Below, piece after piece: positions 1-56,326 of a stretch of DNA of 56,326 nt. The notes beneath the pieces were generated by a model. It searched no databases and was not told the origin of the DNA. It saw only the letters and a program-made list of their open reading frames with translations. Every line of letters begins with the position of its first letter. The stretch's first letter is position 1. The translations under genes were made by a program, and so were the position numbers. Origin of the DNA: Candidatus Zipacnadia bacterium (lineage in GTDB: Bacteria; Armatimonadota; Zipacnadia; Zipacnadales; UBA5352); assembly GCA_029820045.1 (NCBI GenBank), contig JALGVE010000003.1:1-56326 (forward strand), in the 5' to 3' direction.

Positions 1-261
1 CAAGCCAACCGACAACTGCACGCAGCCGCAGCAACATGACCCTTTTCTCACCTACCAGTTGACATACACAGTCCGTACGGCGCTCACATTGCGTCTCCCG
101 CGCGCTGGGTCGCGCGGGCGCCCGGGCCCTCCATAGGGCGCGTCCATACGGCCCCGGCGGGGCATCCCGCCCGATGGGCGGGACGCCCTACACCGAAAAG
201 AAGCTTGCACACCCGCCAGCCAGCTAAAACCGATGCTTCTGACTGCAGTCAACGGTCCCAC

Positions 262-1836
262 CTAGTCCGCCTCGCGTGGCAATGCCCTCAGGTTGTCCAC
301 CTGCAGGCTGCCAGAGAGCGCGTTGGTGGGGGCCATCAGCGCGACGCCCACGTGGTTGATGGCCTGCCAGTTAATCCTGTCGCCCTGCTGTCGAGGCACG
401 AAGCTCGCGAAGGGCAGCTCAAAGCGCTGCCACTTGGACGTGACGCCAGTGACGAGATAATCGGCGATGCCGTTGTCGGTCTCGCCCGCCTCGTCTGAGG
501 TGGCGTCTTTTACCACCAACGTGAACGAGGGCACGTCGCCCTTGGCGTAGATGACGAAGCGATCGTACGTGGAGAGGTCCACCGTCTTGCCGGGCGCGAA
601 CCACATGGAGAAGCTGTGCGGCTCGCCCTCGATGGTGTAATCAACCTTCATCGAGCCTCCTCTGCCGCCCTCAGCGTCATCACCCGGTACGAAGGTGGCT
701 GTCCCGATGCACCTCTCCACCTGCGGCCACAGGCCCCAGTCACCGCCCCAATCCGGCGCGGCGTCCTGCGTCGGGAAGGTAAAGATCGCGAGCGGCTTGG
801 GAGGCGGGTTGGTTAACGGGTTGCCGGCCACATCGTAGGGCCCGTCCGGCAACGGGTTGCGCGATCCTGCCGGCGCAACGAAGATGGCGGGCCAGCGATC
901 CGTGCGCTTGTCGAAGGTTAAGCGCACAGGCTCGTCCGGCGTTGTCCAGTCCCTCAACGGTACCACGAAGATCTCGTAGTCGCTGGTGTTGTGGTCATGT
1001 TGACCGGGAGGGCAGGCGCCGTAGATGAGCCAATGGCCATCCGTCGAGACGCGCGGGAAGTACGTGTGGCTCCACGGGCCGCTCCGCTCGTTGAACACGA
1101 GAGGGTCCCCACCATCGGAGAGGTTGAAGCGAATGAACTTGCCGGCCGTCTGCACACCGTAGCCGTAATGCTGATCGGGCGCAACGTGTCCCTCGCACCC
1201 GCCGTGAACGTGCACCTGCACTTTGCCGTCAGGCGATAGCACCCATGTGCCCCGCGGCCGCGGCGACCAGGCGACAAAGCGTGTGCCCTCGTCATTGCCC
1301 GTGGCCACCCTGATCTCCGGCTCGAACTTGACGCCCTCAGGCGGGAAGACCCTCCGCTCTTCACCGGTCGCCACGTCGTACTCCCACGTGTCGTAGGCTT
1401 CCTTGCTGGGGTTGGGCCTGCGATAGAACTGAATGGCCTGATCGCCCTTCCGCCACTTCGGGCTGACGGCGTTGTCAATCAGTTTCCTCGCACCCGACCC
1501 GTCGCTCTTCATGATCCAGACCGCGTCCGGCTGCCCGGGAACCTTGTGCGTGAACAGCAGACGCTTGCCGTCAGCGGAGAAGTCGGCCTGCGTGTCCTCG
1601 CCGGGGCCGGAACTGAGGCGGCGCGCTCCGGTCCCGTCGGCGTTCATGGTGTAAAGCTGCCATTGTCCGGTGCGATTGCTTTCCCAGACGATCTGCCCGA
1701 CGATGCGGCCTTTAAGTCCCGCGAGCGCCTGGCGCTCGGCGTCGCTCGGCGAGACGCTCGATGCGGCCCCTGCTAGGGAGGTCACGCATAGGATACTGGC
1801 AATAGCCCACAGAGCACAGCGATACGACCTGATCAT
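262..1836 (-). CDS. Secreted TolB/PD40-like beta-propeller protein with C-terminal carbohydrate-binding-like region
   Basis: N-terminal signal peptide; repeats such as 'IVWESNRTGQWQLYTMNADGTGARRLSSGPGEDTQADFSADGKRLLFTH' match the WD40-like PD40/TolB pattern; C-terminus resembles a beta-sandwich CBM ('MKVDYTIEGEPHSFSMWFAPGKTVDLSTYDRFVIYAKGD'). Confidence 0.75.
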   Translation of the reverse strand: MIRSYRCALWAIASILCVTSLAGAASSVSPSDAERQALAGLKGRIVGQIVWESNRTGQWQLYTMNADGTGARRLSSGPGEDTQADFSADGKRLLFTHKVPGQPDAVWIMKSDGSGARKLIDNAVSPKWRKGDQAIQFYRRPNPSKEAYDTWEYDVATGEERRVFPPEGVKFEPEIRVATGNDEGTRFVAWSPRPRGTWVLSPDGKVQVHVHGGCEGHVAPDQHYGYGVQTAGKFIRFNLSDGGDPLVFNERSGPWSHTYFPRVSTDGHWLIYGACPPGQHDHNTSDYEIFVVPLRDWTTPDEPVRLTFDKRTDRWPAIFVAPAGSRNPLPDGPYDVAGNPLTNPPPKPLAIFTFPTQDAAPDWGGDWGLWPQVERCIGTATFVPGDDAEGGRGGSMKVDYTIEGEPHSFSMWFAPGKTVDLSTYDRFVIYAKGDVPSFTLVVKDATSDEAGETDNGIADYLVTGVTSKWQRFELPFASFVPRQQGDRINWQAINHVGVALMAPTNALSGSLQVDNLRALPREAD

Positions 1837-1893
1837 TTCTGCTCATCCCTTCCTGGCGCGCTCAAATCGCCACCCCGGTGTCGTTTCGTTCCA

Positions 1894-2673
1894 TCACTCT
1901 TCCGTGTACTTAACGACCCAGTACGGCGTGAGGCTGTACTCGTTGGTGTCATCCGCTTGCATGACGCGGGCGAACTCCTTGCGTTCGGCGAAGGGCTGGA
2001 TGGTCAGCCGATGACGCTGGCCGACGCTGAACCTCGCGGCCGGTTTGAGCTTGCCGTCCTTCATACCCCAGAAGACCGCGAGAAGTTCCTTGCCGTCGTA
2101 GTTGCCGCTCTCCACGCTGTCCACCCGGTACTTGATGAAGGTCACACAGGTGTCATAGGGCACAGAGGACGGCTCCGGCACATTCGAGACGACCTCTATC
2201 TGCCCTACGATCACGGTGCCCTTCGGCTTCTCCTCAGGCGTCGCCCGCCCGGGCGAGGCGGGCGTCTCTGCCACGGGTTGCTCAGGACGGACGGCTGGCC
2301 CGCCGCTCCCTGCCTCGGTCGTGTCAGCCTCGGGGGGCTTCTCGGCAGGTTCTCGCGGTTCTTTCGCCTCCTCGGCCCGCGCCGGCGGCCCGCTGCTTTC
2401 CGCTGCCTTCGCGGCGGCTTCCGCCTTGGGAGCGGGCGCCTTGGCCTTGGCCTCAGCGGCCGGCGCAGAGGGCGCCTCAGCAGGCTCCTCCACAACCGCA
2501 GGCGCTTCTTCCGCCGCAGCGGTGTCCACCGGCTCCTCCTCGTTGACCTCCACCGGTGCGACTGTCTCCTCGACCTGCTGCTGCGACCTGGCGCAGCCAA
2601 CGAACGCTGCCACTACTGGAATCAGACTCAGACAGACAACCACGGACATAACCCTCGCACGCAAGAGACCCAT
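1894..2673 (-). CDS. Hypothetical lipoprotein with Ala/Pro/Glu-rich linker
   Basis: Signal peptide and lipobox-like 'VVAAFVGC'; low-complexity A/E/P linker; folded-looking C-terminal domain; precedes AlgJ/AlgI-like genes on the same strand order. Confidence 0.65.
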   Translation of the reverse strand: MGLLRARVMSVVVCLSLIPVVAAFVGCARSQQQVEETVAPVEVNEEEPVDTAAAEEAPAVVEEPAEAPSAPAAEAKAKAPAPKAEAAAKAAESSGPPARAEEAKEPREPAEKPPEADTTEAGSGGPAVRPEQPVAETPASPGRATPEEKPKGTVIVGQIEVVSNVPEPSSVPYDTCVTFIKYRVDSVESGNYDGKELLAVFWGMKDGKLKPAARFSVGQRHRLTIQPFAERKEFARVMQADDTNEYSLTPYWVVKYTEE

Positions 2674-2756
2674 CGTGATCCTCCTATCGCATCGCGCAAC
2701 TGCTCACCTGCAAGCCCCTTCGCTCCACTCAGCGTAAGTCTGTCATTGTGATAGTG

Positions 2757-2779
2757 GGACAGACGCCCTGTCTGTCCCA
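2757..2779. repeat. Inverted repeat GGGACAGAC-N5-GTCTGTCCC
   Basis: Read directly: gggacagac gccct gtctgtccc, perfect 9-bp arms. Confidence 0.7.
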
Positions 2780-2792
2780 AGCATCGGCAGAC

Positions 2793-2872
2793 GAACAACG
2801 GGGACAGGTGGGGGCACCTGTCCTACTGTAGAGGAACAACGGGGACAGGTGGGGGCACCTGTCCTACTGTAG
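2793..2872. repeat. Tandem 41-bp direct repeat (2 copies), each with an ACAGGTG/CACCTGT hairpin
   Basis: 'gaacaacggggacaggtgggggcacctgtcctactgtaga' occurs at 2793 and again at 2834. Confidence 0.85.
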
Positions 2873-2914
2873 ACGAGGCGCCCTTCACTGCACTAAGGGT
2901 GACACCGTAAACAG

Positions 2915-4087
2915 TCACCGCGTCCCTATCTCGATGCGCTGCCACTCGCCGTTGGCGACGACCAGGTCGCGGGCCGCGAACTGCCAGATGACGAGCTTCT
3001 TGCCCCTGAGAGGGTCCGGGCGTCGAACCAGCGCCGCTCGCGCGGTGTTCACGCCACCATCGTTGAGCGCGATGATATCTATGCCCCGGCCCAGGCGCAG
3101 GGCAAGCTGCTCTCCCAGCCCGGCGTGATCGCCCCATCCCATGCTTGGGTCCGAGTAGATGTTGGTGAAGCTGTCGCCCAACAGGACAATCGGGGAGGCG
3201 GCATCCGGCTCGAGCGGCTGGCCCGTGTCGGCATCTACGACCCGACGGATGCTGACGCGCTGCGGCTCAAACCCCGGCAGGACTGGGACCTCGAGCATGT
3301 CGTAGAGGTCGCCCAAGCGCGTCACCGACACTGGCTGCGCGCGGAGCCGCCGCTGGTCCCCGTCAAGCGCAGGCAGGCGCCGGACCAGCTCATCGGCTGC
3401 TACGTCCAGGCCCTCTGGCGTCCAGTGAGTGTCCTGGCGCAGGTACAGCTCCGCAGCGCTCCTCGCCCGCCACAGGGCTTCGCTCGGATCAACGACCGCC
3501 ACCCCCTGCCGCTTCATCTCAGCGAGGAACTCCGCCATGTCCCGGTTCGTGGGCGGGCCCTCCTCGACTGGATAGCGAGGCGACAGCCACTCGGGATAGA
3601 TGGTCTGCTTGCCCGGCGCCACCAGCACCACCAGGTCAACAGCGTAAGCGGCAAGCGTATCGCGAAACGCCACGATGGCGCCAACGGGGTGACCCTCTCC
3701 GTAGGGATTGTCCATGAACCCACGCCCGATGACGGCGTCCAGGCTGGGCCGATAGATGAGTGTGTCGCCTCGACCCACCACGACTTTCTGGTTCCCCGCG
3801 CGCAGCGCCAGCAGATCAAACTCCTGCACGGGCTTCCGGACCGCCTCCGCGACCACTGAGTTAGCCTCGACCGCGTGCTCGTAGGCCTGGATGCCCTCCA
3901 GCGTCGGTATCTGCCGGAAGATGTCCAGCTCCTGCACCGGCTCGCCACGGCGCAGCTCCGTGATAATCTGCACCACGGGCACCACCGTGATAAGCAAGAG
4001 GAAGCACGGGATGACGGCAAGCTGCGCCCACCTGGCCGGGAGCGCGGTTGCTGCTGCGGTCTTTTCGCTGACCTGGTTTGCTGCCAC
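2915..4087 (-). CDS. AlgJ/AlgX-like SGNH-hydrolase-type O-acetyltransferase
   Basis: Motifs 'RQDTHWTPEGLDVAADELVRRL' and 'IVLLGDSFTNIYSDPSMGWGDHAGLGEQLALRLGR', typical of ALGX/AlgJ SGNH-like domains; N-terminal TM segment; next to an MBOAT gene. Confidence 0.85.
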   Translation of the reverse strand: MAANQVSEKTAAATALPARWAQLAVIPCFLLLITVVPVVQIITELRRGEPVQELDIFRQIPTLEGIQAYEHAVEANSVVAEAVRKPVQEFDLLALRAGNQKVVVGRGDTLIYRPSLDAVIGRGFMDNPYGEGHPVGAIVAFRDTLAAYAVDLVVLVAPGKQTIYPEWLSPRYPVEEGPPTNRDMAEFLAEMKRQGVAVVDPSEALWRARSAAELYLRQDTHWTPEGLDVAADELVRRLPALDGDQRRLRAQPVSVTRLGDLYDMLEVPVLPGFEPQRVSIRRVVDADTGQPLEPDAASPIVLLGDSFTNIYSDPSMGWGDHAGLGEQLALRLGRGIDIIALNDGGVNTARAALVRRPDPLRGKKLVIWQFAARDLVVANGEWQRIEIGTR

Positions 4088-4117
4088 CAGTCTCTGCCTC
4101 CGACGCGCCTCGCGTTT

Positions 4118-4224
4118 GTCGTATGGAGGCGCCGGGCTTCAGCTCAGCCCATGACGCTCAACGGGTCGCCCGGGCACGCCGACGACATTCTCGGCCGGGC
4201 TAAAGCCCGGCCGCTCCATACGAC
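4118..4224. repeat. 107-bp intergenic element with 11-bp perfect terminal inverted repeats and internal GC-rich hairpins
   Basis: gtcgtatggag (4118-4128) / ctccatacgac (4214-4224); internal ggccgggct-aa-agcccggcc (4193-4212). Confidence 0.75.
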
Positions 4225-4268
4225 CCTCCGTCGCGGCGTCGCAATGACTCACGCCCCCCGCCGCCTGG

Positions 4269-5717
4269 TCAGAACCGGAAGTACAGGAACGGGTTGTACG
4301 CCTGCGTGAACATGACTGCCACCGATGCCGCGAGCGACGCAGCCGCGAGACCGAGCTTAGCGGGTCGAAGGTCCTCCGCGGCATCCCAGGTGTCGAGTGC
4401 GAAGATGTGCACCAGGAAACAGGCCGCGAAGACTAGCAGGAACTGCGGCTGATAGAGCACCGACCCGACCAGTATCCCGGCCGGCCCGGCCTCCTGAAGG
4501 CCGAACATCGCTCCCAGGTAGCTGATGGCCTGCCCAAAGGTCTCCGCACGGAAGAAGACCCAGGTTATCAGGACCACGATGAAGGTGATGACGATCCTCA
4601 ACGGCTGCGGCAGGCGGCGATAGAGCGGCTGCTTCCCGTTCCAGCGCTCGAGCGCCAGCAGCACGCCGTGCAGCGCGCCCCAGATGACGAAGGTCCATTG
4701 CGCGCCATGCCACAGCCCGCCCAGCAGCATCACGATGGCCAGGTTGGCGTAGGTGCGCCGGGGGCCGCGCCGGTTCCCGCCCAGGGGGATATACAGGTAA
4801 TCGCGCAGCCACGTGGATAGCGAGATGTGCCAACGCCGCCAGAACTCCGTCATGCCCTCGGAGAGATAGGGCAGGTTGAAGTTGCGCTTAAACTCAAAGC
4901 CGAGCATCAGCCCCAGGCCGATGGCCATGTCGGAGTAGCCGCTGAAATCGAAGTATATCTGAAAGGCATAGGCGGCCACCCCAACCCAAGCGTCGTACCA
5001 CATCAGCCCTCCCGCGCCGAAGGTGGCATCCGCCACCTGCCCCATCGGGTTGGCGAGCAGTATCTTCTTCGCCATGCCGAAGCCGAAGAAGAGGATACCG
5101 CGCGCGAACTTCTCCACCGTGTGCGAGCGCCAGCGGAGTTGCTCCGCCAGGTCCTGGTAGCGGACGATGGGGCCGGCCACTAACTGAGGGAAGAGCGCGA
5201 CGTAACATGCGAAGTCGAGGAAATCCCGCGCGACCCGCGCATCCCTACGATAGAGGTCAATCGAGTAGCTCATGGACTGAAAGGTGTAGAACGAAATGCC
5301 GACCGGCAGCACCACCTGGTAGACGCGCACAGCGTCGTGGCCCAGCCAGCTCAACAGGTAGTTCAGGTTCGTCTCCGCGAAGCCGAGGTACTTGAAGAAA
5401 CCGAGCAGCGCCAGGTTGGTGCTGATGGAGATCACGAGCGCCAGCTTCCGCTGCCGCGCCGAGGGGAGACCCTCGCCCGCCGGCTCGTCGTTAGCGAAGC
5501 GCCGCAGTCGCCAGCGCCCGACGATGAGCTGGCCGGCCGTGTAGTCCACGGTGGTCGAGAACAGCATCAGGAAGATGAACCACGGGTTGGCCCAGCCGTA
5601 GAAGACGTAGCTGACTATCGCGATGAGGAGCTGGCGCCAGCGCATGGGGCAGGCGTAGTACAGCGCCAGCACCAGCGGCAGGAAGTAGAAGATGAAGATG
5701 TGTGATGAGAAAACCAT
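4269..5717 (-). CDS. MBOAT family O-acyltransferase (AlgI-like)
   Basis: Multi-pass membrane protein starting 'MVFSSHIFIFYFLPLVLALYYA'; MBOAT motifs 'ALFPQLVAGPIVRYQDLAEQL', 'WRRWHISLSTWLRDYLYIPLGGNRRG', 'GGLWHGAQWTFVIWGALHG'. Confidence 0.95.
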   Translation of the reverse strand: MVFSSHIFIFYFLPLVLALYYACPMRWRQLLIAIVSYVFYGWANPWFIFLMLFSTTVDYTAGQLIVGRWRLRRFANDEPAGEGLPSARQRKLALVISISTNLALLGFFKYLGFAETNLNYLLSWLGHDAVRVYQVVLPVGISFYTFQSMSYSIDLYRRDARVARDFLDFACYVALFPQLVAGPIVRYQDLAEQLRWRSHTVEKFARGILFFGFGMAKKILLANPMGQVADATFGAGGLMWYDAWVGVAAYAFQIYFDFSGYSDMAIGLGLMLGFEFKRNFNLPYLSEGMTEFWRRWHISLSTWLRDYLYIPLGGNRRGPRRTYANLAIVMLLGGLWHGAQWTFVIWGALHGVLLALERWNGKQPLYRRLPQPLRIVITFIVVLITWVFFRAETFGQAISYLGAMFGLQEAGPAGILVGSVLYQPQFLLVFAACFLVHIFALDTWDAAEDLRPAKLGLAAASLAASVAVMFTQAYNPFLYFRF

Positions 5718-5755
5718 GAGGATGGTTGCACGGGTATTGCGGCCTGCATTCTCTC

Positions 5756-7693
5756 CTACGGCAGCTTGATTATCTCCCAGGGGGCCCAGTAGTTGTACAG
5801 GTCGCGCGCGACTACCGTCCAGATGACGAGCTTTTTTGCCTCGATGGCATCATGCCCGCGCCGCGCGAGTTGCCCGCGGATACGCGGCCCGCTGCCCTGC
5901 GCCATGATCAGGTCAACAGGCAGCGAGAGGTCCTTTGCCAGGTGCGCCGACAGCCCCGCGTGCTGGCAGTCCTCGAAGTGAAAGACGCCGGTGAAGCTGT
6001 CCCCCAGCATGACGATGGGGCTGTCGGGATCGTCAACGTAAAGCGTCCCGCCGGGCGCCACGACCTGCTGGGCGGTGAGGCGCAGCGGTCGGTACGCCAG
6101 CTTCTCCTGATCGGTCAGCATCTCGCAGATGTCGCCCAGCCTGGTGAAGTTGACCTGCTTGACCGAGTACTGGACCTGTTGCGGGCGCAAGGACTCGTAC
6201 CAGGGGTACTGTCTGACACGCTCGGCAATGAGCCTCGCGGCCAACTCAACGCCGCGGGGAGCCCAGTGGGTATCCTGCGGCATATACAGGAGGTCATCCC
6301 CCGCCCCCCGCTGCTCGATGAAGGTCGGCAGCAGGTCAACGATCTCGACGCCGGCCGCGGCCAGCTCGCCCAGCAGCTTCCGGCAATAGGGCGCGACGTA
6401 GGGCTTCGCGCCCGCCGGCGCCTTGTCGGAGACCTTCTCCGGGAAGACCTCCGCCTTGGTCGGTATCACTACAAGCAGCAGGTCAATGCCCCGGGCTTTC
6501 AACTGCTGGTTGAAGTCAATGATGGCGGGATAGGGGTCACGCCCGTCCGGCTGGTCACGCAGGTCCCCCGACACCAGGTACTCCAGGTCGCCGCGGAAGA
6601 ACAGGAAACCGTCCTTGCCGATGAGGCCGCGCAGCTCCGCAGGCCTGGCCTCAAGTCGCTGGCGTACGTCAGCACGGAAGTCAGCCAGCAGGCCGCACCA
6701 CGCCTCCCAGCTCCCACCCCAGGCTTGCAGCTCCGCCTCCCAGGGATTGCTCGGCGGCTCGGTCGCGCCCGGCTTGACCGCGGCGCCGCTCGCATCGGCC
6801 AGCAGAAAGACGTTGTAGATGACCTCGCCGTAAGGCTTGCCTCTCATCACGACAAAGGGGCTGGCGAACGACTTCCCACCGAGGGCTTGGGTTATCTCCG
6901 GCTCGGTATCGGCGTTCGGCCAGGGATGCGTCGTCTCCGGTTCCAGAGTCTCTGTCATGAGGGACTGATACCAGTCGGAGGCCAGCTCGAAGAAGTAGGT
7001 CTCCATCTCCTCCACCGTCAAGGGCTTGCTCAGGTAGTCGCCGCGTATCTCAGCCAACAGCTCCGGCGGACAGCCTGGCGCGTTCATCTTCCCGTATATC
7101 TCGCCGTAGCTATCCCCGTCTTCGTCAGTGATAGGGAGCCACGTGACCTCCGGGCGGAACTCGACCTTGACCCAGATTTCGTCGCCATGCAGGTAGGCCG
7201 TGGATACCTGCTGAAGCGGCCGGACCAGGTCGTCGTTGCTCCACTTCTCTCCGCTGACCTGGCTGCCGATGACGAGCAGGGAGTACGCCGCATCGTAGTT
7301 CCACTCCAGCAGGTGCTTGACCAGCGGGGTCCAGGCGAGGGGGCGCTCAAGCTCCTGATCTGTAAGCGGCGTCTCGCTCAGCCTATCCCGGATGGTATCA
7401 GGGACAAGCGCACCGCCGAAGGTCAGCTCATTCAGCGCGGGCGGGGCAGCAGGAGCGTGGAGCGGGTCTGTGAGGGGGAAGTGAAACATCGGATTGCGGT
7501 CGTAAGCCGCGTAGTCAAGCGCCGCGCGGTCCGTGTGCGAGAGCACGCGCACCATGACCTTTGAGGTGCAGCGGTCATAGGAGGCCTGTAGAGCCTGCGC
7601 GAGGGCCAGGTCGCTCGTATCGGCGGCGGCCAGCCCCGTTGCGAAGCTGAGCGCGACGAACACCAGGACCTTGCGTTGACAATCTGCCATCAT
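5756..7693 (-). CDS. AlgX/AlgJ-like SGNH-hydrolase-type acetyltransferase, secreted
   Basis: Signal peptide; 'MPQDTHWAPRGVELAARLIAERV' and 'PIVMLGDSFTGVFHFEDCQHAGLSAHLAKDL' ALGX-type motifs. Confidence 0.85.
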   Translation of the reverse strand: MMADCQRKVLVFVALSFATGLAAADTSDLALAQALQASYDRCTSKVMVRVLSHTDRAALDYAAYDRNPMFHFPLTDPLHAPAAPPALNELTFGGALVPDTIRDRLSETPLTDQELERPLAWTPLVKHLLEWNYDAAYSLLVIGSQVSGEKWSNDDLVRPLQQVSTAYLHGDEIWVKVEFRPEVTWLPITDEDGDSYGEIYGKMNAPGCPPELLAEIRGDYLSKPLTVEEMETYFFELASDWYQSLMTETLEPETTHPWPNADTEPEITQALGGKSFASPFVVMRGKPYGEVIYNVFLLADASGAAVKPGATEPPSNPWEAELQAWGGSWEAWCGLLADFRADVRQRLEARPAELRGLIGKDGFLFFRGDLEYLVSGDLRDQPDGRDPYPAIIDFNQQLKARGIDLLLVVIPTKAEVFPEKVSDKAPAGAKPYVAPYCRKLLGELAAAGVEIVDLLPTFIEQRGAGDDLLYMPQDTHWAPRGVELAARLIAERVRQYPWYESLRPQQVQYSVKQVNFTRLGDICEMLTDQEKLAYRPLRLTAQQVVAPGGTLYVDDPDSPIVMLGDSFTGVFHFEDCQHAGLSAHLAKDLSLPVDLIMAQGSGPRIRGQLARRGHDAIEAKKLVIWTVVARDLYNYWAPWEIIKLP

Positions 7694-7953
7694 CTTTATC
7701 CCTCGAACCCGGGTCGTGGCCGGTCACCAGTTCATAACGCAGGCGAGAGGATGCAGTTCCGCCGGACACACAAGCTTAAACGATCCGGGTGGGGCCAGAC
7801 GGCGGAGAATCGAGGCAGGCCGAAGCGCAGGGAACTTGCTACCAGGCCATCCGTTTGTTCTGCTTAGGAGCATACGGGAAAGGCTGGCAGTGCGCAAGCC
7901 CTCGGAGCGCCGGGCCGGCTGGACTGCGCGCTGCCGGGGGGAGAGGTAGCAAA

Positions 7954-9906
7954 GTGAAGAGGCAGCGAAAACCGTCCATCCGCATGACTGACGCCCCACT
8001 GGTCGTGGTGATCCTCATGCTAACCGCCAGCGCCGCAGCAGCGTTTGACTGGCAGACCGCCTCGCCGGAGAGCCAGGGGATGTCCAGCGCGAGGCTGGAG
8101 GCGATGGGTGAAGACCTCCTCGCGCACGGCACGACGGCCGTGCTGGTCATCAGGCATGACCGCATCGTGTACGAGCGGTACGCCCAGGGCTGGAGCCGCG
8201 ACAAGAAGCATTACACCGCCTCGCTGGCAAAGGCGCTGGTCGGCGGCATGTCGCTCATGCTGGCGCTCGATGACGGGCGGCTGGGCGCCGATGACCTGGC
8301 CTGCAAGTACGTGCCCACCTGGCGGGATGACCCGCTGAAGTCGAAGATCACCATCCGCCACCTGGCGACGCACTCCTCGGGGATCGAGGACGCTGAGGAG
8401 GAGGGCAAGCCGCACGGGCAGCTCACCGGCTGGAAGGGCGACTTCTGGAAGCGCAAGCCCAACCCGTTCTTGAGCGCGCGCGATCAGGCGCCGGTCATCT
8501 TCGAGCCGGGCACCCGCGTTGCGTACAGCAACCCCGGGATGGCAATGCTCTCGTACTGCATTGCTGCGGCCCTCAAAGGTGCGCCTGAGCCGGACGTGAA
8601 GACCTTGCTCACCAAGCGCATCATGGACCCCATCGGCGCGCCGCGCGATGAGTGGAGCATGAGCTACGGGCAGACCTTCGAACTGGACGGGCTCGCGCTG
8701 CACGCGAACTGGGGCGGCGGCGGCTACAGCCCGAATGCGGTGGCGCGGGTGGGTCGGCTCATGCTGCGCAAGGGAGACTGGGACGGCGTCCGGCTCGTCA
8801 GCCCTGAGGCGGTGGAGCTGGTGACGGCCGACGCCGGGATGCCGACGCCAGGCCGGTCCCACGGCATCAGTCTCCGTTCCGGCCTCTGCTGGTGGCTCAA
8901 CTCGGACGGCGTGCTCTCCAAGGTCCCGCGCGATATGTTCGCTGGCTCGGGCGCCGGCAATCAGCTCCTGGTGGTCATCCCGAGCCTGGACCTCATCGTG
9001 GTGCGCAACGGTTCAGCCCTGGGTGGCAGCTTCTGGGACCCCATTGAGCAGCACCTGCTCGACCCCCTGATGGCGGCTATCACCGATGACGAGGCAGAGG
9101 CATCACTGCTGCCGTATCCGCCGAGCGACCTCATCAAGGCAGTCAAGTTCGCGCCGGTTCAGGAAGTGGTCAGGAGGGCGGTGGGCAGCGACAACTGGCC
9201 CATCACCTGGGCCGACGATGACATGCAATACGCCGCGTACGGCGATGGCTGGGGCTTTGACCTGCCCGACGAGCGCAAGCTCAGCCTGGGCTTGACGCGC
9301 ATCATCGGCGGCCCGGACGACTTCATGGGTGTCAACGTGCCCTCCCCGACCGCTGAACGCACAGGCGATGGCCCGAAGGGCCCCAAGGCCAGCGGCATGA
9401 TCATGGTGAACGGCGTGCTCTACATGCTCGTTCGTAACGCGAACAACTCCCAGCTCGCCTGGTCGCCGGACCATGGCCGCACCTGGCAGTGGGGCTTTCG
9501 CTTCGAGACCAGCTTCGGCTGCCCAAGCTTCCTGAACTTCGGCAGGAACAACGAGGGCGCGCGGGACCATTACGTCTACCTCTGCTCGTCAGACGGTCCG
9601 AGCGCATATGAGTCCTACGATGGCGTGGTGCTCGCGCGCGTACCCGACCGCCGCCTCAGGGAGCGTCAGGCCTACGAGTTCTTCGTGGAGATGGACCGCG
9701 AGGGCGCACCTGTGTGGACTTCCGACATTGCCAAGCGTGGGCCGGTCTTCACCTATCCCGGGCACTGCGCGCGCGTGGATATGGTCTACAACCCGGGCAT
9801 CAGACGCTACCTGCTCGCCCTTGGCTTCGACCATCACGGCGGCTGGGGCATATTCGACGCGCCCGAGCCGTGGGGGCCGTGGAGCACGCGCCTGGGACGC
9901 GGGTGA
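7954..9906 (+). CDS. Beta-lactamase-family serine hydrolase fused to a C-terminal beta-propeller-like domain (frameshifted near its 3' end)
   Basis: Probable GTG start at 7954; 'HYTASLAKALVGGMSLMLALDDGRL' (SxxK-type) and 'YSNPGMAMLSY' (YxN) motifs of the PF00144-type family. The stop at 9906 appears premature (see finding). Confidence 0.8.
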   Translation: MKRQRKPSIRMTDAPLVVVILMLTASAAAAFDWQTASPESQGMSSARLEAMGEDLLAHGTTAVLVIRHDRIVYERYAQGWSRDKKHYTASLAKALVGGMSLMLALDDGRLGADDLACKYVPTWRDDPLKSKITIRHLATHSSGIEDAEEEGKPHGQLTGWKGDFWKRKPNPFLSARDQAPVIFEPGTRVAYSNPGMAMLSYCIAAALKGAPEPDVKTLLTKRIMDPIGAPRDEWSMSYGQTFELDGLALHANWGGGGYSPNAVARVGRLMLRKGDWDGVRLVSPEAVELVTADAGMPTPGRSHGISLRSGLCWWLNSDGVLSKVPRDMFAGSGAGNQLLVVIPSLDLIVVRNGSALGGSFWDPIEQHLLDPLMAAITDDEAEASLLPYPPSDLIKAVKFAPVQEVVRRAVGSDNWPITWADDDMQYAAYGDGWGFDLPDERKLSLGLTRIIGGPDDFMGVNVPSPTAERTGDGPKGPKASGMIMVNGVLYMLVRNANNSQLAWSPDHGRTWQWGFRFETSFGCPSFLNFGRNNEGARDHYVYLCSSDGPSAYESYDGVVLARVPDRRLRERQAYEFFVEMDREGAPVWTSDIAKRGPVFTYPGHCARVDMVYNPGIRRYLLALGFDHHGGWGIFDAPEPWGPWSTRLGRG

Positions 9907-10048
9907 CACGCACAGCTACCGTTTGCCCACCAAGTGGATAAGCGCCGACGGCCTGACCATGCACCTCGTCTTCTCGGGCCGCAGGCACGGGGAGGTGGAC
10001 TACGACGCCTTCTGCGTTCGGAAGATGACGCTGGCACTGAGCCGCTGA
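9888..10048 (+). other. Out-of-frame C-terminal continuation of the preceding serine hydrolase
   Basis: Frame shared with ORF 9608..10048 reads 'WDAGDTHSYRLPTKWISADGLTMHLVFSGRRHGEVDYDAFCVRKMTLALSR*', a natural continuation of the upstream domain. Confidence 0.75.
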
Positions 10049-10068
10049 ACGGGTCGCCGCTCTCCGGC

Positions 10069-10890
10069 TCAGGTCTCTCCTGCAAGCTCCCGGTAGTAGT
10101 CGAGGTAGGTCGTGAACTCCATCCCTAGCTGGCGCGCCCGGACCAGCAGCAGCTCAATGCTCGCCATGCCCTCATCGAAGCGCATGATTGACCACGGGTG
10201 CTGAACCAGGGACACGTAGTCGAGCCCCGTCTCCACCGCATGTTCCAGCCATCGGCCCTCCTGCGCGAAGTTCTCAACCACGGTCTTCGGGGTCCGTTGG
10301 GGAAGAGCGAACTCGTACACGGGCGGCACGTAGGTGATGTGCCCGGTCCCGCCTTTGAGCACATTGTCATGCCAGCCGTGGCCCGGTATCTCCCAGATGT
10401 CCCCGTAGCCGTCGGCCTCATAGGTGTACGGCTGCTGCATGTCGTTGGGGATGGAGTCCAGCGGGCCACGCAGGTCCGCGCTTACGAACTTGATGCCGTG
10501 GCGGCGTATGATCTCCAGGCGCTCCGGGGCACCGTGGAAGCCGTCCTCGAAGCCGCAGCCCGGCCGCAGGCCGATGCACTCGCGCTCGAAGACCTCCTCC
10601 ACCCATCGCTTCCCTTCGCCGACCTCCACCTCCGTCTCCTCCAGGCTGACCGCCGGTCCGTGCGGGCGGCTGTCCTTGATAATCTTGTGTGAGTAGGTAT
10701 GCGTCTGAATGTCAAAGAGGGGGTCGTCCAGCAGGGCCTTGTAGCGAGGGCCCTCGCGCTCCAGCAGCCGCCCGACGATGAAGAACGTGGCAGGCGCCTC
10801 GTATCTGCGATGCAGCTCTACTAAGCGCGCGACTGCCTCCGGGGCATGCTCCAGGTTCTCCGTGTCGTACGCGGCGATGTACTTCGTCAT
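10069..10890 (-). CDS. Polysaccharide deacetylase (NodB-homology) family protein
   Basis: 'MTKYIAAYDTENLEHAPEAVARLVELHRRYEAPATFFIVGRLLEREG', 'FDIQTHTYSHKIIKD'; start trimmed to ATG at 10890. Confidence 0.85.
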   Translation of the reverse strand: MTKYIAAYDTENLEHAPEAVARLVELHRRYEAPATFFIVGRLLEREGPRYKALLDDPLFDIQTHTYSHKIIKDSRPHGPAVSLEETEVEVGEGKRWVEEVFERECIGLRPGCGFEDGFHGAPERLEIIRRHGIKFVSADLRGPLDSIPNDMQQPYTYEADGYGDIWEIPGHGWHDNVLKGGTGHITYVPPVYEFALPQRTPKTVVENFAQEGRWLEHAVETGLDYVSLVQHPWSIMRFDEGMASIELLLVRARQLGMEFTTYLDYYRELAGET

Positions 10891-11073
10891 CAGAAGACAC
10901 CTCTTACTGATATTCTCGTAATCCGAAAACATTTGAAGCCCCGGCGCAAACGAGCCGTCGTGCCTGCCAAGGCCCGACGTTACAGCGTCTGCACGCCCTC
11001 GGGAGGCGGGTTGCGTGAACGTAGCTTGTGCTGCAGCTGCAATCATGCAAAGATCAGTAGGATGCGGACACGC

Positions 11074-11228
11074 GCCAGCATTCTGAATCGTGATGAGAGC
11101 GCAAGTGTCCGGGCGCTGTCATGGTAGCGCAGGCGCCCCCATCGTATCATGGTAGCACAGGCGCCCTCGCCTGTGCATGTCCGCCCCAACGCCTGGCCCC
11201 TCTCCGACAGGCGAGGGCGCCTGTCGTA
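11074..11228. repeat. Dispersed repeat (family C copy 1) with CAGGCG-type palindromes
   Basis: 'gccagcattctgaatcgtgatgagagcgcaagtgtccgggcgctgtcatggtagcgcaggcgcc' matches the reverse complement of ~29817-29880; contains gcacaggcg-ccct-cgcctgtgc palindrome. Confidence 0.7.
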
Positions 11229-11250
11229 CCGCACACCTTGGCAGCGCGCG

Positions 11251-12624
11251 CTAGCCGTGCCGGGTGAGGTACAGAGCTGCATCCCCGCCAAAGGGAGCCG
11301 TGAACTCGCGCTTGGCGCCGCCTGTCACTTCATTCGCGGGAGCAACCTCGCCCGTGCTCGGATTGAACCACTCGACCGTGAACTGCCCCGCGCCGCCTGA
11401 AAGGTCCACCGTTACCTCCCCGCCCTCGGGCAGGTAGACGAGGTACTCGACGCCGGGATTCGCCAGGCAGTACTCGGTCGAAGCCAGCTCGCCGTGCGGC
11501 GACATCTCCTTGAGGTTCATGCGCTCGGCGAAGCGGCGCGCGTATCCCATGCTGCGGCGGATCGGGTCCCACTCGGGGTTGAAGGCACTGTCGAGCACAC
11601 CGCCGTCATAGGGGTCCATGAAGATCGGGTTCATCCCCCGCAGGAAACTCTTCCAGACCCACGCCTGGTTGCCGCCGATTCCCCAGAGGTGGTCCGTGTC
11701 ATTGAGAATGACCTTGCTCCCATCTGCCGCCGGCGGATCGTCTCGGTAGCCGCCCTCAGGGTTCGGCGAGATCCAGTCAGCCGGGCTGTCGAAGAGCGTC
11801 TGATTGCTGCCGCCCTTGAACTGAAAGGTCATGCCCACCGGATGCTGCTTCGGCTTGCCTTTCTCGTAGTCGTGGATGTAGTTGATGATGTGGTACTGCC
11901 ATTGGGTGGAGGCTGGGTGGTTCTCGTTTGATATCTCATAGAGCACATTGTCCAGGTCGTTGACGGTGTCCACCACCTTGCGGACGTAGGCCTCCTGGCG
12001 CTCGGTGATGGCTGGCACGGCCAACTCATGCACCTCCAGGCCCTTGCCGTCTCCGTTCGCGTCGCCGTCGAGGCCCTGAACATTGTTGGCGGGGTTGAAG
12101 GGATGCCCCTCCCAGGCGCCCTCCGCATGTTGCAGAGCCCAGCCCTCGAACAGCATGATGGAGACATAGATGCCCCGCTCGCCGGCGGCCACGACGCGAG
12201 AGCGCAGCCGATCAAAGTAGACCGGATTGAACTTGCTCAGGTCGAACTTCGGCTTGCCGTCCAGCGCCTTCCCCGGACCGGTGCGCGCCCAGGGCTGGGG
12301 GGCGGCCGTCTGGGTCGCGTCACGCCCCTGTCGTCTGGTATCCCAGGTCACCGGCTCCCAGGTCCACATGCGAATGAAGTTGTGATGGTATTGCTCCAGG
12401 AAGTCGAGGTAGGGGACGAAACGAAAGGCCGGTGGGGGATCGGTGGGGCCGATGTCCACCAGGTTTGACCAGGTATGCGAGCCCGTCAGGTAGACCACGT
12501 TGCCGTCGGCATCACCGAAGTACCGCGGGTTCTCCGCGCACGCTCGCAGCGGCCCGGAGGCCGGTTGGGCTACGGCATCCGTGAGAACTGAACCTAACAT
12601 CATCACGATCACCATACTTGTCAT
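11251..12624 (-). CDS. Secreted glycoside-hydrolase-like (TIM-barrel) protein with C-terminal collagen-binding-like domain
   Basis: 'NPRYFGDADGNVVYLTGSHTWSNLVDIG', 'NNFIRMWTWE'-like 'HHNFIRMWTWEPV', 'NVLYEISNENHP'; C-terminal 'YLVYLPEGGEVTVDLSGGAGQFTVEWFNPSTGEV'. Confidence 0.75.
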   Translation of the reverse strand: MTSMVIVMMLGSVLTDAVAQPASGPLRACAENPRYFGDADGNVVYLTGSHTWSNLVDIGPTDPPPAFRFVPYLDFLEQYHHNFIRMWTWEPVTWDTRRQGRDATQTAAPQPWARTGPGKALDGKPKFDLSKFNPVYFDRLRSRVVAAGERGIYVSIMLFEGWALQHAEGAWEGHPFNPANNVQGLDGDANGDGKGLEVHELAVPAITERQEAYVRKVVDTVNDLDNVLYEISNENHPASTQWQYHIINYIHDYEKGKPKQHPVGMTFQFKGGSNQTLFDSPADWISPNPEGGYRDDPPAADGSKVILNDTDHLWGIGGNQAWVWKSFLRGMNPIFMDPYDGGVLDSAFNPEWDPIRRSMGYARRFAERMNLKEMSPHGELASTEYCLANPGVEYLVYLPEGGEVTVDLSGGAGQFTVEWFNPSTGEVAPANEVTGGAKREFTAPFGGDAALYLTRHG

Positions 12625-12889
12625 AGCGCTCTTTCCAGGAATCTGGATGGGATGGGACAGCCTCGCATGACGAGATCTCGATCAGCGAGGCCGCGATTGT
12701 GGAACTTGGCGGCAAGCACTACGCCCAAGGTAGTTTCACCCAGAATGTCGCCACACCTCCCCGACGCAGCACAAGATAGCGAGGTGACTGCAAGCACTGG
12801 GAAGGTGATTCCGCGTTCAGTCATCAATACTCCATGCGCCAGCCTCTTGCTGGCCCCGAACAGGCGATCTGTTTGAGGAGGAGACGAAC

Positions 12890-15865
12890 ATGCGATACTC
12901 ACTCGTTGCTGGCTGGCTACTCGTAGGCCTGGCAACTCCGATCTTCGCGCAGGAGAAGGCTGGAGAGGTGATGGCACCTGTTGTACTGGTCTGGGGCGAG
13001 TACCTGGCGGCCGCCAATCAGCGCGAAGCGCCCGGGACGCATAACTACCTGAAAAACATCGCCAGGGCCCTGGACACCGTCGGTCTCACGTACGAGGAGA
13101 CCAAGGACTCCGAGGTAGAGAAGGGCGCGCTGGAGGGGCACAAGTTCGCGATCTTCCCCTACAACGCCAACCTCACTGACGCCGAGCACGAGGCAATCCG
13201 CCGCTTCGTTGCCGAGGGCGGGAAGATCTGGGCGAGCTTCACGCATGACCCGGTGCTCAATGAGTTGCTGGGAGTGAAGCTCGGTTCGAGCCAGCCGCCC
13301 AAGTACGACGGCTACTACACATATATGATGTTCAACGAGCAGGCGCCCACCGGGGTGCCGGATGCGGTCATGAACGGATCATGGTACAGCCACGTCATCA
13401 CGCCTCTGGAGGGCACGCAGATCATCGCCAACTGGGGCGACGGCGAAAAGAAGGACACCGAGATGCCCGCCATCAGCATGAATGACAACGGCTACTACCA
13501 CGGCCATGTGATGCTTGGAGGCGACATCGCCGAGAAAGGTCAGATGTTCCTGGCGCTCATCGGTCACTTCTTCCCCGAACTGTGGCAGGGCGCCGTCGAG
13601 AAGGCCATCGCCGGCATCGCGGACGTTCACGGCTTCGAGTCGTGGGATGCGGTCGGGAAGGCCATAGAGCAGGCGAAGGCGGAGGGCCGAGACGTGGCCC
13701 TTGCGCAGGAGCGTTTCAGTGCGGCGGGCAAGGCCAGGGCCGCAGCGGAAGACCTCTTCAAACAGGAGAAGTACTCCGAGGCGCTCGACCAGGCCAACGC
13801 CGCGAAGCAGGCCCTGCGCTCAGCCACCTACCCGCTGGCGCGCAGTCGCGAGGGCGAACTGCGCGCCGTCTGGATGAGCGGAGGGGGCGTGGAGGACTGG
13901 GAGGCGGTCATGCAGGACCTCGCCGGCGCCGGCTTCAACGCCGTCTTTCCCAGCCTGTGCGATGCCGGCGGGGCGGATTACGAGAGCGATGTGCTGCCCA
14001 GGTCAAAGAACTACACGCGAGACCAGCTCGCGGCCTGTATCGAGGCGGCTCAGAAGTACAACATCGAGGTGCACCCGTGGCGTATTAACTGGCGGCTGTC
14101 GCGGGCAACCGACGAGCGGAAGGCGGAGCTGCGCGAGGCGGGTCGGCTGAGCAAGTCCAAGGACGGTACGGACGGGGATTGGCTCTGCCCCTCAGATGAG
14201 CGCAACTTCGAGCTTGAGGTGGCGGCGATGGTCGAGATGGCTGAGAAGTACCCCGTGCAGGGCATTCACTTCGACTACATCCGGTACGCTAACAGCAACT
14301 TCTGCTACTGCGAGAAGTGCCACAAGAACTTCGAGCGCGACGCACAGGTGAAAGTTGCCAACTGGCCGCAGGACGTGCTTGCCGGTGGCCCCCAGTACGA
14401 GGCCTTCCAGGACTGGCGGCGAGAGCAGATCACGCGGGTGGTGCGCGAGGTGCACAAGCGGGCGCACGCGATCCGTCCCGACATCGTGGTCTCGGCGGCG
14501 GTCTTCTCCAACTGGCCCTCGTCCCGAGTGTCCATCGGCCAGGATGCCGCCGCCTGGGCGAAGGAGGGCATCGTTGACCTGCTGATGCCTATGACCTATA
14601 CGGACAGTAACGAGAGGCTGTCCGCGCTGACGGAGCAGCACGTGGAGCTGAACAAGGGGAGGGCCATCCTCGGCGAGGGCATCGGCGCCTTCAGCAGCCA
14701 CTCACAGTTCACCGGACCTGACCAGCTTATCCAGCAGATCGAGACCGCACGCGGGCTGGGTGCAGATGGTTTCTGCATCTTCCACTACGGCGCGGGCCTC
14801 AAGGCGGGCTTCCTGCCCGCTCTCGCCGAGGGCTGCACCGGCCCGCGCACCTTCACGCCCATGCTGCACCCGCCGGCGACCTTCAAGGTCAACGGTGATG
14901 CCGAGGGCGAGTGGACCTTCGGCCCGAAGGCGAAACAGATCATCGAGGCAACAATCGAGGGGAGCGGCCCTTGGCCTGAGCCGGTGGCCTCCCTGGACGC
15001 AACGCTCATCTTGCAGGGCCTGGACGGCCGCGACCTGCGGCCCGTCGGAGAGAAGCAGACAGTCGCCCAGGGTCGCAGCGGCACGTGGAACGTTGAGCTT
15101 GCCCTCGAGCCCGCCGCTTACCGCCTGGCTGTCTCCGGGCAGGTCAAGCTGGCGGACGGTTCGACCCGCCCTTACATCTGTCGCAGCCGACCCCTCCGTA
15201 TACTCACCGCCGACGAGCAGGCCCTTCATGAGGGTAAACTGCCAGCGCCCGAGAAAGCCACGGGCAAGCCGCGCGTGGGTGTGCTGATGGACGGCTACGG
15301 CGGCCAGGGCATGATTACCGCGCTGCAGAAGATGCAACAGATCCAGGTCGAGGGCGTGCCCGGGATATCCACCGAGGCGGCGCGCAGGTGCCAGGTGCTC
15401 GTGGTGACTCAGGCGCGCAGCGGCGCCTCAGTTGACGAGAGCCTAGCCCGCGCGCTGCGCAACTGGATCGCCGCCGGCGGGAGCGTGCTTGCCACGCATG
15501 ACGCCGTGGGCTATCGCGGTTACGTGCCCATCGCTCCTGAGGTGTGCGAGGGCGGCGCGGGCCATGACAGGGCAACGAGCGTGGTGGTTGCTGACTCACC
15601 GCTGGTGCCCAAGGAGTACCGGGGCGCGGTCTTCGATCACGCCTTCTTCGATCACATCATCCTGCGAACGGGCGACAAGGGGCAAGCGGTGGTGACCGAC
15701 GAGGCCGGCAAGCCCGTGGTCGTAGTCGGACAGGTGGGCAAGGGCCGCTATGTGGCCTCAGGCATCGCCTTCGGGCTGAACGCCGATACCCGGGAGCAGG
15801 AGCCGACCGACGGCGAGGCCGACCTGCTGCATGAGCTGGTCCTCTGGCTGGCCTCGGCCCACTGA
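12890..15865 (+). CDS. Secreted three-domain protein: amidotransferase/ThuA-like N-terminus, GHL10-type glycosyl hydrolase-like centre, second amidotransferase-like C-terminus
   Basis: 'GELRAVWMSGGGVEDWEAVMQDLAGAGFNAVFPSLCDAGGADYESDVLP' and 'VQGIHFDYIRYANSNFCYCEKCHKNFERD' are GHL10/FenI-like; flanked by 'KFAIFPYNANLTDAEHEAIRRFVAEGGKIWASF' and 'VLVVTQARSGASVDESLARALRNWIAAGGSVLATHDAVGYRG'. Confidence 0.75.
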   Translation: MRYSLVAGWLLVGLATPIFAQEKAGEVMAPVVLVWGEYLAAANQREAPGTHNYLKNIARALDTVGLTYEETKDSEVEKGALEGHKFAIFPYNANLTDAEHEAIRRFVAEGGKIWASFTHDPVLNELLGVKLGSSQPPKYDGYYTYMMFNEQAPTGVPDAVMNGSWYSHVITPLEGTQIIANWGDGEKKDTEMPAISMNDNGYYHGHVMLGGDIAEKGQMFLALIGHFFPELWQGAVEKAIAGIADVHGFESWDAVGKAIEQAKAEGRDVALAQERFSAAGKARAAAEDLFKQEKYSEALDQANAAKQALRSATYPLARSREGELRAVWMSGGGVEDWEAVMQDLAGAGFNAVFPSLCDAGGADYESDVLPRSKNYTRDQLAACIEAAQKYNIEVHPWRINWRLSRATDERKAELREAGRLSKSKDGTDGDWLCPSDERNFELEVAAMVEMAEKYPVQGIHFDYIRYANSNFCYCEKCHKNFERDAQVKVANWPQDVLAGGPQYEAFQDWRREQITRVVREVHKRAHAIRPDIVVSAAVFSNWPSSRVSIGQDAAAWAKEGIVDLLMPMTYTDSNERLSALTEQHVELNKGRAILGEGIGAFSSHSQFTGPDQLIQQIETARGLGADGFCIFHYGAGLKAGFLPALAEGCTGPRTFTPMLHPPATFKVNGDAEGEWTFGPKAKQIIEATIEGSGPWPEPVASLDATLILQGLDGRDLRPVGEKQTVAQGRSGTWNVELALEPAAYRLAVSGQVKLADGSTRPYICRSRPLRILTADEQALHEGKLPAPEKATGKPRVGVLMDGYGGQGMITALQKMQQIQVEGVPGISTEAARRCQVLVVTQARSGASVDESLARALRNWIAAGGSVLATHDAVGYRGYVPIAPEVCEGGAGHDRATSVVVADSPLVPKEYRGAVFDHAFFDHIILRTGDKGQAVVTDEAGKPVVVVGQVGKGRYVASGIAFGLNADTREQEPTDGEADLLHELVLWLASAH

Positions 15866-16009
15866 GGGCGCGCGCACAGATGCCCCCGTCGTTCAAGGCC
15901 GAACGGCCTCCACGGCAACGCCATCGGCCGAGCTGAAGCCCGGCCGCTCCATACGGCAGCGTGAACCGAGCCCATGAAGATGCCGTGTCCATGGAGGGGC
16001 TGGGCTTTA

Positions 16010-16129
16010 GAGCCTGTCCGTTAAGTGCATTTCGGCCCGTTTTTGGGGGCTCAGGGTCTAGGTTTAGGCACCCAATCTTAGACACAATCGGGGCCAAAAG
16101 GGTCAGATTCCGACTTTCCGGACAGGCTC
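16010..16129. mobile_element. 120-bp MITE-like element, 11-bp TIRs GAGCCTGTCCG, flanked by TTTA target duplication
   Basis: ttta(16006-16009)-gagcctgtccg...cggacaggctc-ttta(16130-16133); outer sequence is gggctgggc / gcccagccc, i.e. a hairpin whose TTTA loop was the target. No ORF inside. Confidence 0.88.
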
Positions 16130-16214
16130 TTTAGCCCAGCCCACGGCGTTCGTCGTGGTGCGGCGAGACGCGCCCTCCAACGCCCTCGGCCCCGCCGCTC
16201 CTCACGGCAAACGG

Positions 16215-18401
16215 TCATGTGCCCTCATCCAGGCTGTCGTCGAGAATGACCTTCCCCCCGGCGCGCTCCCGGATAACCACCCGACCGGTGAGGGGCCCCT
16301 CCTTCGCAAAGGTCACCTCCGCCTCGGCGTCACCCAGAGTCAGGGCGAGGCGGACCGTGTCCTCCGCTTCGGTCAACGTGCTTTCGGGCCAATCATGCGA
16401 GCCTGAGCCCGTCGCCAGCAGAACGTGGAGGAAGTAGTCGCGTGCGTGGGAGCGAGCGGGGCTGACCTCGATGCGCCAGCGCCCGGCCTCCGCCGGGTCA
16501 TACTCCTTCTTGGGCGGGTAGTTGACGCCGTTGACCTCGAACTCGTGGCCGGGGCCGCCGACGGTAGTGATGTTCGCCTGCGCCGGCAGAAGTGATGCCA
16601 CGGCCAGTCGCCCCTCACCGTTGATGATTTCGATGCGGTCCCCGTCAACCGTCGGCTGCTGCCCGCAGTGCAGCAGCCACTTCTTCTCGAACTCAGGCTG
16701 CGTAGCCTCGACCCGATCGAAGACCACAAAGCAGTCGGGGCGCAGGTACAGGAACGCGCGCGTGAACTCCTTGAGCTTGGAGGGACTGTATGAGCGCGTC
16801 GCGTCGCCGACCACGAAGGTGTACCGGTCCGTCGCCTTGTAGGCCTTGATCTGCGCCCGGTGGTGGGCGTCGCCGGGCGTCACATCGGTTACGAAGTCCG
16901 GCCCGCCGCCGTAGAGCTGGCCGCCATCGTTTGCGCCCTCACCGGGATGGTTGTGGCCCCAGACGCCGCCATCGAACTGCTCCCCGGGATCGGTGACGGT
17001 GACAGAGTTGTGGGCGATGGTGCGGGCGTAGTAGTTGGCCCGATGGGCCGTGGCATCGTAGACCCCGGTGTCCATGGCCAGCAGGGCGCGCTTGTGGATG
17101 ATGAAGCTGTTGTTGTCGCAGTGCTGGTGCCCGCCGAAGTAGATCGGCGCGCAGATGAACAGGGCGAAGGTCGCGTCCGGCTGCCAGGAGCTTCGCATGG
17201 AAACCCAGCCGAGACCGCGGAAGTAGCGACTCAGCGGGAGCTCATCTCGCGGCACCGCAGGCACAGCCGGGTCGTACCAGAGCAGGTACGGCCACCAGGT
17301 CCCAGCGCCGAGCTGGTACTTGACGCCGGCAGCGTCGCGCCGCATCGCCTCCTGCTTGATCTGGTCCGCCCACCAGCCCGCGACGCCATCGCGCCGTCGT
17401 CGTTGGAGCAAGGGCATGTACATTGCGACGCTTCCGTCATAGGAGTCGTGCCCGCCGATGTCCGCCACACTCACGCGGCCGTCATCGAAGGGCCGGGCGT
17501 TGTAGATGAGCCAGTGCGCGTCACCGTCCAGGCCGGTGAAGTCCTTCCAGAGGTCCTGCCCCGTAGCCGATGACCAGAGCTCCACGAGATGAGCGAACTC
17601 GTAGGTGAAGAAGGCGTGGTAGCTCATGCTCTCATGCCAGCCACCGTCGCCAGCCGTAACAATGTCATGGGCGGGCATGAAGTGATTCACGAGCAGGTCC
17701 AGGCCGTCGAGCGCCAACCGGTGCGCGACCTCATCGTCCAGGCCTTCCTGCCAGAGGGCAATGCCGGCGTAGAGTATCGGACCGTACTCCAGGTAGAGAT
17801 GGTTATTGAACTCGGAGTGCCGCCAGGTCTTGTAGCACTGCTTGGCGGCGTGGAGGGCGGCGAGACCGTAGCGCTGTTTCTGTTCGGCAGACAGATCGTC
17901 GTAGAGCCAGTCGTAGGTCATGGCCAGGGACTTGGAAATGCGGGGCCAGGTCCAGCCATCTCCCTGCGCCTCGCTGAGATAGTCGGCGATGGCGACGGCG
18001 TGGCGCAAGATGTCGGGGTCACGCTGCGATACGCGGTAGGCGATAACACAGCCCTGAAGCTGCGAGGGCGTGGCCCACAGGTTCCGGTAGTAGTGCTCCC
18101 CTCTGGCCCACTCCAGGATGAACTCCCAGACCTCGGCGACCGCCGGGGCCGTCTCGCACCGCTGGCGGACCTGGGCAATGTCCGCCTCGGTGCAGAAGAT
18201 GCGGGGATGCTGCTTACGGATCTTCCCAAGCTCCGGCTCCAGCGCCGCCTGAGCCTGCGGATCGCGCCCTCGGAGGTCAGGCCAGTCCGCATAGGCGCAA
18301 CTCGCTAAGACAGCCGCCAGCAGGACGAACCTCAAGCTCACGAACTGGATGGCTCGCATGAGTTCCCTCCTTATCCGCGACTGAGCCGGTCGGCGCTGCA
18401 A
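16215..18401 (-). CDS. Heparinase II/III family protein
   Basis: 'HQHCDNNSFIIHKRALLAMDTGVYDATAHRANYYARTIAHNSVTVTDPGEQF' heparinase II/III-like motif; DUF4962-like N-terminus; signal peptide. Confidence 0.85.
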   Translation of the reverse strand: MQRRPAQSRIRRELMRAIQFVSLRFVLLAAVLASCAYADWPDLRGRDPQAQAALEPELGKIRKQHPRIFCTEADIAQVRQRCETAPAVAEVWEFILEWARGEHYYRNLWATPSQLQGCVIAYRVSQRDPDILRHAVAIADYLSEAQGDGWTWPRISKSLAMTYDWLYDDLSAEQKQRYGLAALHAAKQCYKTWRHSEFNNHLYLEYGPILYAGIALWQEGLDDEVAHRLALDGLDLLVNHFMPAHDIVTAGDGGWHESMSYHAFFTYEFAHLVELWSSATGQDLWKDFTGLDGDAHWLIYNARPFDDGRVSVADIGGHDSYDGSVAMYMPLLQRRRRDGVAGWWADQIKQEAMRRDAAGVKYQLGAGTWWPYLLWYDPAVPAVPRDELPLSRYFRGLGWVSMRSSWQPDATFALFICAPIYFGGHQHCDNNSFIIHKRALLAMDTGVYDATAHRANYYARTIAHNSVTVTDPGEQFDGGVWGHNHPGEGANDGGQLYGGGPDFVTDVTPGDAHHRAQIKAYKATDRYTFVVGDATRSYSPSKLKEFTRAFLYLRPDCFVVFDRVEATQPEFEKKWLLHCGQQPTVDGDRIEIINGEGRLAVASLLPAQANITTVGGPGHEFEVNGVNYPPKKEYDPAEAGRWRIEVSPARSHARDYFLHVLLATGSGSHDWPESTLTEAEDTVRLALTLGDAEAEVTFAKEGPLTGRVVIRERAGGKVILDDSLDEGT

Positions 18402-18414
18402 TGGATACGGCGAG

Positions 18415-19698
18415 CTACTTCACGCCCACCAGGTCATCAAGCCATAGGGTGTTCTGGAAGTCGCCCGGCCCCGGCAGGCCTGACATGTCGCCGATGGTGA
18501 TCATGTCCACGAGTTCGAGGTTGAGCGTCCCATCCGGGTCGAAGCTGTTCTCGTCCAGTTGCAGGTCCGAGATGGGCACGGTCACGGTTTGCCACGGCTT
18601 GCCACCCTCGATGCTCACCTGCGTCTGGTAGTTCGCCTTATCCTCATCCGCCGGGCCGCGTTTCTCCTCCACGCTGAGGATCAACTTCGTCTGCCAGGCG
18701 GACTTGACGCGGAATTGCAGAGCCGAAATGCCTGCCAGCGTCCCGGGCTTGACCTGGTGGAGGACGGCCATCAGTGTGCCCTCGGGCACGGTGTAATCGA
18801 GGTTCAGGGCCTCGCCACCACCCTGCACATCCTCGTTGCCGACGACGACCTCCTTACCGCCCAGGATGATGACCCCCTGGGGTGGCTGCTGGTAATCGTT
18901 GACTGTGATCGTGCCCTCCGCCGGGGCCGGGCGCACCGGGGTGATGGACCGCAGCTTGACATCGTCGAGCCGGAGGACCTGGCCGGTGGGCGGGTCAGCG
19001 TAGAACAGCTTGACCTGGCCGGCCAGGAAGCGGATGAAACTGCCCGCGTCTACGAGGGCGATAGAGCTGATCTCCGCTGGCGTCAGCTCTCCATCCGGGT
19101 CCTTGGGGCTGTCCCAGTCATGCGCGAAGTCATCCAGCCCCAGCGCGAACTCATGCCAGGCGCTGGCCTCGCTCCACACTGCCCGGCTGTAGCGCGGCCC
19201 GTCACCGCCCTCGCTTACCATTACGATGACCGGAGTTGACACCGCGGTCCACAGCGCGAACGAAACGCCTGCGAGCTCCGGCACAGGTTCCCCCAGCGGC
19301 AGCACAATAGCTCCCGGCAGGCCCCTGGCCATCTCCTCGGGATTCAAGGCGCGCAGGAAATACTCGAACTGAAGCGAACCCTCGCCACCGTAGACTGCCT
19401 CAGCCTCGTGCGTGACCGAAAGCGTCGCCTCGGGGTCCAGGCTGATGAACCCGCCGAGGTCCTCCTCAAAGTCGAGAGCCCGAAGGGCGTCTGTCTCCTG
19501 AGCTGAGCCAAGGGCACAGACGAGTGCCAACGCAAGCGATACTGTCGCGACTGTCCTCATAGCCGACCTCCTCGCCCGCAGTCCGCATGAACGTGTTCTC
19601 TCACTCGAAGCCTGTGAAGCCTCTTTGCGCCTGGTCATGCTGCTCGCCGCCATCAACAAGGCGGATGACGCTGCTTCCTCATCGCTCTTCGTCTCCAA
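18415..19698 (-). CDS. Secreted hypothetical protein with two carbohydrate-binding-like beta-sandwich regions (true start probably near 19560)
   Basis: Signal-like 'MRTVATVSLALALVCALGSAQ' begins ~19560; 'ALDFEEDLGGFISLDPEATLSVTHEAEAVYGGEGSLQFEY' CBM-like. Confidence 0.6.
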   Translation of the reverse strand: METKSDEEAASSALLMAASSMTRRKEASQASSERTRSCGLRARRSAMRTVATVSLALALVCALGSAQETDALRALDFEEDLGGFISLDPEATLSVTHEAEAVYGGEGSLQFEYFLRALNPEEMARGLPGAIVLPLGEPVPELAGVSFALWTAVSTPVIVMVSEGGDGPRYSRAVWSEASAWHEFALGLDDFAHDWDSPKDPDGELTPAEISSIALVDAGSFIRFLAGQVKLFYADPPTGQVLRLDDVKLRSITPVRPAPAEGTITVNDYQQPPQGVIILGGKEVVVGNEDVQGGGEALNLDYTVPEGTLMAVLHQVKPGTLAGISALQFRVKSAWQTKLILSVEEKRGPADEDKANYQTQVSIEGGKPWQTVTVPISDLQLDENSFDPDGTLNLELVDMITIGDMSGLPGPGDFQNTLWLDDLVGVK

Positions 19699-19937
19699 TA
19701 ATACTGTTCGCCGGCGGCCCTGGCAAACCTACCAGTACCGTCCCCCATGCAAGAACCGCCCGCCGCGAACGTATACACATATGAGGGGAAAACTGTGGCA
19801 AGGGGGGAAGTTCATCAGCGCCAGTCGTACGTGACGCGATGCGAGATCTGCTCAAGAGTCACGTCCGGCTCATGTCGCCGAACATGGCCCGCGCAGGGAT
19901 GTTGGCGCGCATTATTCACGAGCTTACCCTCGGCGCC

Positions 19938-20045
19938 TATCCAGGGCGGTGGGCCGTTGGGGACTGACACCATTTCGGGCGTTCCCGCCCATGGGCGGGA
20001 CCCGAAATGGCTGTCTGTCCCCCTGTAGGGGTGGCTGAGGCTCGC
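19938..20045. repeat. Long-hairpin repeat, family D copy 1 (direct repeat with 24376-24490)
   Basis: 'gactgacaccatttcgggcgttcccgcccatgggcgggacccgaaatggctgtctg'; folds as a ~64-nt hairpin 19959-20022. Confidence 0.9.
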
Positions 20046-20288
20046 CCAACACACTGCGCTAGCGGCGGAAATGGCGGACAGTGCACGACAACCACAGCAA
20101 CAGGGCACTGCGCCGGATTCCCGCCGCCCCGCATGGTACGCATGAATAATGCGGGTTAGTGGTACTGAGGTCCAGCAAGGATACCGCGGTCGTGCCGGCG
20201 AACTTGACGCGGGGACGCGCGTCGTATGCCTGGTCGGCCAGAGGGGCCCGGTGGCGAGGCACAGCACCAAGAGAGCTGGTGAGCGCCG

Positions 20289-22118
20289 GTGACAGACCCC
20301 GAACTGGAAGGTTTCAGCGTTGATGTGTCCAGCCTGATCGAGGTGCTGTCAGGTCACCTCTACACGACCCCGGAGGTGGCCATCCGGGAACTGATAGCCA
20401 ACGCGCGCGACGCAATTGTCAGGCGGCGGCGCGCCGAAGGCGACATAGAAGGCGGCATCTGGATCGGGGTAGACCGAAGGGAGAACGTCCTCGCGATCCG
20501 CGACAACGGCGCCGGGATGAGCGAGGATGAGATCCATGCAGGCCTCAGCACCATTGCTGCTTCGGGTGCCCGCGCGGTTCGTGACTGGCAGGATTCAGGC
20601 GGTCTGGACGAAGCGCTCTCCGGGCTGTTCGGGCTGGGGTTCTATGCCTCCTTGATATGGGCCGACCGCATCGAGGTGTTCACGCGCACCGCGGCAGGGC
20701 CCCTCTTCCGCTGGCAGTGCGTCAAGACGCCCTTCCAGCCTGAGGAGAAGACGGCGATCGGCTGGGGTCTGCAGGAGGTGCCGGATGTTGAGGCCTCCTG
20801 GGTAGGATGTGGAACCGAGGTCAGGCTCCACCTGGCTGCGAGGGAGCGCAACCCCCTGGCGGACAGCGAGGAGCTGCGCAAGCTGCTCCTACGGTACGCC
20901 GCTCTCGTGGAGTTCCCCATCTACCTGGGCGAGGAGTTTCAGCCCCTCAATCCTCCCCCGCCCTGGCGCTCCCGGCAGGCTACCGACGAGGACTACCTGG
21001 ACTTCGTCCGCCGACGCGGCCTCCTGAGCGATACCGATGACCCTATCACTGTATTCCCCATCAGCGCCATCGGCCTCGAGGGCTTGCTGTGGATTACGCC
21101 TCGGCGAGATGGTGAGATCGAGCTGCACGTGCGCCACATCCTGGTCGGACCCCTGCAGGACGCGGACACAGAGGAGCCTTTCCCCTTCGTCCATGGGATC
21201 GTGGACGCCAGAGAAATAGACCTGGCGCTAAACCGGGAAGCCGCTCTCGATAACGAGAACCTTGCGGCTCTGCACGCGGCCCTGAGAAGGGCAACCATAG
21301 ACCACTTGAGCTGGCTGTCGCAGAACCGGCGCGCTGACTTCCAGCGTATCGTTGACGCCCATGAGTTCGCGCTCAAGAAGGCCTGCCTGGAGGAGGACAG
21401 GCTCCTTGGGATTGTCGGCGACAGCCTGCGTCTGGCGGTTGGCGGCTCGCGCACGATGATGAGTCTTCGGGACATAGCGAACCATGCTCGCGGCCACGGT
21501 GGCGTGCTCTACTTCCTCGATCAGCCTGCTGAGCAGACCCACTACGCATCCCTGTATGAGGGCAAGGGCATTCCAGTCGTGGATACCTCAAACCCACTCG
21601 ATCTCGCGGTGGTCAGACGTTATGCGGAGGCTGAGGGTCTGGAGTTCGAACGCGCGGATACCGGACTCACCGAACTCGTCGAACCGGGAGGCGAGCCCGG
21701 ATGGGGAGAGGTGGAACACCTCTTCGCCAGCATAGACGCCCAACTCCAACCGCGCGCCGTCTCACTCCAGCCCACTGACCCGCCGCTGCTTTTTGAGCAT
21801 TCCTCGCTGGAAGCGTTTGTCGGCATGATTGACCAGATAGGCGGAGTGCCCGAAGAGATGCAGGGCCTGGAGCTGCTACTCGAGGCCATGCGAGACCGCG
21901 CGAAGGAAGAGGCGCGTCCCTTACTCATCAATGCCGGCCATCCCGTCATGCAGGCGCTTCGCAGGGCCCTGGACAGTGGCGAGGACTATGGCCGCGTGGT
22001 GGCCGCGGGGCGGGGGCTGCTAGCGGCGGCCCGACTGTTCAGTGAGACGCTTGACGCCGGCGAGCGGCGAGATGCCCTGGAGCAGTTGGCTGACCTTGTT
22101 AGTGCCCTGTTGCGTTAG
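20289..22118 (+). CDS. Divergent HSP90/HtpG-type GHKL ATPase (copy 1)
   Basis: GHKL motifs 'AIRELIANARDAI' (E..N..DA), 'IRDNGAGMS' (DxGxG), 'LSGLFGLGFYASLIWADRIEV'; HSP90 middle-domain-like 'GIVDAREIDLALNREA'. Confidence 0.85.
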   Translation: MTDPELEGFSVDVSSLIEVLSGHLYTTPEVAIRELIANARDAIVRRRRAEGDIEGGIWIGVDRRENVLAIRDNGAGMSEDEIHAGLSTIAASGARAVRDWQDSGGLDEALSGLFGLGFYASLIWADRIEVFTRTAAGPLFRWQCVKTPFQPEEKTAIGWGLQEVPDVEASWVGCGTEVRLHLAARERNPLADSEELRKLLLRYAALVEFPIYLGEEFQPLNPPPPWRSRQATDEDYLDFVRRRGLLSDTDDPITVFPISAIGLEGLLWITPRRDGEIELHVRHILVGPLQDADTEEPFPFVHGIVDAREIDLALNREAALDNENLAALHAALRRATIDHLSWLSQNRRADFQRIVDAHEFALKKACLEEDRLLGIVGDSLRLAVGGSRTMMSLRDIANHARGHGGVLYFLDQPAEQTHYASLYEGKGIPVVDTSNPLDLAVVRRYAEAEGLEFERADTGLTELVEPGGEPGWGEVEHLFASIDAQLQPRAVSLQPTDPPLLFEHSSLEAFVGMIDQIGGVPEEMQGLELLLEAMRDRAKEEARPLLINAGHPVMQALRRALDSGEDYGRVVAAGRGLLAAARLFSETLDAGERRDALEQLADLVSALLR

Positions 22119-22136
22119 AGGAAGTCACAGGAGCTG

Positions 22137-24251
22137 ATGGCGATGTCCGAGGCAGACTGGCAAGACGTTGATATTCAGATTGATCTCGCCGACCTGCTTC
22201 CGCTGGTCGCGCGAAGTCTCTACCCGCGCGCCGATGCGGCGGTGCGCGAGCTACTCGCCAACGCCGTGGACGCGCTCACCCGGAAGGATGATGTCATCCG
22301 CGCCAACCCAGGCATGTACCCCGAGGACCTGGAGATAAGCGTGAATTACGACGTGAGCAACTACGTCCTGACCGTCGCCGATACTGGCTGCGGGATGGCC
22401 TGGGATGATGTGATCAAGTACGTGAACCACATTGGCCGTTCCGGTACTGAGCTGATGAAGGACGAGTTCCAGAACCGCGAACTCATTAAGCAGCTAATAG
22501 GTCAGTTCGGGATCGGCCTGCTGGCCGCGTTCAAGCTGGGCCAGCCTGTGACCATCCGGACCCGCGCGCTTGATGCGGCGGCCGACGAGGCGGTCGAATG
22601 GCGGGCGACCGGCACGACCAGCAAGGCGCAGATGCGCAAGATCTCGAGGGATAAGCCCGGCAGCGAGATAGCGGTGGCTGTAGCGCTGGAGCATCGCGAG
22701 ATGTTGCTCACAGGACTCAAGGAGTGCGTCAGCGACTACGGTGACTTGCTCCCGTATCCGATCTACGACGCCTACCGGGAGCTGCTCAACTCCTACGGCA
22801 AGGTCCCGTGGTACAAGGATGACCAGACGGAAGAAGACTACAGGGAGTACATAGTCTCGCGGCACAAAGGCGAGCCCATCAATCCTCCGCTCTGGGTGAT
22901 ACCGATCACCCCCCGATCAGTGCGCCTCGACGGAGAGAACATCCCGGTGGACTGTCGGGGGGTCATCTACATCCCCGACGACAGGAGCTTCATCAACCTG
23001 CACGGCAACGCCGACCTGTACTCGCGCTCCATGCTCGTGCGCAAAGAGCGCCCGGGCATCCTGCCCGAACACGTGTTGTTCTGCGAGGCGATCGTTGACG
23101 GAGCAGACCTGAGCATGGTGATGAACCGCGAAGACGTCATGGAGGACCGGGCCTTTCGGGCCATGCAGGTAGCCGTAGCCGAGCAGCTCTACGCTGGACT
23201 GGGGGAGCTCGTCAAGAAACCCAAGGAGTGGCGGCGCGTCCAGTCCACGTTCGAAAGGGAGCTCAAGGCCGGAGTAGTCAAGGACGACGGCGTCTTCAAG
23301 GCGGTGGCTGACCACCTGGTGTTCTTCATAGGCGCTGGGGAGAGGCAAAGCTTGGGCCAGTACATGCAGAGCGCTCAGAGCCGAGGCCTCTATGACGAGC
23401 AAAAGGGCGAAGTTGTGTATCAGCCCAGTGACCTGACGGATGCCCAGCGGGAGACCCTGGCAGCCCTGCGCAAAACTCTGATCTTCATCTCCTCGGCCAG
23501 CGGGCCAGCCCGCTATCAGATGGACCAGTTGCTGCTCGCGCGGGGCCTGCGAGCCATCGAGGTCCTACCGGAACCGTCCGTGGACGAGGAAACCGGGGCG
23601 GTGGTCTCGCGTGCGGAACGCAGCCTTGATTGGCAGGTGCTCAACAAGTACGCGCAGGCCAACAACCTGGAACTCAAAGCCGCCGGGGAGCTGGTCGAAA
23701 AGTTCCCGGAGATGAGCGACCCGAAACTGGAACGGGTTGCGGAGGTCTTCCGCACAGCCCTGCACTCCGGTGAGCGTGGGATGACTGTCCGCATAAGCGC
23801 GTTTCACCCCGACGGCCTCCCGGCGCTGCTCGACTTCCCCACGGCGGGCCGCGCGCGGGAACAAGTCCAAGAGTGGCGGCAAGCTCTCGAGGCGTTCATT
23901 GAGCAACACCAGGATGCGCCGCGGGGCCTGCAGCAGGTCATAAGGATGGCCGAGGCTCAGGCCGCGGTAGAGGACAGGACAGCCACCTTGGTAGTGAATG
24001 CTAAGAATGACACGATACAGCAGTTGGCCGACGCCCTGGATGACCCCAAGTTCCGTAGCCTGGACAGGACCGAGCGTGTCACGGAGCACATCGCGATCGA
24101 GCTCTACCATGCCGCCCTGCAGCAGACAGGCTACCAGCCCGATGACCGCAACATGAGCGCAATCCTGGCCGCCCGCTGTGCGGCAGTCGAGCAGCTCCTT
24201 TCCCTGAGTCTGCAGGTGGCGAGCACCTTGCCCGACGGCATGGCGCAATAG
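22137..24251 (+). CDS. Divergent HSP90/HtpG-type GHKL ATPase (copy 2)
   Basis: 'AVRELLANAVDAL', 'VADTGCGMAWDDVIKYVNHIGRSGTELMKDEF', 'LIGQFGIGLLAAFKLGQPVTIRTR', 'AIVDGADLSMVMNRED'; 18-bp gap from copy 1. Confidence 0.87.
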   Translation: MAMSEADWQDVDIQIDLADLLPLVARSLYPRADAAVRELLANAVDALTRKDDVIRANPGMYPEDLEISVNYDVSNYVLTVADTGCGMAWDDVIKYVNHIGRSGTELMKDEFQNRELIKQLIGQFGIGLLAAFKLGQPVTIRTRALDAAADEAVEWRATGTTSKAQMRKISRDKPGSEIAVAVALEHREMLLTGLKECVSDYGDLLPYPIYDAYRELLNSYGKVPWYKDDQTEEDYREYIVSRHKGEPINPPLWVIPITPRSVRLDGENIPVDCRGVIYIPDDRSFINLHGNADLYSRSMLVRKERPGILPEHVLFCEAIVDGADLSMVMNREDVMEDRAFRAMQVAVAEQLYAGLGELVKKPKEWRRVQSTFERELKAGVVKDDGVFKAVADHLVFFIGAGERQSLGQYMQSAQSRGLYDEQKGEVVYQPSDLTDAQRETLAALRKTLIFISSASGPARYQMDQLLLARGLRAIEVLPEPSVDEETGAVVSRAERSLDWQVLNKYAQANNLELKAAGELVEKFPEMSDPKLERVAEVFRTALHSGERGMTVRISAFHPDGLPALLDFPTAGRAREQVQEWRQALEAFIEQHQDAPRGLQQVIRMAEAQAAVEDRTATLVVNAKNDTIQQLADALDDPKFRSLDRTERVTEHIAIELYHAALQQTGYQPDDRNMSAILAARCAAVEQLLSLSLQVASTLPDGMAQ

Positions 24252-24375
24252 CTTTCTCTCTGACGACGTGCAGGAACCGCACAGATGCGCCGGTGTTCCT
24301 ACCTAGCGCGGAATATGCCCAGAAAGCCGTCGCCGGAACATCCGCAGAGCGCTGCTGGCCCGCACTATTCGGGCT

Positions 24376-24490
24376 TATCCAGGGGGGGGGGCGGGTCGTT
24401 CGGGACTGACACCATTTCGGGCGTTCCCGCCCTTGGGCGGGACCCGAAATGGCTGTCTGCCCCCCCCCGTGGGGATGGCTGAGGCTCACT
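24376..24490. repeat. Long-hairpin repeat, family D copy 2 (direct repeat with 19938-20045)
   Basis: 'gactgacaccatttcgggcgttcccgcccttgggcgggacccgaaatggctgtctg', one difference from copy 1 over the 56-nt core; anchors are 4442 bp apart. Confidence 0.9.
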
Positions 24491-24630
24491 GCGCGGGCGA
24501 GGCTTCGCGAGAGGGCGGTGCAGGATGGTACCCTGGAGCGAGATGGAGCCCGAGAAGTTCTGCCGGCAGCGCTTGGGGTGGCCCCCCCTCAGGAACCGAG
24601 TTTCCCCAGGGGGAGTTCCATTCCCTGACT

Positions 24631-24656
24631 GTTGCAAGCCTCGTACGAGGTGCAAC
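24631..24656. promoter_or_regulatory. 26-bp imperfect palindrome upstream of the CHAT gene
   Basis: gttgcaagCCTCGTACGAGGtgcaac; 12-bp perfect core; ends ~58 bp before the GTG start at 24714. Confidence 0.5.
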
Positions 24657-24713
24657 ATAGCCTTGGCTCCTCGCCGCAACTTGCTGGCCCGGTGAGAAGG
24701 GAGGTCGTACCCA

Positions 24714-26588
24714 GTGAGATTCTCGCTGCACATTGACTCCGGCGGCGGCGAGGATGACCCTTGGCAGATGAAGCTTGTTGACGAGGATGGCGCTCAGAAT
24801 GTCTTGGCAGAGGCGGAAGTGCCATCAGCCTCTGTCGAGGGGCTTCGGGCGGAGGACTTTGGGGATTGGAAGACCCTCATGAATGATCCCAGAGAGGGGC
24901 CGGGGATCGGGAAACACATAGGCCGCAAGCTCTGGGCTGCCTGGTTCGGCAGCGGGGAGGGCCGCAATCAGGTGGGCGAGACGCTGCTGGAGCTTCAGCA
25001 CGGCAGCCCGGGTCTGCAGGATAGCGAGCTTCTGCTGTGCTCCTCCGATCCCTGGGTTATCGGCCTGCCTTGGGAGTTGCTGTTGAGCGATGGCGATGCC
25101 GGCGAACAGTACCTGGTGGGCGCCTATGACATGACGCTGGCTCGCGTCTTCTCACAGTATTCGTTGAGACCCGCGCAATGCCCGCCTGTGAAGGCGTGGT
25201 TCGGCCTCGCCTGCCCCGCAGAGGGAGATCTACACGGCTTCGATACGAAATGGTGTTTCGATGAGATCCAGTCTCTACGAGAGCGCTGGGGGGTGTATGT
25301 AGAATCCGATGTCAACTGCTGGCCCTCTGCAAGCGAGTTCTGCACCGCTCTGCGCGAGAACCACATAGTGTACTTCGTGGGACACGGCAGCAACCAGGGC
25401 CCGCCAGCGCACGAACGCCAACCCGGCCTTTGGCTGGTCAAATCACGCGATACTCTTGCAGGTGAGTTCCTCCCCGCGAGCGATATCGCCATGAACTTGA
25501 ACCGGGGCGACCTGAGCCTACTGGTGCTGAATTGCTGCTGGTCAGTAGACGTGGCGCTGGCCATCTACAAGTACTGGGCCTCGAAAACCCCGGGACCGCA
25601 GAGCCTCCCCACCATCGTGGCCACGCAGTGGGAATGGGCGGTGCCGAAGGCTTTTCATTTCCAGAAGGACCTCTTCGACGCTTTAGTGTTGCAGCGTCAC
25701 GCCAGCATCAGTCATGCGTTTACGAGGTATCGCAGCCGATTCGTACAAGCTGAGGACCTGGAGGAGACAGGCTGTTTCTGGGCGACACCAACGGTCTTCA
25801 CTGGCAGGTCCAAGCCTGGCGGCAGTTCCGGGCGCAACCTGCAGCCCATCCGCCTGACCGCAGAGACCCCCGATGAGGCGGGCCCTCTTGGACTGAGCGC
25901 GGAACAAGTGGAACTGCTGCTGGCTTCGTCGGAGGGCCGAGGCTCCCCCTTCCTGCCGCAGGACGCTGCGGTGCGAGGGCACTGGAGGACGTCTCTGCAG
26001 CAAATGCAGGCCAGCGGCCTCTATCAACCTCAGACCAGCGTGGGGGCTTTCGAGATTGACATCCTGCCCGTCACCGTGCAAATGTACGAGCGCGTGCGCG
26101 AGGGACATAGGCGGCAGCTCGCGCCTTCAGCCGGTTCCGCGCTCGATGGCTGGAACGCACCCGCGTTGGTCACTTTCGATGATGCCAGGCGGTTTTGCGA
26201 GATCGTCGGAGGGTTGCGACTGCCCACCCGCCAGGAGTGGGAACGTGCCGCCAGGGGGACCGCCTCCTGCATCCTGCCCTGGGCAGACGCAGACACCGAG
26301 GCCGAACTGCGAAGGTACGCAGACCAGGCCCGGAACCTACTGTCCAACGTCTACGAGGCTGGCCAAGGTGGACTGACGTCCGTTTTCTGGTCAAGTCGCG
26401 GGGCCAGCCCTTACGGCGTGCGAGACATGATAGGCAATGCCCCCGAATGGGCACTTGATGGTAGCAGCGCCGCGATTATGGGAAGAGGATGGCGCTACCC
26501 GTTGATAGCTAATATACCGAGCTACTTCTGGCGCCCGCAGGACCCGGCAGGGCATCACTGTTCCTTCCGCTGCGTCGTCGTGCGCTGA
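24714..26588 (+). CDS. CHAT (caspase-like) protease domain fused to C-terminal FGE-sulfatase (C-lectin-fold) domain
   Basis: CHAT features: 'DPWVIGLPWELLL', His motif 'HIVYFVGHGSN', Cys motif 'DLSLLVLNCCWS'. FGE-like features: 'EIDILPVTVQMYERV', 'GGLRLPTRQEWERAARGT', 'YGVRDMIGNAPEWALDG', 'GRGWR...FRCVVVR'. GTG start with RBS aagggaggt. Confidence 0.85.
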   Translation: MRFSLHIDSGGGEDDPWQMKLVDEDGAQNVLAEAEVPSASVEGLRAEDFGDWKTLMNDPREGPGIGKHIGRKLWAAWFGSGEGRNQVGETLLELQHGSPGLQDSELLLCSSDPWVIGLPWELLLSDGDAGEQYLVGAYDMTLARVFSQYSLRPAQCPPVKAWFGLACPAEGDLHGFDTKWCFDEIQSLRERWGVYVESDVNCWPSASEFCTALRENHIVYFVGHGSNQGPPAHERQPGLWLVKSRDTLAGEFLPASDIAMNLNRGDLSLLVLNCCWSVDVALAIYKYWASKTPGPQSLPTIVATQWEWAVPKAFHFQKDLFDALVLQRHASISHAFTRYRSRFVQAEDLEETGCFWATPTVFTGRSKPGGSSGRNLQPIRLTAETPDEAGPLGLSAEQVELLLASSEGRGSPFLPQDAAVRGHWRTSLQQMQASGLYQPQTSVGAFEIDILPVTVQMYERVREGHRRQLAPSAGSALDGWNAPALVTFDDARRFCEIVGGLRLPTRQEWERAARGTASCILPWADADTEAELRRYADQARNLLSNVYEAGQGGLTSVFWSSRGASPYGVRDMIGNAPEWALDGSSAAIMGRGWRYPLIANIPSYFWRPQDPAGHHCSFRCVVVR

Positions 26589-26768
26589 AAGCCACATGCT
26601 TCGTTCCCTTCGCGCTCTGTTGCCGTCTCCCAGCCGCGCGAAATCCCCCCTTGGCCGCGCAGGTCAGTGACAAGTCGCAGCGAAGTCTCTGCCATCACGC
26701 ACCAACGACCCACGCAGGCAGCAGACATTCCTGCCGGTTGCCGGCAGAGGAGTCCTGGGAGGACACAG

Positions 26769-28250
26769 ATGCTCTACTTCGGCGACATTCACACTCACAA
26801 CGCGATCTCCTACGCCCACGGCTCCATCGAGCGCGGCTTCGAGATCGCCCAGGAGCACCTCGACTTCTTCTGCCTGACCGGCCAGGCGCAGTGGCCCGAC
26901 ATGCCCACCATGCCCGGCGACCGCCACATGATCTGGGTGGAAGGCGCCGAGAAGCATGAGAAGCTCTGGCCCGAGGGCTGCCGCATGGCGAGGGAGACCT
27001 ACCAGCCCGGCAAGTTCGTCACCTTTACCGGCTATGAGTGGCACTCGCTCAACGGGGACTACACTGTTGTCTACCCGCACGATCACGGGGAGCTGATCTT
27101 CGGCGACACCATCGAGGAGCTGGCGGAGAAGGTGCGGGCGACCGACGCGATCATGGTCCCCCATCATGTCGCGTACGCCAGGGGCTGGCGCGGCGTGGAC
27201 TGGAGCCGGTTCCCGGCCGACTTGTGTCCCATCGCCGAGGTGTACTCCGAGCACGGCAACTGCATGGACGACCGCGGCCTGCACCCGATGATCCTGCACA
27301 GCCTCGGCGGGGCCGTGACCAAGGGCACCATCTCGTATGCGCTGTCAAGGGGCCTGCGCTTCGGCCTGATTGCGAGTACCGACGACCACTGGGGCTATCC
27401 CGGCGCGTACCGGGAGGGCCTGGCCGCGGTATGGGCCGACGAGTTGACGCGAGAGTCCATCTGGGAGGCCATCAACGCGCGCCGCACCTACGCCGTCACC
27501 GGCGACCGCATCGTGCTGGAGTTCTTCCTCAACGAAAACCCCATGGGCTCGGAGATGGTCTTCGACAGCCAACGTGAGATGACGGTGCGGGTGGACGCGA
27601 TGGATGAGATAGACAAGGTGGAGGTTCTCAAGAACGGTCGTGTCGTGCACCGCGAGCATGTGCCGACCATCGTGCCGGGCGATCCCTTCCGGGGCGGGCG
27701 GGCGAAGATCCCGATCCGCTGGGGCTGGGGGCCCTGGGGGCAACTGGCGATGGAGCGCATCTGCGACTGGGAGGGGCAGATACGCGTGGCGGGTGCGCGT
27801 CTCATCAAGGCGACGCCGATGTTCCAGGCAGGCCCCTTCGACGAGGAGCGCCGCGACCGGCTCACCAGCGTGACCGAAGATGGCCTGCACTTGCAGTCCT
27901 TCACCTCGCGCAAGGATGCGTATCTCCAGGATGCCACGAAGGGTGTCATCCTGGAGGTCGAGGGAAGACCCGAGAGTCGGCTCATCATGGACTTCACAAA
28001 GCCCTCGGGCTTCCGAGTCGAGCGCAGCTTCGCCGAGATGATGGCCTCTGGCTCCAGCCACTTCACAGGGGAGTTCACGAGCGAGTCGGTGCTGGTGCAC
28101 CGGCTGCTGACACCCGAATCCTACGAGCTGGAGTTCACCTGGACCGACCGGTCAGACGATCCCGACACCAGCGACTACTACCTGGTCCGCGTCCAGCAGA
28201 TGAACGGGCAGATGGCGTGGAGCAGCCCGGTGTGGGTGGACGGGCGGTAG
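26769..28250 (+). CDS. PHP-domain / DUF3604-like protein
   Basis: 'MLYFGDIHTHNAISYAHGSIERGFEIAQEH', 'FVTFTGYEWHS', 'GLIASTDDHWGYPG'; start trimmed to ATG at 26769, preceded by ggagg. Confidence 0.8.
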   Translation: MLYFGDIHTHNAISYAHGSIERGFEIAQEHLDFFCLTGQAQWPDMPTMPGDRHMIWVEGAEKHEKLWPEGCRMARETYQPGKFVTFTGYEWHSLNGDYTVVYPHDHGELIFGDTIEELAEKVRATDAIMVPHHVAYARGWRGVDWSRFPADLCPIAEVYSEHGNCMDDRGLHPMILHSLGGAVTKGTISYALSRGLRFGLIASTDDHWGYPGAYREGLAAVWADELTRESIWEAINARRTYAVTGDRIVLEFFLNENPMGSEMVFDSQREMTVRVDAMDEIDKVEVLKNGRVVHREHVPTIVPGDPFRGGRAKIPIRWGWGPWGQLAMERICDWEGQIRVAGARLIKATPMFQAGPFDEERRDRLTSVTEDGLHLQSFTSRKDAYLQDATKGVILEVEGRPESRLIMDFTKPSGFRVERSFAEMMASGSSHFTGEFTSESVLVHRLLTPESYELEFTWTDRSDDPDTSDYYLVRVQQMNGQMAWSSPVWVDGR

Positions 28251-28259
28251 GCACGGCTG

Positions 28260-29360
28260 TCACGGGCCGATGATGGTCGCATCCGGGACTACTTGCCTGC
28301 TTGTCGGGTCAACCCTCAGCCCGCCGGAGACGAGGACATCACCGGATAGCAGCAGCGTCTCCTTCTGCTCGTGGACCGGGGTAGGCAGAGGCGACGCTGG
28401 ATAGAAGCAGCCTTCTCTCGGGTCGAAGACCTCGCAGGAGGCCACGGTATGCGGCCCGCCCTCGCCGTTGAAGCCGCCAGCAATGAGCACCCTCCCGTCG
28501 AGCAGTAAGGTCGCCGTGTGATCCATGCGCGGCTCGGTCATGTCCGGCCCGGCGGTGAACACGCCGGTCGCCGGGTCGAATAGCTCAGTGCTGGCAAGCT
28601 GCCCGCCCGCTTTCAGGCTGTTGCCGCCGGTTATCAGCACGCGCCCATCAGGCAGCAAGGTGGCGGTATGGCGGGAGCGCTCGGCCAGCATCCGACCGGT
28701 CGGCCGGAACTGACCGATGGCCGGTTCATACAGCTCCGCGGAAGCCAGGGTGCGCTCCTCAGGGTACTGCCCGCCGCCGGTGATGAGCACCCGACCATCC
28801 GCCAGCCGGCAGGCGGCGTGGCCGAAGCGGCTGAAGCCCATGTCGTCAGTACGCTCGAAGCTGTAGGTGGCAGGATCGAACAGGTCACACGCGGCAAGTG
28901 AGGTGACTCCGCCGACGAACCCGCCTGCGATGAGCACACGCCCATCGGCGATCAAGGTGGCCGTGTGCAGCTCACGCGGCGCGGACATCCTGCTCGTCAG
29001 GAAGACGAAGCGCCGGCCGTCGAACACTTCGGCGGTGCGAGAGGTCGAGTAGGGCAGGATGAAGCCGCCGGCGATGAGGACGCTGCCGTCAGGCAGCAGC
29101 GTCGCGGTGTGAAAGGCGCGGCACTTGTGGCCTCGTGGCCCGTGCAGGAACTGCCCCGTGGTCGGGTCGAAGATCTCACTGCCGATGACAAAGCCGTCGC
29201 CCGCGCCGAGGCCGCCGTATATCAGCACTCGGCCGTCGTGCAGCAGCGTCGCGGTGTGCGCGTAGCGTGCCGTAAGCATCTGCGCCTGAGCCGAGGCCAG
29301 GCCGGTAACGCACATCAGGATGACTGCGGCAAGCTCTCGTCCTGCTCGTAGCATGACCAT
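28260..29360 (-). CDS. Kelch-repeat (galactose-oxidase-like) beta-propeller protein
   Basis: Repeated 'HTATLLPDGRVLIAGG...ELFDPATG' blades; signal peptide. Confidence 0.88.
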   Translation of the reverse strand: MVMLRAGRELAAVILMCVTGLASAQAQMLTARYAHTATLLHDGRVLIYGGLGAGDGFVIGSEIFDPTTGQFLHGPRGHKCRAFHTATLLPDGSVLIAGGFILPYSTSRTAEVFDGRRFVFLTSRMSAPRELHTATLIADGRVLIAGGFVGGVTSLAACDLFDPATYSFERTDDMGFSRFGHAACRLADGRVLITGGGQYPEERTLASAELYEPAIGQFRPTGRMLAERSRHTATLLPDGRVLITGGNSLKAGGQLASTELFDPATGVFTAGPDMTEPRMDHTATLLLDGRVLIAGGFNGEGGPHTVASCEVFDPREGCFYPASPLPTPVHEQKETLLLSGDVLVSGGLRVDPTSRQVVPDATIIGP

Positions 29361-29460
29361 CTCCGCGAGATGCTTTCAGGATCGGGATGATTCACTTGTT
29401 TCCCTGAGGCGAGCGAACAGCCCTCCTGAGAAGCCACCAGGAAACAGGTGATTGTCGTCG

Positions 29461-29880
29461 CCAGCATCCGGAATCGTGATGACATGGCGTAACAGCGCAC
29501 TCTGGTGGTCGCATAGTGGTGCAGGCTGCCTCGCCTGCACACACTAGCGAGGAATCCAGTGGCGAGGGTGCGTGGCCTAGAGGGCGGCCACCGGGCAGGT
29601 GGAGTGTGGCCGGTTTCGCATGGTCTGGGAGAGACGTGCAGGGCCCTCCTTCACAGGGGCTGCGACACTGGCGCCAAGCCTTGCTCTTGGGAGGCGCGAC
29701 ATTCGTGTCGCGCACGGCCTCCTCTTCAGGGGGTGCGACATTCCTGTCGCGCACGGCAAACGGCCGCCGACAAGAATGTCGGCGCCCCTTCTGGTTGTAT
29801 GATTGCGCAGGCGCGGGCGCCTGCGCTACCATGACAGCGCCCGGAAGCCTGCATCCTCATCACGATGCTGGATGCTGCCA
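29461..29880. repeat. ~420-bp region bounded by inverted copies of repeat family C, containing several short hairpins
   Basis: ccagcatccggaatcgtgatga (29461) and tcatcacgatgctggatgctgcca (29857-29880) in inverse orientation; internal gcgaca-ttcg-tgtcgc, gcgaca-ttcc-tgtcgc, gccgaca-agaa-tgtcggc. Confidence 0.65.
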
Positions 29881-29895
29881 TTGTCGTCGTTCTGC

Positions 29896-29925
29896 TTGAC
29901 AGGGGCGGTGGGGCTGCGGTAGACT
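29896..29925 (+). promoter_or_regulatory. Candidate sigma70-type promoter upstream of rsmA
   Basis: TTGACA (29896-29901) - 18 bp - TAGACT (29920-29925). Confidence 0.45.
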
Positions 29926-30037
29926 TCGAGTGTGTGGGGCGCCGCGTTCGCCCGTTGGCGAGGCGGCGTCCCTGCGTCAATAAAGGACACCTCCGCGCGC
30001 CCCGCCAACGGAAACGCCGGACGAGGTTCTCAAGCCC

Positions 30038-30895
30038 ATGGGTCGGTCCGAAAGCCCTCGACAGACGCTGCGCCGCTTCGGCCTGCGGGCCCGCAAAGGG
30101 CTGGGCCAGCACTTCCTGGTCAGTCAGGAGGTCGCCGACCGCATCGCTGGGTCCGCGCTCGACGAAGAGCCGGACGGCGTCCTGGAGATCGGCCCTGGCC
30201 TGGGGATTCTCACCGAGCGTCTCGCGGCCTCGGGCCTGCCCATGGTGGCAATTGAGAAGGACGAGGCGATGCGGGAGCCGCTCGCGGAGATACAGGCACG
30301 CCATGCCAACCTGGAACTCCGCTACCAGGACGTGCTTCGGGCCGAGCTGGACGATCTGACGAAGCGCGGCGCATGGGTCGCCATCGGCAATCTACCGTAT
30401 CAGATAACCTCGCCGCTGCTTGACAAGCTGCTGACGACTGAGCCACCCTTCAAGGCCGTCGTGGTGACGGTGCAGAAGGAGGTCGGGGAGCGGCTGTGCG
30501 CTGAGCCGGGCACGAAGCAATACGGCGCGCTGACGCTGCTGGTGCGGTTCTACGCCGAGGAGCCGAGAAGCGTCTGCTCGCTGGGGCCGAGAGCCTTTCA
30601 CCCGCCGCCGAAGGTCGAGTCGGTCGCGGTCAAGATGCTGCCAAGGGATCGGCCGCCGCTCGGTGAACACCAGCGGGACCTGTTCTTCGCCCTGGTGCGC
30701 GCCTCCTTCAGACAGCGGCGGAAGAAGCTACGCAACGCGCTGAGCATCTCGGGAGAGCTCGGGCTGGATAAGGCGCAGGCCCAGCAAGCCCTGCGGCGGG
30801 CGCACATCGAGCCGGGCCGTCGCGGGGAAACGCTCAGCCTGGCGGAGTTCCTGACGCTGACCGAGGCGACCCGACAGGTGACGGCGGAACTCTGA
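30038..30895 (+). CDS. rsmA: 16S rRNA (adenine1518-N6/adenine1519-N6)-dimethyltransferase
   Basis: 'RARKGLGQHFLVSQEVADRIAGSALDEEPDGVLEIGPGLGILTERLA' and 'WVAIGNLPYQITSPLLDKLL' KsgA motifs. Confidence 0.96.
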   Translation: MGRSESPRQTLRRFGLRARKGLGQHFLVSQEVADRIAGSALDEEPDGVLEIGPGLGILTERLAASGLPMVAIEKDEAMREPLAEIQARHANLELRYQDVLRAELDDLTKRGAWVAIGNLPYQITSPLLDKLLTTEPPFKAVVVTVQKEVGERLCAEPGTKQYGALTLLVRFYAEEPRSVCSLGPRAFHPPPKVESVAVKMLPRDRPPLGEHQRDLFFALVRASFRQRRKKLRNALSISGELGLDKAQAQQALRRAHIEPGRRGETLSLAEFLTLTEATRQVTAEL

Positions 30896-30906
30896 GGTGG
30901 CCGCCG

Positions 30907-31788
30907 ATGTCGCGAGTGCGGCTGAGTTCTTACTGCAAGGTCAACCTCTGCCTCGAGATACTCGGCAGGCGCGATGACGGTTATCACGAGTTGAGCACCA
31001 TTTTTCAGACCGTGTCGCTGGCCGACTATCTGACTCTGCAAGTTGGCGGACGGCACATTGAGATACGGGTGCCCGGCGCAGGCGCTCCTGCCGGGCCGGA
31101 TAACCTGGCCTGGCGGGCGGCGGAGGCCTACCAACGACTGCGCGGCTGGCCTGACGGCCTCCTCATCGAGCTGGACAAGCGCGTGCCCTCCGGCGCCGGC
31201 CTCGGCGGCGGAAGCAGCAACGCCGCGGCGGTGCTGAACGGGCTGCGAATGCTGGATGACCAGCCGCCCGCTCGTGCCGCGCTGCTGCGCCTGGCCACGG
31301 AACTGGGCTCCGATGTGGCCTTTTTCCTTGAGGGCGGGACGGCGCTGGGGCGTGGCAGAGGAGAGCGGCTTGAGGCCTTGCCGCTCCCCGGCAACTGCTG
31401 GTTCACGCTGATCCGGCCCGAGCTGCACATCTCGACCGCCGAGGCGTACGGGCTGCTCGAAACCGGCGACTTCAGCGACGGAGCGAGGGCGGAGGCGATG
31501 GCCGAGGCGCTTCGGCGGGGCGCAGGTGCGGAGGTCATAGCAAAGCACATCTTCAACGGCTTCACGCGGGCGCTGGTCGCCCGCTGGTCGCAGCTTGGCG
31601 AGCTTACGGAGGCCCTTACGAACGCGGGAGCCTCGGCGGCTGCCATCAGCGGCTCCGGCTCGGCGGCCTTCGGCCTGTTCGCGGATGCCGAGAGCGCCCA
31701 TGCGGCAGCACAAATGCTGCGCAATGGCGATTTGTGGGCTACGGTCGTTGAGCCGACCCACCGCGGCTTCCAGGTGATGGATACGTGA
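30907..31788 (+). CDS. ispE: 4-diphosphocytidyl-2-C-methyl-D-erythritol kinase
   Basis: 'SYCKVNLCLEILGRRDDGYHELSTIFQTVSLAD' and 'KRVPSGAGLGGGSSNAAAVL' GHMP kinase motif. Confidence 0.95.
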   Translation: MSRVRLSSYCKVNLCLEILGRRDDGYHELSTIFQTVSLADYLTLQVGGRHIEIRVPGAGAPAGPDNLAWRAAEAYQRLRGWPDGLLIELDKRVPSGAGLGGGSSNAAAVLNGLRMLDDQPPARAALLRLATELGSDVAFFLEGGTALGRGRGERLEALPLPGNCWFTLIRPELHISTAEAYGLLETGDFSDGARAEAMAEALRRGAGAEVIAKHIFNGFTRALVARWSQLGELTEALTNAGASAAAISGSGSAAFGLFADAESAHAAAQMLRNGDLWATVVEPTHRGFQVMDT

Positions 31789-31804
31789 GTGGCGGGTGAG
31801 AGCG

Positions 31805-32608
31805 ATGAGCGAGAGTACAGAGCAGATGCCGGTGGCCGTCCTGGCCGGAGGCGGTCCCGATGACAAGGTAGCCAAGGCCACCGGCGCGCCGTGCAAGGCC
31901 CTGGCAGAGGTTGGCGGCCGGCCGCTGGTAGCATGGGTGCTGGACGCCCTCAACGGCGCTGAGCTGGTCTCGGAGATCGTCGTCGTTCAGGGGCCCGCGC
32001 AGCCTCTCAGCGAGCAACTCGTCGCCCCCGCGCGGCTCGCGACGGCGCGGGGCCCGGAAGTCCTGGACACCTTCCGCGCCGCGGTGGCGGCCCTGCCTGA
32101 GAGCGAACGTATCCTGTGCGTGACGGCGGATCTGCCATTGCTTACCTCAGAGGCGATTGACGACTTCGTAGGCTCTTGTCTTCCGCTCCAAGCTGAGGTA
32201 TCATACGCAATCGTAGCGGCGGATGCAGTCGAACGCGCCGCGCCAGGGCGCGGGAAGACGGTAGCGAGGCTGCGCGAAGGACGTGTCACCGGTGGCGGTG
32301 CGGCGTGCGTCTCGCGTCGCTTCATTCTTGAATATGGCCCGAGCATCGCGGAGGTCTTCGCCCGGCGCAAGAGCAAGCTGGGCATGCTTAGCATGTTCGG
32401 ATGGGCCTTCGTGCTGAGGCTGGCGTTGGGGCGGCTATCCGTCACCGAGCTGGAGAAGCGCGCCTCGGAGATGCTTGGGTGCACCCTGCAAGCGGTGAGG
32501 TCGGAGTATGCCGGCCTTGCCTTGGATGTGGACAACGCGGACGACTTGGAGCTGGCCGGGCGACACGTCGGCCAGTTGACCCATGACAAGCGATCATCGC
32601 AAGAGTAG
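31805..32608 (+). CDS. MobA-like NTP transferase domain protein
   Basis: 'MPVAVLAGGGPDDKVAKATGAPCKALAEVGGRPLVAWVLDAL', 'CVTADLPLLTSEAID', C-terminal 'ALDVDNADDLELA'. Confidence 0.85.
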   Translation: MSESTEQMPVAVLAGGGPDDKVAKATGAPCKALAEVGGRPLVAWVLDALNGAELVSEIVVVQGPAQPLSEQLVAPARLATARGPEVLDTFRAAVAALPESERILCVTADLPLLTSEAIDDFVGSCLPLQAEVSYAIVAADAVERAAPGRGKTVARLREGRVTGGGAACVSRRFILEYGPSIAEVFARRKSKLGMLSMFGWAFVLRLALGRLSVTELEKRASEMLGCTLQAVRSEYAGLALDVDNADDLELAGRHVGQLTHDKRSSQE

Positions 32609-32609
32609 C

Positions 32610-32684
32610 TGGGGCGTCGCCAAGCGGTAAGGCGCGGGACTTTGGATCCCGTATTCGCAGGTTCGAATCCTGCCGCCCCAGCCA
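32610..32684 (+). tRNA. tRNA-Gln (anticodon TTG), CCA encoded
   Basis: TGGGGCG...CGGGACTTTGGATCCCG...GCAGGTTCGAATCCTGC-CGCCCCA-G-CCA folds as a full cloverleaf. Confidence 0.95.
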
Positions 32685-32737
32685 GAAGGGTTCTACGCAC
32701 CGTGTACCCCGCAGTTCAGGGCCAGGAGGGGCCAACA

Positions 32738-33466
32738 ATGGAACTCGCCGAACTGAGAGCCGAGATGCGCGAAGAGACGGGCAAAGGACCCGCACGGCGC
32801 TTGCGCCGCCGGGGCCTGATACCCGGTGTCGCTTACGGGCTGAGTCAGGAGACGGTACACCTGGCGGTACACGCCGCCGAGCTTGACCGTGTCCTGCACA
32901 CCTCGGAGCGCGCCAACGTGCTGATAGACCTGGAGATACCCGGCAGAGAGAAAGTGGAGGACACGGCCAGCATCATCAAGGAGATCCAGCGCGACCCGGT
33001 CACGCGAGCTCCGCTGAACGTGGATTTCCAGTGGATCTCGCTCACGGACAGGATCACCGTCGAGGTGCCGGTGGAGGTGACCGGAAGCGCCCCCGGAGTC
33101 GTGGACGACGGCGGCATGGTTCAGCAGCAGATGCACACCGTGGAGGTCTCATGCCTGCCCACGGATATCCCCGACCGCATCATCGCCAACATTGACGGTA
33201 TGCACATCGGGGACGCTCTGCACGTGGGCGCTCTCCAGGCCGTCAGCGACGTGGAGATCCTCGCGGACGCCGACGAAGTCCTGCTGTCAATAGCCGCTCC
33301 CATCAGGGAAGAGGACTTGGAGGTGCGCGTGGACGAGGCCGAGCTTGAGCAGCTTGTTGACCTGGAGGCCGCTGAGGAGTTGGCTCCGGAGGAAGCCGAG
33401 GAAGCGGCCGAGGAAGCGGAGGAGGCGGAGGAGGCGGCCGAGGAAGCAGAGGCGGATTCCGAATAG
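32738..33466 (+). CDS. rplY: 50S ribosomal protein L25 (Ctc type) with acidic Glu/Ala tail
   Basis: 'MELAELREMREETGKGPARRLRRRGLIPGVAYG'-type start (MELAELRAEMREETGKGPARRLRRRGLIPGVAYG), 'RDPVTRAPLNVDFQWISLTDRITVEVPVEVTG'. Start trimmed because the longer ORF overlaps the tRNA. Confidence 0.93.
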   Translation: MELAELRAEMREETGKGPARRLRRRGLIPGVAYGLSQETVHLAVHAAELDRVLHTSERANVLIDLEIPGREKVEDTASIIKEIQRDPVTRAPLNVDFQWISLTDRITVEVPVEVTGSAPGVVDDGGMVQQQMHTVEVSCLPTDIPDRIIANIDGMHIGDALHVGALQAVSDVEILADADEVLLSIAAPIREEDLEVRVDEAELEQLVDLEAAEELAPEEAEEAAEEAEEAEEAAEEAEADSE

Positions 33467-33487
33467 CCCGATTGCTGGAGCAAGCGC

Positions 33488-34045
33488 ATGTGGGGCATCG
33501 TCGGCCTCGGTAACATCGGCCCGGACTACGAGGACACCAGGCATAATGTCGGCTTTGACACGGTGGACGCCTTGGCGCGCGTCCACCGTGTGCGTTTGCG
33601 CCGTGGCCGGGCGGCGGCGGTGCTGGGTGAGGGCGAGGTCAAGGGCACGGAGGTTGTGCTGGCTAAGCCGCTGACGATGATGAACGCCAGCGGCGTCGCT
33701 GTCGCCCGCATCTGTTACCTCTATGACCTCCAGCCTGAGAACCTCATCATCGTCGTGGATGACATCAACCTTGACCTGGGCAAGCTGCGCCTGCGCCGGC
33801 GCGGCTCCGAGGGCGGTCATAGGGGCCTGAGGTCCATCACCGAGCGGCTCGGCACGAAGGACTACCCGCGCCTGCGCCTCGGTATCGGCGCCCCGCCCGG
33901 CGACGTGGACGCGCGCGACTACGTGCTCTCTCCCTTCACCAAGCCGGAGTTGGAAGAGGCGCAGGCCATGATAGAACGTGCCAGGCGGGCCATCGAGTGC
34001 GCGCTGACCGATGGCTTTGAGGCAGCGATGAACGAGTTCAACTAA
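33488..34045 (+). CDS. pth: Peptidyl-tRNA hydrolase
   Basis: 'VGLGNIGPDYEDTRHNVGFDTVDALA', 'AKPLTMMNASGVAV', 'GSEGGHRGLRSI'. Confidence 0.96.
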   Translation: MWGIVGLGNIGPDYEDTRHNVGFDTVDALARVHRVRLRRGRAAAVLGEGEVKGTEVVLAKPLTMMNASGVAVARICYLYDLQPENLIIVVDDINLDLGKLRLRRRGSEGGHRGLRSITERLGTKDYPRLRLGIGAPPGDVDARDYVLSPFTKPELEEAQAMIERARRAIECALTDGFEAAMNEFN

Positions 34046-34053
34046 TCTGTAGC

Positions 34054-34076
34054 GCGGCGCTCCCCACGAGCGCCGC
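34054..34076. terminator. Hairpin after pth (9-bp stem, 5-nt loop; no T-tract)
   Basis: gcggcgctc-cccac-gagcgccgc. Confidence 0.35.
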
Positions 34077-34096
34077 CCGCCCGAAAACAAAGTATA

Positions 34097-34813
34097 ATGG
34101 CACGCAGGTTCAGCAAGACCTCCGTCCCGAGACGTTCAATCAGCCCCCTCGGCTGGGCGGGCATCGGTTGCGGCCTCACGGTCGCGCTGGGCCTCATCGC
34201 TGTCGTGGTGGCATATGTGCTTGCCGTGTCCCAGCCCCCACCACCGCCGGAGGCGGCTCATTCGCACGCGCCAACTACCTCCACCGACACCGGCGGGCAG
34301 CCAAGCCCGTCACCGTCTGCGACGCCGTCAAGCCCATCGTCCCCTACCACTTCCTCAAGGCCAACCGCCGCCCCGAGTCTCGAAGCTCAGCTCAAGCAGG
34401 CTCATGAAGCCGGTCGCTCCGAGCGGGCGGTGCCGGTGCGCCTGACCATCCGGCAGGCTGAACTCAACTCCTATCTAGCCCGGGAGACGGCCCGCGGAGG
34501 TGACGTGCAGAACGCTCAGGTCTACTTCGGCGAAGGCACCGTGGTGACCACGGGGCGAGTGGGGTGGCAGGGACGAAGCGCCTACGTGACCGTGCGCGCC
34601 CATCCGGTCATCGCAGACGGCAATGTTGACCTCATGGTTGACGACGTCGCCATCGGGCGGCTGCCCGCGCCCGGCGCGCTGCGCCAGCAGGCGCAGGATC
34701 GCCTCAACGACGCCCTGGACAAGCTCCTAGGCCGCGAGCGCTTCCGGGTCGAGAGCGTGCGCGTGCAGCCGGGAGTGATGATCGTCGAGGGCTCGAGCGG
34801 GGGACGGCGCTGA
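34097..34813 (+). CDS. Hypothetical membrane-anchored protein with Pro/Ser/Thr-rich linker
   Basis: N-terminal TM 'GCGLTVALGLIAVVVAYVLAV' followed by a P/S/T linker and a conserved-looking C-terminal domain. Confidence 0.6.
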   Translation: MARRFSKTSVPRRSISPLGWAGIGCGLTVALGLIAVVVAYVLAVSQPPPPPEAAHSHAPTTSTDTGGQPSPSPSATPSSPSSPTTSSRPTAAPSLEAQLKQAHEAGRSERAVPVRLTIRQAELNSYLARETARGGDVQNAQVYFGEGTVVTTGRVGWQGRSAYVTVRAHPVIADGNVDLMVDDVAIGRLPAPGALRQQAQDRLNDALDKLLGRERFRVESVRVQPGVMIVEGSSGGRR

Positions 34814-34853
34814 GCAATATGACAGCTATCCCCATCCGCGCAAGTGAACGTCC

Positions 34854-35840
34854 ATGATAGTTGCAGTCATTGCCCTGGGGCTGCTCGCGCTCTGCCTGAT
34901 CGCGCTGCTCTTGCGAACGCTGGCCAAGGGCGAGCGAACGCAGCTCCGGACGACGCGCCTGCGGGTGCGCGTGCCCGGACTCCCCGACGCCCTGTCGGGC
35001 TGGACGCTCGCCTTTCTATCCGACCTACATGTGGGCCGCATGTACGTCTCCGAGGAGCAGCTCCTCGGGGCCCTCGAAGAGGTTGACCCCGACTACCTCG
35101 CCCTGGGAGGTGATTACGCCGCGCGCCCCATGTACCATGACACGGCCCTTGCACTGCTGAGGCGATTCGCACAACGCTGGCCCACAGTCTGCACACTGGG
35201 CAACACCGATCGCTACCAGAAGTGGGACGGCGAGCGCCTTCGCAAACAGTTGGAGGAGGCGGGAGCCAGGCTCCTGGTGAATGAGTCGCATCAGGTGCAG
35301 GTGGGCGCCGCGACGGTCGAGTTCGTCGGCCTCGACGAACCCCTGCACGGAAGCGCGGACGTGGAGAGGGCGCTGCAGAACGCGGAGGAGAGCCCTTCCT
35401 TGCGCGTGGCAATCGCGCACTCGCCGGCTGTCTGGCGTGAGCTGGAACACCTCGGCGCGCACATCCTGCTCTGCGGGCACACTCACGGCGGACAGGTGCG
35501 GGTGCCGGGGCTGGAGGCGTTTGCGGTGCATCCAGGCGTGCCGCGGCGGCTCTCCGCCGGCCTGTTCTGCTACCATCACAGGGGCGCCGCGCGGCCGCGC
35601 ATGGAGCGCCTCGCCAGCCACTGGCGCATACTGAGCCGTCCGCTCCGTCCTATCACAGCGAGCACCGCCAGCGGCCCCTTGCTCTACGTCACACGCGGTG
35701 TCGGCGCCACCGGGCCCAGGGTACGGCTGTTCTGCCCTCCGGAACTGGTAGCAATCGAGTTCGTGCCCGATGACGAAGGCAGCGTCGAGGAGGTCGGGGA
35801 GCCTGACAGCGGAAGCGCCGGAGAGCGAGCAGGACGCTAG
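34854..35840 (+). CDS. Membrane-anchored metallophosphoesterase (YaeI-like)
   Basis: 'AFLSDLHVG', 'LGGDYA', 'TLGNTDR', 'ILLCGHTHGGQVRVPG' calcineurin-like motifs. Confidence 0.9.
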   Translation: MIVAVIALGLLALCLIALLLRTLAKGERTQLRTTRLRVRVPGLPDALSGWTLAFLSDLHVGRMYVSEEQLLGALEEVDPDYLALGGDYAARPMYHDTALALLRRFAQRWPTVCTLGNTDRYQKWDGERLRKQLEEAGARLLVNESHQVQVGAATVEFVGLDEPLHGSADVERALQNAEESPSLRVAIAHSPAVWRELEHLGAHILLCGHTHGGQVRVPGLEAFAVHPGVPRRLSAGLFCYHHRGAARPRMERLASHWRILSRPLRPITASTASGPLLYVTRGVGATGPRVRLFCPPELVAIEFVPDDEGSVEEVGEPDSGSAGERAGR

Positions 35841-36462
35841 CAGCGAGGTTCAGCACTACTTCTCCCGGCAACCCGAGGCGCGCTCGCGCCCAGCCGAGCT
35901 AACCGCCGAGGTCCGCGGGCTGTCGCTCGCCTTCACGACTGACCGTGGCGTGTTTTCCCATCGCAAGGTGGACGCAGGCAGCCGACTGTTGGCGGAGACC
36001 ATGGAGCTGTCCGAGCAAGCGGACGTGCTTGACTGGGGCTGCGGCTGGGGCCTGCTGGGCATCGTCGCCGCGCTCACCTGGCCCCAGGCCCGAGTGACCT
36101 TGGTTGACATCAACGAGCGGGCCTGTGCCCTTGCGAAGGCAAACGCCGAGCGGAATGGGGCCTCGCACGTCGAGGTTATCTGCGGTGACGCGACAGAGCT
36201 GTTCACCGAGCAGCGCTTCGACGCCGTCATCTGCAATCCGCCCATCAGCGCGGGTCGCTCCCTTATGCTGGCGATGATGGCGAACGTCGCAAGGGTTTTG
36301 CGCCCGCAGGGCGCGTTCTGGATGGTGGCTCATACCAGGAAGGGCGCGAAGAGGCTCCAGCGCGACCTGGCGGACCTCTTCGACGACGTGGAGCGGGTGA
36401 ACATGCGCGGCGGTTACCGGGTCGTCAACGCGACCGGACCACTGCCTCTAGGAGGCGTCTGA
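35770..36462 (+). CDS. Class I SAM methyltransferase (RsmC/COG2813-like)
   Basis: 'VLDWGCGWGLLGIVAAL', 'VTLVDINERACALAKANAE', 'AVICNPPISAGRS'. Confidence 0.85.
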   Translation: MTKAASRRSGSLTAEAPESEQDASSEVQHYFSRQPEARSRPAELTAEVRGLSLAFTTDRGVFSHRKVDAGSRLLAETMELSEQADVLDWGCGWGLLGIVAALTWPQARVTLVDINERACALAKANAERNGASHVEVICGDATELFTEQRFDAVICNPPISAGRSLMLAMMANVARVLRPQGAFWMVAHTRKGAKRLQRDLADLFDDVERVNMRGGYRVVNATGPLPLGGV

Positions 36463-36464
36463 GC

Positions 36465-37523
36465 ATGACCAGCAGAGAGCGAGTTCTGGCTGCGCTCAAT
36501 CACCAGGAGGCGGATCGGGTCCCGATACATGATAGCCCCTGGTTTACGACCGTGATACGTTGGCACGAGGAGGGCCTTCCCGCCAAGGTCTCGCCCAACC
36601 AGTACTTCGGCTACGAGTTCTCAGGCGTCGGCGCGGACACCTCGCTGCGCATGCCCACCGAGGTCGTGGAGGACACCGACGAATACACCATCACCTGGAA
36701 CAGTAACGGCGCACTGCGCAAGAACTGGAAGCATGCCACCTCCACGCCCGAAATGATGGACTTCAAGATCAAGACCAGCGCCGACTGGTTCGCGCATAAG
36801 CAGGAGCTGGAGATCGGTCGCGACCGCATTGACTGGGAGGGCGGCCTCCGCGCGCAGCGTCATGCGCGTGAGCAGGGCCTGTGGTTCCCCTACCACGCCG
36901 CCACCGGCTATGATAAGTCCCAGGGCATCATCGGCTCCGAGCGGTTGCTCATCGCCATGGCCGAGGAGCCCGAGTGGGTCGCGGATATCTTCATGACGCA
37001 TACGGACCTGATCATCGGCACCGCCGGGCCGATGATGGAGGGCGGCTTCGAGTTCGACGGCGCCTTTCTCTATGATGACATGGGGTACCGCAACGGCCCG
37101 CTGTTCTCCCCGAAGATGTACCGCGACATATGCTTCCCGGCGCACAAGAAGGTGTGCGATTTCTTCCACCGCTACGGTCTCAAGGTCATCCTGCACAGTT
37201 GCGGTAACGTGACCCAACTCGTGCCGCAGCTCATCGAGGCGGGCTTCGACTGCCTCCAACCTCTGGAGGTCAAGGCTGGGATGGACCTGATCCGGCTGAA
37301 GGAGCAGTACGGCCAGAGCCTCGCCTTCATGGGCGGGATTGACGTGCGCAAGATGGCCGACCTCGACCCGCGCCTCATCGAGGAGGAGATACGCACCAAG
37401 GTCGGCATCGCCAAGCGCGGTGGCGGGTACATCTATCACTCCGACCATTCTGTGCCTGACAACGTAAGCTTCGATCAGTACAGATATGTCATGGATCTGG
37501 TACATGAACATGGACAGTACTAG
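36465..37523 (+). CDS. Uroporphyrinogen decarboxylase family protein (URO-D/MtaA-like)
   Basis: 'MTSRERVLAALNHQEADRVPIHDSPW', 'VILHSCGNVTQLVPQLIEAGFDCLQPLEVKAGMDL'. Confidence 0.9.
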   Translation: MTSRERVLAALNHQEADRVPIHDSPWFTTVIRWHEEGLPAKVSPNQYFGYEFSGVGADTSLRMPTEVVEDTDEYTITWNSNGALRKNWKHATSTPEMMDFKIKTSADWFAHKQELEIGRDRIDWEGGLRAQRHAREQGLWFPYHAATGYDKSQGIIGSERLLIAMAEEPEWVADIFMTHTDLIIGTAGPMMEGGFEFDGAFLYDDMGYRNGPLFSPKMYRDICFPAHKKVCDFFHRYGLKVILHSCGNVTQLVPQLIEAGFDCLQPLEVKAGMDLIRLKEQYGQSLAFMGGIDVRKMADLDPRLIEEEIRTKVGIAKRGGGYIYHSDHSVPDNVSFDQYRYVMDLVHEHGQY

Positions 37524-37533
37524 CGCGGGAAAA

Positions 37534-37756
37534 CCCAGGAGCATCGTTTTTGCGAGGCAGGCTCGGGCTGTGGTATAGGGCGGGACCTGTTTGTCCCCCG
37601 TAGCCTTGGCGAAGGGGGGTGCCCCGCCCGCGTGGGGCGCGCCACAGGTGCGCGCCCTACATACGACAGCGGCGCCCGCGGTGCCGCCGAGGCGCGATCG
37701 GCGCGGCACCCCCACCGAGGGCGACGAGCGGCAGGGCTAGAAACGATGCTCCTGGG
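37534..37756. repeat. 223-bp element with 16-bp perfect terminal inverted repeats (family E)
   Basis: CCCAGGAGCATCGTTT (37534-37549) / AAACGATGCTCCTGGG (37741-37756). Confidence 0.82.
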
Positions 37757-37771
37757 GAAGACCTTGAGGCG

Positions 37772-37800
37772 TTGTATCCCCGGAAGTCATGATGTATAAT
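37772..37800 (+). promoter_or_regulatory. Candidate sigma70-type promoter upstream of the M24-like gene
   Basis: TTGTAT (37772-37777) - 17 bp - TATAAT (37795-37800). Confidence 0.4.
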
Positions 37801-37930
37801 CACTCGCACCGCGCCGGTCATGAAGGTAGTCGCACAATGGCGGCGCACGCGCAACGGGCTCTGCGGAAACGCGACGACACGGAGCCATGTCCCGCCCCGG
37901 CGGGAGTGTTCTCGCTTTGGAGGCCACTAA

Positions 37931-39031
37931 GTGACCCGCCTGCAAGAGGTCGAGGCCAAGCTTGAGAAGGTGCGCGCTTTCCTGCAGGAGCGAGGCTTGG
38001 ACGCCGTCGTGCTCACCAGCAGGTCGAACTTCGCGTGGCTGACGGCTGGCGCGGACAACCACGTGGTCATGTGCTCGGAGAGCGGCGCAGCGCCCCTGGT
38101 GGTGACGGCCCAGGGCCAGCACCTGCTCACTAACAACATCGAGGCCCCGCGCTTCGAGGACGAGGAGCTCGGCGGGCTGCCCTTCGAGATTCACTTCATG
38201 CAGTGGAACGAGGAGGAGCCGCTGGGGATGCTGGCCTCGGTCGCCCCCAGGCGCGTAGGCACAGATGGCGCCTGGCCGGAGCACGCCGCTAACGTGGCCG
38301 ACGACTTCGCGCGTCTGCGCTGGCAGCTCATGGAGCCGGAGATCGAGCGCTATCGGCAGGTGGGCGCTATCGCCTCGCGCGCGCTGCTGGAGACCGGGCA
38401 GGAGATCGAGCCCGGTCAGACCGAGCACGAGATAGCGGCCCTGCTGGCGGGCAAGGTGCTGGCGGCGGGGGCGACGCCCGTGGTTGTGCTCATCGCGGCG
38501 GACGAGCGCATTGACAGATATCGCCACCCGATCCCCACCGACAAGACCCTCGATCAGCGCGCCATGCTGGTAGTGGGCGCGGTTAAGTGGGGCCTGGGCA
38601 TCTCGGCCACGCGCATGGTGCATTTCGGCGAACCGTCGGCGGAACTGCGCAACAAGCATCGGGCCTGCTGCACCGTGGATGCCTGCTTCAACCTGGAGAC
38701 GCGGCCGGGAGCTTCGGTGGCGGAGGTCTTCACGCGCGCGGTGGAGGTCTACGCGGAGACCGGCTTCGCCGAGGAGTGGAAGCTGCACCACCAGGGCGGC
38801 GCCACCGGCTACGCGCCCCGCGAGTACAAGGGCGGCTTCGACTGCGAGGAAGTCGTGCTGGAGGACCAGGCCTTTGCCTGGAACCCCTCCATCACCGGCA
38901 CCAAGTCCGAGGACACGATTCTGGCCCGGGCTGAAGGAACGGAGTTCCTCAGTTCAGCCGCTGGCTGGCCGACGCTGGAGGTCAGCTACGGCGGCGCGGC
39001 GCTGGAGCGCCCGGATATCTTAATGAGGTGA
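37931..39031 (+). CDS. M24 (creatinase/aminopeptidase P) family protein with degenerate metal site
   Basis: 'MTRLQEVEAKLEKVRAFLQERGLDAVVLTSRSNFAWLTAGADNHV' creatinase N-domain; 'LHHQGGATGYAPREY' M24 His motif. Confidence 0.8.
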   Translation: MTRLQEVEAKLEKVRAFLQERGLDAVVLTSRSNFAWLTAGADNHVVMCSESGAAPLVVTAQGQHLLTNNIEAPRFEDEELGGLPFEIHFMQWNEEEPLGMLASVAPRRVGTDGAWPEHAANVADDFARLRWQLMEPEIERYRQVGAIASRALLETGQEIEPGQTEHEIAALLAGKVLAAGATPVVVLIAADERIDRYRHPIPTDKTLDQRAMLVVGAVKWGLGISATRMVHFGEPSAELRNKHRACCTVDACFNLETRPGASVAEVFTRAVEVYAETGFAEEWKLHHQGGATGYAPREYKGGFDCEEVVLEDQAFAWNPSITGTKSEDTILARAEGTEFLSSAAGWPTLEVSYGGAALERPDILMR

Positions 39032-39212
39032 CTACCCACCTTCACACGCTGGGAATAGTCTCCCAGGTGGGCGGAGCGATCATGGCGGACCAAGCGAGCA
39101 GTTGCCTGAGAACATGACCACGGGGCAGGCCACGCAGCAGGGCTTGCAGCACTGAACTGAGCCAGCACACACAGCTTCGAGGGCGGCGCCTGAGCCGCCG
39201 AGGGGTTGTCGA

Positions 39213-42200
39213 ATGTATCTGAAACGCCTCGAAATGCGTGGGTTCAAGACCTTCGCGCGGCGGACGGAGTTCGAGCTTGAACCCGGCTTGACAGCGGTCG
39301 TTGGGCCGAACGGGGTCGGCAAGAGCAACATCGCCGACGCCATCGTGTGGTCGCTGGGCGAGCAGAGCAACCGCGCCGTACGCGCACAGACCTCACAGGA
39401 CGTCATCTTCGCCGGTTCCGAGACCCGCAGCCCCCTGGGCATGGGCGAGGTCAAGCTGGTCGTGGATAACTCCGACGGCGCCCTGCCCATTGACTTCTCC
39501 GAGGTCGAGATCTGCCGCCGTCTCTACCGCACCGGCGAGAGCGAGTACGCCATCAACAACTCCGCCTGCCGCCTGCGCGACATCCATGACCTGTTCGTGG
39601 ACACGGGTATCGGCCAGGCGGCGTATTCCCTCGTTGGCCAGGGGGAGATTGACGCCATCCTCAGCGCGCGCTCCGAGGATAGGCGGGAGCTGATCGAGGA
39701 GGTCGCCGGCATCGGCAAGTACCGCCGCCGCCGGCAGGAGGCGCGCCGCAAGCTGGATGACACCGAGGCGAATGTACGCCGCATCTCCGACATCATCTAC
39801 GAGCTATCCTCGCAGCGCGAGCCCTTGGAGGAGCAGGCGGTCAAGGCCCGCCAGTACCGAGAGATTGACCGCGCCCTGCGCGAACTCGAACTTAAGCTGC
39901 TCGGCCTCGAATACAAGGAGCGCCAGCAGGCCCTGGGCAAGCTCGCCAACGATCAGAGCGTCCGCACCGCAGACCTTGAATCCACGCGCGCTCAGTTGAC
40001 GCTGCTCAACACCGAGGGCGAGCGCCTGGCCGCCGATCTGCACCGCCTTGAGGCTGAGCTCGAGCAGACGCGCCAGGAGGCCCTGGAGGCCGAGCGCGAA
40101 GCCGAGCGGACCGACCGCGCGCATGCGGTCAGCGCCGAGAAGCTACGCGCCCTGCAGGAGCGCTTGGCCGAGCTGGAGGGCCCTGATGGGGGGGATGGCG
40201 AGCGTGAGCAGGAGCTTACTGACCACCTCACCGAGCTCCGCCAGCAGAGAGCCGACAGCGAGCAGCGAACCGACGCACTCACGGAGGAACTCAACGCCCT
40301 GCGCCAACGCCTGGAGCAGGCCCAGGCTCAACAGGAGGCCCAGGCCCAGCGCGTCCGGACGCTCGAGCGCGAGCGCCAGCAGCACCTACAGGATGCCGAG
40401 GCCCAGGAGCGCGAGGCCGAGGCGCTGGCAAGCATTCAAGGAGAGTTGCGTGAGCGCGTGGAGCGGCTTACCAGCCAGCGCGAAGGACTTCTGCGCAGGT
40501 ACCAGGAGGCCGCGGAGGGACTCGAGGGCACCCGCGTCAGGCACGATCAACTCGCCGCGCAGATCGAGGAGGCCAGGCGCCTCCTGGCCGAACAGCAGCG
40601 CCTGCATGGGGAACTGACCCGGACGCTGCGCGAGCACCGGACCAAGCGCGCGATACTTGCCGGTGCCGCCACCGCGGCTGAGGCGCGCCTGGCGCTGCTG
40701 GAGGAGCTGGAGCGCGGCCATGAGGGCTATGACGCCGCGGTCCAGCGGGTCCTGGCCGCTGCTCAGGCGGGAGAGCTAAGGGGTATCCGCGGCGTGGTGG
40801 GCGAGCTTGTCGAGGTCCCCAGCCGCTACGAACAGGCCATCGAGGCCGCGCTGAGCGAGAGACTCCAGTGGATCGTCACCGACACCCAGGAGCAGGCGCT
40901 GGCCGCCGTGGAGTATCTGCGCGCGCAGGGCGGGGGCTACGCGACCTTCCTGCCGCTGTCATCGCTGACCACGGTTGCGCCACGCGCCGCGGAGCCGTCC
41001 GGCGAGGGCTGCCTGGGAGTCGGCGCCAGGATAGTGCGCCCTGTCGAGGGTATGAGGCAGATCGTGGAGCACTTGTTGGGCGATGTGCTGATCATGCGCG
41101 ACCTTTCGTCCGCCCTCAGATGCATGCGCCGCCTGGGTCATCAGGTGCGCGCTGTCACCCTCCAGGGTGAGGTGATTGAGCGCAGCGGCGCCATCCGCGG
41201 CGGCGCGGCGGCTGGCGATGGAGCTCGCCTCTTCGGGCGCGCCCGCGAGCTGGCGCAGGTCAAGGACGATCTGGCCCAACTCAAGCGCTCCCTGGCCGCC
41301 ATGTGGGAGTGCGAGGAGCGGCTTGAGCACAGCGCCCAGGCGCTTGCGGCGCGGCTTGAGCAGGCGAACGGTGAGGCTGGTGAGGGCCGCGCCGAGCTGT
41401 CCGAGCTCGACCGCGACCTGGTGCACCTGCAGGACCAGGCGGAGGTAACCCAACAGGCCGTCGCCGAGATAGATGGGGAGATCGGGAATCTCCAGGGCAG
41501 GCTGCAAGAGACCGCCCAGCGTGAGCAGAAGGCGAGGCAGCAGGCCGCCGAGCTGCGCCAGCGCGCCCAGGCGGTGGAGGCAGACCTCCAGGAGGCCCGC
41601 GCCGAGCAGCGTCCGACCGAGGAGCTGGAGGAGCAACGCGCGGACCTCGTGCAGCGGGAGGTCGCCCTGGCGGAGCTGCGCGAGAAGGAGCGTTCGCTGG
41701 AGGCGCTGGTCAACCAGGCGGCCGAGGAACTCAGCCGACTGACGCACGAGCGCGCAACGCTCAGCGAAACCCAGCAGAGACTCCGCAGGCAGATCGAAGA
41801 ACTCACCGCTGACCTGGAGCAGACCTCGCAGGACCTCGAACACAAGCGCGCGCAGGCGCAGCAGGCGCGCACGCGCGTCAGCGAGGGCGTGCGAGCAGTT
41901 GACGAGTTACGCGATAAGAGCGAGGAGCTTGAGGCAAGCAGTCGGCGACTGCGCCGGCTCCTGGACGAGCAGAACGAGTGGCTCCAACGCGCCGAGCTGT
42001 CCCTCACCCGCGAGCAGGCGCAGCTCGAGAACATTGAGCTGCGCCTTGCCGACGTCTACGAGGTTACACCTGAACAGGCCGTTGAGCTGGCAGGCGACGA
42101 GGAGACAAAGCGGCGCACCCTCGCTCGGGACGTCAACCGCCTCAAGCGCGAGATCCGCAGCCTCGGTCACGTCAACCTCAGCGCCATTGACGAGGTCGAG

Positions 42201-42857
42201 CGGCTCTCCGCCCGCGAGAGCTTCCTCAAGGAGCAGCGCGAGGACCTGGAGGCGGCGCGGGAGGACCTGCTCCAGATCATTGCCGAGATTGACACCGCGG
42301 CCGAACAGCAGTTCATGGCTACCTTCGAGCGGCTCGCCGAGGAGTTCAATGATATCTTCGTGCGGCTCTTCGGCGGCGGGAGCACTCAGCTTTATCTGAG
42401 CGACCCGGACAATCCGCTCGAATCGGGCGTCGAGGTCGTCGCGCAACCTCCCGGCAACCGGCAGAAGCACCTGTTGTCGCTTTCCGGTGGACAGCGAGCC
42501 ATGACCGCGCTGGCGCTCTTGTTCGCAATGCTCAGGGTCAGGCCCAGCCCGTTCTGCGTGCTCGACGAGATAGATGCCTCTCTCGATGCCAGCAACACTG
42601 ACAGGTTCGTCGAGCTGCTGCGCGACTTCGCTGAGCGCTCGCAGATCATCATCATCACGCATAACCCCCGCACCATGGAGGCGGCGCATGTCCTGCACGG
42701 CGTGACCATGGACGAGCCCGGCGTCTCCCGGCGCATCTCGGTGGAACTGCGGGAGGCGCAGCGGCAGGCCGAGGAGAGGGCGCGCGTCGAGCGCGAGCAG
42801 CACACCACAGACGCTCCGGATGCGCAGCCGGTACACGAGGAAGTGGCCGGGTCATAG
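39213..42857 (+). CDS. smc: Chromosome segregation protein SMC
   Basis: 'MYLKRLEMRGFKTFARRTEFELEPGLTAVVGPNGVGKSNIADAIVWSLGEQS', coiled coils, hinge 'GIRGVVGELVEVPSRYEQAIEAAL', 'LLSLSGGQRAMTALALLFAMLRVRPSPFCVLDEIDASLD'. Confidence 0.97.
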   Translation: MYLKRLEMRGFKTFARRTEFELEPGLTAVVGPNGVGKSNIADAIVWSLGEQSNRAVRAQTSQDVIFAGSETRSPLGMGEVKLVVDNSDGALPIDFSEVEICRRLYRTGESEYAINNSACRLRDIHDLFVDTGIGQAAYSLVGQGEIDAILSARSEDRRELIEEVAGIGKYRRRRQEARRKLDDTEANVRRISDIIYELSSQREPLEEQAVKARQYREIDRALRELELKLLGLEYKERQQALGKLANDQSVRTADLESTRAQLTLLNTEGERLAADLHRLEAELEQTRQEALEAEREAERTDRAHAVSAEKLRALQERLAELEGPDGGDGEREQELTDHLTELRQQRADSEQRTDALTEELNALRQRLEQAQAQQEAQAQRVRTLERERQQHLQDAEAQEREAEALASIQGELRERVERLTSQREGLLRRYQEAAEGLEGTRVRHDQLAAQIEEARRLLAEQQRLHGELTRTLREHRTKRAILAGAATAAEARLALLEELERGHEGYDAAVQRVLAAAQAGELRGIRGVVGELVEVPSRYEQAIEAALSERLQWIVTDTQEQALAAVEYLRAQGGGYATFLPLSSLTTVAPRAAEPSGEGCLGVGARIVRPVEGMRQIVEHLLGDVLIMRDLSSALRCMRRLGHQVRAVTLQGEVIERSGAIRGGAAAGDGARLFGRARELAQVKDDLAQLKRSLAAMWECEERLEHSAQALAARLEQANGEAGEGRAELSELDRDLVHLQDQAEVTQQAVAEIDGEIGNLQGRLQETAQREQKARQQAAELRQRAQAVEADLQEARAEQRPTEELEEQRADLVQREVALAELREKERSLEALVNQAAEELSRLTHERATLSETQQRLRRQIEELTADLEQTSQDLEHKRAQAQQARTRVSEGVRAVDELRDKSEELEASSRRLRRLLDEQNEWLQRAELSLTREQAQLENIELRLADVYEVTPEQAVELAGDEETKRRTLARDVNRLKREIRSLGHVNLSAIDEVERLSARESFLKEQREDLEAAREDLLQIIAEIDTAAEQQFMATFERLAEEFNDIFVRLFGGGSTQLYLSDPDNPLESGVEVVAQPPGNRQKHLLSLSGGQRAMTALALLFAMLRVRPSPFCVLDEIDASLDASNTDRFVELLRDFAERSQIIIITHNPRTMEAAHVLHGVTMDEPGVSRRISVELREAQRQAEERARVEREQHTTDAPDAQPVHEEVAGS

Positions 42858-42932
42858 GCCCCCAGGCCGGGCGACCCATGCCGCACGTCCCCGCCGTGTG
42901 CCGTTGTCGTAGGTCGTGGTCGGCTGTCGGTC

Positions 42933-43841
42933 GTGGGATGTCGGTCGTCAATTACCCGAGGTGATCCCCCCTTGCTCAGAGGCTTCATGCGCCGCGTCGG
43001 TAACGTCCTACGCGGCAGACCTACCGTAGATGCCGACACCATCGAGGAGCTGGAGGCCGCGCTCATCCAGGCGGATGTCAGCGTGCCGCTCGCGGTGGAG
43101 ATGGTCGAACAACTCCGCAACACGGCCGAGGCCAACCGTCTCCGCACCTCGGACGAGGTGATGTCCGCACTACGCGACCAAGTCTTCGAGAGGCTTCTAC
43201 CCTACGAGGCGTCAGTTGAGGCCGCGCCCGAGCCGCCCACGACCATCCTGGTGCTGGGCGTCAACGGCGTGGGCAAGACCACCAGCATCGCCAAGCTCGC
43301 CCACTACTACAAGTCCGCGGGCAACAAGGTTCTGCTGGTGGCCGGAGACACTTTCCGCGCCGCCGGCATCGAGCAGCTCCAGGAGTGGGGCCAGCGCGTC
43401 GGCTGCGAGGTCATTGCCCAGGCGATGGGCGCCGATCCCGCCGCGGTGATGTTCGATGCGGTGCAGGCCGCCATCGCCCGCGGGGCGGACTTCGTCATCG
43501 CCGACACCGCTGGCCGCCTGCATACCAAGGTCAATCTGATGGAGGAACTGCGCAAGGTCAGTCGTATCATCGAGCGGGCCCTGGGCCGGCCGCCGGACGA
43601 GCGCCTGCTCGTTATTGACGCCAACACCGGCCAGAACGCCATCAACCAGGCGCGCGAGTTCAACGAGGCCGTCGGCGTGACCGGCGTCATCATCGCGAAG
43701 CTCGATAGCACGGCCAAGGGCGGCACACTGTTGACCCTGGCGCACGAGTTGGAGATACCCATCAAGTTCGTCGGCGCCGGCGAGGGCCTCGATGACCTGG
43801 CCCCCTTCTCCGCCCGCGAGTTCGCCGATGGCATCGTCTGA
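42933..43841 (+). CDS. ftsY: Signal recognition particle receptor FtsY (start possibly ATG 42987)
   Basis: 'ILVLGVNGVGKTTSIAKLAHYYKSAGNKVLLVAGDTFRAAGIEQLQEW', 'VIIAKLDSTAKGGTLL'. Confidence 0.95.
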   Translation: MGCRSSITRGDPPLLRGFMRRVGNVLRGRPTVDADTIEELEAALIQADVSVPLAVEMVEQLRNTAEANRLRTSDEVMSALRDQVFERLLPYEASVEAAPEPPTTILVLGVNGVGKTTSIAKLAHYYKSAGNKVLLVAGDTFRAAGIEQLQEWGQRVGCEVIAQAMGADPAAVMFDAVQAAIARGADFVIADTAGRLHTKVNLMEELRKVSRIIERALGRPPDERLLVIDANTGQNAINQAREFNEAVGVTGVIIAKLDSTAKGGTLLTLAHELEIPIKFVGAGEGLDDLAPFSAREFADGIV

Positions 43842-43859
43842 CACCCGCCGACAGAGCGC

Positions 43860-45359
43860 ATGGCCGGACAGGCGCCCCGCCTGCCCGGCACGTTTGCCGT
43901 AAAGGGGGAAAACATGCAGAGCCTTGCTGAGTTCGCCGTGCGAGCCGCGGTGGCGGCGGGCGCCTCCTACGCTGACGCGCGCTTTGTCAGTCGGCGGGAC
44001 GACACCCTCCGCGTCAAGAACGGCTCCCCGGAAACGGTCGTCGCGCAGAGCACGCAGGGCGTGGGGGTGCGCGTCATTGCCGACGGCGCCTGGGGCTTCG
44101 CCGCGACCGGCGACACGGAGGAGACCGAGGTCAGGCTGGCTGCCCGCCACGCCGTGGAGCTCGCGCGCGCCGCCGCGACGACCACGAAGGAGCCCGTCCG
44201 CCTCGCAGAGGTGCAGCCGGTCGTTGACGAAGTGCGCGCGCAGGTCGAGATGGACCCCGCCGATGTGCCCCTGGAGGACCGCCTCGCTCTGCTCCTGGAG
44301 TGCGACCGAGAGATGCGCAAGCAGGACCTCGCGGTCGCGCAGGGACGCATCTTCACCCGCCGACAAGAGCAGCACTTCGCCAGCAGCGAGGGCGCCTCGA
44401 TCTACGAGGAGCGCATCGAGACCGGCGCGGGCATCGAGGCGCTGGCGGCGGACGCGGATCAGACGCAGCGGCGCTCGTACCCCGCCTCGCACGGCGGCCA
44501 GGTCATGACCCGCGGCTACGAGCTGGTCGAGGAGCTCCACCTGGCGGACCACGCCGCCGAGATAGCCGAGGAGGCGATGCGCCTGTTGGAGGCGCCCATC
44601 TGCCCCAGCGGAGAGATGGACCTCATCCTCGCCGGCGGCCAGCTCGCGCTCCAGCTTCACGAGTCCTGCGGGCATCCCATCGAGCTGGACCGCGTGCTCG
44701 GGACCGAGGCCAGCTACGCCGGGACCAGCTTCCTGGTGCTGGACAAGCTCGGCAAGCTGCGCTACGGCTCCGAGCATGTCAACATCACTGCCGATGCGAC
44801 ACTGCCGGGCGGCCTCGGCTCGTTCGCCTACGATGACGAGGGTGTTCCCGCGCAGCGGGCCGACATTGTAAAGGACGGCCTCTTCGTCGGCTACCTCAGC
44901 TCGCGTGAGACGGCGGCCACGCTCGGGATGACGAGCAACGGCGCCATGCGCGCCGACGGCTGGCGCCGGCTGCCCATCATCCGCATGACCAACATCAACC
45001 TGAAGCCCGGCGAGCAGACGCTGGAGCAGATCATCGCCTCCACCGAGCGTGGCATCTTGATGGCGGAGAACCGAAGCTGGAGCATTGATGACAGGCGGCT
45101 GAACTTTCAGTTCGGCGCGGAGGTGGGGCGGCTGATTGAGGACGGCGAGATCGTCGGCATCGTGCGCAACCCGACTTACACGGGCATAACGCCCAAGTTC
45201 TGGAACTCCTGCGACGCAGTGGCCAGCGCTGATAGCTGGGTCATCTGGGGCGTGCCCAACTGCGGCAAGGGGGAGCCCGGGCAGACGGCGCACGTCGGCC
45301 ACGGCGTGTCGGCCGCGCGCTTCAGAAACGTCCGCGTGGGGGTACTTGGCGATGAGTGA
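43860..45359 (+). CDS. tldD: TldD/PmbA family metalloprotease subunit TldD
   Basis: 'QLALQLHESCGHPIELDRVLG' HExxxH motif and full-length TldD-like architecture. Confidence 0.9.
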   Translation: MAGQAPRLPGTFAVKGENMQSLAEFAVRAAVAAGASYADARFVSRRDDTLRVKNGSPETVVAQSTQGVGVRVIADGAWGFAATGDTEETEVRLAARHAVELARAAATTTKEPVRLAEVQPVVDEVRAQVEMDPADVPLEDRLALLLECDREMRKQDLAVAQGRIFTRRQEQHFASSEGASIYEERIETGAGIEALAADADQTQRRSYPASHGGQVMTRGYELVEELHLADHAAEIAEEAMRLLEAPICPSGEMDLILAGGQLALQLHESCGHPIELDRVLGTEASYAGTSFLVLDKLGKLRYGSEHVNITADATLPGGLGSFAYDDEGVPAQRADIVKDGLFVGYLSSRETAATLGMTSNGAMRADGWRRLPIIRMTNINLKPGEQTLEQIIASTERGILMAENRSWSIDDRRLNFQFGAEVGRLIEDGEIVGIVRNPTYTGITPKFWNSCDAVASADSWVIWGVPNCGKGEPGQTAHVGHGVSAARFRNVRVGVLGDE

Positions 45360-46698
45360 GAAGCTGGTCATGCAGCGTGAACAAGCTCTTAACATCTGCG
45401 AGCAAGTCCTCGCGGCCTCCACCGCCGACCAGACGGAAGTCCTCCTCTCGGCAGGCCGGAGTGAGCTAACCCGCTTCGCGAACGACCACATCCATCAGAA
45501 CGTCGCCGAGCACGACACCGGTGTGCGCGTGCGCGCGGTCATCGGCAAGCGCATCGGCGTCGCCGTCGGCAATGACGTGTCACGCGAGGGGCTGGCGGGA
45601 ACGGCGGAGCGGGCGTGCGAGCTTGCGCGCCTTGCCGAGCCCAACCCGGAGTTCCTCTCGCTTCCTGAGCGCCAAGAGATGGCGCAGGCAGTTCGCGGCG
45701 TGCCGCGCACCGCGCAGTTCGGGCCGCAGGATCGCGCGGAGGCCGTGCGTACGCTCATCGCAGTCGCTGAGGCCGCGGGACAGACCGCGGCCGGCGCCTT
45801 CAGCGTCTCCGCTAACGCCTTGGCCGTTGCCAACTCACTGGGTGTGCGCGCGTTCGAGGAGCGCACCTCCGCGAACTTGCGCCTGGTCTTCAGCGCCGAG
45901 GACAGCAGCGGCTTCGCTCAGGCCGTGTCCGCCGATGTCGCCGACCTTGACCCCGAGGCCCTCGCACGCACCGCCGCCGAGAAGTGCCGCGCCTCCGCAC
46001 ATCCGGTTGAGGTGGACCCGGGCGAATATGACGTGGTGCTGGAGGAGGAAGCCGTCGCAGACATGGTGGGGATGCTGGGGTACTACGCCTTCGGCGCGAT
46101 GGCCTATCAGGACGGCAGCGGCCTCTTTACCGGCCGCCTCGGGGAGCAGGTCTGCGGGGGGAACATCACCATCTGGGACGACGCCCTGGACGAGCGCGGC
46201 TTGCGGTCCTCCTTCGACTTCGAGGGCGTGCCCAAGCAGCGCGTGGAGCTGATCACCGGCGGAGTCGCCGCCGGCGTTGTGTACGATTCCTTCACGGCAG
46301 GTCGCGACCCGCATGGCAGGAGGCAATCCACCGGCCATGCCTTGCCCGCGCCAAGCGGCGGACCGATGCCCCTCAACTTGTTCGTTGCCACCGGCGACGC
46401 CGACCTGCAACAGATGATCGCCGCCACCGACCGCGGCCTGCTCGTCACGCGCTTTCACTACACCAACATGCTCAGGCCCAAGCAGAGCGTGCTGACCGGC
46501 ATGACGCGCGATGGCACCTTCCTCATCGAGGGGGGCGAGGTCGTGGGCGGCGTGAAGAACCTACGCTTCACGCAGAGTATCCTGCAGGCGCTGAGCAAGG
46601 TGGAGATGATCGGGACCGAGGGGAAGCTGACCGGCCACGTCTGGACTCCGGCCATGAACATACGCGACTTCAACTTCTCCGGCGCGACCGAGTTCTGA
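45346..46698 (+). CDS. pmbA: TldE/PmbA family protein
   Basis: Overlaps tldD by 14 nt; PmbA-like 'TGHALPAPSGGPMPLNLFVATGDADLQQMIAATDRGLLVTRFHYTN'. Confidence 0.88.
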   Translation: MAMSEKLVMQREQALNICEQVLAASTADQTEVLLSAGRSELTRFANDHIHQNVAEHDTGVRVRAVIGKRIGVAVGNDVSREGLAGTAERACELARLAEPNPEFLSLPERQEMAQAVRGVPRTAQFGPQDRAEAVRTLIAVAEAAGQTAAGAFSVSANALAVANSLGVRAFEERTSANLRLVFSAEDSSGFAQAVSADVADLDPEALARTAAEKCRASAHPVEVDPGEYDVVLEEEAVADMVGMLGYYAFGAMAYQDGSGLFTGRLGEQVCGGNITIWDDALDERGLRSSFDFEGVPKQRVELITGGVAAGVVYDSFTAGRDPHGRRQSTGHALPAPSGGPMPLNLFVATGDADLQQMIAATDRGLLVTRFHYTNMLRPKQSVLTGMTRDGTFLIEGGEVVGGVKNLRFTQSILQALSKVEMIGTEGKLTGHVWTPAMNIRDFNFSGATEF

Positions 46699-46728
46699 CG
46701 CACCTGGTGCAATTGAGTCAGCAGGGGA

Positions 46729-47115
46729 TCAGTCGGTGTCCGACTCGTACACGGCGTCCGGGTCAAAAACCTTCTCGGCGATGGTCTCCCAGGCGCCATC
46801 GCGCATCTCCCGGAAGAAGCAGCTTCGGTACCCAAGGTGGCAGGCGGCGACGACCTGCTCGACGCCCACCAGCAGCGCATCTCCGTCACAGTCCAGCCGG
46901 ATCCAGCGCACGTACTGCAGGTGCCCGGAGGTCTCGCCCTTCACCCAGAGCTTTTGTCGCGAGCGGCTGAAGAACGTCGCCCGACCCGTCTCCACCGTCT
47001 GTCGAAGGGCCTCCTCGTTCATGTACCCGACCATGAGCACCTCGTTCGTCTCATGGTCGCAGACGATTGCCGCCACCAGGCCGCGGTCGTCGAACTTCAC
47101 CTGGTCAATGTACAT
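46729..47115 (-). CDS. hisI: Phosphoribosyl-AMP cyclohydrolase
   Basis: '[70 protein letters not shown]'. Confidence 0.95.
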
Positions 47116-47239
47116 CCCGCAATACCTCCCGGAGCTGTTCCTCCCTTGAGCAAAGCCAAGAGCGCTGCGTTCTTGAAGTCATCGTTGCTCTTCGTCGTTC
47201 GCCCATTGCCCATTGCCTGTTCCCCATTGCCCGTCTTAC

Positions 47240-48043
47240 TCACAGCCGCACGGGGATGCCGCGCGCCGACAGCTCCTCCTTGACCTGGCGCACCGAGTAC
47301 TCCCGGAAGTGAAAGATGCTCGCCGCCAGCACCGCGTCACACTTGCCAACGGCCAGCGCCTGGTACATGTGCTCCACGTTCCCCGCGCCCCCGGAGGCGA
47401 TGACGGGAATGCCGGCGCTTTCCGAGATGCGCCTGAGCAGTTCGAGGTCGTAGCCGGCCCTGGTGCCGTCGGCGTCCATGCTGGTGACCAGCAGCTCGCC
47501 GGCCCCCAGGTCCTCAGCGCGCTTTGCGTACTCCAGCGCATCTACCTGGGTCGGCTGAGTGCCGCCGTGCGTGTGAACGAGCCACTCAATCTCCTCGTCC
47601 GGCGCAGGGCCCAGGTAGGCGTCGTCGCGCCCCTCCCGTGGCACCCGCTTGGCGTCCACGGCTACGACAATGCACTGATTGCCGAAGCGCTCGGCGCTCT
47701 CCGAGATGAGCTTCGGGTTCTGTACACCCGCAGTCATGATGGAGACCTTGTCCGCGCCCGCGTTCAGGGTCGCGCGGATGTCCTCGACGCTGCGGATGCC
47801 GCCGCCGACGGTGAAAGGGATGAAGACCTGCTCAGCGGTGCGCTTCACGATGTCCAGCATGGTGCCACGGTGCTCAATCGAGGCCGTGATGTCGAGAAAC
47901 ACCAGCTCGTCTGCGCCCTGCTCGTTGTACCATGCCGCCTGCTCCACGGGGTCGCCCGCGTCGCGGAAGTTGACGTACTGCACACCCTTGACCACGCGGC
48001 CCTCTTTCACGTCCAGACACGGAATGATCCGCTTTGCCAGCAT
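47240..48043 (-). CDS. hisF: Imidazole glycerol phosphate synthase cyclase subunit
   Basis: '[55 protein letters not shown]'. Confidence 0.97.
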
Positions 48044-48045
48044 TG

Positions 48046-48777
48046 TCAGGCCCTCCCTGCGGCGACGCGCACGGCCTCTGCGAGGTTCAGGTCCCCGGTG
48101 TAGAGGGCGCGCCCGGTGATAGCGCCGACCACGCCGAACGGTTCCAACTCTTTGAGCGCGCGGATGTCGTCCAGCGACTTCACGCCTCCCGCCGCGATGA
48201 TGCTCAGGTCGGTGCTTTCCGCAAGCTCGCGCAGGGCCGCCAGGTTGGGCCCGGTCAACATCCCATCACGGGCGATGTCGGTGTGCACGACTTCGCGTAC
48301 GCCCATCTCCTGAATGCTCAGCGCGAACTCCAGCGCCGGCATCTCCGAGGTCTGCACCCAGCCCTCGATGGCGACGCGGCCGTCGCGAGCGTCAATGCTG
48401 ACGCTGATGGCGTCGCCGAAGCGGTCGAGCGCCGCTCGCAGCATCTGCGGGCGGCCCACCGCGCTGGTCCCTAGCAGCGCCCAGCGCACGCCCAGGTCAA
48501 GAGCTTGCTGGATGTCGTCCAGGTTGCGCAGTCCACCACCGAGATCAACCGGGATCTCCACCGCCTGTACAATGCGCTTGATGGAAGCGAGGTTCACCGG
48601 CCGTCCCTGGATGGCGCCATCGAGGTCCACCACGTGGAGGCGCTCGGCGCCCTCGCCCTGCCAGCGCTGAACTACCTCGGCGGGGTCATCCGAGTACACG
48701 GTGCGGCGGGACATGTCCCCGCGCTCCAGCCGCACGACCTGCCCCTCGGACAGGTCAATCGCGGGAATGACCATCAC
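48046..48777 (-). CDS. hisA: ProFAR isomerase
   Basis: '[55 protein letters not shown]'. Confidence 0.96.
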
Positions 48778-49385
48778 TGCGCCTGCACCAGCCTGCGGAA
48801 GTTGTCGAGAATGCGCAGCCCCACGTCATGGCTCTTCTCCGGGTGGAACTGCGTGGCGAAGAGGTTGCCACGCCGGATCGCGGAGCAGAACTCGTGGCCG
48901 TAGTCGGTGGTCGTCGCGATGACCGACTCATCCTCGGGTACCACATAATAAGAGTGCACGAAGTAGACGTAGGAACCTTCCTCGACGCCCTCAAGCTGCG
49001 GGCACTGCTGCTTGATGTTGAGTTGGTTCCAGCCGATCTGCGGGATCTTCAGGTCGTGATCGAACCGAACCACCTTCCCGGGGATCACGCCCAGCCCCTC
49101 GTGCGGTCCCCCCTCATCGCTCTCCGAGAACAGCATCTGCAAGCCCAGGCAGATACCGAGGAAGGGGCGGTTCGCCTCAATCACGCGCTTGATCGGCTCG
49201 ACCAGCTCGTGCTCCCGGAGATTTGCCATGCAGTCGCCGAAGGCGCCAACGCCGGGAAGGATGACCCCGTCCGCCTTCTCGATGGCCGCGGCCTCGCTGG
49301 TGACCTCAGCCTCGCCTCCCACGTAGCGCAACGCGTTGTATACGCTGCCCAGGTTGCCCATCCCGTAGTCAATGACGGCTATCAT
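48774..49385 (-). CDS. hisH: Imidazole glycerol phosphate synthase glutaminase subunit
   Basis: 'MIAVIDYGMGNLGSVYNALRYVG', 'FLGICLGLQMLFSESDEG'; 4-nt overlap with hisA. Confidence 0.96.
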   Translation of the reverse strand: MIAVIDYGMGNLGSVYNALRYVGGEAEVTSEAAAIEKADGVILPGVGAFGDCMANLREHELVEPIKRVIEANRPFLGICLGLQMLFSESDEGGPHEGLGVIPGKVVRFDHDLKIPQIGWNQLNIKQQCPQLEGVEEGSYVYFVHSYYVVPEDESVIATTTDYGHEFCSAIRRGNLFATQFHPEKSHDVGLRILDNFRRLVQAQ

Positions 49386-49544
49386 GAACGCTCTTCTCCG
49401 CGTGTTGTTCCGGTTCGCTGAACTCGCGCATTGCGTGGCGCCAGGGCGCGGGGCGTGTACCGCCTCCCCTCTCCTCCCGGACCCCTCCTGTCCATCGTAG
49501 CCGTGGCGAAGGCGGAAGCCCTGCGCCAGGGCGGATGGGCGTCG

Positions 49545-50135
49545 CTAGAGAACGCCCTTGGTGGACGGGATGTCGCTCACCCGCTCATCAATCTGCGTCG
49601 CCTCATCGAGCGCCCGCGCCAAGGACTTGAAGGCCGACTCTGCGACGTGGTGCGCGTTGCCGCCGGACTGCTGCACGACGTGCAGAGCCATGCCGGCGTT
49701 GGAGGCCAGGGCCCGGAAGAACTCGCACACCAGCTCCGTGTCGAACTCGCCAACCTTGGGCGCATTGAAGGAGAGTTCGCAACGCACGTAGGAGCGGCCG
49801 CCCAGGTCCACCGTCACCAGCACCAGCGCCTCATCCATGGGACAGAGCGCCAGCCCGTAGCGCACCAGACCGCGCTTGTCCCCGACCGCCTCGGCGATCG
49901 CCTGGCCCAGCACGATACCGACGTCCTCCACCAGGTGGTGGTAGTCCACCTCAATGTCCCCGGCGGCCTCGATTCTCAGATCGAAGAGGCCGTGCCGCGC
50001 GATGTGCGAGAGCATGTGATCGAAGAAGCCCACGCCGGTATTGATCTCGTACTGGCCGGAGCCATCAAGGTCAAGCGTGAGGGCGATCTGCGTCTCGGTG
50101 GTGTTCCGTTCGATGGTCGCTGAGCGAGCACTCAC
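49545..50135 (-). CDS. hisB: Imidazoleglycerol-phosphate dehydratase
   Basis: 'RSATIERNTTETQIALTLDLDGSGQYEINTGVGFFDHMLSHIARHGLFDL'; 'HHVVQQSGGNAHHVAESAFKSLARAL'-type motif. Confidence 0.96.
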   Translation of the reverse strand: MSARSATIERNTTETQIALTLDLDGSGQYEINTGVGFFDHMLSHIARHGLFDLRIEAAGDIEVDYHHLVEDVGIVLGQAIAEAVGDKRGLVRYGLALCPMDEALVLVTVDLGGRSYVRCELSFNAPKVGEFDTELVCEFFRALASNAGMALHVVQQSGGNAHHVAESAFKSLARALDEATQIDERVSDIPSTKGVL

Positions 50136-51421
50136 TTGTCCCTCTCCTCTCCCGATGGGAAGGGCCCGAAGCCGAAGCGCCGTCGTAGTCGCACCGCGGC
50201 AGCGTGTGCGTCAAGGCCCTCGGCCTCGGCCAACACCTCCACGTCCGGCGCGAGCCTGCCGAAGCCGCGCTCCGTGGCATAGATGAGTGATGAGCTTTTG
50301 AGGAAATCGCGCACTGACAGCCCCGACGAGAACCTGGCCGCGCCGCCCGTCGGTAGCACGTGGCTGGGGCCGGCCGCGTAGTCCCCTAGCGACACCGTCG
50401 CCAGCGCGCCCAGGAATATCGCGCCCGCCGACTCCACCTGCTCCAGCAGGCCGAAGGGCTCCGCCACGAAGAGTTGAAGGTGCTCGGGCGCGACCTCGCT
50501 GGCAAGCCGGGCGGCGGCGCCGAGATCCTGCACGAGCGCGATCATGCCGAAGTCTTCCAGCGACTGCTCGATCAGCTCCGAGCGCTCAAGCTGCTGCAGT
50601 TGGCGCTCCAGCGCCGCTGACACCGCGGTTGCCAGGTCCTCGGAATCGGTGGCAAGTATGACTGTGTTGTCGCCGGTGTGCTCAGCCTGGGCGAGCAGGT
50701 CGGCAGCTACCCAGGCCGGGTCCGCGGAGCCGTCCGCGATCACCATGGACTCGCTGGGCCCCGCCAGCGAGTCTATCCCGACCCGCCCGTAGACGAGCCG
50801 CTTGGCGGCCATCGTGTAGGGGTTGCCCGGCCCTGCGATCATCGCCACCGGCTCCACGGTTTCAGTGCCGAAGGCGAGCGCCGCGATGGCCTGCGCCCCA
50901 CCCATGCGGTAGACCTCATCCACCCCGCACTCGCCCACCGCCACCAGGATGAACGGGTCCACCGAGCCGTCCTTGCGCGGCGGCGTGGCTATCACGACCC
51001 GCTCTACGCCCGCGGCGCGCGCCGGCTCCACCGCCATGTGCACGGTGGCGAACAGCGGCGCGCTGAAGCCCGGGACGTGTATCCCCGCCGACGCAACCGC
51101 CCGCACCCGCTCACCGAGCAGCAGGCCGTCGAAGCTCTCCAGCCAGGATTGCGGCAACTGCCGTTCGTGATAGGTGCGGACGTTCTCCCGCGCGCGACGA
51201 AAGGCGCCTAACCACTCGGTGGGCACCTCATCATACGCGGTCTCGATTGCCTCAGGCGGGACCAGGAGCTGATCGGCCGCGAAGGTCGGACAGTCGAAGC
51301 GCTGCGTGTACTCGACTACGGCCGCGTCGCCCTCGCGTTCCACGCGCTGGACGATCTCGCGCGCAGCCTCCTCGATATGCGCAGGCATCCTGCGCGGCTC
51401 CCGCTCGCGCAATACCTCCAA
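50132..51421 (-). CDS. hisD: Histidinol dehydrogenase
   Basis: 'IDSLAGPSESMVIADGSADPAWVAADLLAQAEH', 'YAAGPSHVLPTGGAARFSSGLSVRDFLK'. Confidence 0.96.
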   Translation of the reverse strand: MEVLREREPRRMPAHIEEAAREIVQRVEREGDAAVVEYTQRFDCPTFAADQLLVPPEAIETAYDEVPTEWLGAFRRARENVRTYHERQLPQSWLESFDGLLLGERVRAVASAGIHVPGFSAPLFATVHMAVEPARAAGVERVVIATPPRKDGSVDPFILVAVGECGVDEVYRMGGAQAIAALAFGTETVEPVAMIAGPGNPYTMAAKRLVYGRVGIDSLAGPSESMVIADGSADPAWVAADLLAQAEHTGDNTVILATDSEDLATAVSAALERQLQQLERSELIEQSLEDFGMIALVQDLGAAARLASEVAPEHLQLFVAEPFGLLEQVESAGAIFLGALATVSLGDYAAGPSHVLPTGGAARFSSGLSVRDFLKSSSLIYATERGFGRLAPDVEVLAEAEGLDAHAAAVRLRRRFGFGPFPSGEERDK

Positions 51422-51510
51422 GCAGACGCCCAGGCCCGCGCGAGCGTCTATCGTCGCTACCGGACTGTCCAGCGCTCGTTACCCCCTGCCTTCGGCCCTC
51501 CGCAGTCGCC

Positions 51511-54500
51511 CTAGCCGCCGTTGTTGTCGCGGCTGATCCAGATGTCTTGCGTCCCGACGAGCTTACGGACCGCATCCGGGAAGCCGTCGGCGCCTGTCAC
51601 CATGAACTCGCTGCCCAGCCTCACGATGCGCGTGCGCTCCGGCCCCGGTACGCGCAGCACGACCTCCTGGTCGCCGGGATGCTGGGCGATGAGTTGCTTG
51701 AGTTTGCGCACTACGTTCTCGATGCGCGGGCCAGGGCGCAGCCGTACATTTACTTGTCGCCTTGCCGTCGCCGCCCGCTGTCTCGCCATCTCCTCGCGCC
51801 CGCGTTCGGCGGCCTCGATCCTCTTCTCGGAGGGCCTGCGAGCGTTCTCCAGCAGCCGGGCCTTTTTCAGCACCAGCTTCGGCTGTACTGCGTTTTCCCC
51901 CTCACCGCTGTTGCGCCCGCGGCGGTCCACCGTGGCATCCAGCACCAGCAGGTTGTCTTTCTCAAGCAGGTCGCGGTGCTTCTGGTAGAGCCGAGGGAAT
52001 ACCGTGACCTCGGCCTCCCCGCTCAGGCCCTCCAGCGTCAGGAACATCATCGGCTCGCCGTTGCGCGTCGTATACGGCTTAGTCTCGCGCACCATGCCCC
52101 CGACCACGACCTCTGTGCCGTCCGCGAAGTCAGGCAACCGGTCCAGGCCGACGGTTGTGCACGCCTCGAGCTTGTCGCGCATTCTCTCCAGCGGATGCTC
52201 CGACACATAGACACCCAGCAGGTCCTTCTCCAGGCTCAGCTTCTCTTTGTCCGGCATGGGCGGGACCTGAGGGAGCGGCTCTTCCCTCTCCCCCTCGCCC
52301 TCCGTGCTGCCGGCAAAGAGGGAGTTCTGCCCCACCTCCCGGTCGGCCTGGTACTTGCGGCCGGCCTCGAACGCAGCCGGCGCAGCGGCCAGCAGCGCAG
52401 CCCGATCCCCGAACTCGTCAAGTGCCCCCACCTGAATCAGCAGGCTCAGGGCCGAGGCAGGAACTTGCTGTCCGCTGAGTCGGCGCGTGAAGTCGCCGAG
52501 GCTGGTAAAGGGGCCGTTCTCGGCGCGCTCTTGCTCGATTGCCACCGCCGTGTTGTGCCCCAGGTTCTTTATCGCCCCCAGGCCCCAGGTAACACGACCC
52601 TCCTCGTCCACGCCGAAGTCGGCCCCGCACACGTTCACCGAGGGCGGCGCCACCTCAAGCTCGAGGCGGCGGCAGGCTGTCACATACTTCGCGACCTCCT
52701 CACTGCTGTCCATCACGGTAGTCAGGTGCGCGGCCATGTATTCGGCGGGGTAGTTGGCCTTCAGATATGCCGTCCAGTAGACGATGAGCCCGTAGCCTGC
52801 GCTATGAGACTTGTTGAAGCCGTAGTCAGCAAAGGTCTCCATGCGCTTGTATATGTCGAGCGCGCACTTCTCGTCAATGCCACCGGCCACGCAGCCCTGG
52901 ATGAAGCGGGGCTGCATCTGGGCCATCTTGTCGCGATCCTTCTTGGACATCGCCCGCATGATCTGTTCTGCCTGGGTCAGCGTGAAGCCGGCCAGGTCGC
53001 TGGCGATGCGCATTACCTGCTCCTGGTAAAGGATGACCCCGTAGGTCTCCTCCAGGATCGGCTCCATCTTCGGATGCGGATACTTGATGCGCCCACCGTG
53101 GCGCCCCTCGCAGAGCGTGTCAGCGAACTGCATCGGGCCGGGCCGGTAGAGCGCGATCATCTGGATGATATGGTCGAACCTGTCGGGCTTGAGCTGCCGT
53201 AGGACCCGCCTCATGCCCTCGCTCTCAAGCTGGAACACCGCGTCCGTCTCGCCGGCGGAGAGCATCTCGTAGGTCTTCTGATCGTCCAGCGGCATGTGCT
53301 GCGGGTCTATCTCGACGCCATGCCGCTCCCTGACCATGTCTACGGTCTTCTGCACTACCTGCAGGGTCTTCAGGCCCAGGAAGTCAATCTTCACCAGCCC
53401 GACGTCCACCACCGGGTCCATCGCGTACTGCGTCACCGGCATGGCGGCCTTGTCGTCGCGCCGCAGCGGGACCTCATCCATGAGCGGCCGGTCGGAGACC
53501 ACGACAGCGGCGGCGTGCACCGAGGCGTGGCGGGCGAGGCCCTCCAGGTGCTGAGCGATCTCGAGCACTTCCCCGGCCTCCGCGTCCTCCTCGCCCATCC
53601 GGCGCAGTTCCGGCGACGCCTTCAGCGCCTCCGGGATCTCACTGCCATACGGCACCAACTTGGCGAGCGTGTCGGCCTTGTCCAGTGAGACGCCAAGCGT
53701 GCGCGCGACGTCGCGGATGGCGGCGCGTGCGCCTAGAGTGTTGAAGGTGATGATCTGAGCGACGTGATCTTCGCCCCACTTGTCCCGGCAATACTCGATG
53801 ATCTCCGCACGACGGTCGTCGGGGAAGTCCAGGTCTATGTCGGGCGGGCTGGTCCTCTCCCGGTGCAGCATGCGCTCGAAGAGCAGACCGTACTCCAGCG
53901 GGTCAATGTCAACGATGCCCAGCAGGTAAGCCACCATGCTGCCGGTCGCCGACCCGCGGCCTGGCCCTACCAGCATGCCCCGCTCGCGCGCCTCGCGGCA
54001 CAGGTCGGCGACGATCAAGAAGTACCCGGCGTAGTTCTTCTCCTCGATGACCTCAAGCTCGTAGTTGAGGCGTTCCATCACTTCTGGACGCTGCTCGCCG
54101 TAACGCTCAATGGCCCCCTGCTCACACAAGTGCCTTATGTAGCTGTCCAGGTCGTAGCCCTCGGGCACCTCGAACTCGGGCAGACGCAGCTCCCCCAGCG
54201 TCAGCTCCAGGTTGCAGCGCTCGGCTATCTCCACCGTGTTGGCCAGCGCCTCCGGCTGGTCCGGGAAGGTTGCCGCCATCTCCTCCGCCGACTTGAGGTA
54301 GAACTCCTCGCCCTGGAAGCGCATCCGGTCTTCTTGGTCACGCGTGGAGTTCGTCTGAATGCACAGCAGCACGTCGTGGTAGGCAGCGTCAGTCTTCTCC
54401 AAGTAGTGCACGTCGTTGGTGGCAACCAGCCTGATCCCCGTCTCCCGCCCTATGCTCACCGCCGCTTCGTTGATCGGCCCCTCCACCTCGAGGCCATGGT

Positions 54501-55041
54501 TCTGTATCTCCAGGAAGAAGTTGTCCGGCCCGAAGATCTCTCGGTACCGCTCAACGAACTGGCGGGCGCCGGTCATGTCGCCCGCGGTGACCAGCTTGCC
54601 GAACTCGCCCTGAGGACACGCGGTCAGAGCGATGAGGCCCCCGTGGTACTGCCTGAGCAGGTCCAGGTCCACGCGCGGGTGATAGTAGTGGCCCTCCAGG
54701 AAGGACAGCGAGGCGAGCTTGATGAGATTGCGGTAGCCCACCTCGTTCTCGACGAGGAGAACGAGGTGGTGGGCGCTGCGATCCTTGCGCGTATCGCGGT
54801 CGAAGCGGGTGCGCGGCGCTACGTACACCTCACACCCGATGATAGGTTTGACTTTGGCCTCCCTGCAGCTCTTGTAGAAATCAATGACGCCGTACATGAC
54901 GCCATGATCGGTGAGCGCCACCGCGGACATGCCCAGCTCTGCGACCTTGGGGGCGAGCCTTGGCAGATGCAGACAACCGTCGAGGAGGCTGTACTCAGTG
55001 TGTACGTGCAGGTGGACGAACGGCGGTGACTGTGTGCTCAT
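51511..55041 (-). CDS. dnaE: DNA polymerase III subunit alpha
   Basis: PHP start 'FVHLHVHTEYSLLDGCLHLPRLAPKVAELGMSAVALTDHGVMYG', catalytic 'SPPDIDLDFPDDRR', 'YRPGPMQFADTLCEGRHGG'. Confidence 0.97.
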   Translation of the reverse strand: MSTQSPPFVHLHVHTEYSLLDGCLHLPRLAPKVAELGMSAVALTDHGVMYGVIDFYKSCREAKVKPIIGCEVYVAPRTRFDRDTRKDRSAHHLVLLVENEVGYRNLIKLASLSFLEGHYYHPRVDLDLLRQYHGGLIALTACPQGEFGKLVTAGDMTGARQFVERYREIFGPDNFFLEIQNHGLEVEGPINEAAVSIGRETGIRLVATNDVHYLEKTDAAYHDVLLCIQTNSTRDQEDRMRFQGEEFYLKSAEEMAATFPDQPEALANTVEIAERCNLELTLGELRLPEFEVPEGYDLDSYIRHLCEQGAIERYGEQRPEVMERLNYELEVIEEKNYAGYFLIVADLCREARERGMLVGPGRGSATGSMVAYLLGIVDIDPLEYGLLFERMLHRERTSPPDIDLDFPDDRRAEIIEYCRDKWGEDHVAQIITFNTLGARAAIRDVARTLGVSLDKADTLAKLVPYGSEIPEALKASPELRRMGEEDAEAGEVLEIAQHLEGLARHASVHAAAVVVSDRPLMDEVPLRRDDKAAMPVTQYAMDPVVDVGLVKIDFLGLKTLQVVQKTVDMVRERHGVEIDPQHMPLDDQKTYEMLSAGETDAVFQLESEGMRRVLRQLKPDRFDHIIQMIALYRPGPMQFADTLCEGRHGGRIKYPHPKMEPILEETYGVILYQEQVMRIASDLAGFTLTQAEQIMRAMSKKDRDKMAQMQPRFIQGCVAGGIDEKCALDIYKRMETFADYGFNKSHSAGYGLIVYWTAYLKANYPAEYMAAHLTTVMDSSEEVAKYVTACRRLELEVAPPSVNVCGADFGVDEEGRVTWGLGAIKNLGHNTAVAIEQERAENGPFTSLGDFTRRLSGQQVPASALSLLIQVGALDEFGDRAALLAAAPAAFEAGRKYQADREVGQNSLFAGSTEGEGEREEPLPQVPPMPDKEKLSLEKDLLGVYVSEHPLERMRDKLEACTTVGLDRLPDFADGTEVVVGGMVRETKPYTTRNGEPMMFLTLEGLSGEAEVTVFPRLYQKHRDLLEKDNLLVLDATVDRRGRNSGEGENAVQPKLVLKKARLLENARRPSEKRIEAAERGREEMARQRAATARRQVNVRLRPGPRIENVVRKLKQLIAQHPGDQEVVLRVPGPERTRIVRLGSEFMVTGADGFPDAVRKLVGTQDIWISRDNNGG

Positions 55042-55131
55042 GGCGCCTGCTCACTCATTGCTGGTGCGGGGCTCGCTGCGAACGCTTCATCTCCGCCGGA
55101 GGCGGCACGTGGTCGTCATCTGCTGAGGAGC

Positions 55132-56073
55132 TTACTCCGCGGGGGCTTCCTGAGGCGCTGCGCGCTCCGCTCCAGGAGCACTTTCTTCCGTGCCCGCCGC
55201 CTCGGTCGGCGCCTCCGTGGCGCTCTCTTGGGCCGCCGCCGGCGCGGCTTCTGCCGATCCCTGGCCCTCCTCAGTCGCCGGGGACGCTACTGGCGCCGGC
55301 GCCTGCGGCAGAAGCGGGCTGACCTCACCGAGCAGCCTGTCAACCTCCAGCAACTCCGCCCGGACTACGGGCCAAGCCTCTCGCTGCAGGGCGTCCTGAG
55401 CCCCGAGGATCCCCTCGCTAACCCTGATGAGCAGCCTGGCTACAGACTCCTGCGAGCACTTCGCCAGCGCGGATTCGAGCACAGCAACGGCCTCTCCGGG
55501 CATGGCGCTGTCTACGTGTTTCTTCGCGAGTTCGACGAGCTTCAGGACATCGGCGGGCACGAGGCGAGGCGTCGTGTTGCGCGTGCCGGCGTCGTAGGCG
55601 GCCAGCAACTCTGCCGAGGCGTCCTGCAGGCGTGGCTCCGAGACCTTGAGGGCCGCCATTGCGCGTTCCACATGCTGACTAATCACGGCCGCGGGGAGTT
55701 CCGCGCGCATGGATGTGACGAGGACGCTGAGCCTGTCGAGTGCGGCCGTGGTCTCCTGCGTTCGCTTGCCCTCGGCCGCCTGAGCCCCATCCGAGAGCAC
55801 CGATTGTGCCGCCTGCAGGTCCTTGACCAGCGGCGCCGGCCCGCTTGCGGCCTCCGCTAGCGCCCGTCGCCGCTCCGCCTCCTCCGCCAGGGTCTCCAGC
55901 TTGACGCCGGTCTCCTTCTGGTAGTCCATGATCTTCTGCAGCAGCTTAACCTGCTGGTCGTTAGCGGTTTTCTCCGGCGACGAGCCCCGCTGGCCCTCCT
56001 CCCTCGTGGTGACCTCACAACCAACGAGGACCATCAGCAGCGTGGCTACGCACAGCGGCAGCAGGCGTTTCAC
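55132..56073 (-). CDS. Hypothetical lipoprotein, helical with Ala/Glu-rich tail
   Basis: Lipobox 'MKRLLPLCVATLLMVLVGC'; low-complexity C-terminus. Confidence 0.6.
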   Translation of the reverse strand: MKRLLPLCVATLLMVLVGCEVTTREEGQRGSSPEKTANDQQVKLLQKIMDYQKETGVKLETLAEEAERRRALAEAASGPAPLVKDLQAAQSVLSDGAQAAEGKRTQETTAALDRLSVLVTSMRAELPAAVISQHVERAMAALKVSEPRLQDASAELLAAYDAGTRNTTPRLVPADVLKLVELAKKHVDSAMPGEAVAVLESALAKCSQESVARLLIRVSEGILGAQDALQREAWPVVRAELLEVDRLLGEVSPLLPQAPAPVASPATEEGQGSAEAAPAAAQESATEAPTEAAGTEESAPGAERAAPQEAPAE

Positions 56074-56214
56074 AGAGGATCAGCCCCTTCGTGGCACAAC
56101 ATCCCCCTCGGGCGAAGACCCTTTCGACCCGTTGTCACGGCAACCTCGACCGGCCTGAACGTGCTGGCGATTATACGACATCAAACTGCAAAACGCAAGC
56201 ATGCTCAGAACCGC

Positions 56215-56326
56215 GCCAGGAGCATCGGTTTTAGAGTAAGTCGGCTTGTGAGTAGTGTAGGGCGGGGCACGGCGGCTAGCAAAGCCGTGCCGTACGGAGG
56301 GCAGGACTTCAGTCCTGCCGGACGTT
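56215..56326. repeat. Family E-like repeat end plus hairpin, truncated by the window edge
   Basis: gccaggagcatcggtttt resembles CCCAGGAGCATCGTTT; followed by gcacggc...gccgtgc inverted repeat. Confidence 0.5.

Follow-up and report, generated by a model that had tools for sequence, protein, structure and literature searches.

A tandem pair of divergent HSP90 ATPases and a predicted CHAT protease: a candidate conflict cassette in an uncultured Armatimonadota bacterium

Gene content of the cassette

The sequence analysed here, a 56-kb window from the genome of an uncultured Armatimonadota bacterium, contains a cassette of three consecutive plus-strand genes, present as an earlier note on this DNA had claimed: HSP90-1 (20289..22118, GTG start) and HSP90-2 (22137..24251, ATG start), which encode divergent HtpG-like ATPases of 609 and 704 aa, and a gene for a fusion protein of 624 aa, CHAT-FGE (24714..26588, GTG start). 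The two HSP90 genes are 18 nt apart, in agreement with the earlier note, but the intergenic stretch between HSP90-2 and CHAT-FGE (24252..24713, plus strand) is 462 nt long, not 463 nt. Because CHAT-FGE is set apart by this gap, which includes a dispersed repeat, its co-transcription with the HSP90 pair is not certain. Palindromic copies of the repeat flank the HSP90 pair (19935-20055 and 24373-24487); a transposable unit was considered and rejected, as copies are scattered over the genome at about 17 sites, so that the repeat is not specific to the cassette. The genes on either side of the cassette belong to housekeeping and carbohydrate metabolism, and no defence-island, phage or mobile genes were recognised around it in the window.

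The two ATPases are paralogous and divergent, as had been proposed: they are 24% identical, and both match models of the HSP90 family, namely HATPase_c_3 (E 2e-10 for HSP90-1 and 4e-8 for HSP90-2), HSP90 (PF00183, E 3e-7 and 5e-13), and HtpG, which covers nearly the full length of both (E 2e-57 and 1e-61). Neither is an HtpG equivalog, since they score 195 and 209 bits, respectively, against the NCBIfam cut-off of 371 (NF003555); they are considered divergent because these scores are about half of the curated cut-off, and phylogenetically they fall outside the HtpG clade. The N-terminal domains retain the Bergerat-fold boxes (DNGAGM and GLFGLG, the latter within GLFGLGFY, in HSP90-1; DTGCGM and GQFGIG, within GQFGIGLL, in HSP90-2) and the catalytic glutamate (Glu34 and Glu38), and the middle domains retain the conserved arginine in NRE motifs (Arg316 and Arg331) within a full-length architecture. 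Judging from these motifs, the ATPase residues of both proteins are intact.

The N-terminal half of CHAT-FGE contains the CHAT (caspase-like) protease domain that had been attributed to it (residues 100-278, 25011..25547, plus strand): PF12770 is matched at 45.3 bits (cut-off 24, E 1e-11), and the dyad of His224 (codon 25383-25385, in the motif VYFVGHGS) and Cys275 (codon 25536-25538, in LLVLNCC) is kept. H224, C274 and C275 are invariant in an alignment with the sole close relative of the protein. CHAT-FGE is a predicted CHAT protease with an intact His/Cys dyad. A Foldseek search with the AlphaFold2 model of CHAT-FGE (pLDDT 38) gave one PDB match below 1e-3, to the SAVED-CHAT protease 8tl0 (E 7e-4). 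The AlphaFold2 models were poor and the alignments shallow, so that only this CHAT fold match was used, and the model of a pseudo-CHAT protein described below (pLDDT 42) was not used at all.

The C-terminal FGE-sulfatase fold was likewise recovered (residues 439-582 plus a C-terminal tail, 26028..26459, plus strand; PF03781, 66.5 bits, cut-off 23.3, E 4e-18), with SUMF2, FGE, CalU17 and Treponema TvpA as structural relatives. The catalytic cysteine pair of FGE has the pattern SYC...YRC. No such pair was seen in CHAT-FGE by inspection; the only cysteines near its C-terminus are C616 and C620, at the usual structural FRC position, in a region that the PDB alignments do not reach. Because the catalytic pair appears to be absent, the domain appears to be FGE-like, of the C-type-lectin type, rather than a likely oxidase. 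DGR-type variation of the domain was rejected, there being no second, template-repeat-like copy of 26380-26588 in the cassette's own genome assembly (60% complete).

A second cassette and the distribution of its genes

Among 291 genomes of the phylum, close relatives of all three proteins were found in one other genome only, a 'Candidatus Zipacnadia' MAG (G004) of the same family as the window genome. The proteins of the two cassettes are approximately 40-46% identical over the three genes: 41% by alignment and 40% by BLAST for HSP90-1, 45% for HSP90-2, and 41% for the CHAT-FGE orthologue (L017:14007-15905). Gene order and strand are the same, with one extra gene between the HSP90 pair and CHAT-FGE, and the four genes are tightly packed, with gaps of less than about 100 nt between listed ORFs. 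The product of the extra gene, of 446 aa, has no Pfam or PADLOC match; the gene sits where the window has its 462-nt gap, in which nothing is left of it, and it was rejected as an essential part, the window cassette being without it. No other gene is common to the 38.8-kb contig of G004 and the 56-kb window, which points to a discrete cassette and not to inherited local synteny.

The earlier note had specified that its proposal would fail if the HSP90 pair and CHAT-FGE were rarely neighbours elsewhere, or if the pair usually lay in an unrelated housekeeping operon; CHAT-FGE lies downstream of the HSP90 pair in both of the genomes that possess it. Because the genes have remained neighbours in G004 in entirely different surroundings, there is real support in the genomic sequences for the three belonging together as a functional unit. 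Close CHAT-FGE relatives occur in 2 of the 291 genomes, plus one weak match (G096); within the family, 2 of 10 genomes carry the cassette, and these hold the only two complete cassettes known. Such a conserved multi-gene cassette with a patchy distribution is what is expected of conflict or defence modules, and the patchiness suggests that the module is accessory. Scans of IMG/VR viruses for relatives of HSP90-2 and CHAT, and a search of plasmids for CHAT relatives, gave no matches.

Relatives of the HSP90 pair in other genomes

A Gemmataceae MAG (L032) has orthologues of both HSP90 genes in tandem (35% identity for HSP90-1 and 34% for HSP90-2, SH-aLRT 95 and 99); no second example turned up among 392 Planctomycetota genomes. 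Its contig ends 78 bp past HSP90-2, where the protease gene would start, and the remainder of the assembly yielded no relative of CHAT. In five genomes of a sister family, a single HSP90 gene without the catalytic glutamate and glycine boxes adjoins a gene for a pseudo-CHAT protein without the cysteine, so that the active sites of partner and effector have been lost in concert.

Other divergent HSP90 genes have neighbours of the following kinds: TIR and SLOG (L033), ThsB-TIR and SLOG-patatin (L021), TPR-CHAT (L020), TIR (L087 and the Pseudanabaena plasmid L206), and an esterase-nSTAND protein with a weak cyclase-like tail (L029). A conflict setting is supported by the recurrence of TIR, ThsB-TIR, SLOG, patatin and TPR-CHAT beside divergent HSP90s in several unrelated genomes. 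Effector neighbours were counted at 4 of 16 divergent HSP90 loci and at none of 16 ordinary HtpG loci, a marginal enrichment (one-sided p 0.05, which becomes 0.17 if one control match was missed). Genes for TPR proteins are clearly enriched near divergent HSP90s; in Pseudomonas and Xanthomonas, an HSP90-TPR pair in ordinary chromosomal surroundings looks like a core, non-defence unit. A rule that a divergent HSP90 means defence was rejected, since these pairs are core-like and the effector enrichment is marginal.

Proposed function and alternatives

The reading that we favour, and to which we give about an even chance, is that the cassette is an HSP90-gated CHAT effector module, most likely of the conflict type (immunity or regulated cell death). 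HSP90-1 and HSP90-2 would work as a pair, perhaps a heterodimer, as suggested by the retention of separate orthologues of both in tandem across two phyla. The pair would bind CHAT-FGE as a client in an ATP-dependent manner, either restraining the protease in an inactive state or licensing it to fold; release would follow when the FGE-like domain recognises a trigger or when the HSP90 cycle is disturbed, and the freed protease might then cleave host proteins and halt growth. Immunity is inferred, as are the role of HSP90 in activating the protease and that of the FGE-like domain as a sensor. The conflict or immunity function advanced in the earlier note thus gains from the conservation of the unit and from the TIR, SLOG, patatin and TPR-CHAT genes beside other divergent HSP90s, and loses from the great rarity of the cassette, its housekeeping flanks, the silence of PADLOC and the ordinary nature of the HSP90-TPR pairs.

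Those same flanks and pairs would suit a dedicated proteostasis or stress-response operon, whose HSP90s and CHAT protease would together recognise damaged proteins as a quality-control module and take no part in defence. TPR genes, which encode the classic type of co-chaperone, are the most frequent partners of divergent HSP90s, and those of Pseudomonas and Xanthomonas stand in ordinary surroundings; yet the presence of the cassette in few genomes of its family, its movement as a unit between surroundings, and the recurrence of TIR, SLOG, patatin and CHAT beside other divergent HSP90s are all untypical of housekeeping, and we consider this explanation a serious but unlikely one. Less probable still is a reading in which the HSP90s themselves act as the primary sensor-switch, common to a broader conflict family whose effectors (CHAT, TIR, cyclase, esterase-STAND) can be exchanged; the window would then hold the CHAT version, and the FGE-like domain would bind the HSP90s instead of a pathogen molecule. 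The effectors do appear to be swapped, between CHAT (window, G004, L020), ThsB-TIR (L021), TIR (L033, L087, L206) and esterase-nSTAND (L029), but each association is found in few genomes, the HSP90 branches are deeply diverged and uncertainly placed in the tree, and the neighbour statistics are marginal. Finally, the long, repeat-containing gap in the window and the existence of two instances only might suggest that CHAT-FGE is independent of the HSP90 pair and owes its place behind it to chance; coincidence is largely refuted, and very improbable, given the same gene order and short gaps in G004 between flanks that bear no likeness to those of the window.

The HSP90-gated effector module may have a wider bearing. 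In eukaryotes, NLR immunity depends on HSP90, which controls the NLR receptors of both plants and animals. In bacteria, a different chaperone, DnaJ, has been linked to phage sensing by a NACHT protein (PMC12169576). A bolder proposal, tentative and rather doubtful at present, is that in a bacterial immune or cell-death system a dedicated HSP90 heteropair, and not a STAND NTPase, MoxR or a nucleotide signal, uses ATP to switch a caspase-like effector, which would be the prokaryotic equivalent of NLR control by HSP90. The CHAT-FGE cassette would then be one version of a wider HSP90-gated family whose effectors are TIR, SLOG, patatin or CHAT proteins. If the cassette is indeed an immune module run by HSP90, two short operons would allow a direct test of whether HSP90-gated immunity has prokaryotic precedents, and divergent HSP90s could guide the search for new TIR- and CHAT-effector systems.

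Comparison with known systems

No description of HSP90-CHAT systems, nor of a dedicated HSP90-run bacterial immune module, was found in the literature searched. The PADLOC models gave no match to the three window proteins beyond weak N-domain matches, and none to the CHAT-FGE protein of G004. Among the nearest parallels are MoxR-vWA-VMAP and related systems, known as chaperone-thresholded ternary conflict systems (Kaur et al. 2020, PMC7159879; Kaur et al. 2021, PMC8195603). They are likewise multi-gene cassettes of accessory distribution, with a predicted gating of the protease effector by an ATPase chaperone and with lectin- or FGE-like sensor domains among the components. However, their chaperone is a MoxR AAA+ protein with vWA, whereas that of the window cassette is HSP90, which neither paper mentions, and no MoxR AAA+, vWA, VMAP or EAD adaptor was found among the scanned neighbours in the window or G004. 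CHAT, TIR and FGE/CLec domains also occur together in conflict loci with DGR-diversified putative antigen sensors, where C-terminal FGE-type C-lectin folds have been proposed as the sensors, but there is no HSP90 in those loci (Dore et al. 2024, PMC10907252).

The caspase-like CHAT protease with its His/Cys dyad is shared with the TPR-CHAT protein (Craspase) of type III-E CRISPR systems, with SAVED-CHAT and with Borvo, PF12770 being carried by Borvo and type III-E (PMC10952713). The CHAT protein of the window differs from these in having no TPR, SAVED or CRISPR component, in its fusion to an FGE-like domain and in its partnership with an HSP90 pair. Control of a linked effector by a GHKL ATPase domain has been proposed for the Shedu protein VcSduA (PMC12137116) and for paraMORC, which occurs in R-M loci (PMC3710099); there, an N-terminal GHKL domain is fused to effectors such as nucleases, whereas the window cassette has two separate full-length HSP90s and a protease. 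HtpG itself shares the full-length HSP90 architecture and the conserved ATPase residues, but the HSP90s of the cassette, at about half the curated HtpG score and outside the HtpG clade, are set apart from it as fixed tandem paralogues.

Divergent HSP90 pair and CHAT-FGE protein

The three open reading frames that an earlier note had singled out as a candidate conflict or immunity system are present on the forward strand of the window: HSP90-1 (20289-22118, 609 aa), HSP90-2 (22137-24251, 704 aa) and the CHAT-FGE gene (24714-26588, 624 aa). The description of the first two as divergent paralogs is borne out: both products are divergent, full-length HSP90 proteins that match the model of HtpG, the ordinary bacterial HSP90, almost end to end at about half its cut-off score, share 24% identity with each other, and retain the catalytic glutamate, the glycine boxes and the middle-domain arginine of the ATPase. 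The third product is likewise a fusion of CHAT and FGE-sulfatase-like domains, both exceeding the Pfam cut-offs. Its CHAT dyad (His224/Cys275) is kept in its sole close relative, and a SAVED-CHAT protease is the only significant PDB match of its low-confidence AlphaFold2 model. Judged by these conserved residues, the active sites of the cassette proteins are intact. The FGE-like part is similar to SUMF2, FGE, CalU17 and TvpA, a variable protein of Treponema; the only cysteines in its C-terminal region are C616 and C620, and therefore, by inspection against the FGE active site, an oxidase role looks unlikely.

Conservation of the cassette and its wider relatives

The three genes form a unit. 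Among 291 genomes of the Armatimonadota, the full-length HSP90 pair and a relative of CHAT-FGE each occur in only two, and in the same two, the window's genome (a 60% complete MAG) and G004, another MAG of the same family within the class Zipacnadia; a third CHAT-FGE match (G096) is weak. The gene order on one strand in G004 is HSP90-1, HSP90-2, an extra gene (446 aa, no Pfam match) and CHAT-FGE; the HSP90 frames abut, and listed gaps of about 90 nt and 28 nt precede the extra gene and the CHAT frame, respectively. When all open reading frames of the window (56 kb) are compared with the G004 contig (38.8 kb), these three genes are the only ones shared.

The HSP90 pair lies between two direct copies, 87% identical, of a palindromic repeat of 121 bp (19935-20055 and 24373-24487). 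With about 17 occurrences across the genome, this repeat is a dispersed element, not a cassette-specific flank. Upstream, a GHL10 glycosidase-like gene (12890-15865, +) and a HepB-like heparinase-type lyase gene (16215-18401, -) belong to polysaccharide degradation and are unrelated to the cassette.

Both HSP90 orthologs are also in tandem in a Gemmataceae MAG (L032), the only such carrier among 392 genomes of the Planctomycetota (1004 bits, versus 210 for the next-best matches, which appear to be ordinary HtpG); its contig ends 78 bp past HSP90-2. Each groups with its own counterpart in the window (SH-aLRT 95 and 99), a grouping that is only indicative because the tree is a quick one with long branches. 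Five sister-family genomes (L022-L026 in G030, G032, G012, G028 and G025) each have a single HSP90 that lacks the catalytic glutamate and glycine boxes and adjoins a protein of 746-850 aa, whose best match, in one of three scanned, is a weak CHAT (E = 0.008) with the cysteine missing. The two are apparently co-degenerate partners retained together, and the five pairs suggest, on the weaker evidence of one marginal match and motif inspection, that the HSP90-CHAT partnership predates the cassette and that catalysis can be lost from both partners jointly.

Neighbors of other divergent HSP90s

Scanning species-representative genomes returned at least 80 loci, the matches listed comprising HtpG-clade genes and about 16 outside that clade. 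Among the matches listed, TPR genes adjoin about nine of the divergent loci, a clear enrichment over HtpG controls (9/16 versus at most 1/16, p ≤ 0.003). Enrichment of TIR, CHAT or SLOG neighbors is marginal (4/16 versus 0/16 among the matches listed, p = 0.05, rising to 0.17 given one overlooked control match, which is conceivable because single-member families are absent from the control listing).

An Anaerolineales contig carries HSP90, TPR, ThsB-like TIR and SLOG cluster3 genes in one run (L033:382-5699), a candidate HSP90-containing conflict operon. A ThsB-type TIR gene (PADLOC, E = 1e-65) lies directly upstream of a divergent HSP90 at L021 (G123:C350), where a SLOG-patatin gene is divergently oriented and the contig stops within the HSP90. 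A Thermoflexus sp. contig has the run TPR, TIR, TPR, TPR and divergent HSP90 (L087:4169-11293); on the Pseudanabaena plasmid ABRG53a, a TIR gene lies next to, and points away from, the gene of an 877-aa HSP90, downstream of which is a TPR gene (L206:8213-13795), with an N-6 DNA methylase and also a DEAD/DEAH helicase in the vicinity; and at L020 a TPR-CHAT gene lies 1.7 kb from a divergent HSP90. Tandem HSP90-like proteins (960 and 571 aa) stand beside an esterase-like/nSTAND1 protein at L029:5244-12139; a weak Pycsar-cyclase-like match (E = 2e-4) falls in the C-terminal part of the larger.

In Pseudomonas aeruginosa and Xanthomonas (L204:9902-14143 and L205:9947-14170), an uncharacterized divergent HSP90 gene precedes a large second gene, which in Xanthomonas is annotated as TPR; both genes resemble core genes of these bacteria. 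The surroundings are ordinary in both, so the divergent HSP90 type as a whole is no defense marker.

Proposed function and comparison with known systems

The reading with the best support is that of an accessory module in which the HSP90 pair would be an ATP-driven switch or licensing factor, the CHAT protease the effector, and the FGE/lectin-like domain a recognition module; the protein families predict HSP90 pairing, client binding, sensing and growth arrest. Its main rival reads the three genes as a proteostasis operon instead of a conflict module.

As to the conflict module, PADLOC has no model for any of the three proteins, and neither the papers that describe chaperone-thresholded conflict systems (PMC7159879, PMC8195603) nor the one about DGR-diversified CHAT/FGE conflict loci (PMC10907252) mentions HSP90. 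Further literature searches, with most subscription journals outside their coverage, found no HSP90-CHAT system, and no DGR template repeat was found in the window's own genome at 60% completeness. The cassette is predicted to work like a chaperone-gated conflict system, but lies outside the MoxR-vWA class of such systems. Two complete cassettes of this putative immune module are known, and HSP90-1/HSP90-2 tandems of this type come from three genomes.
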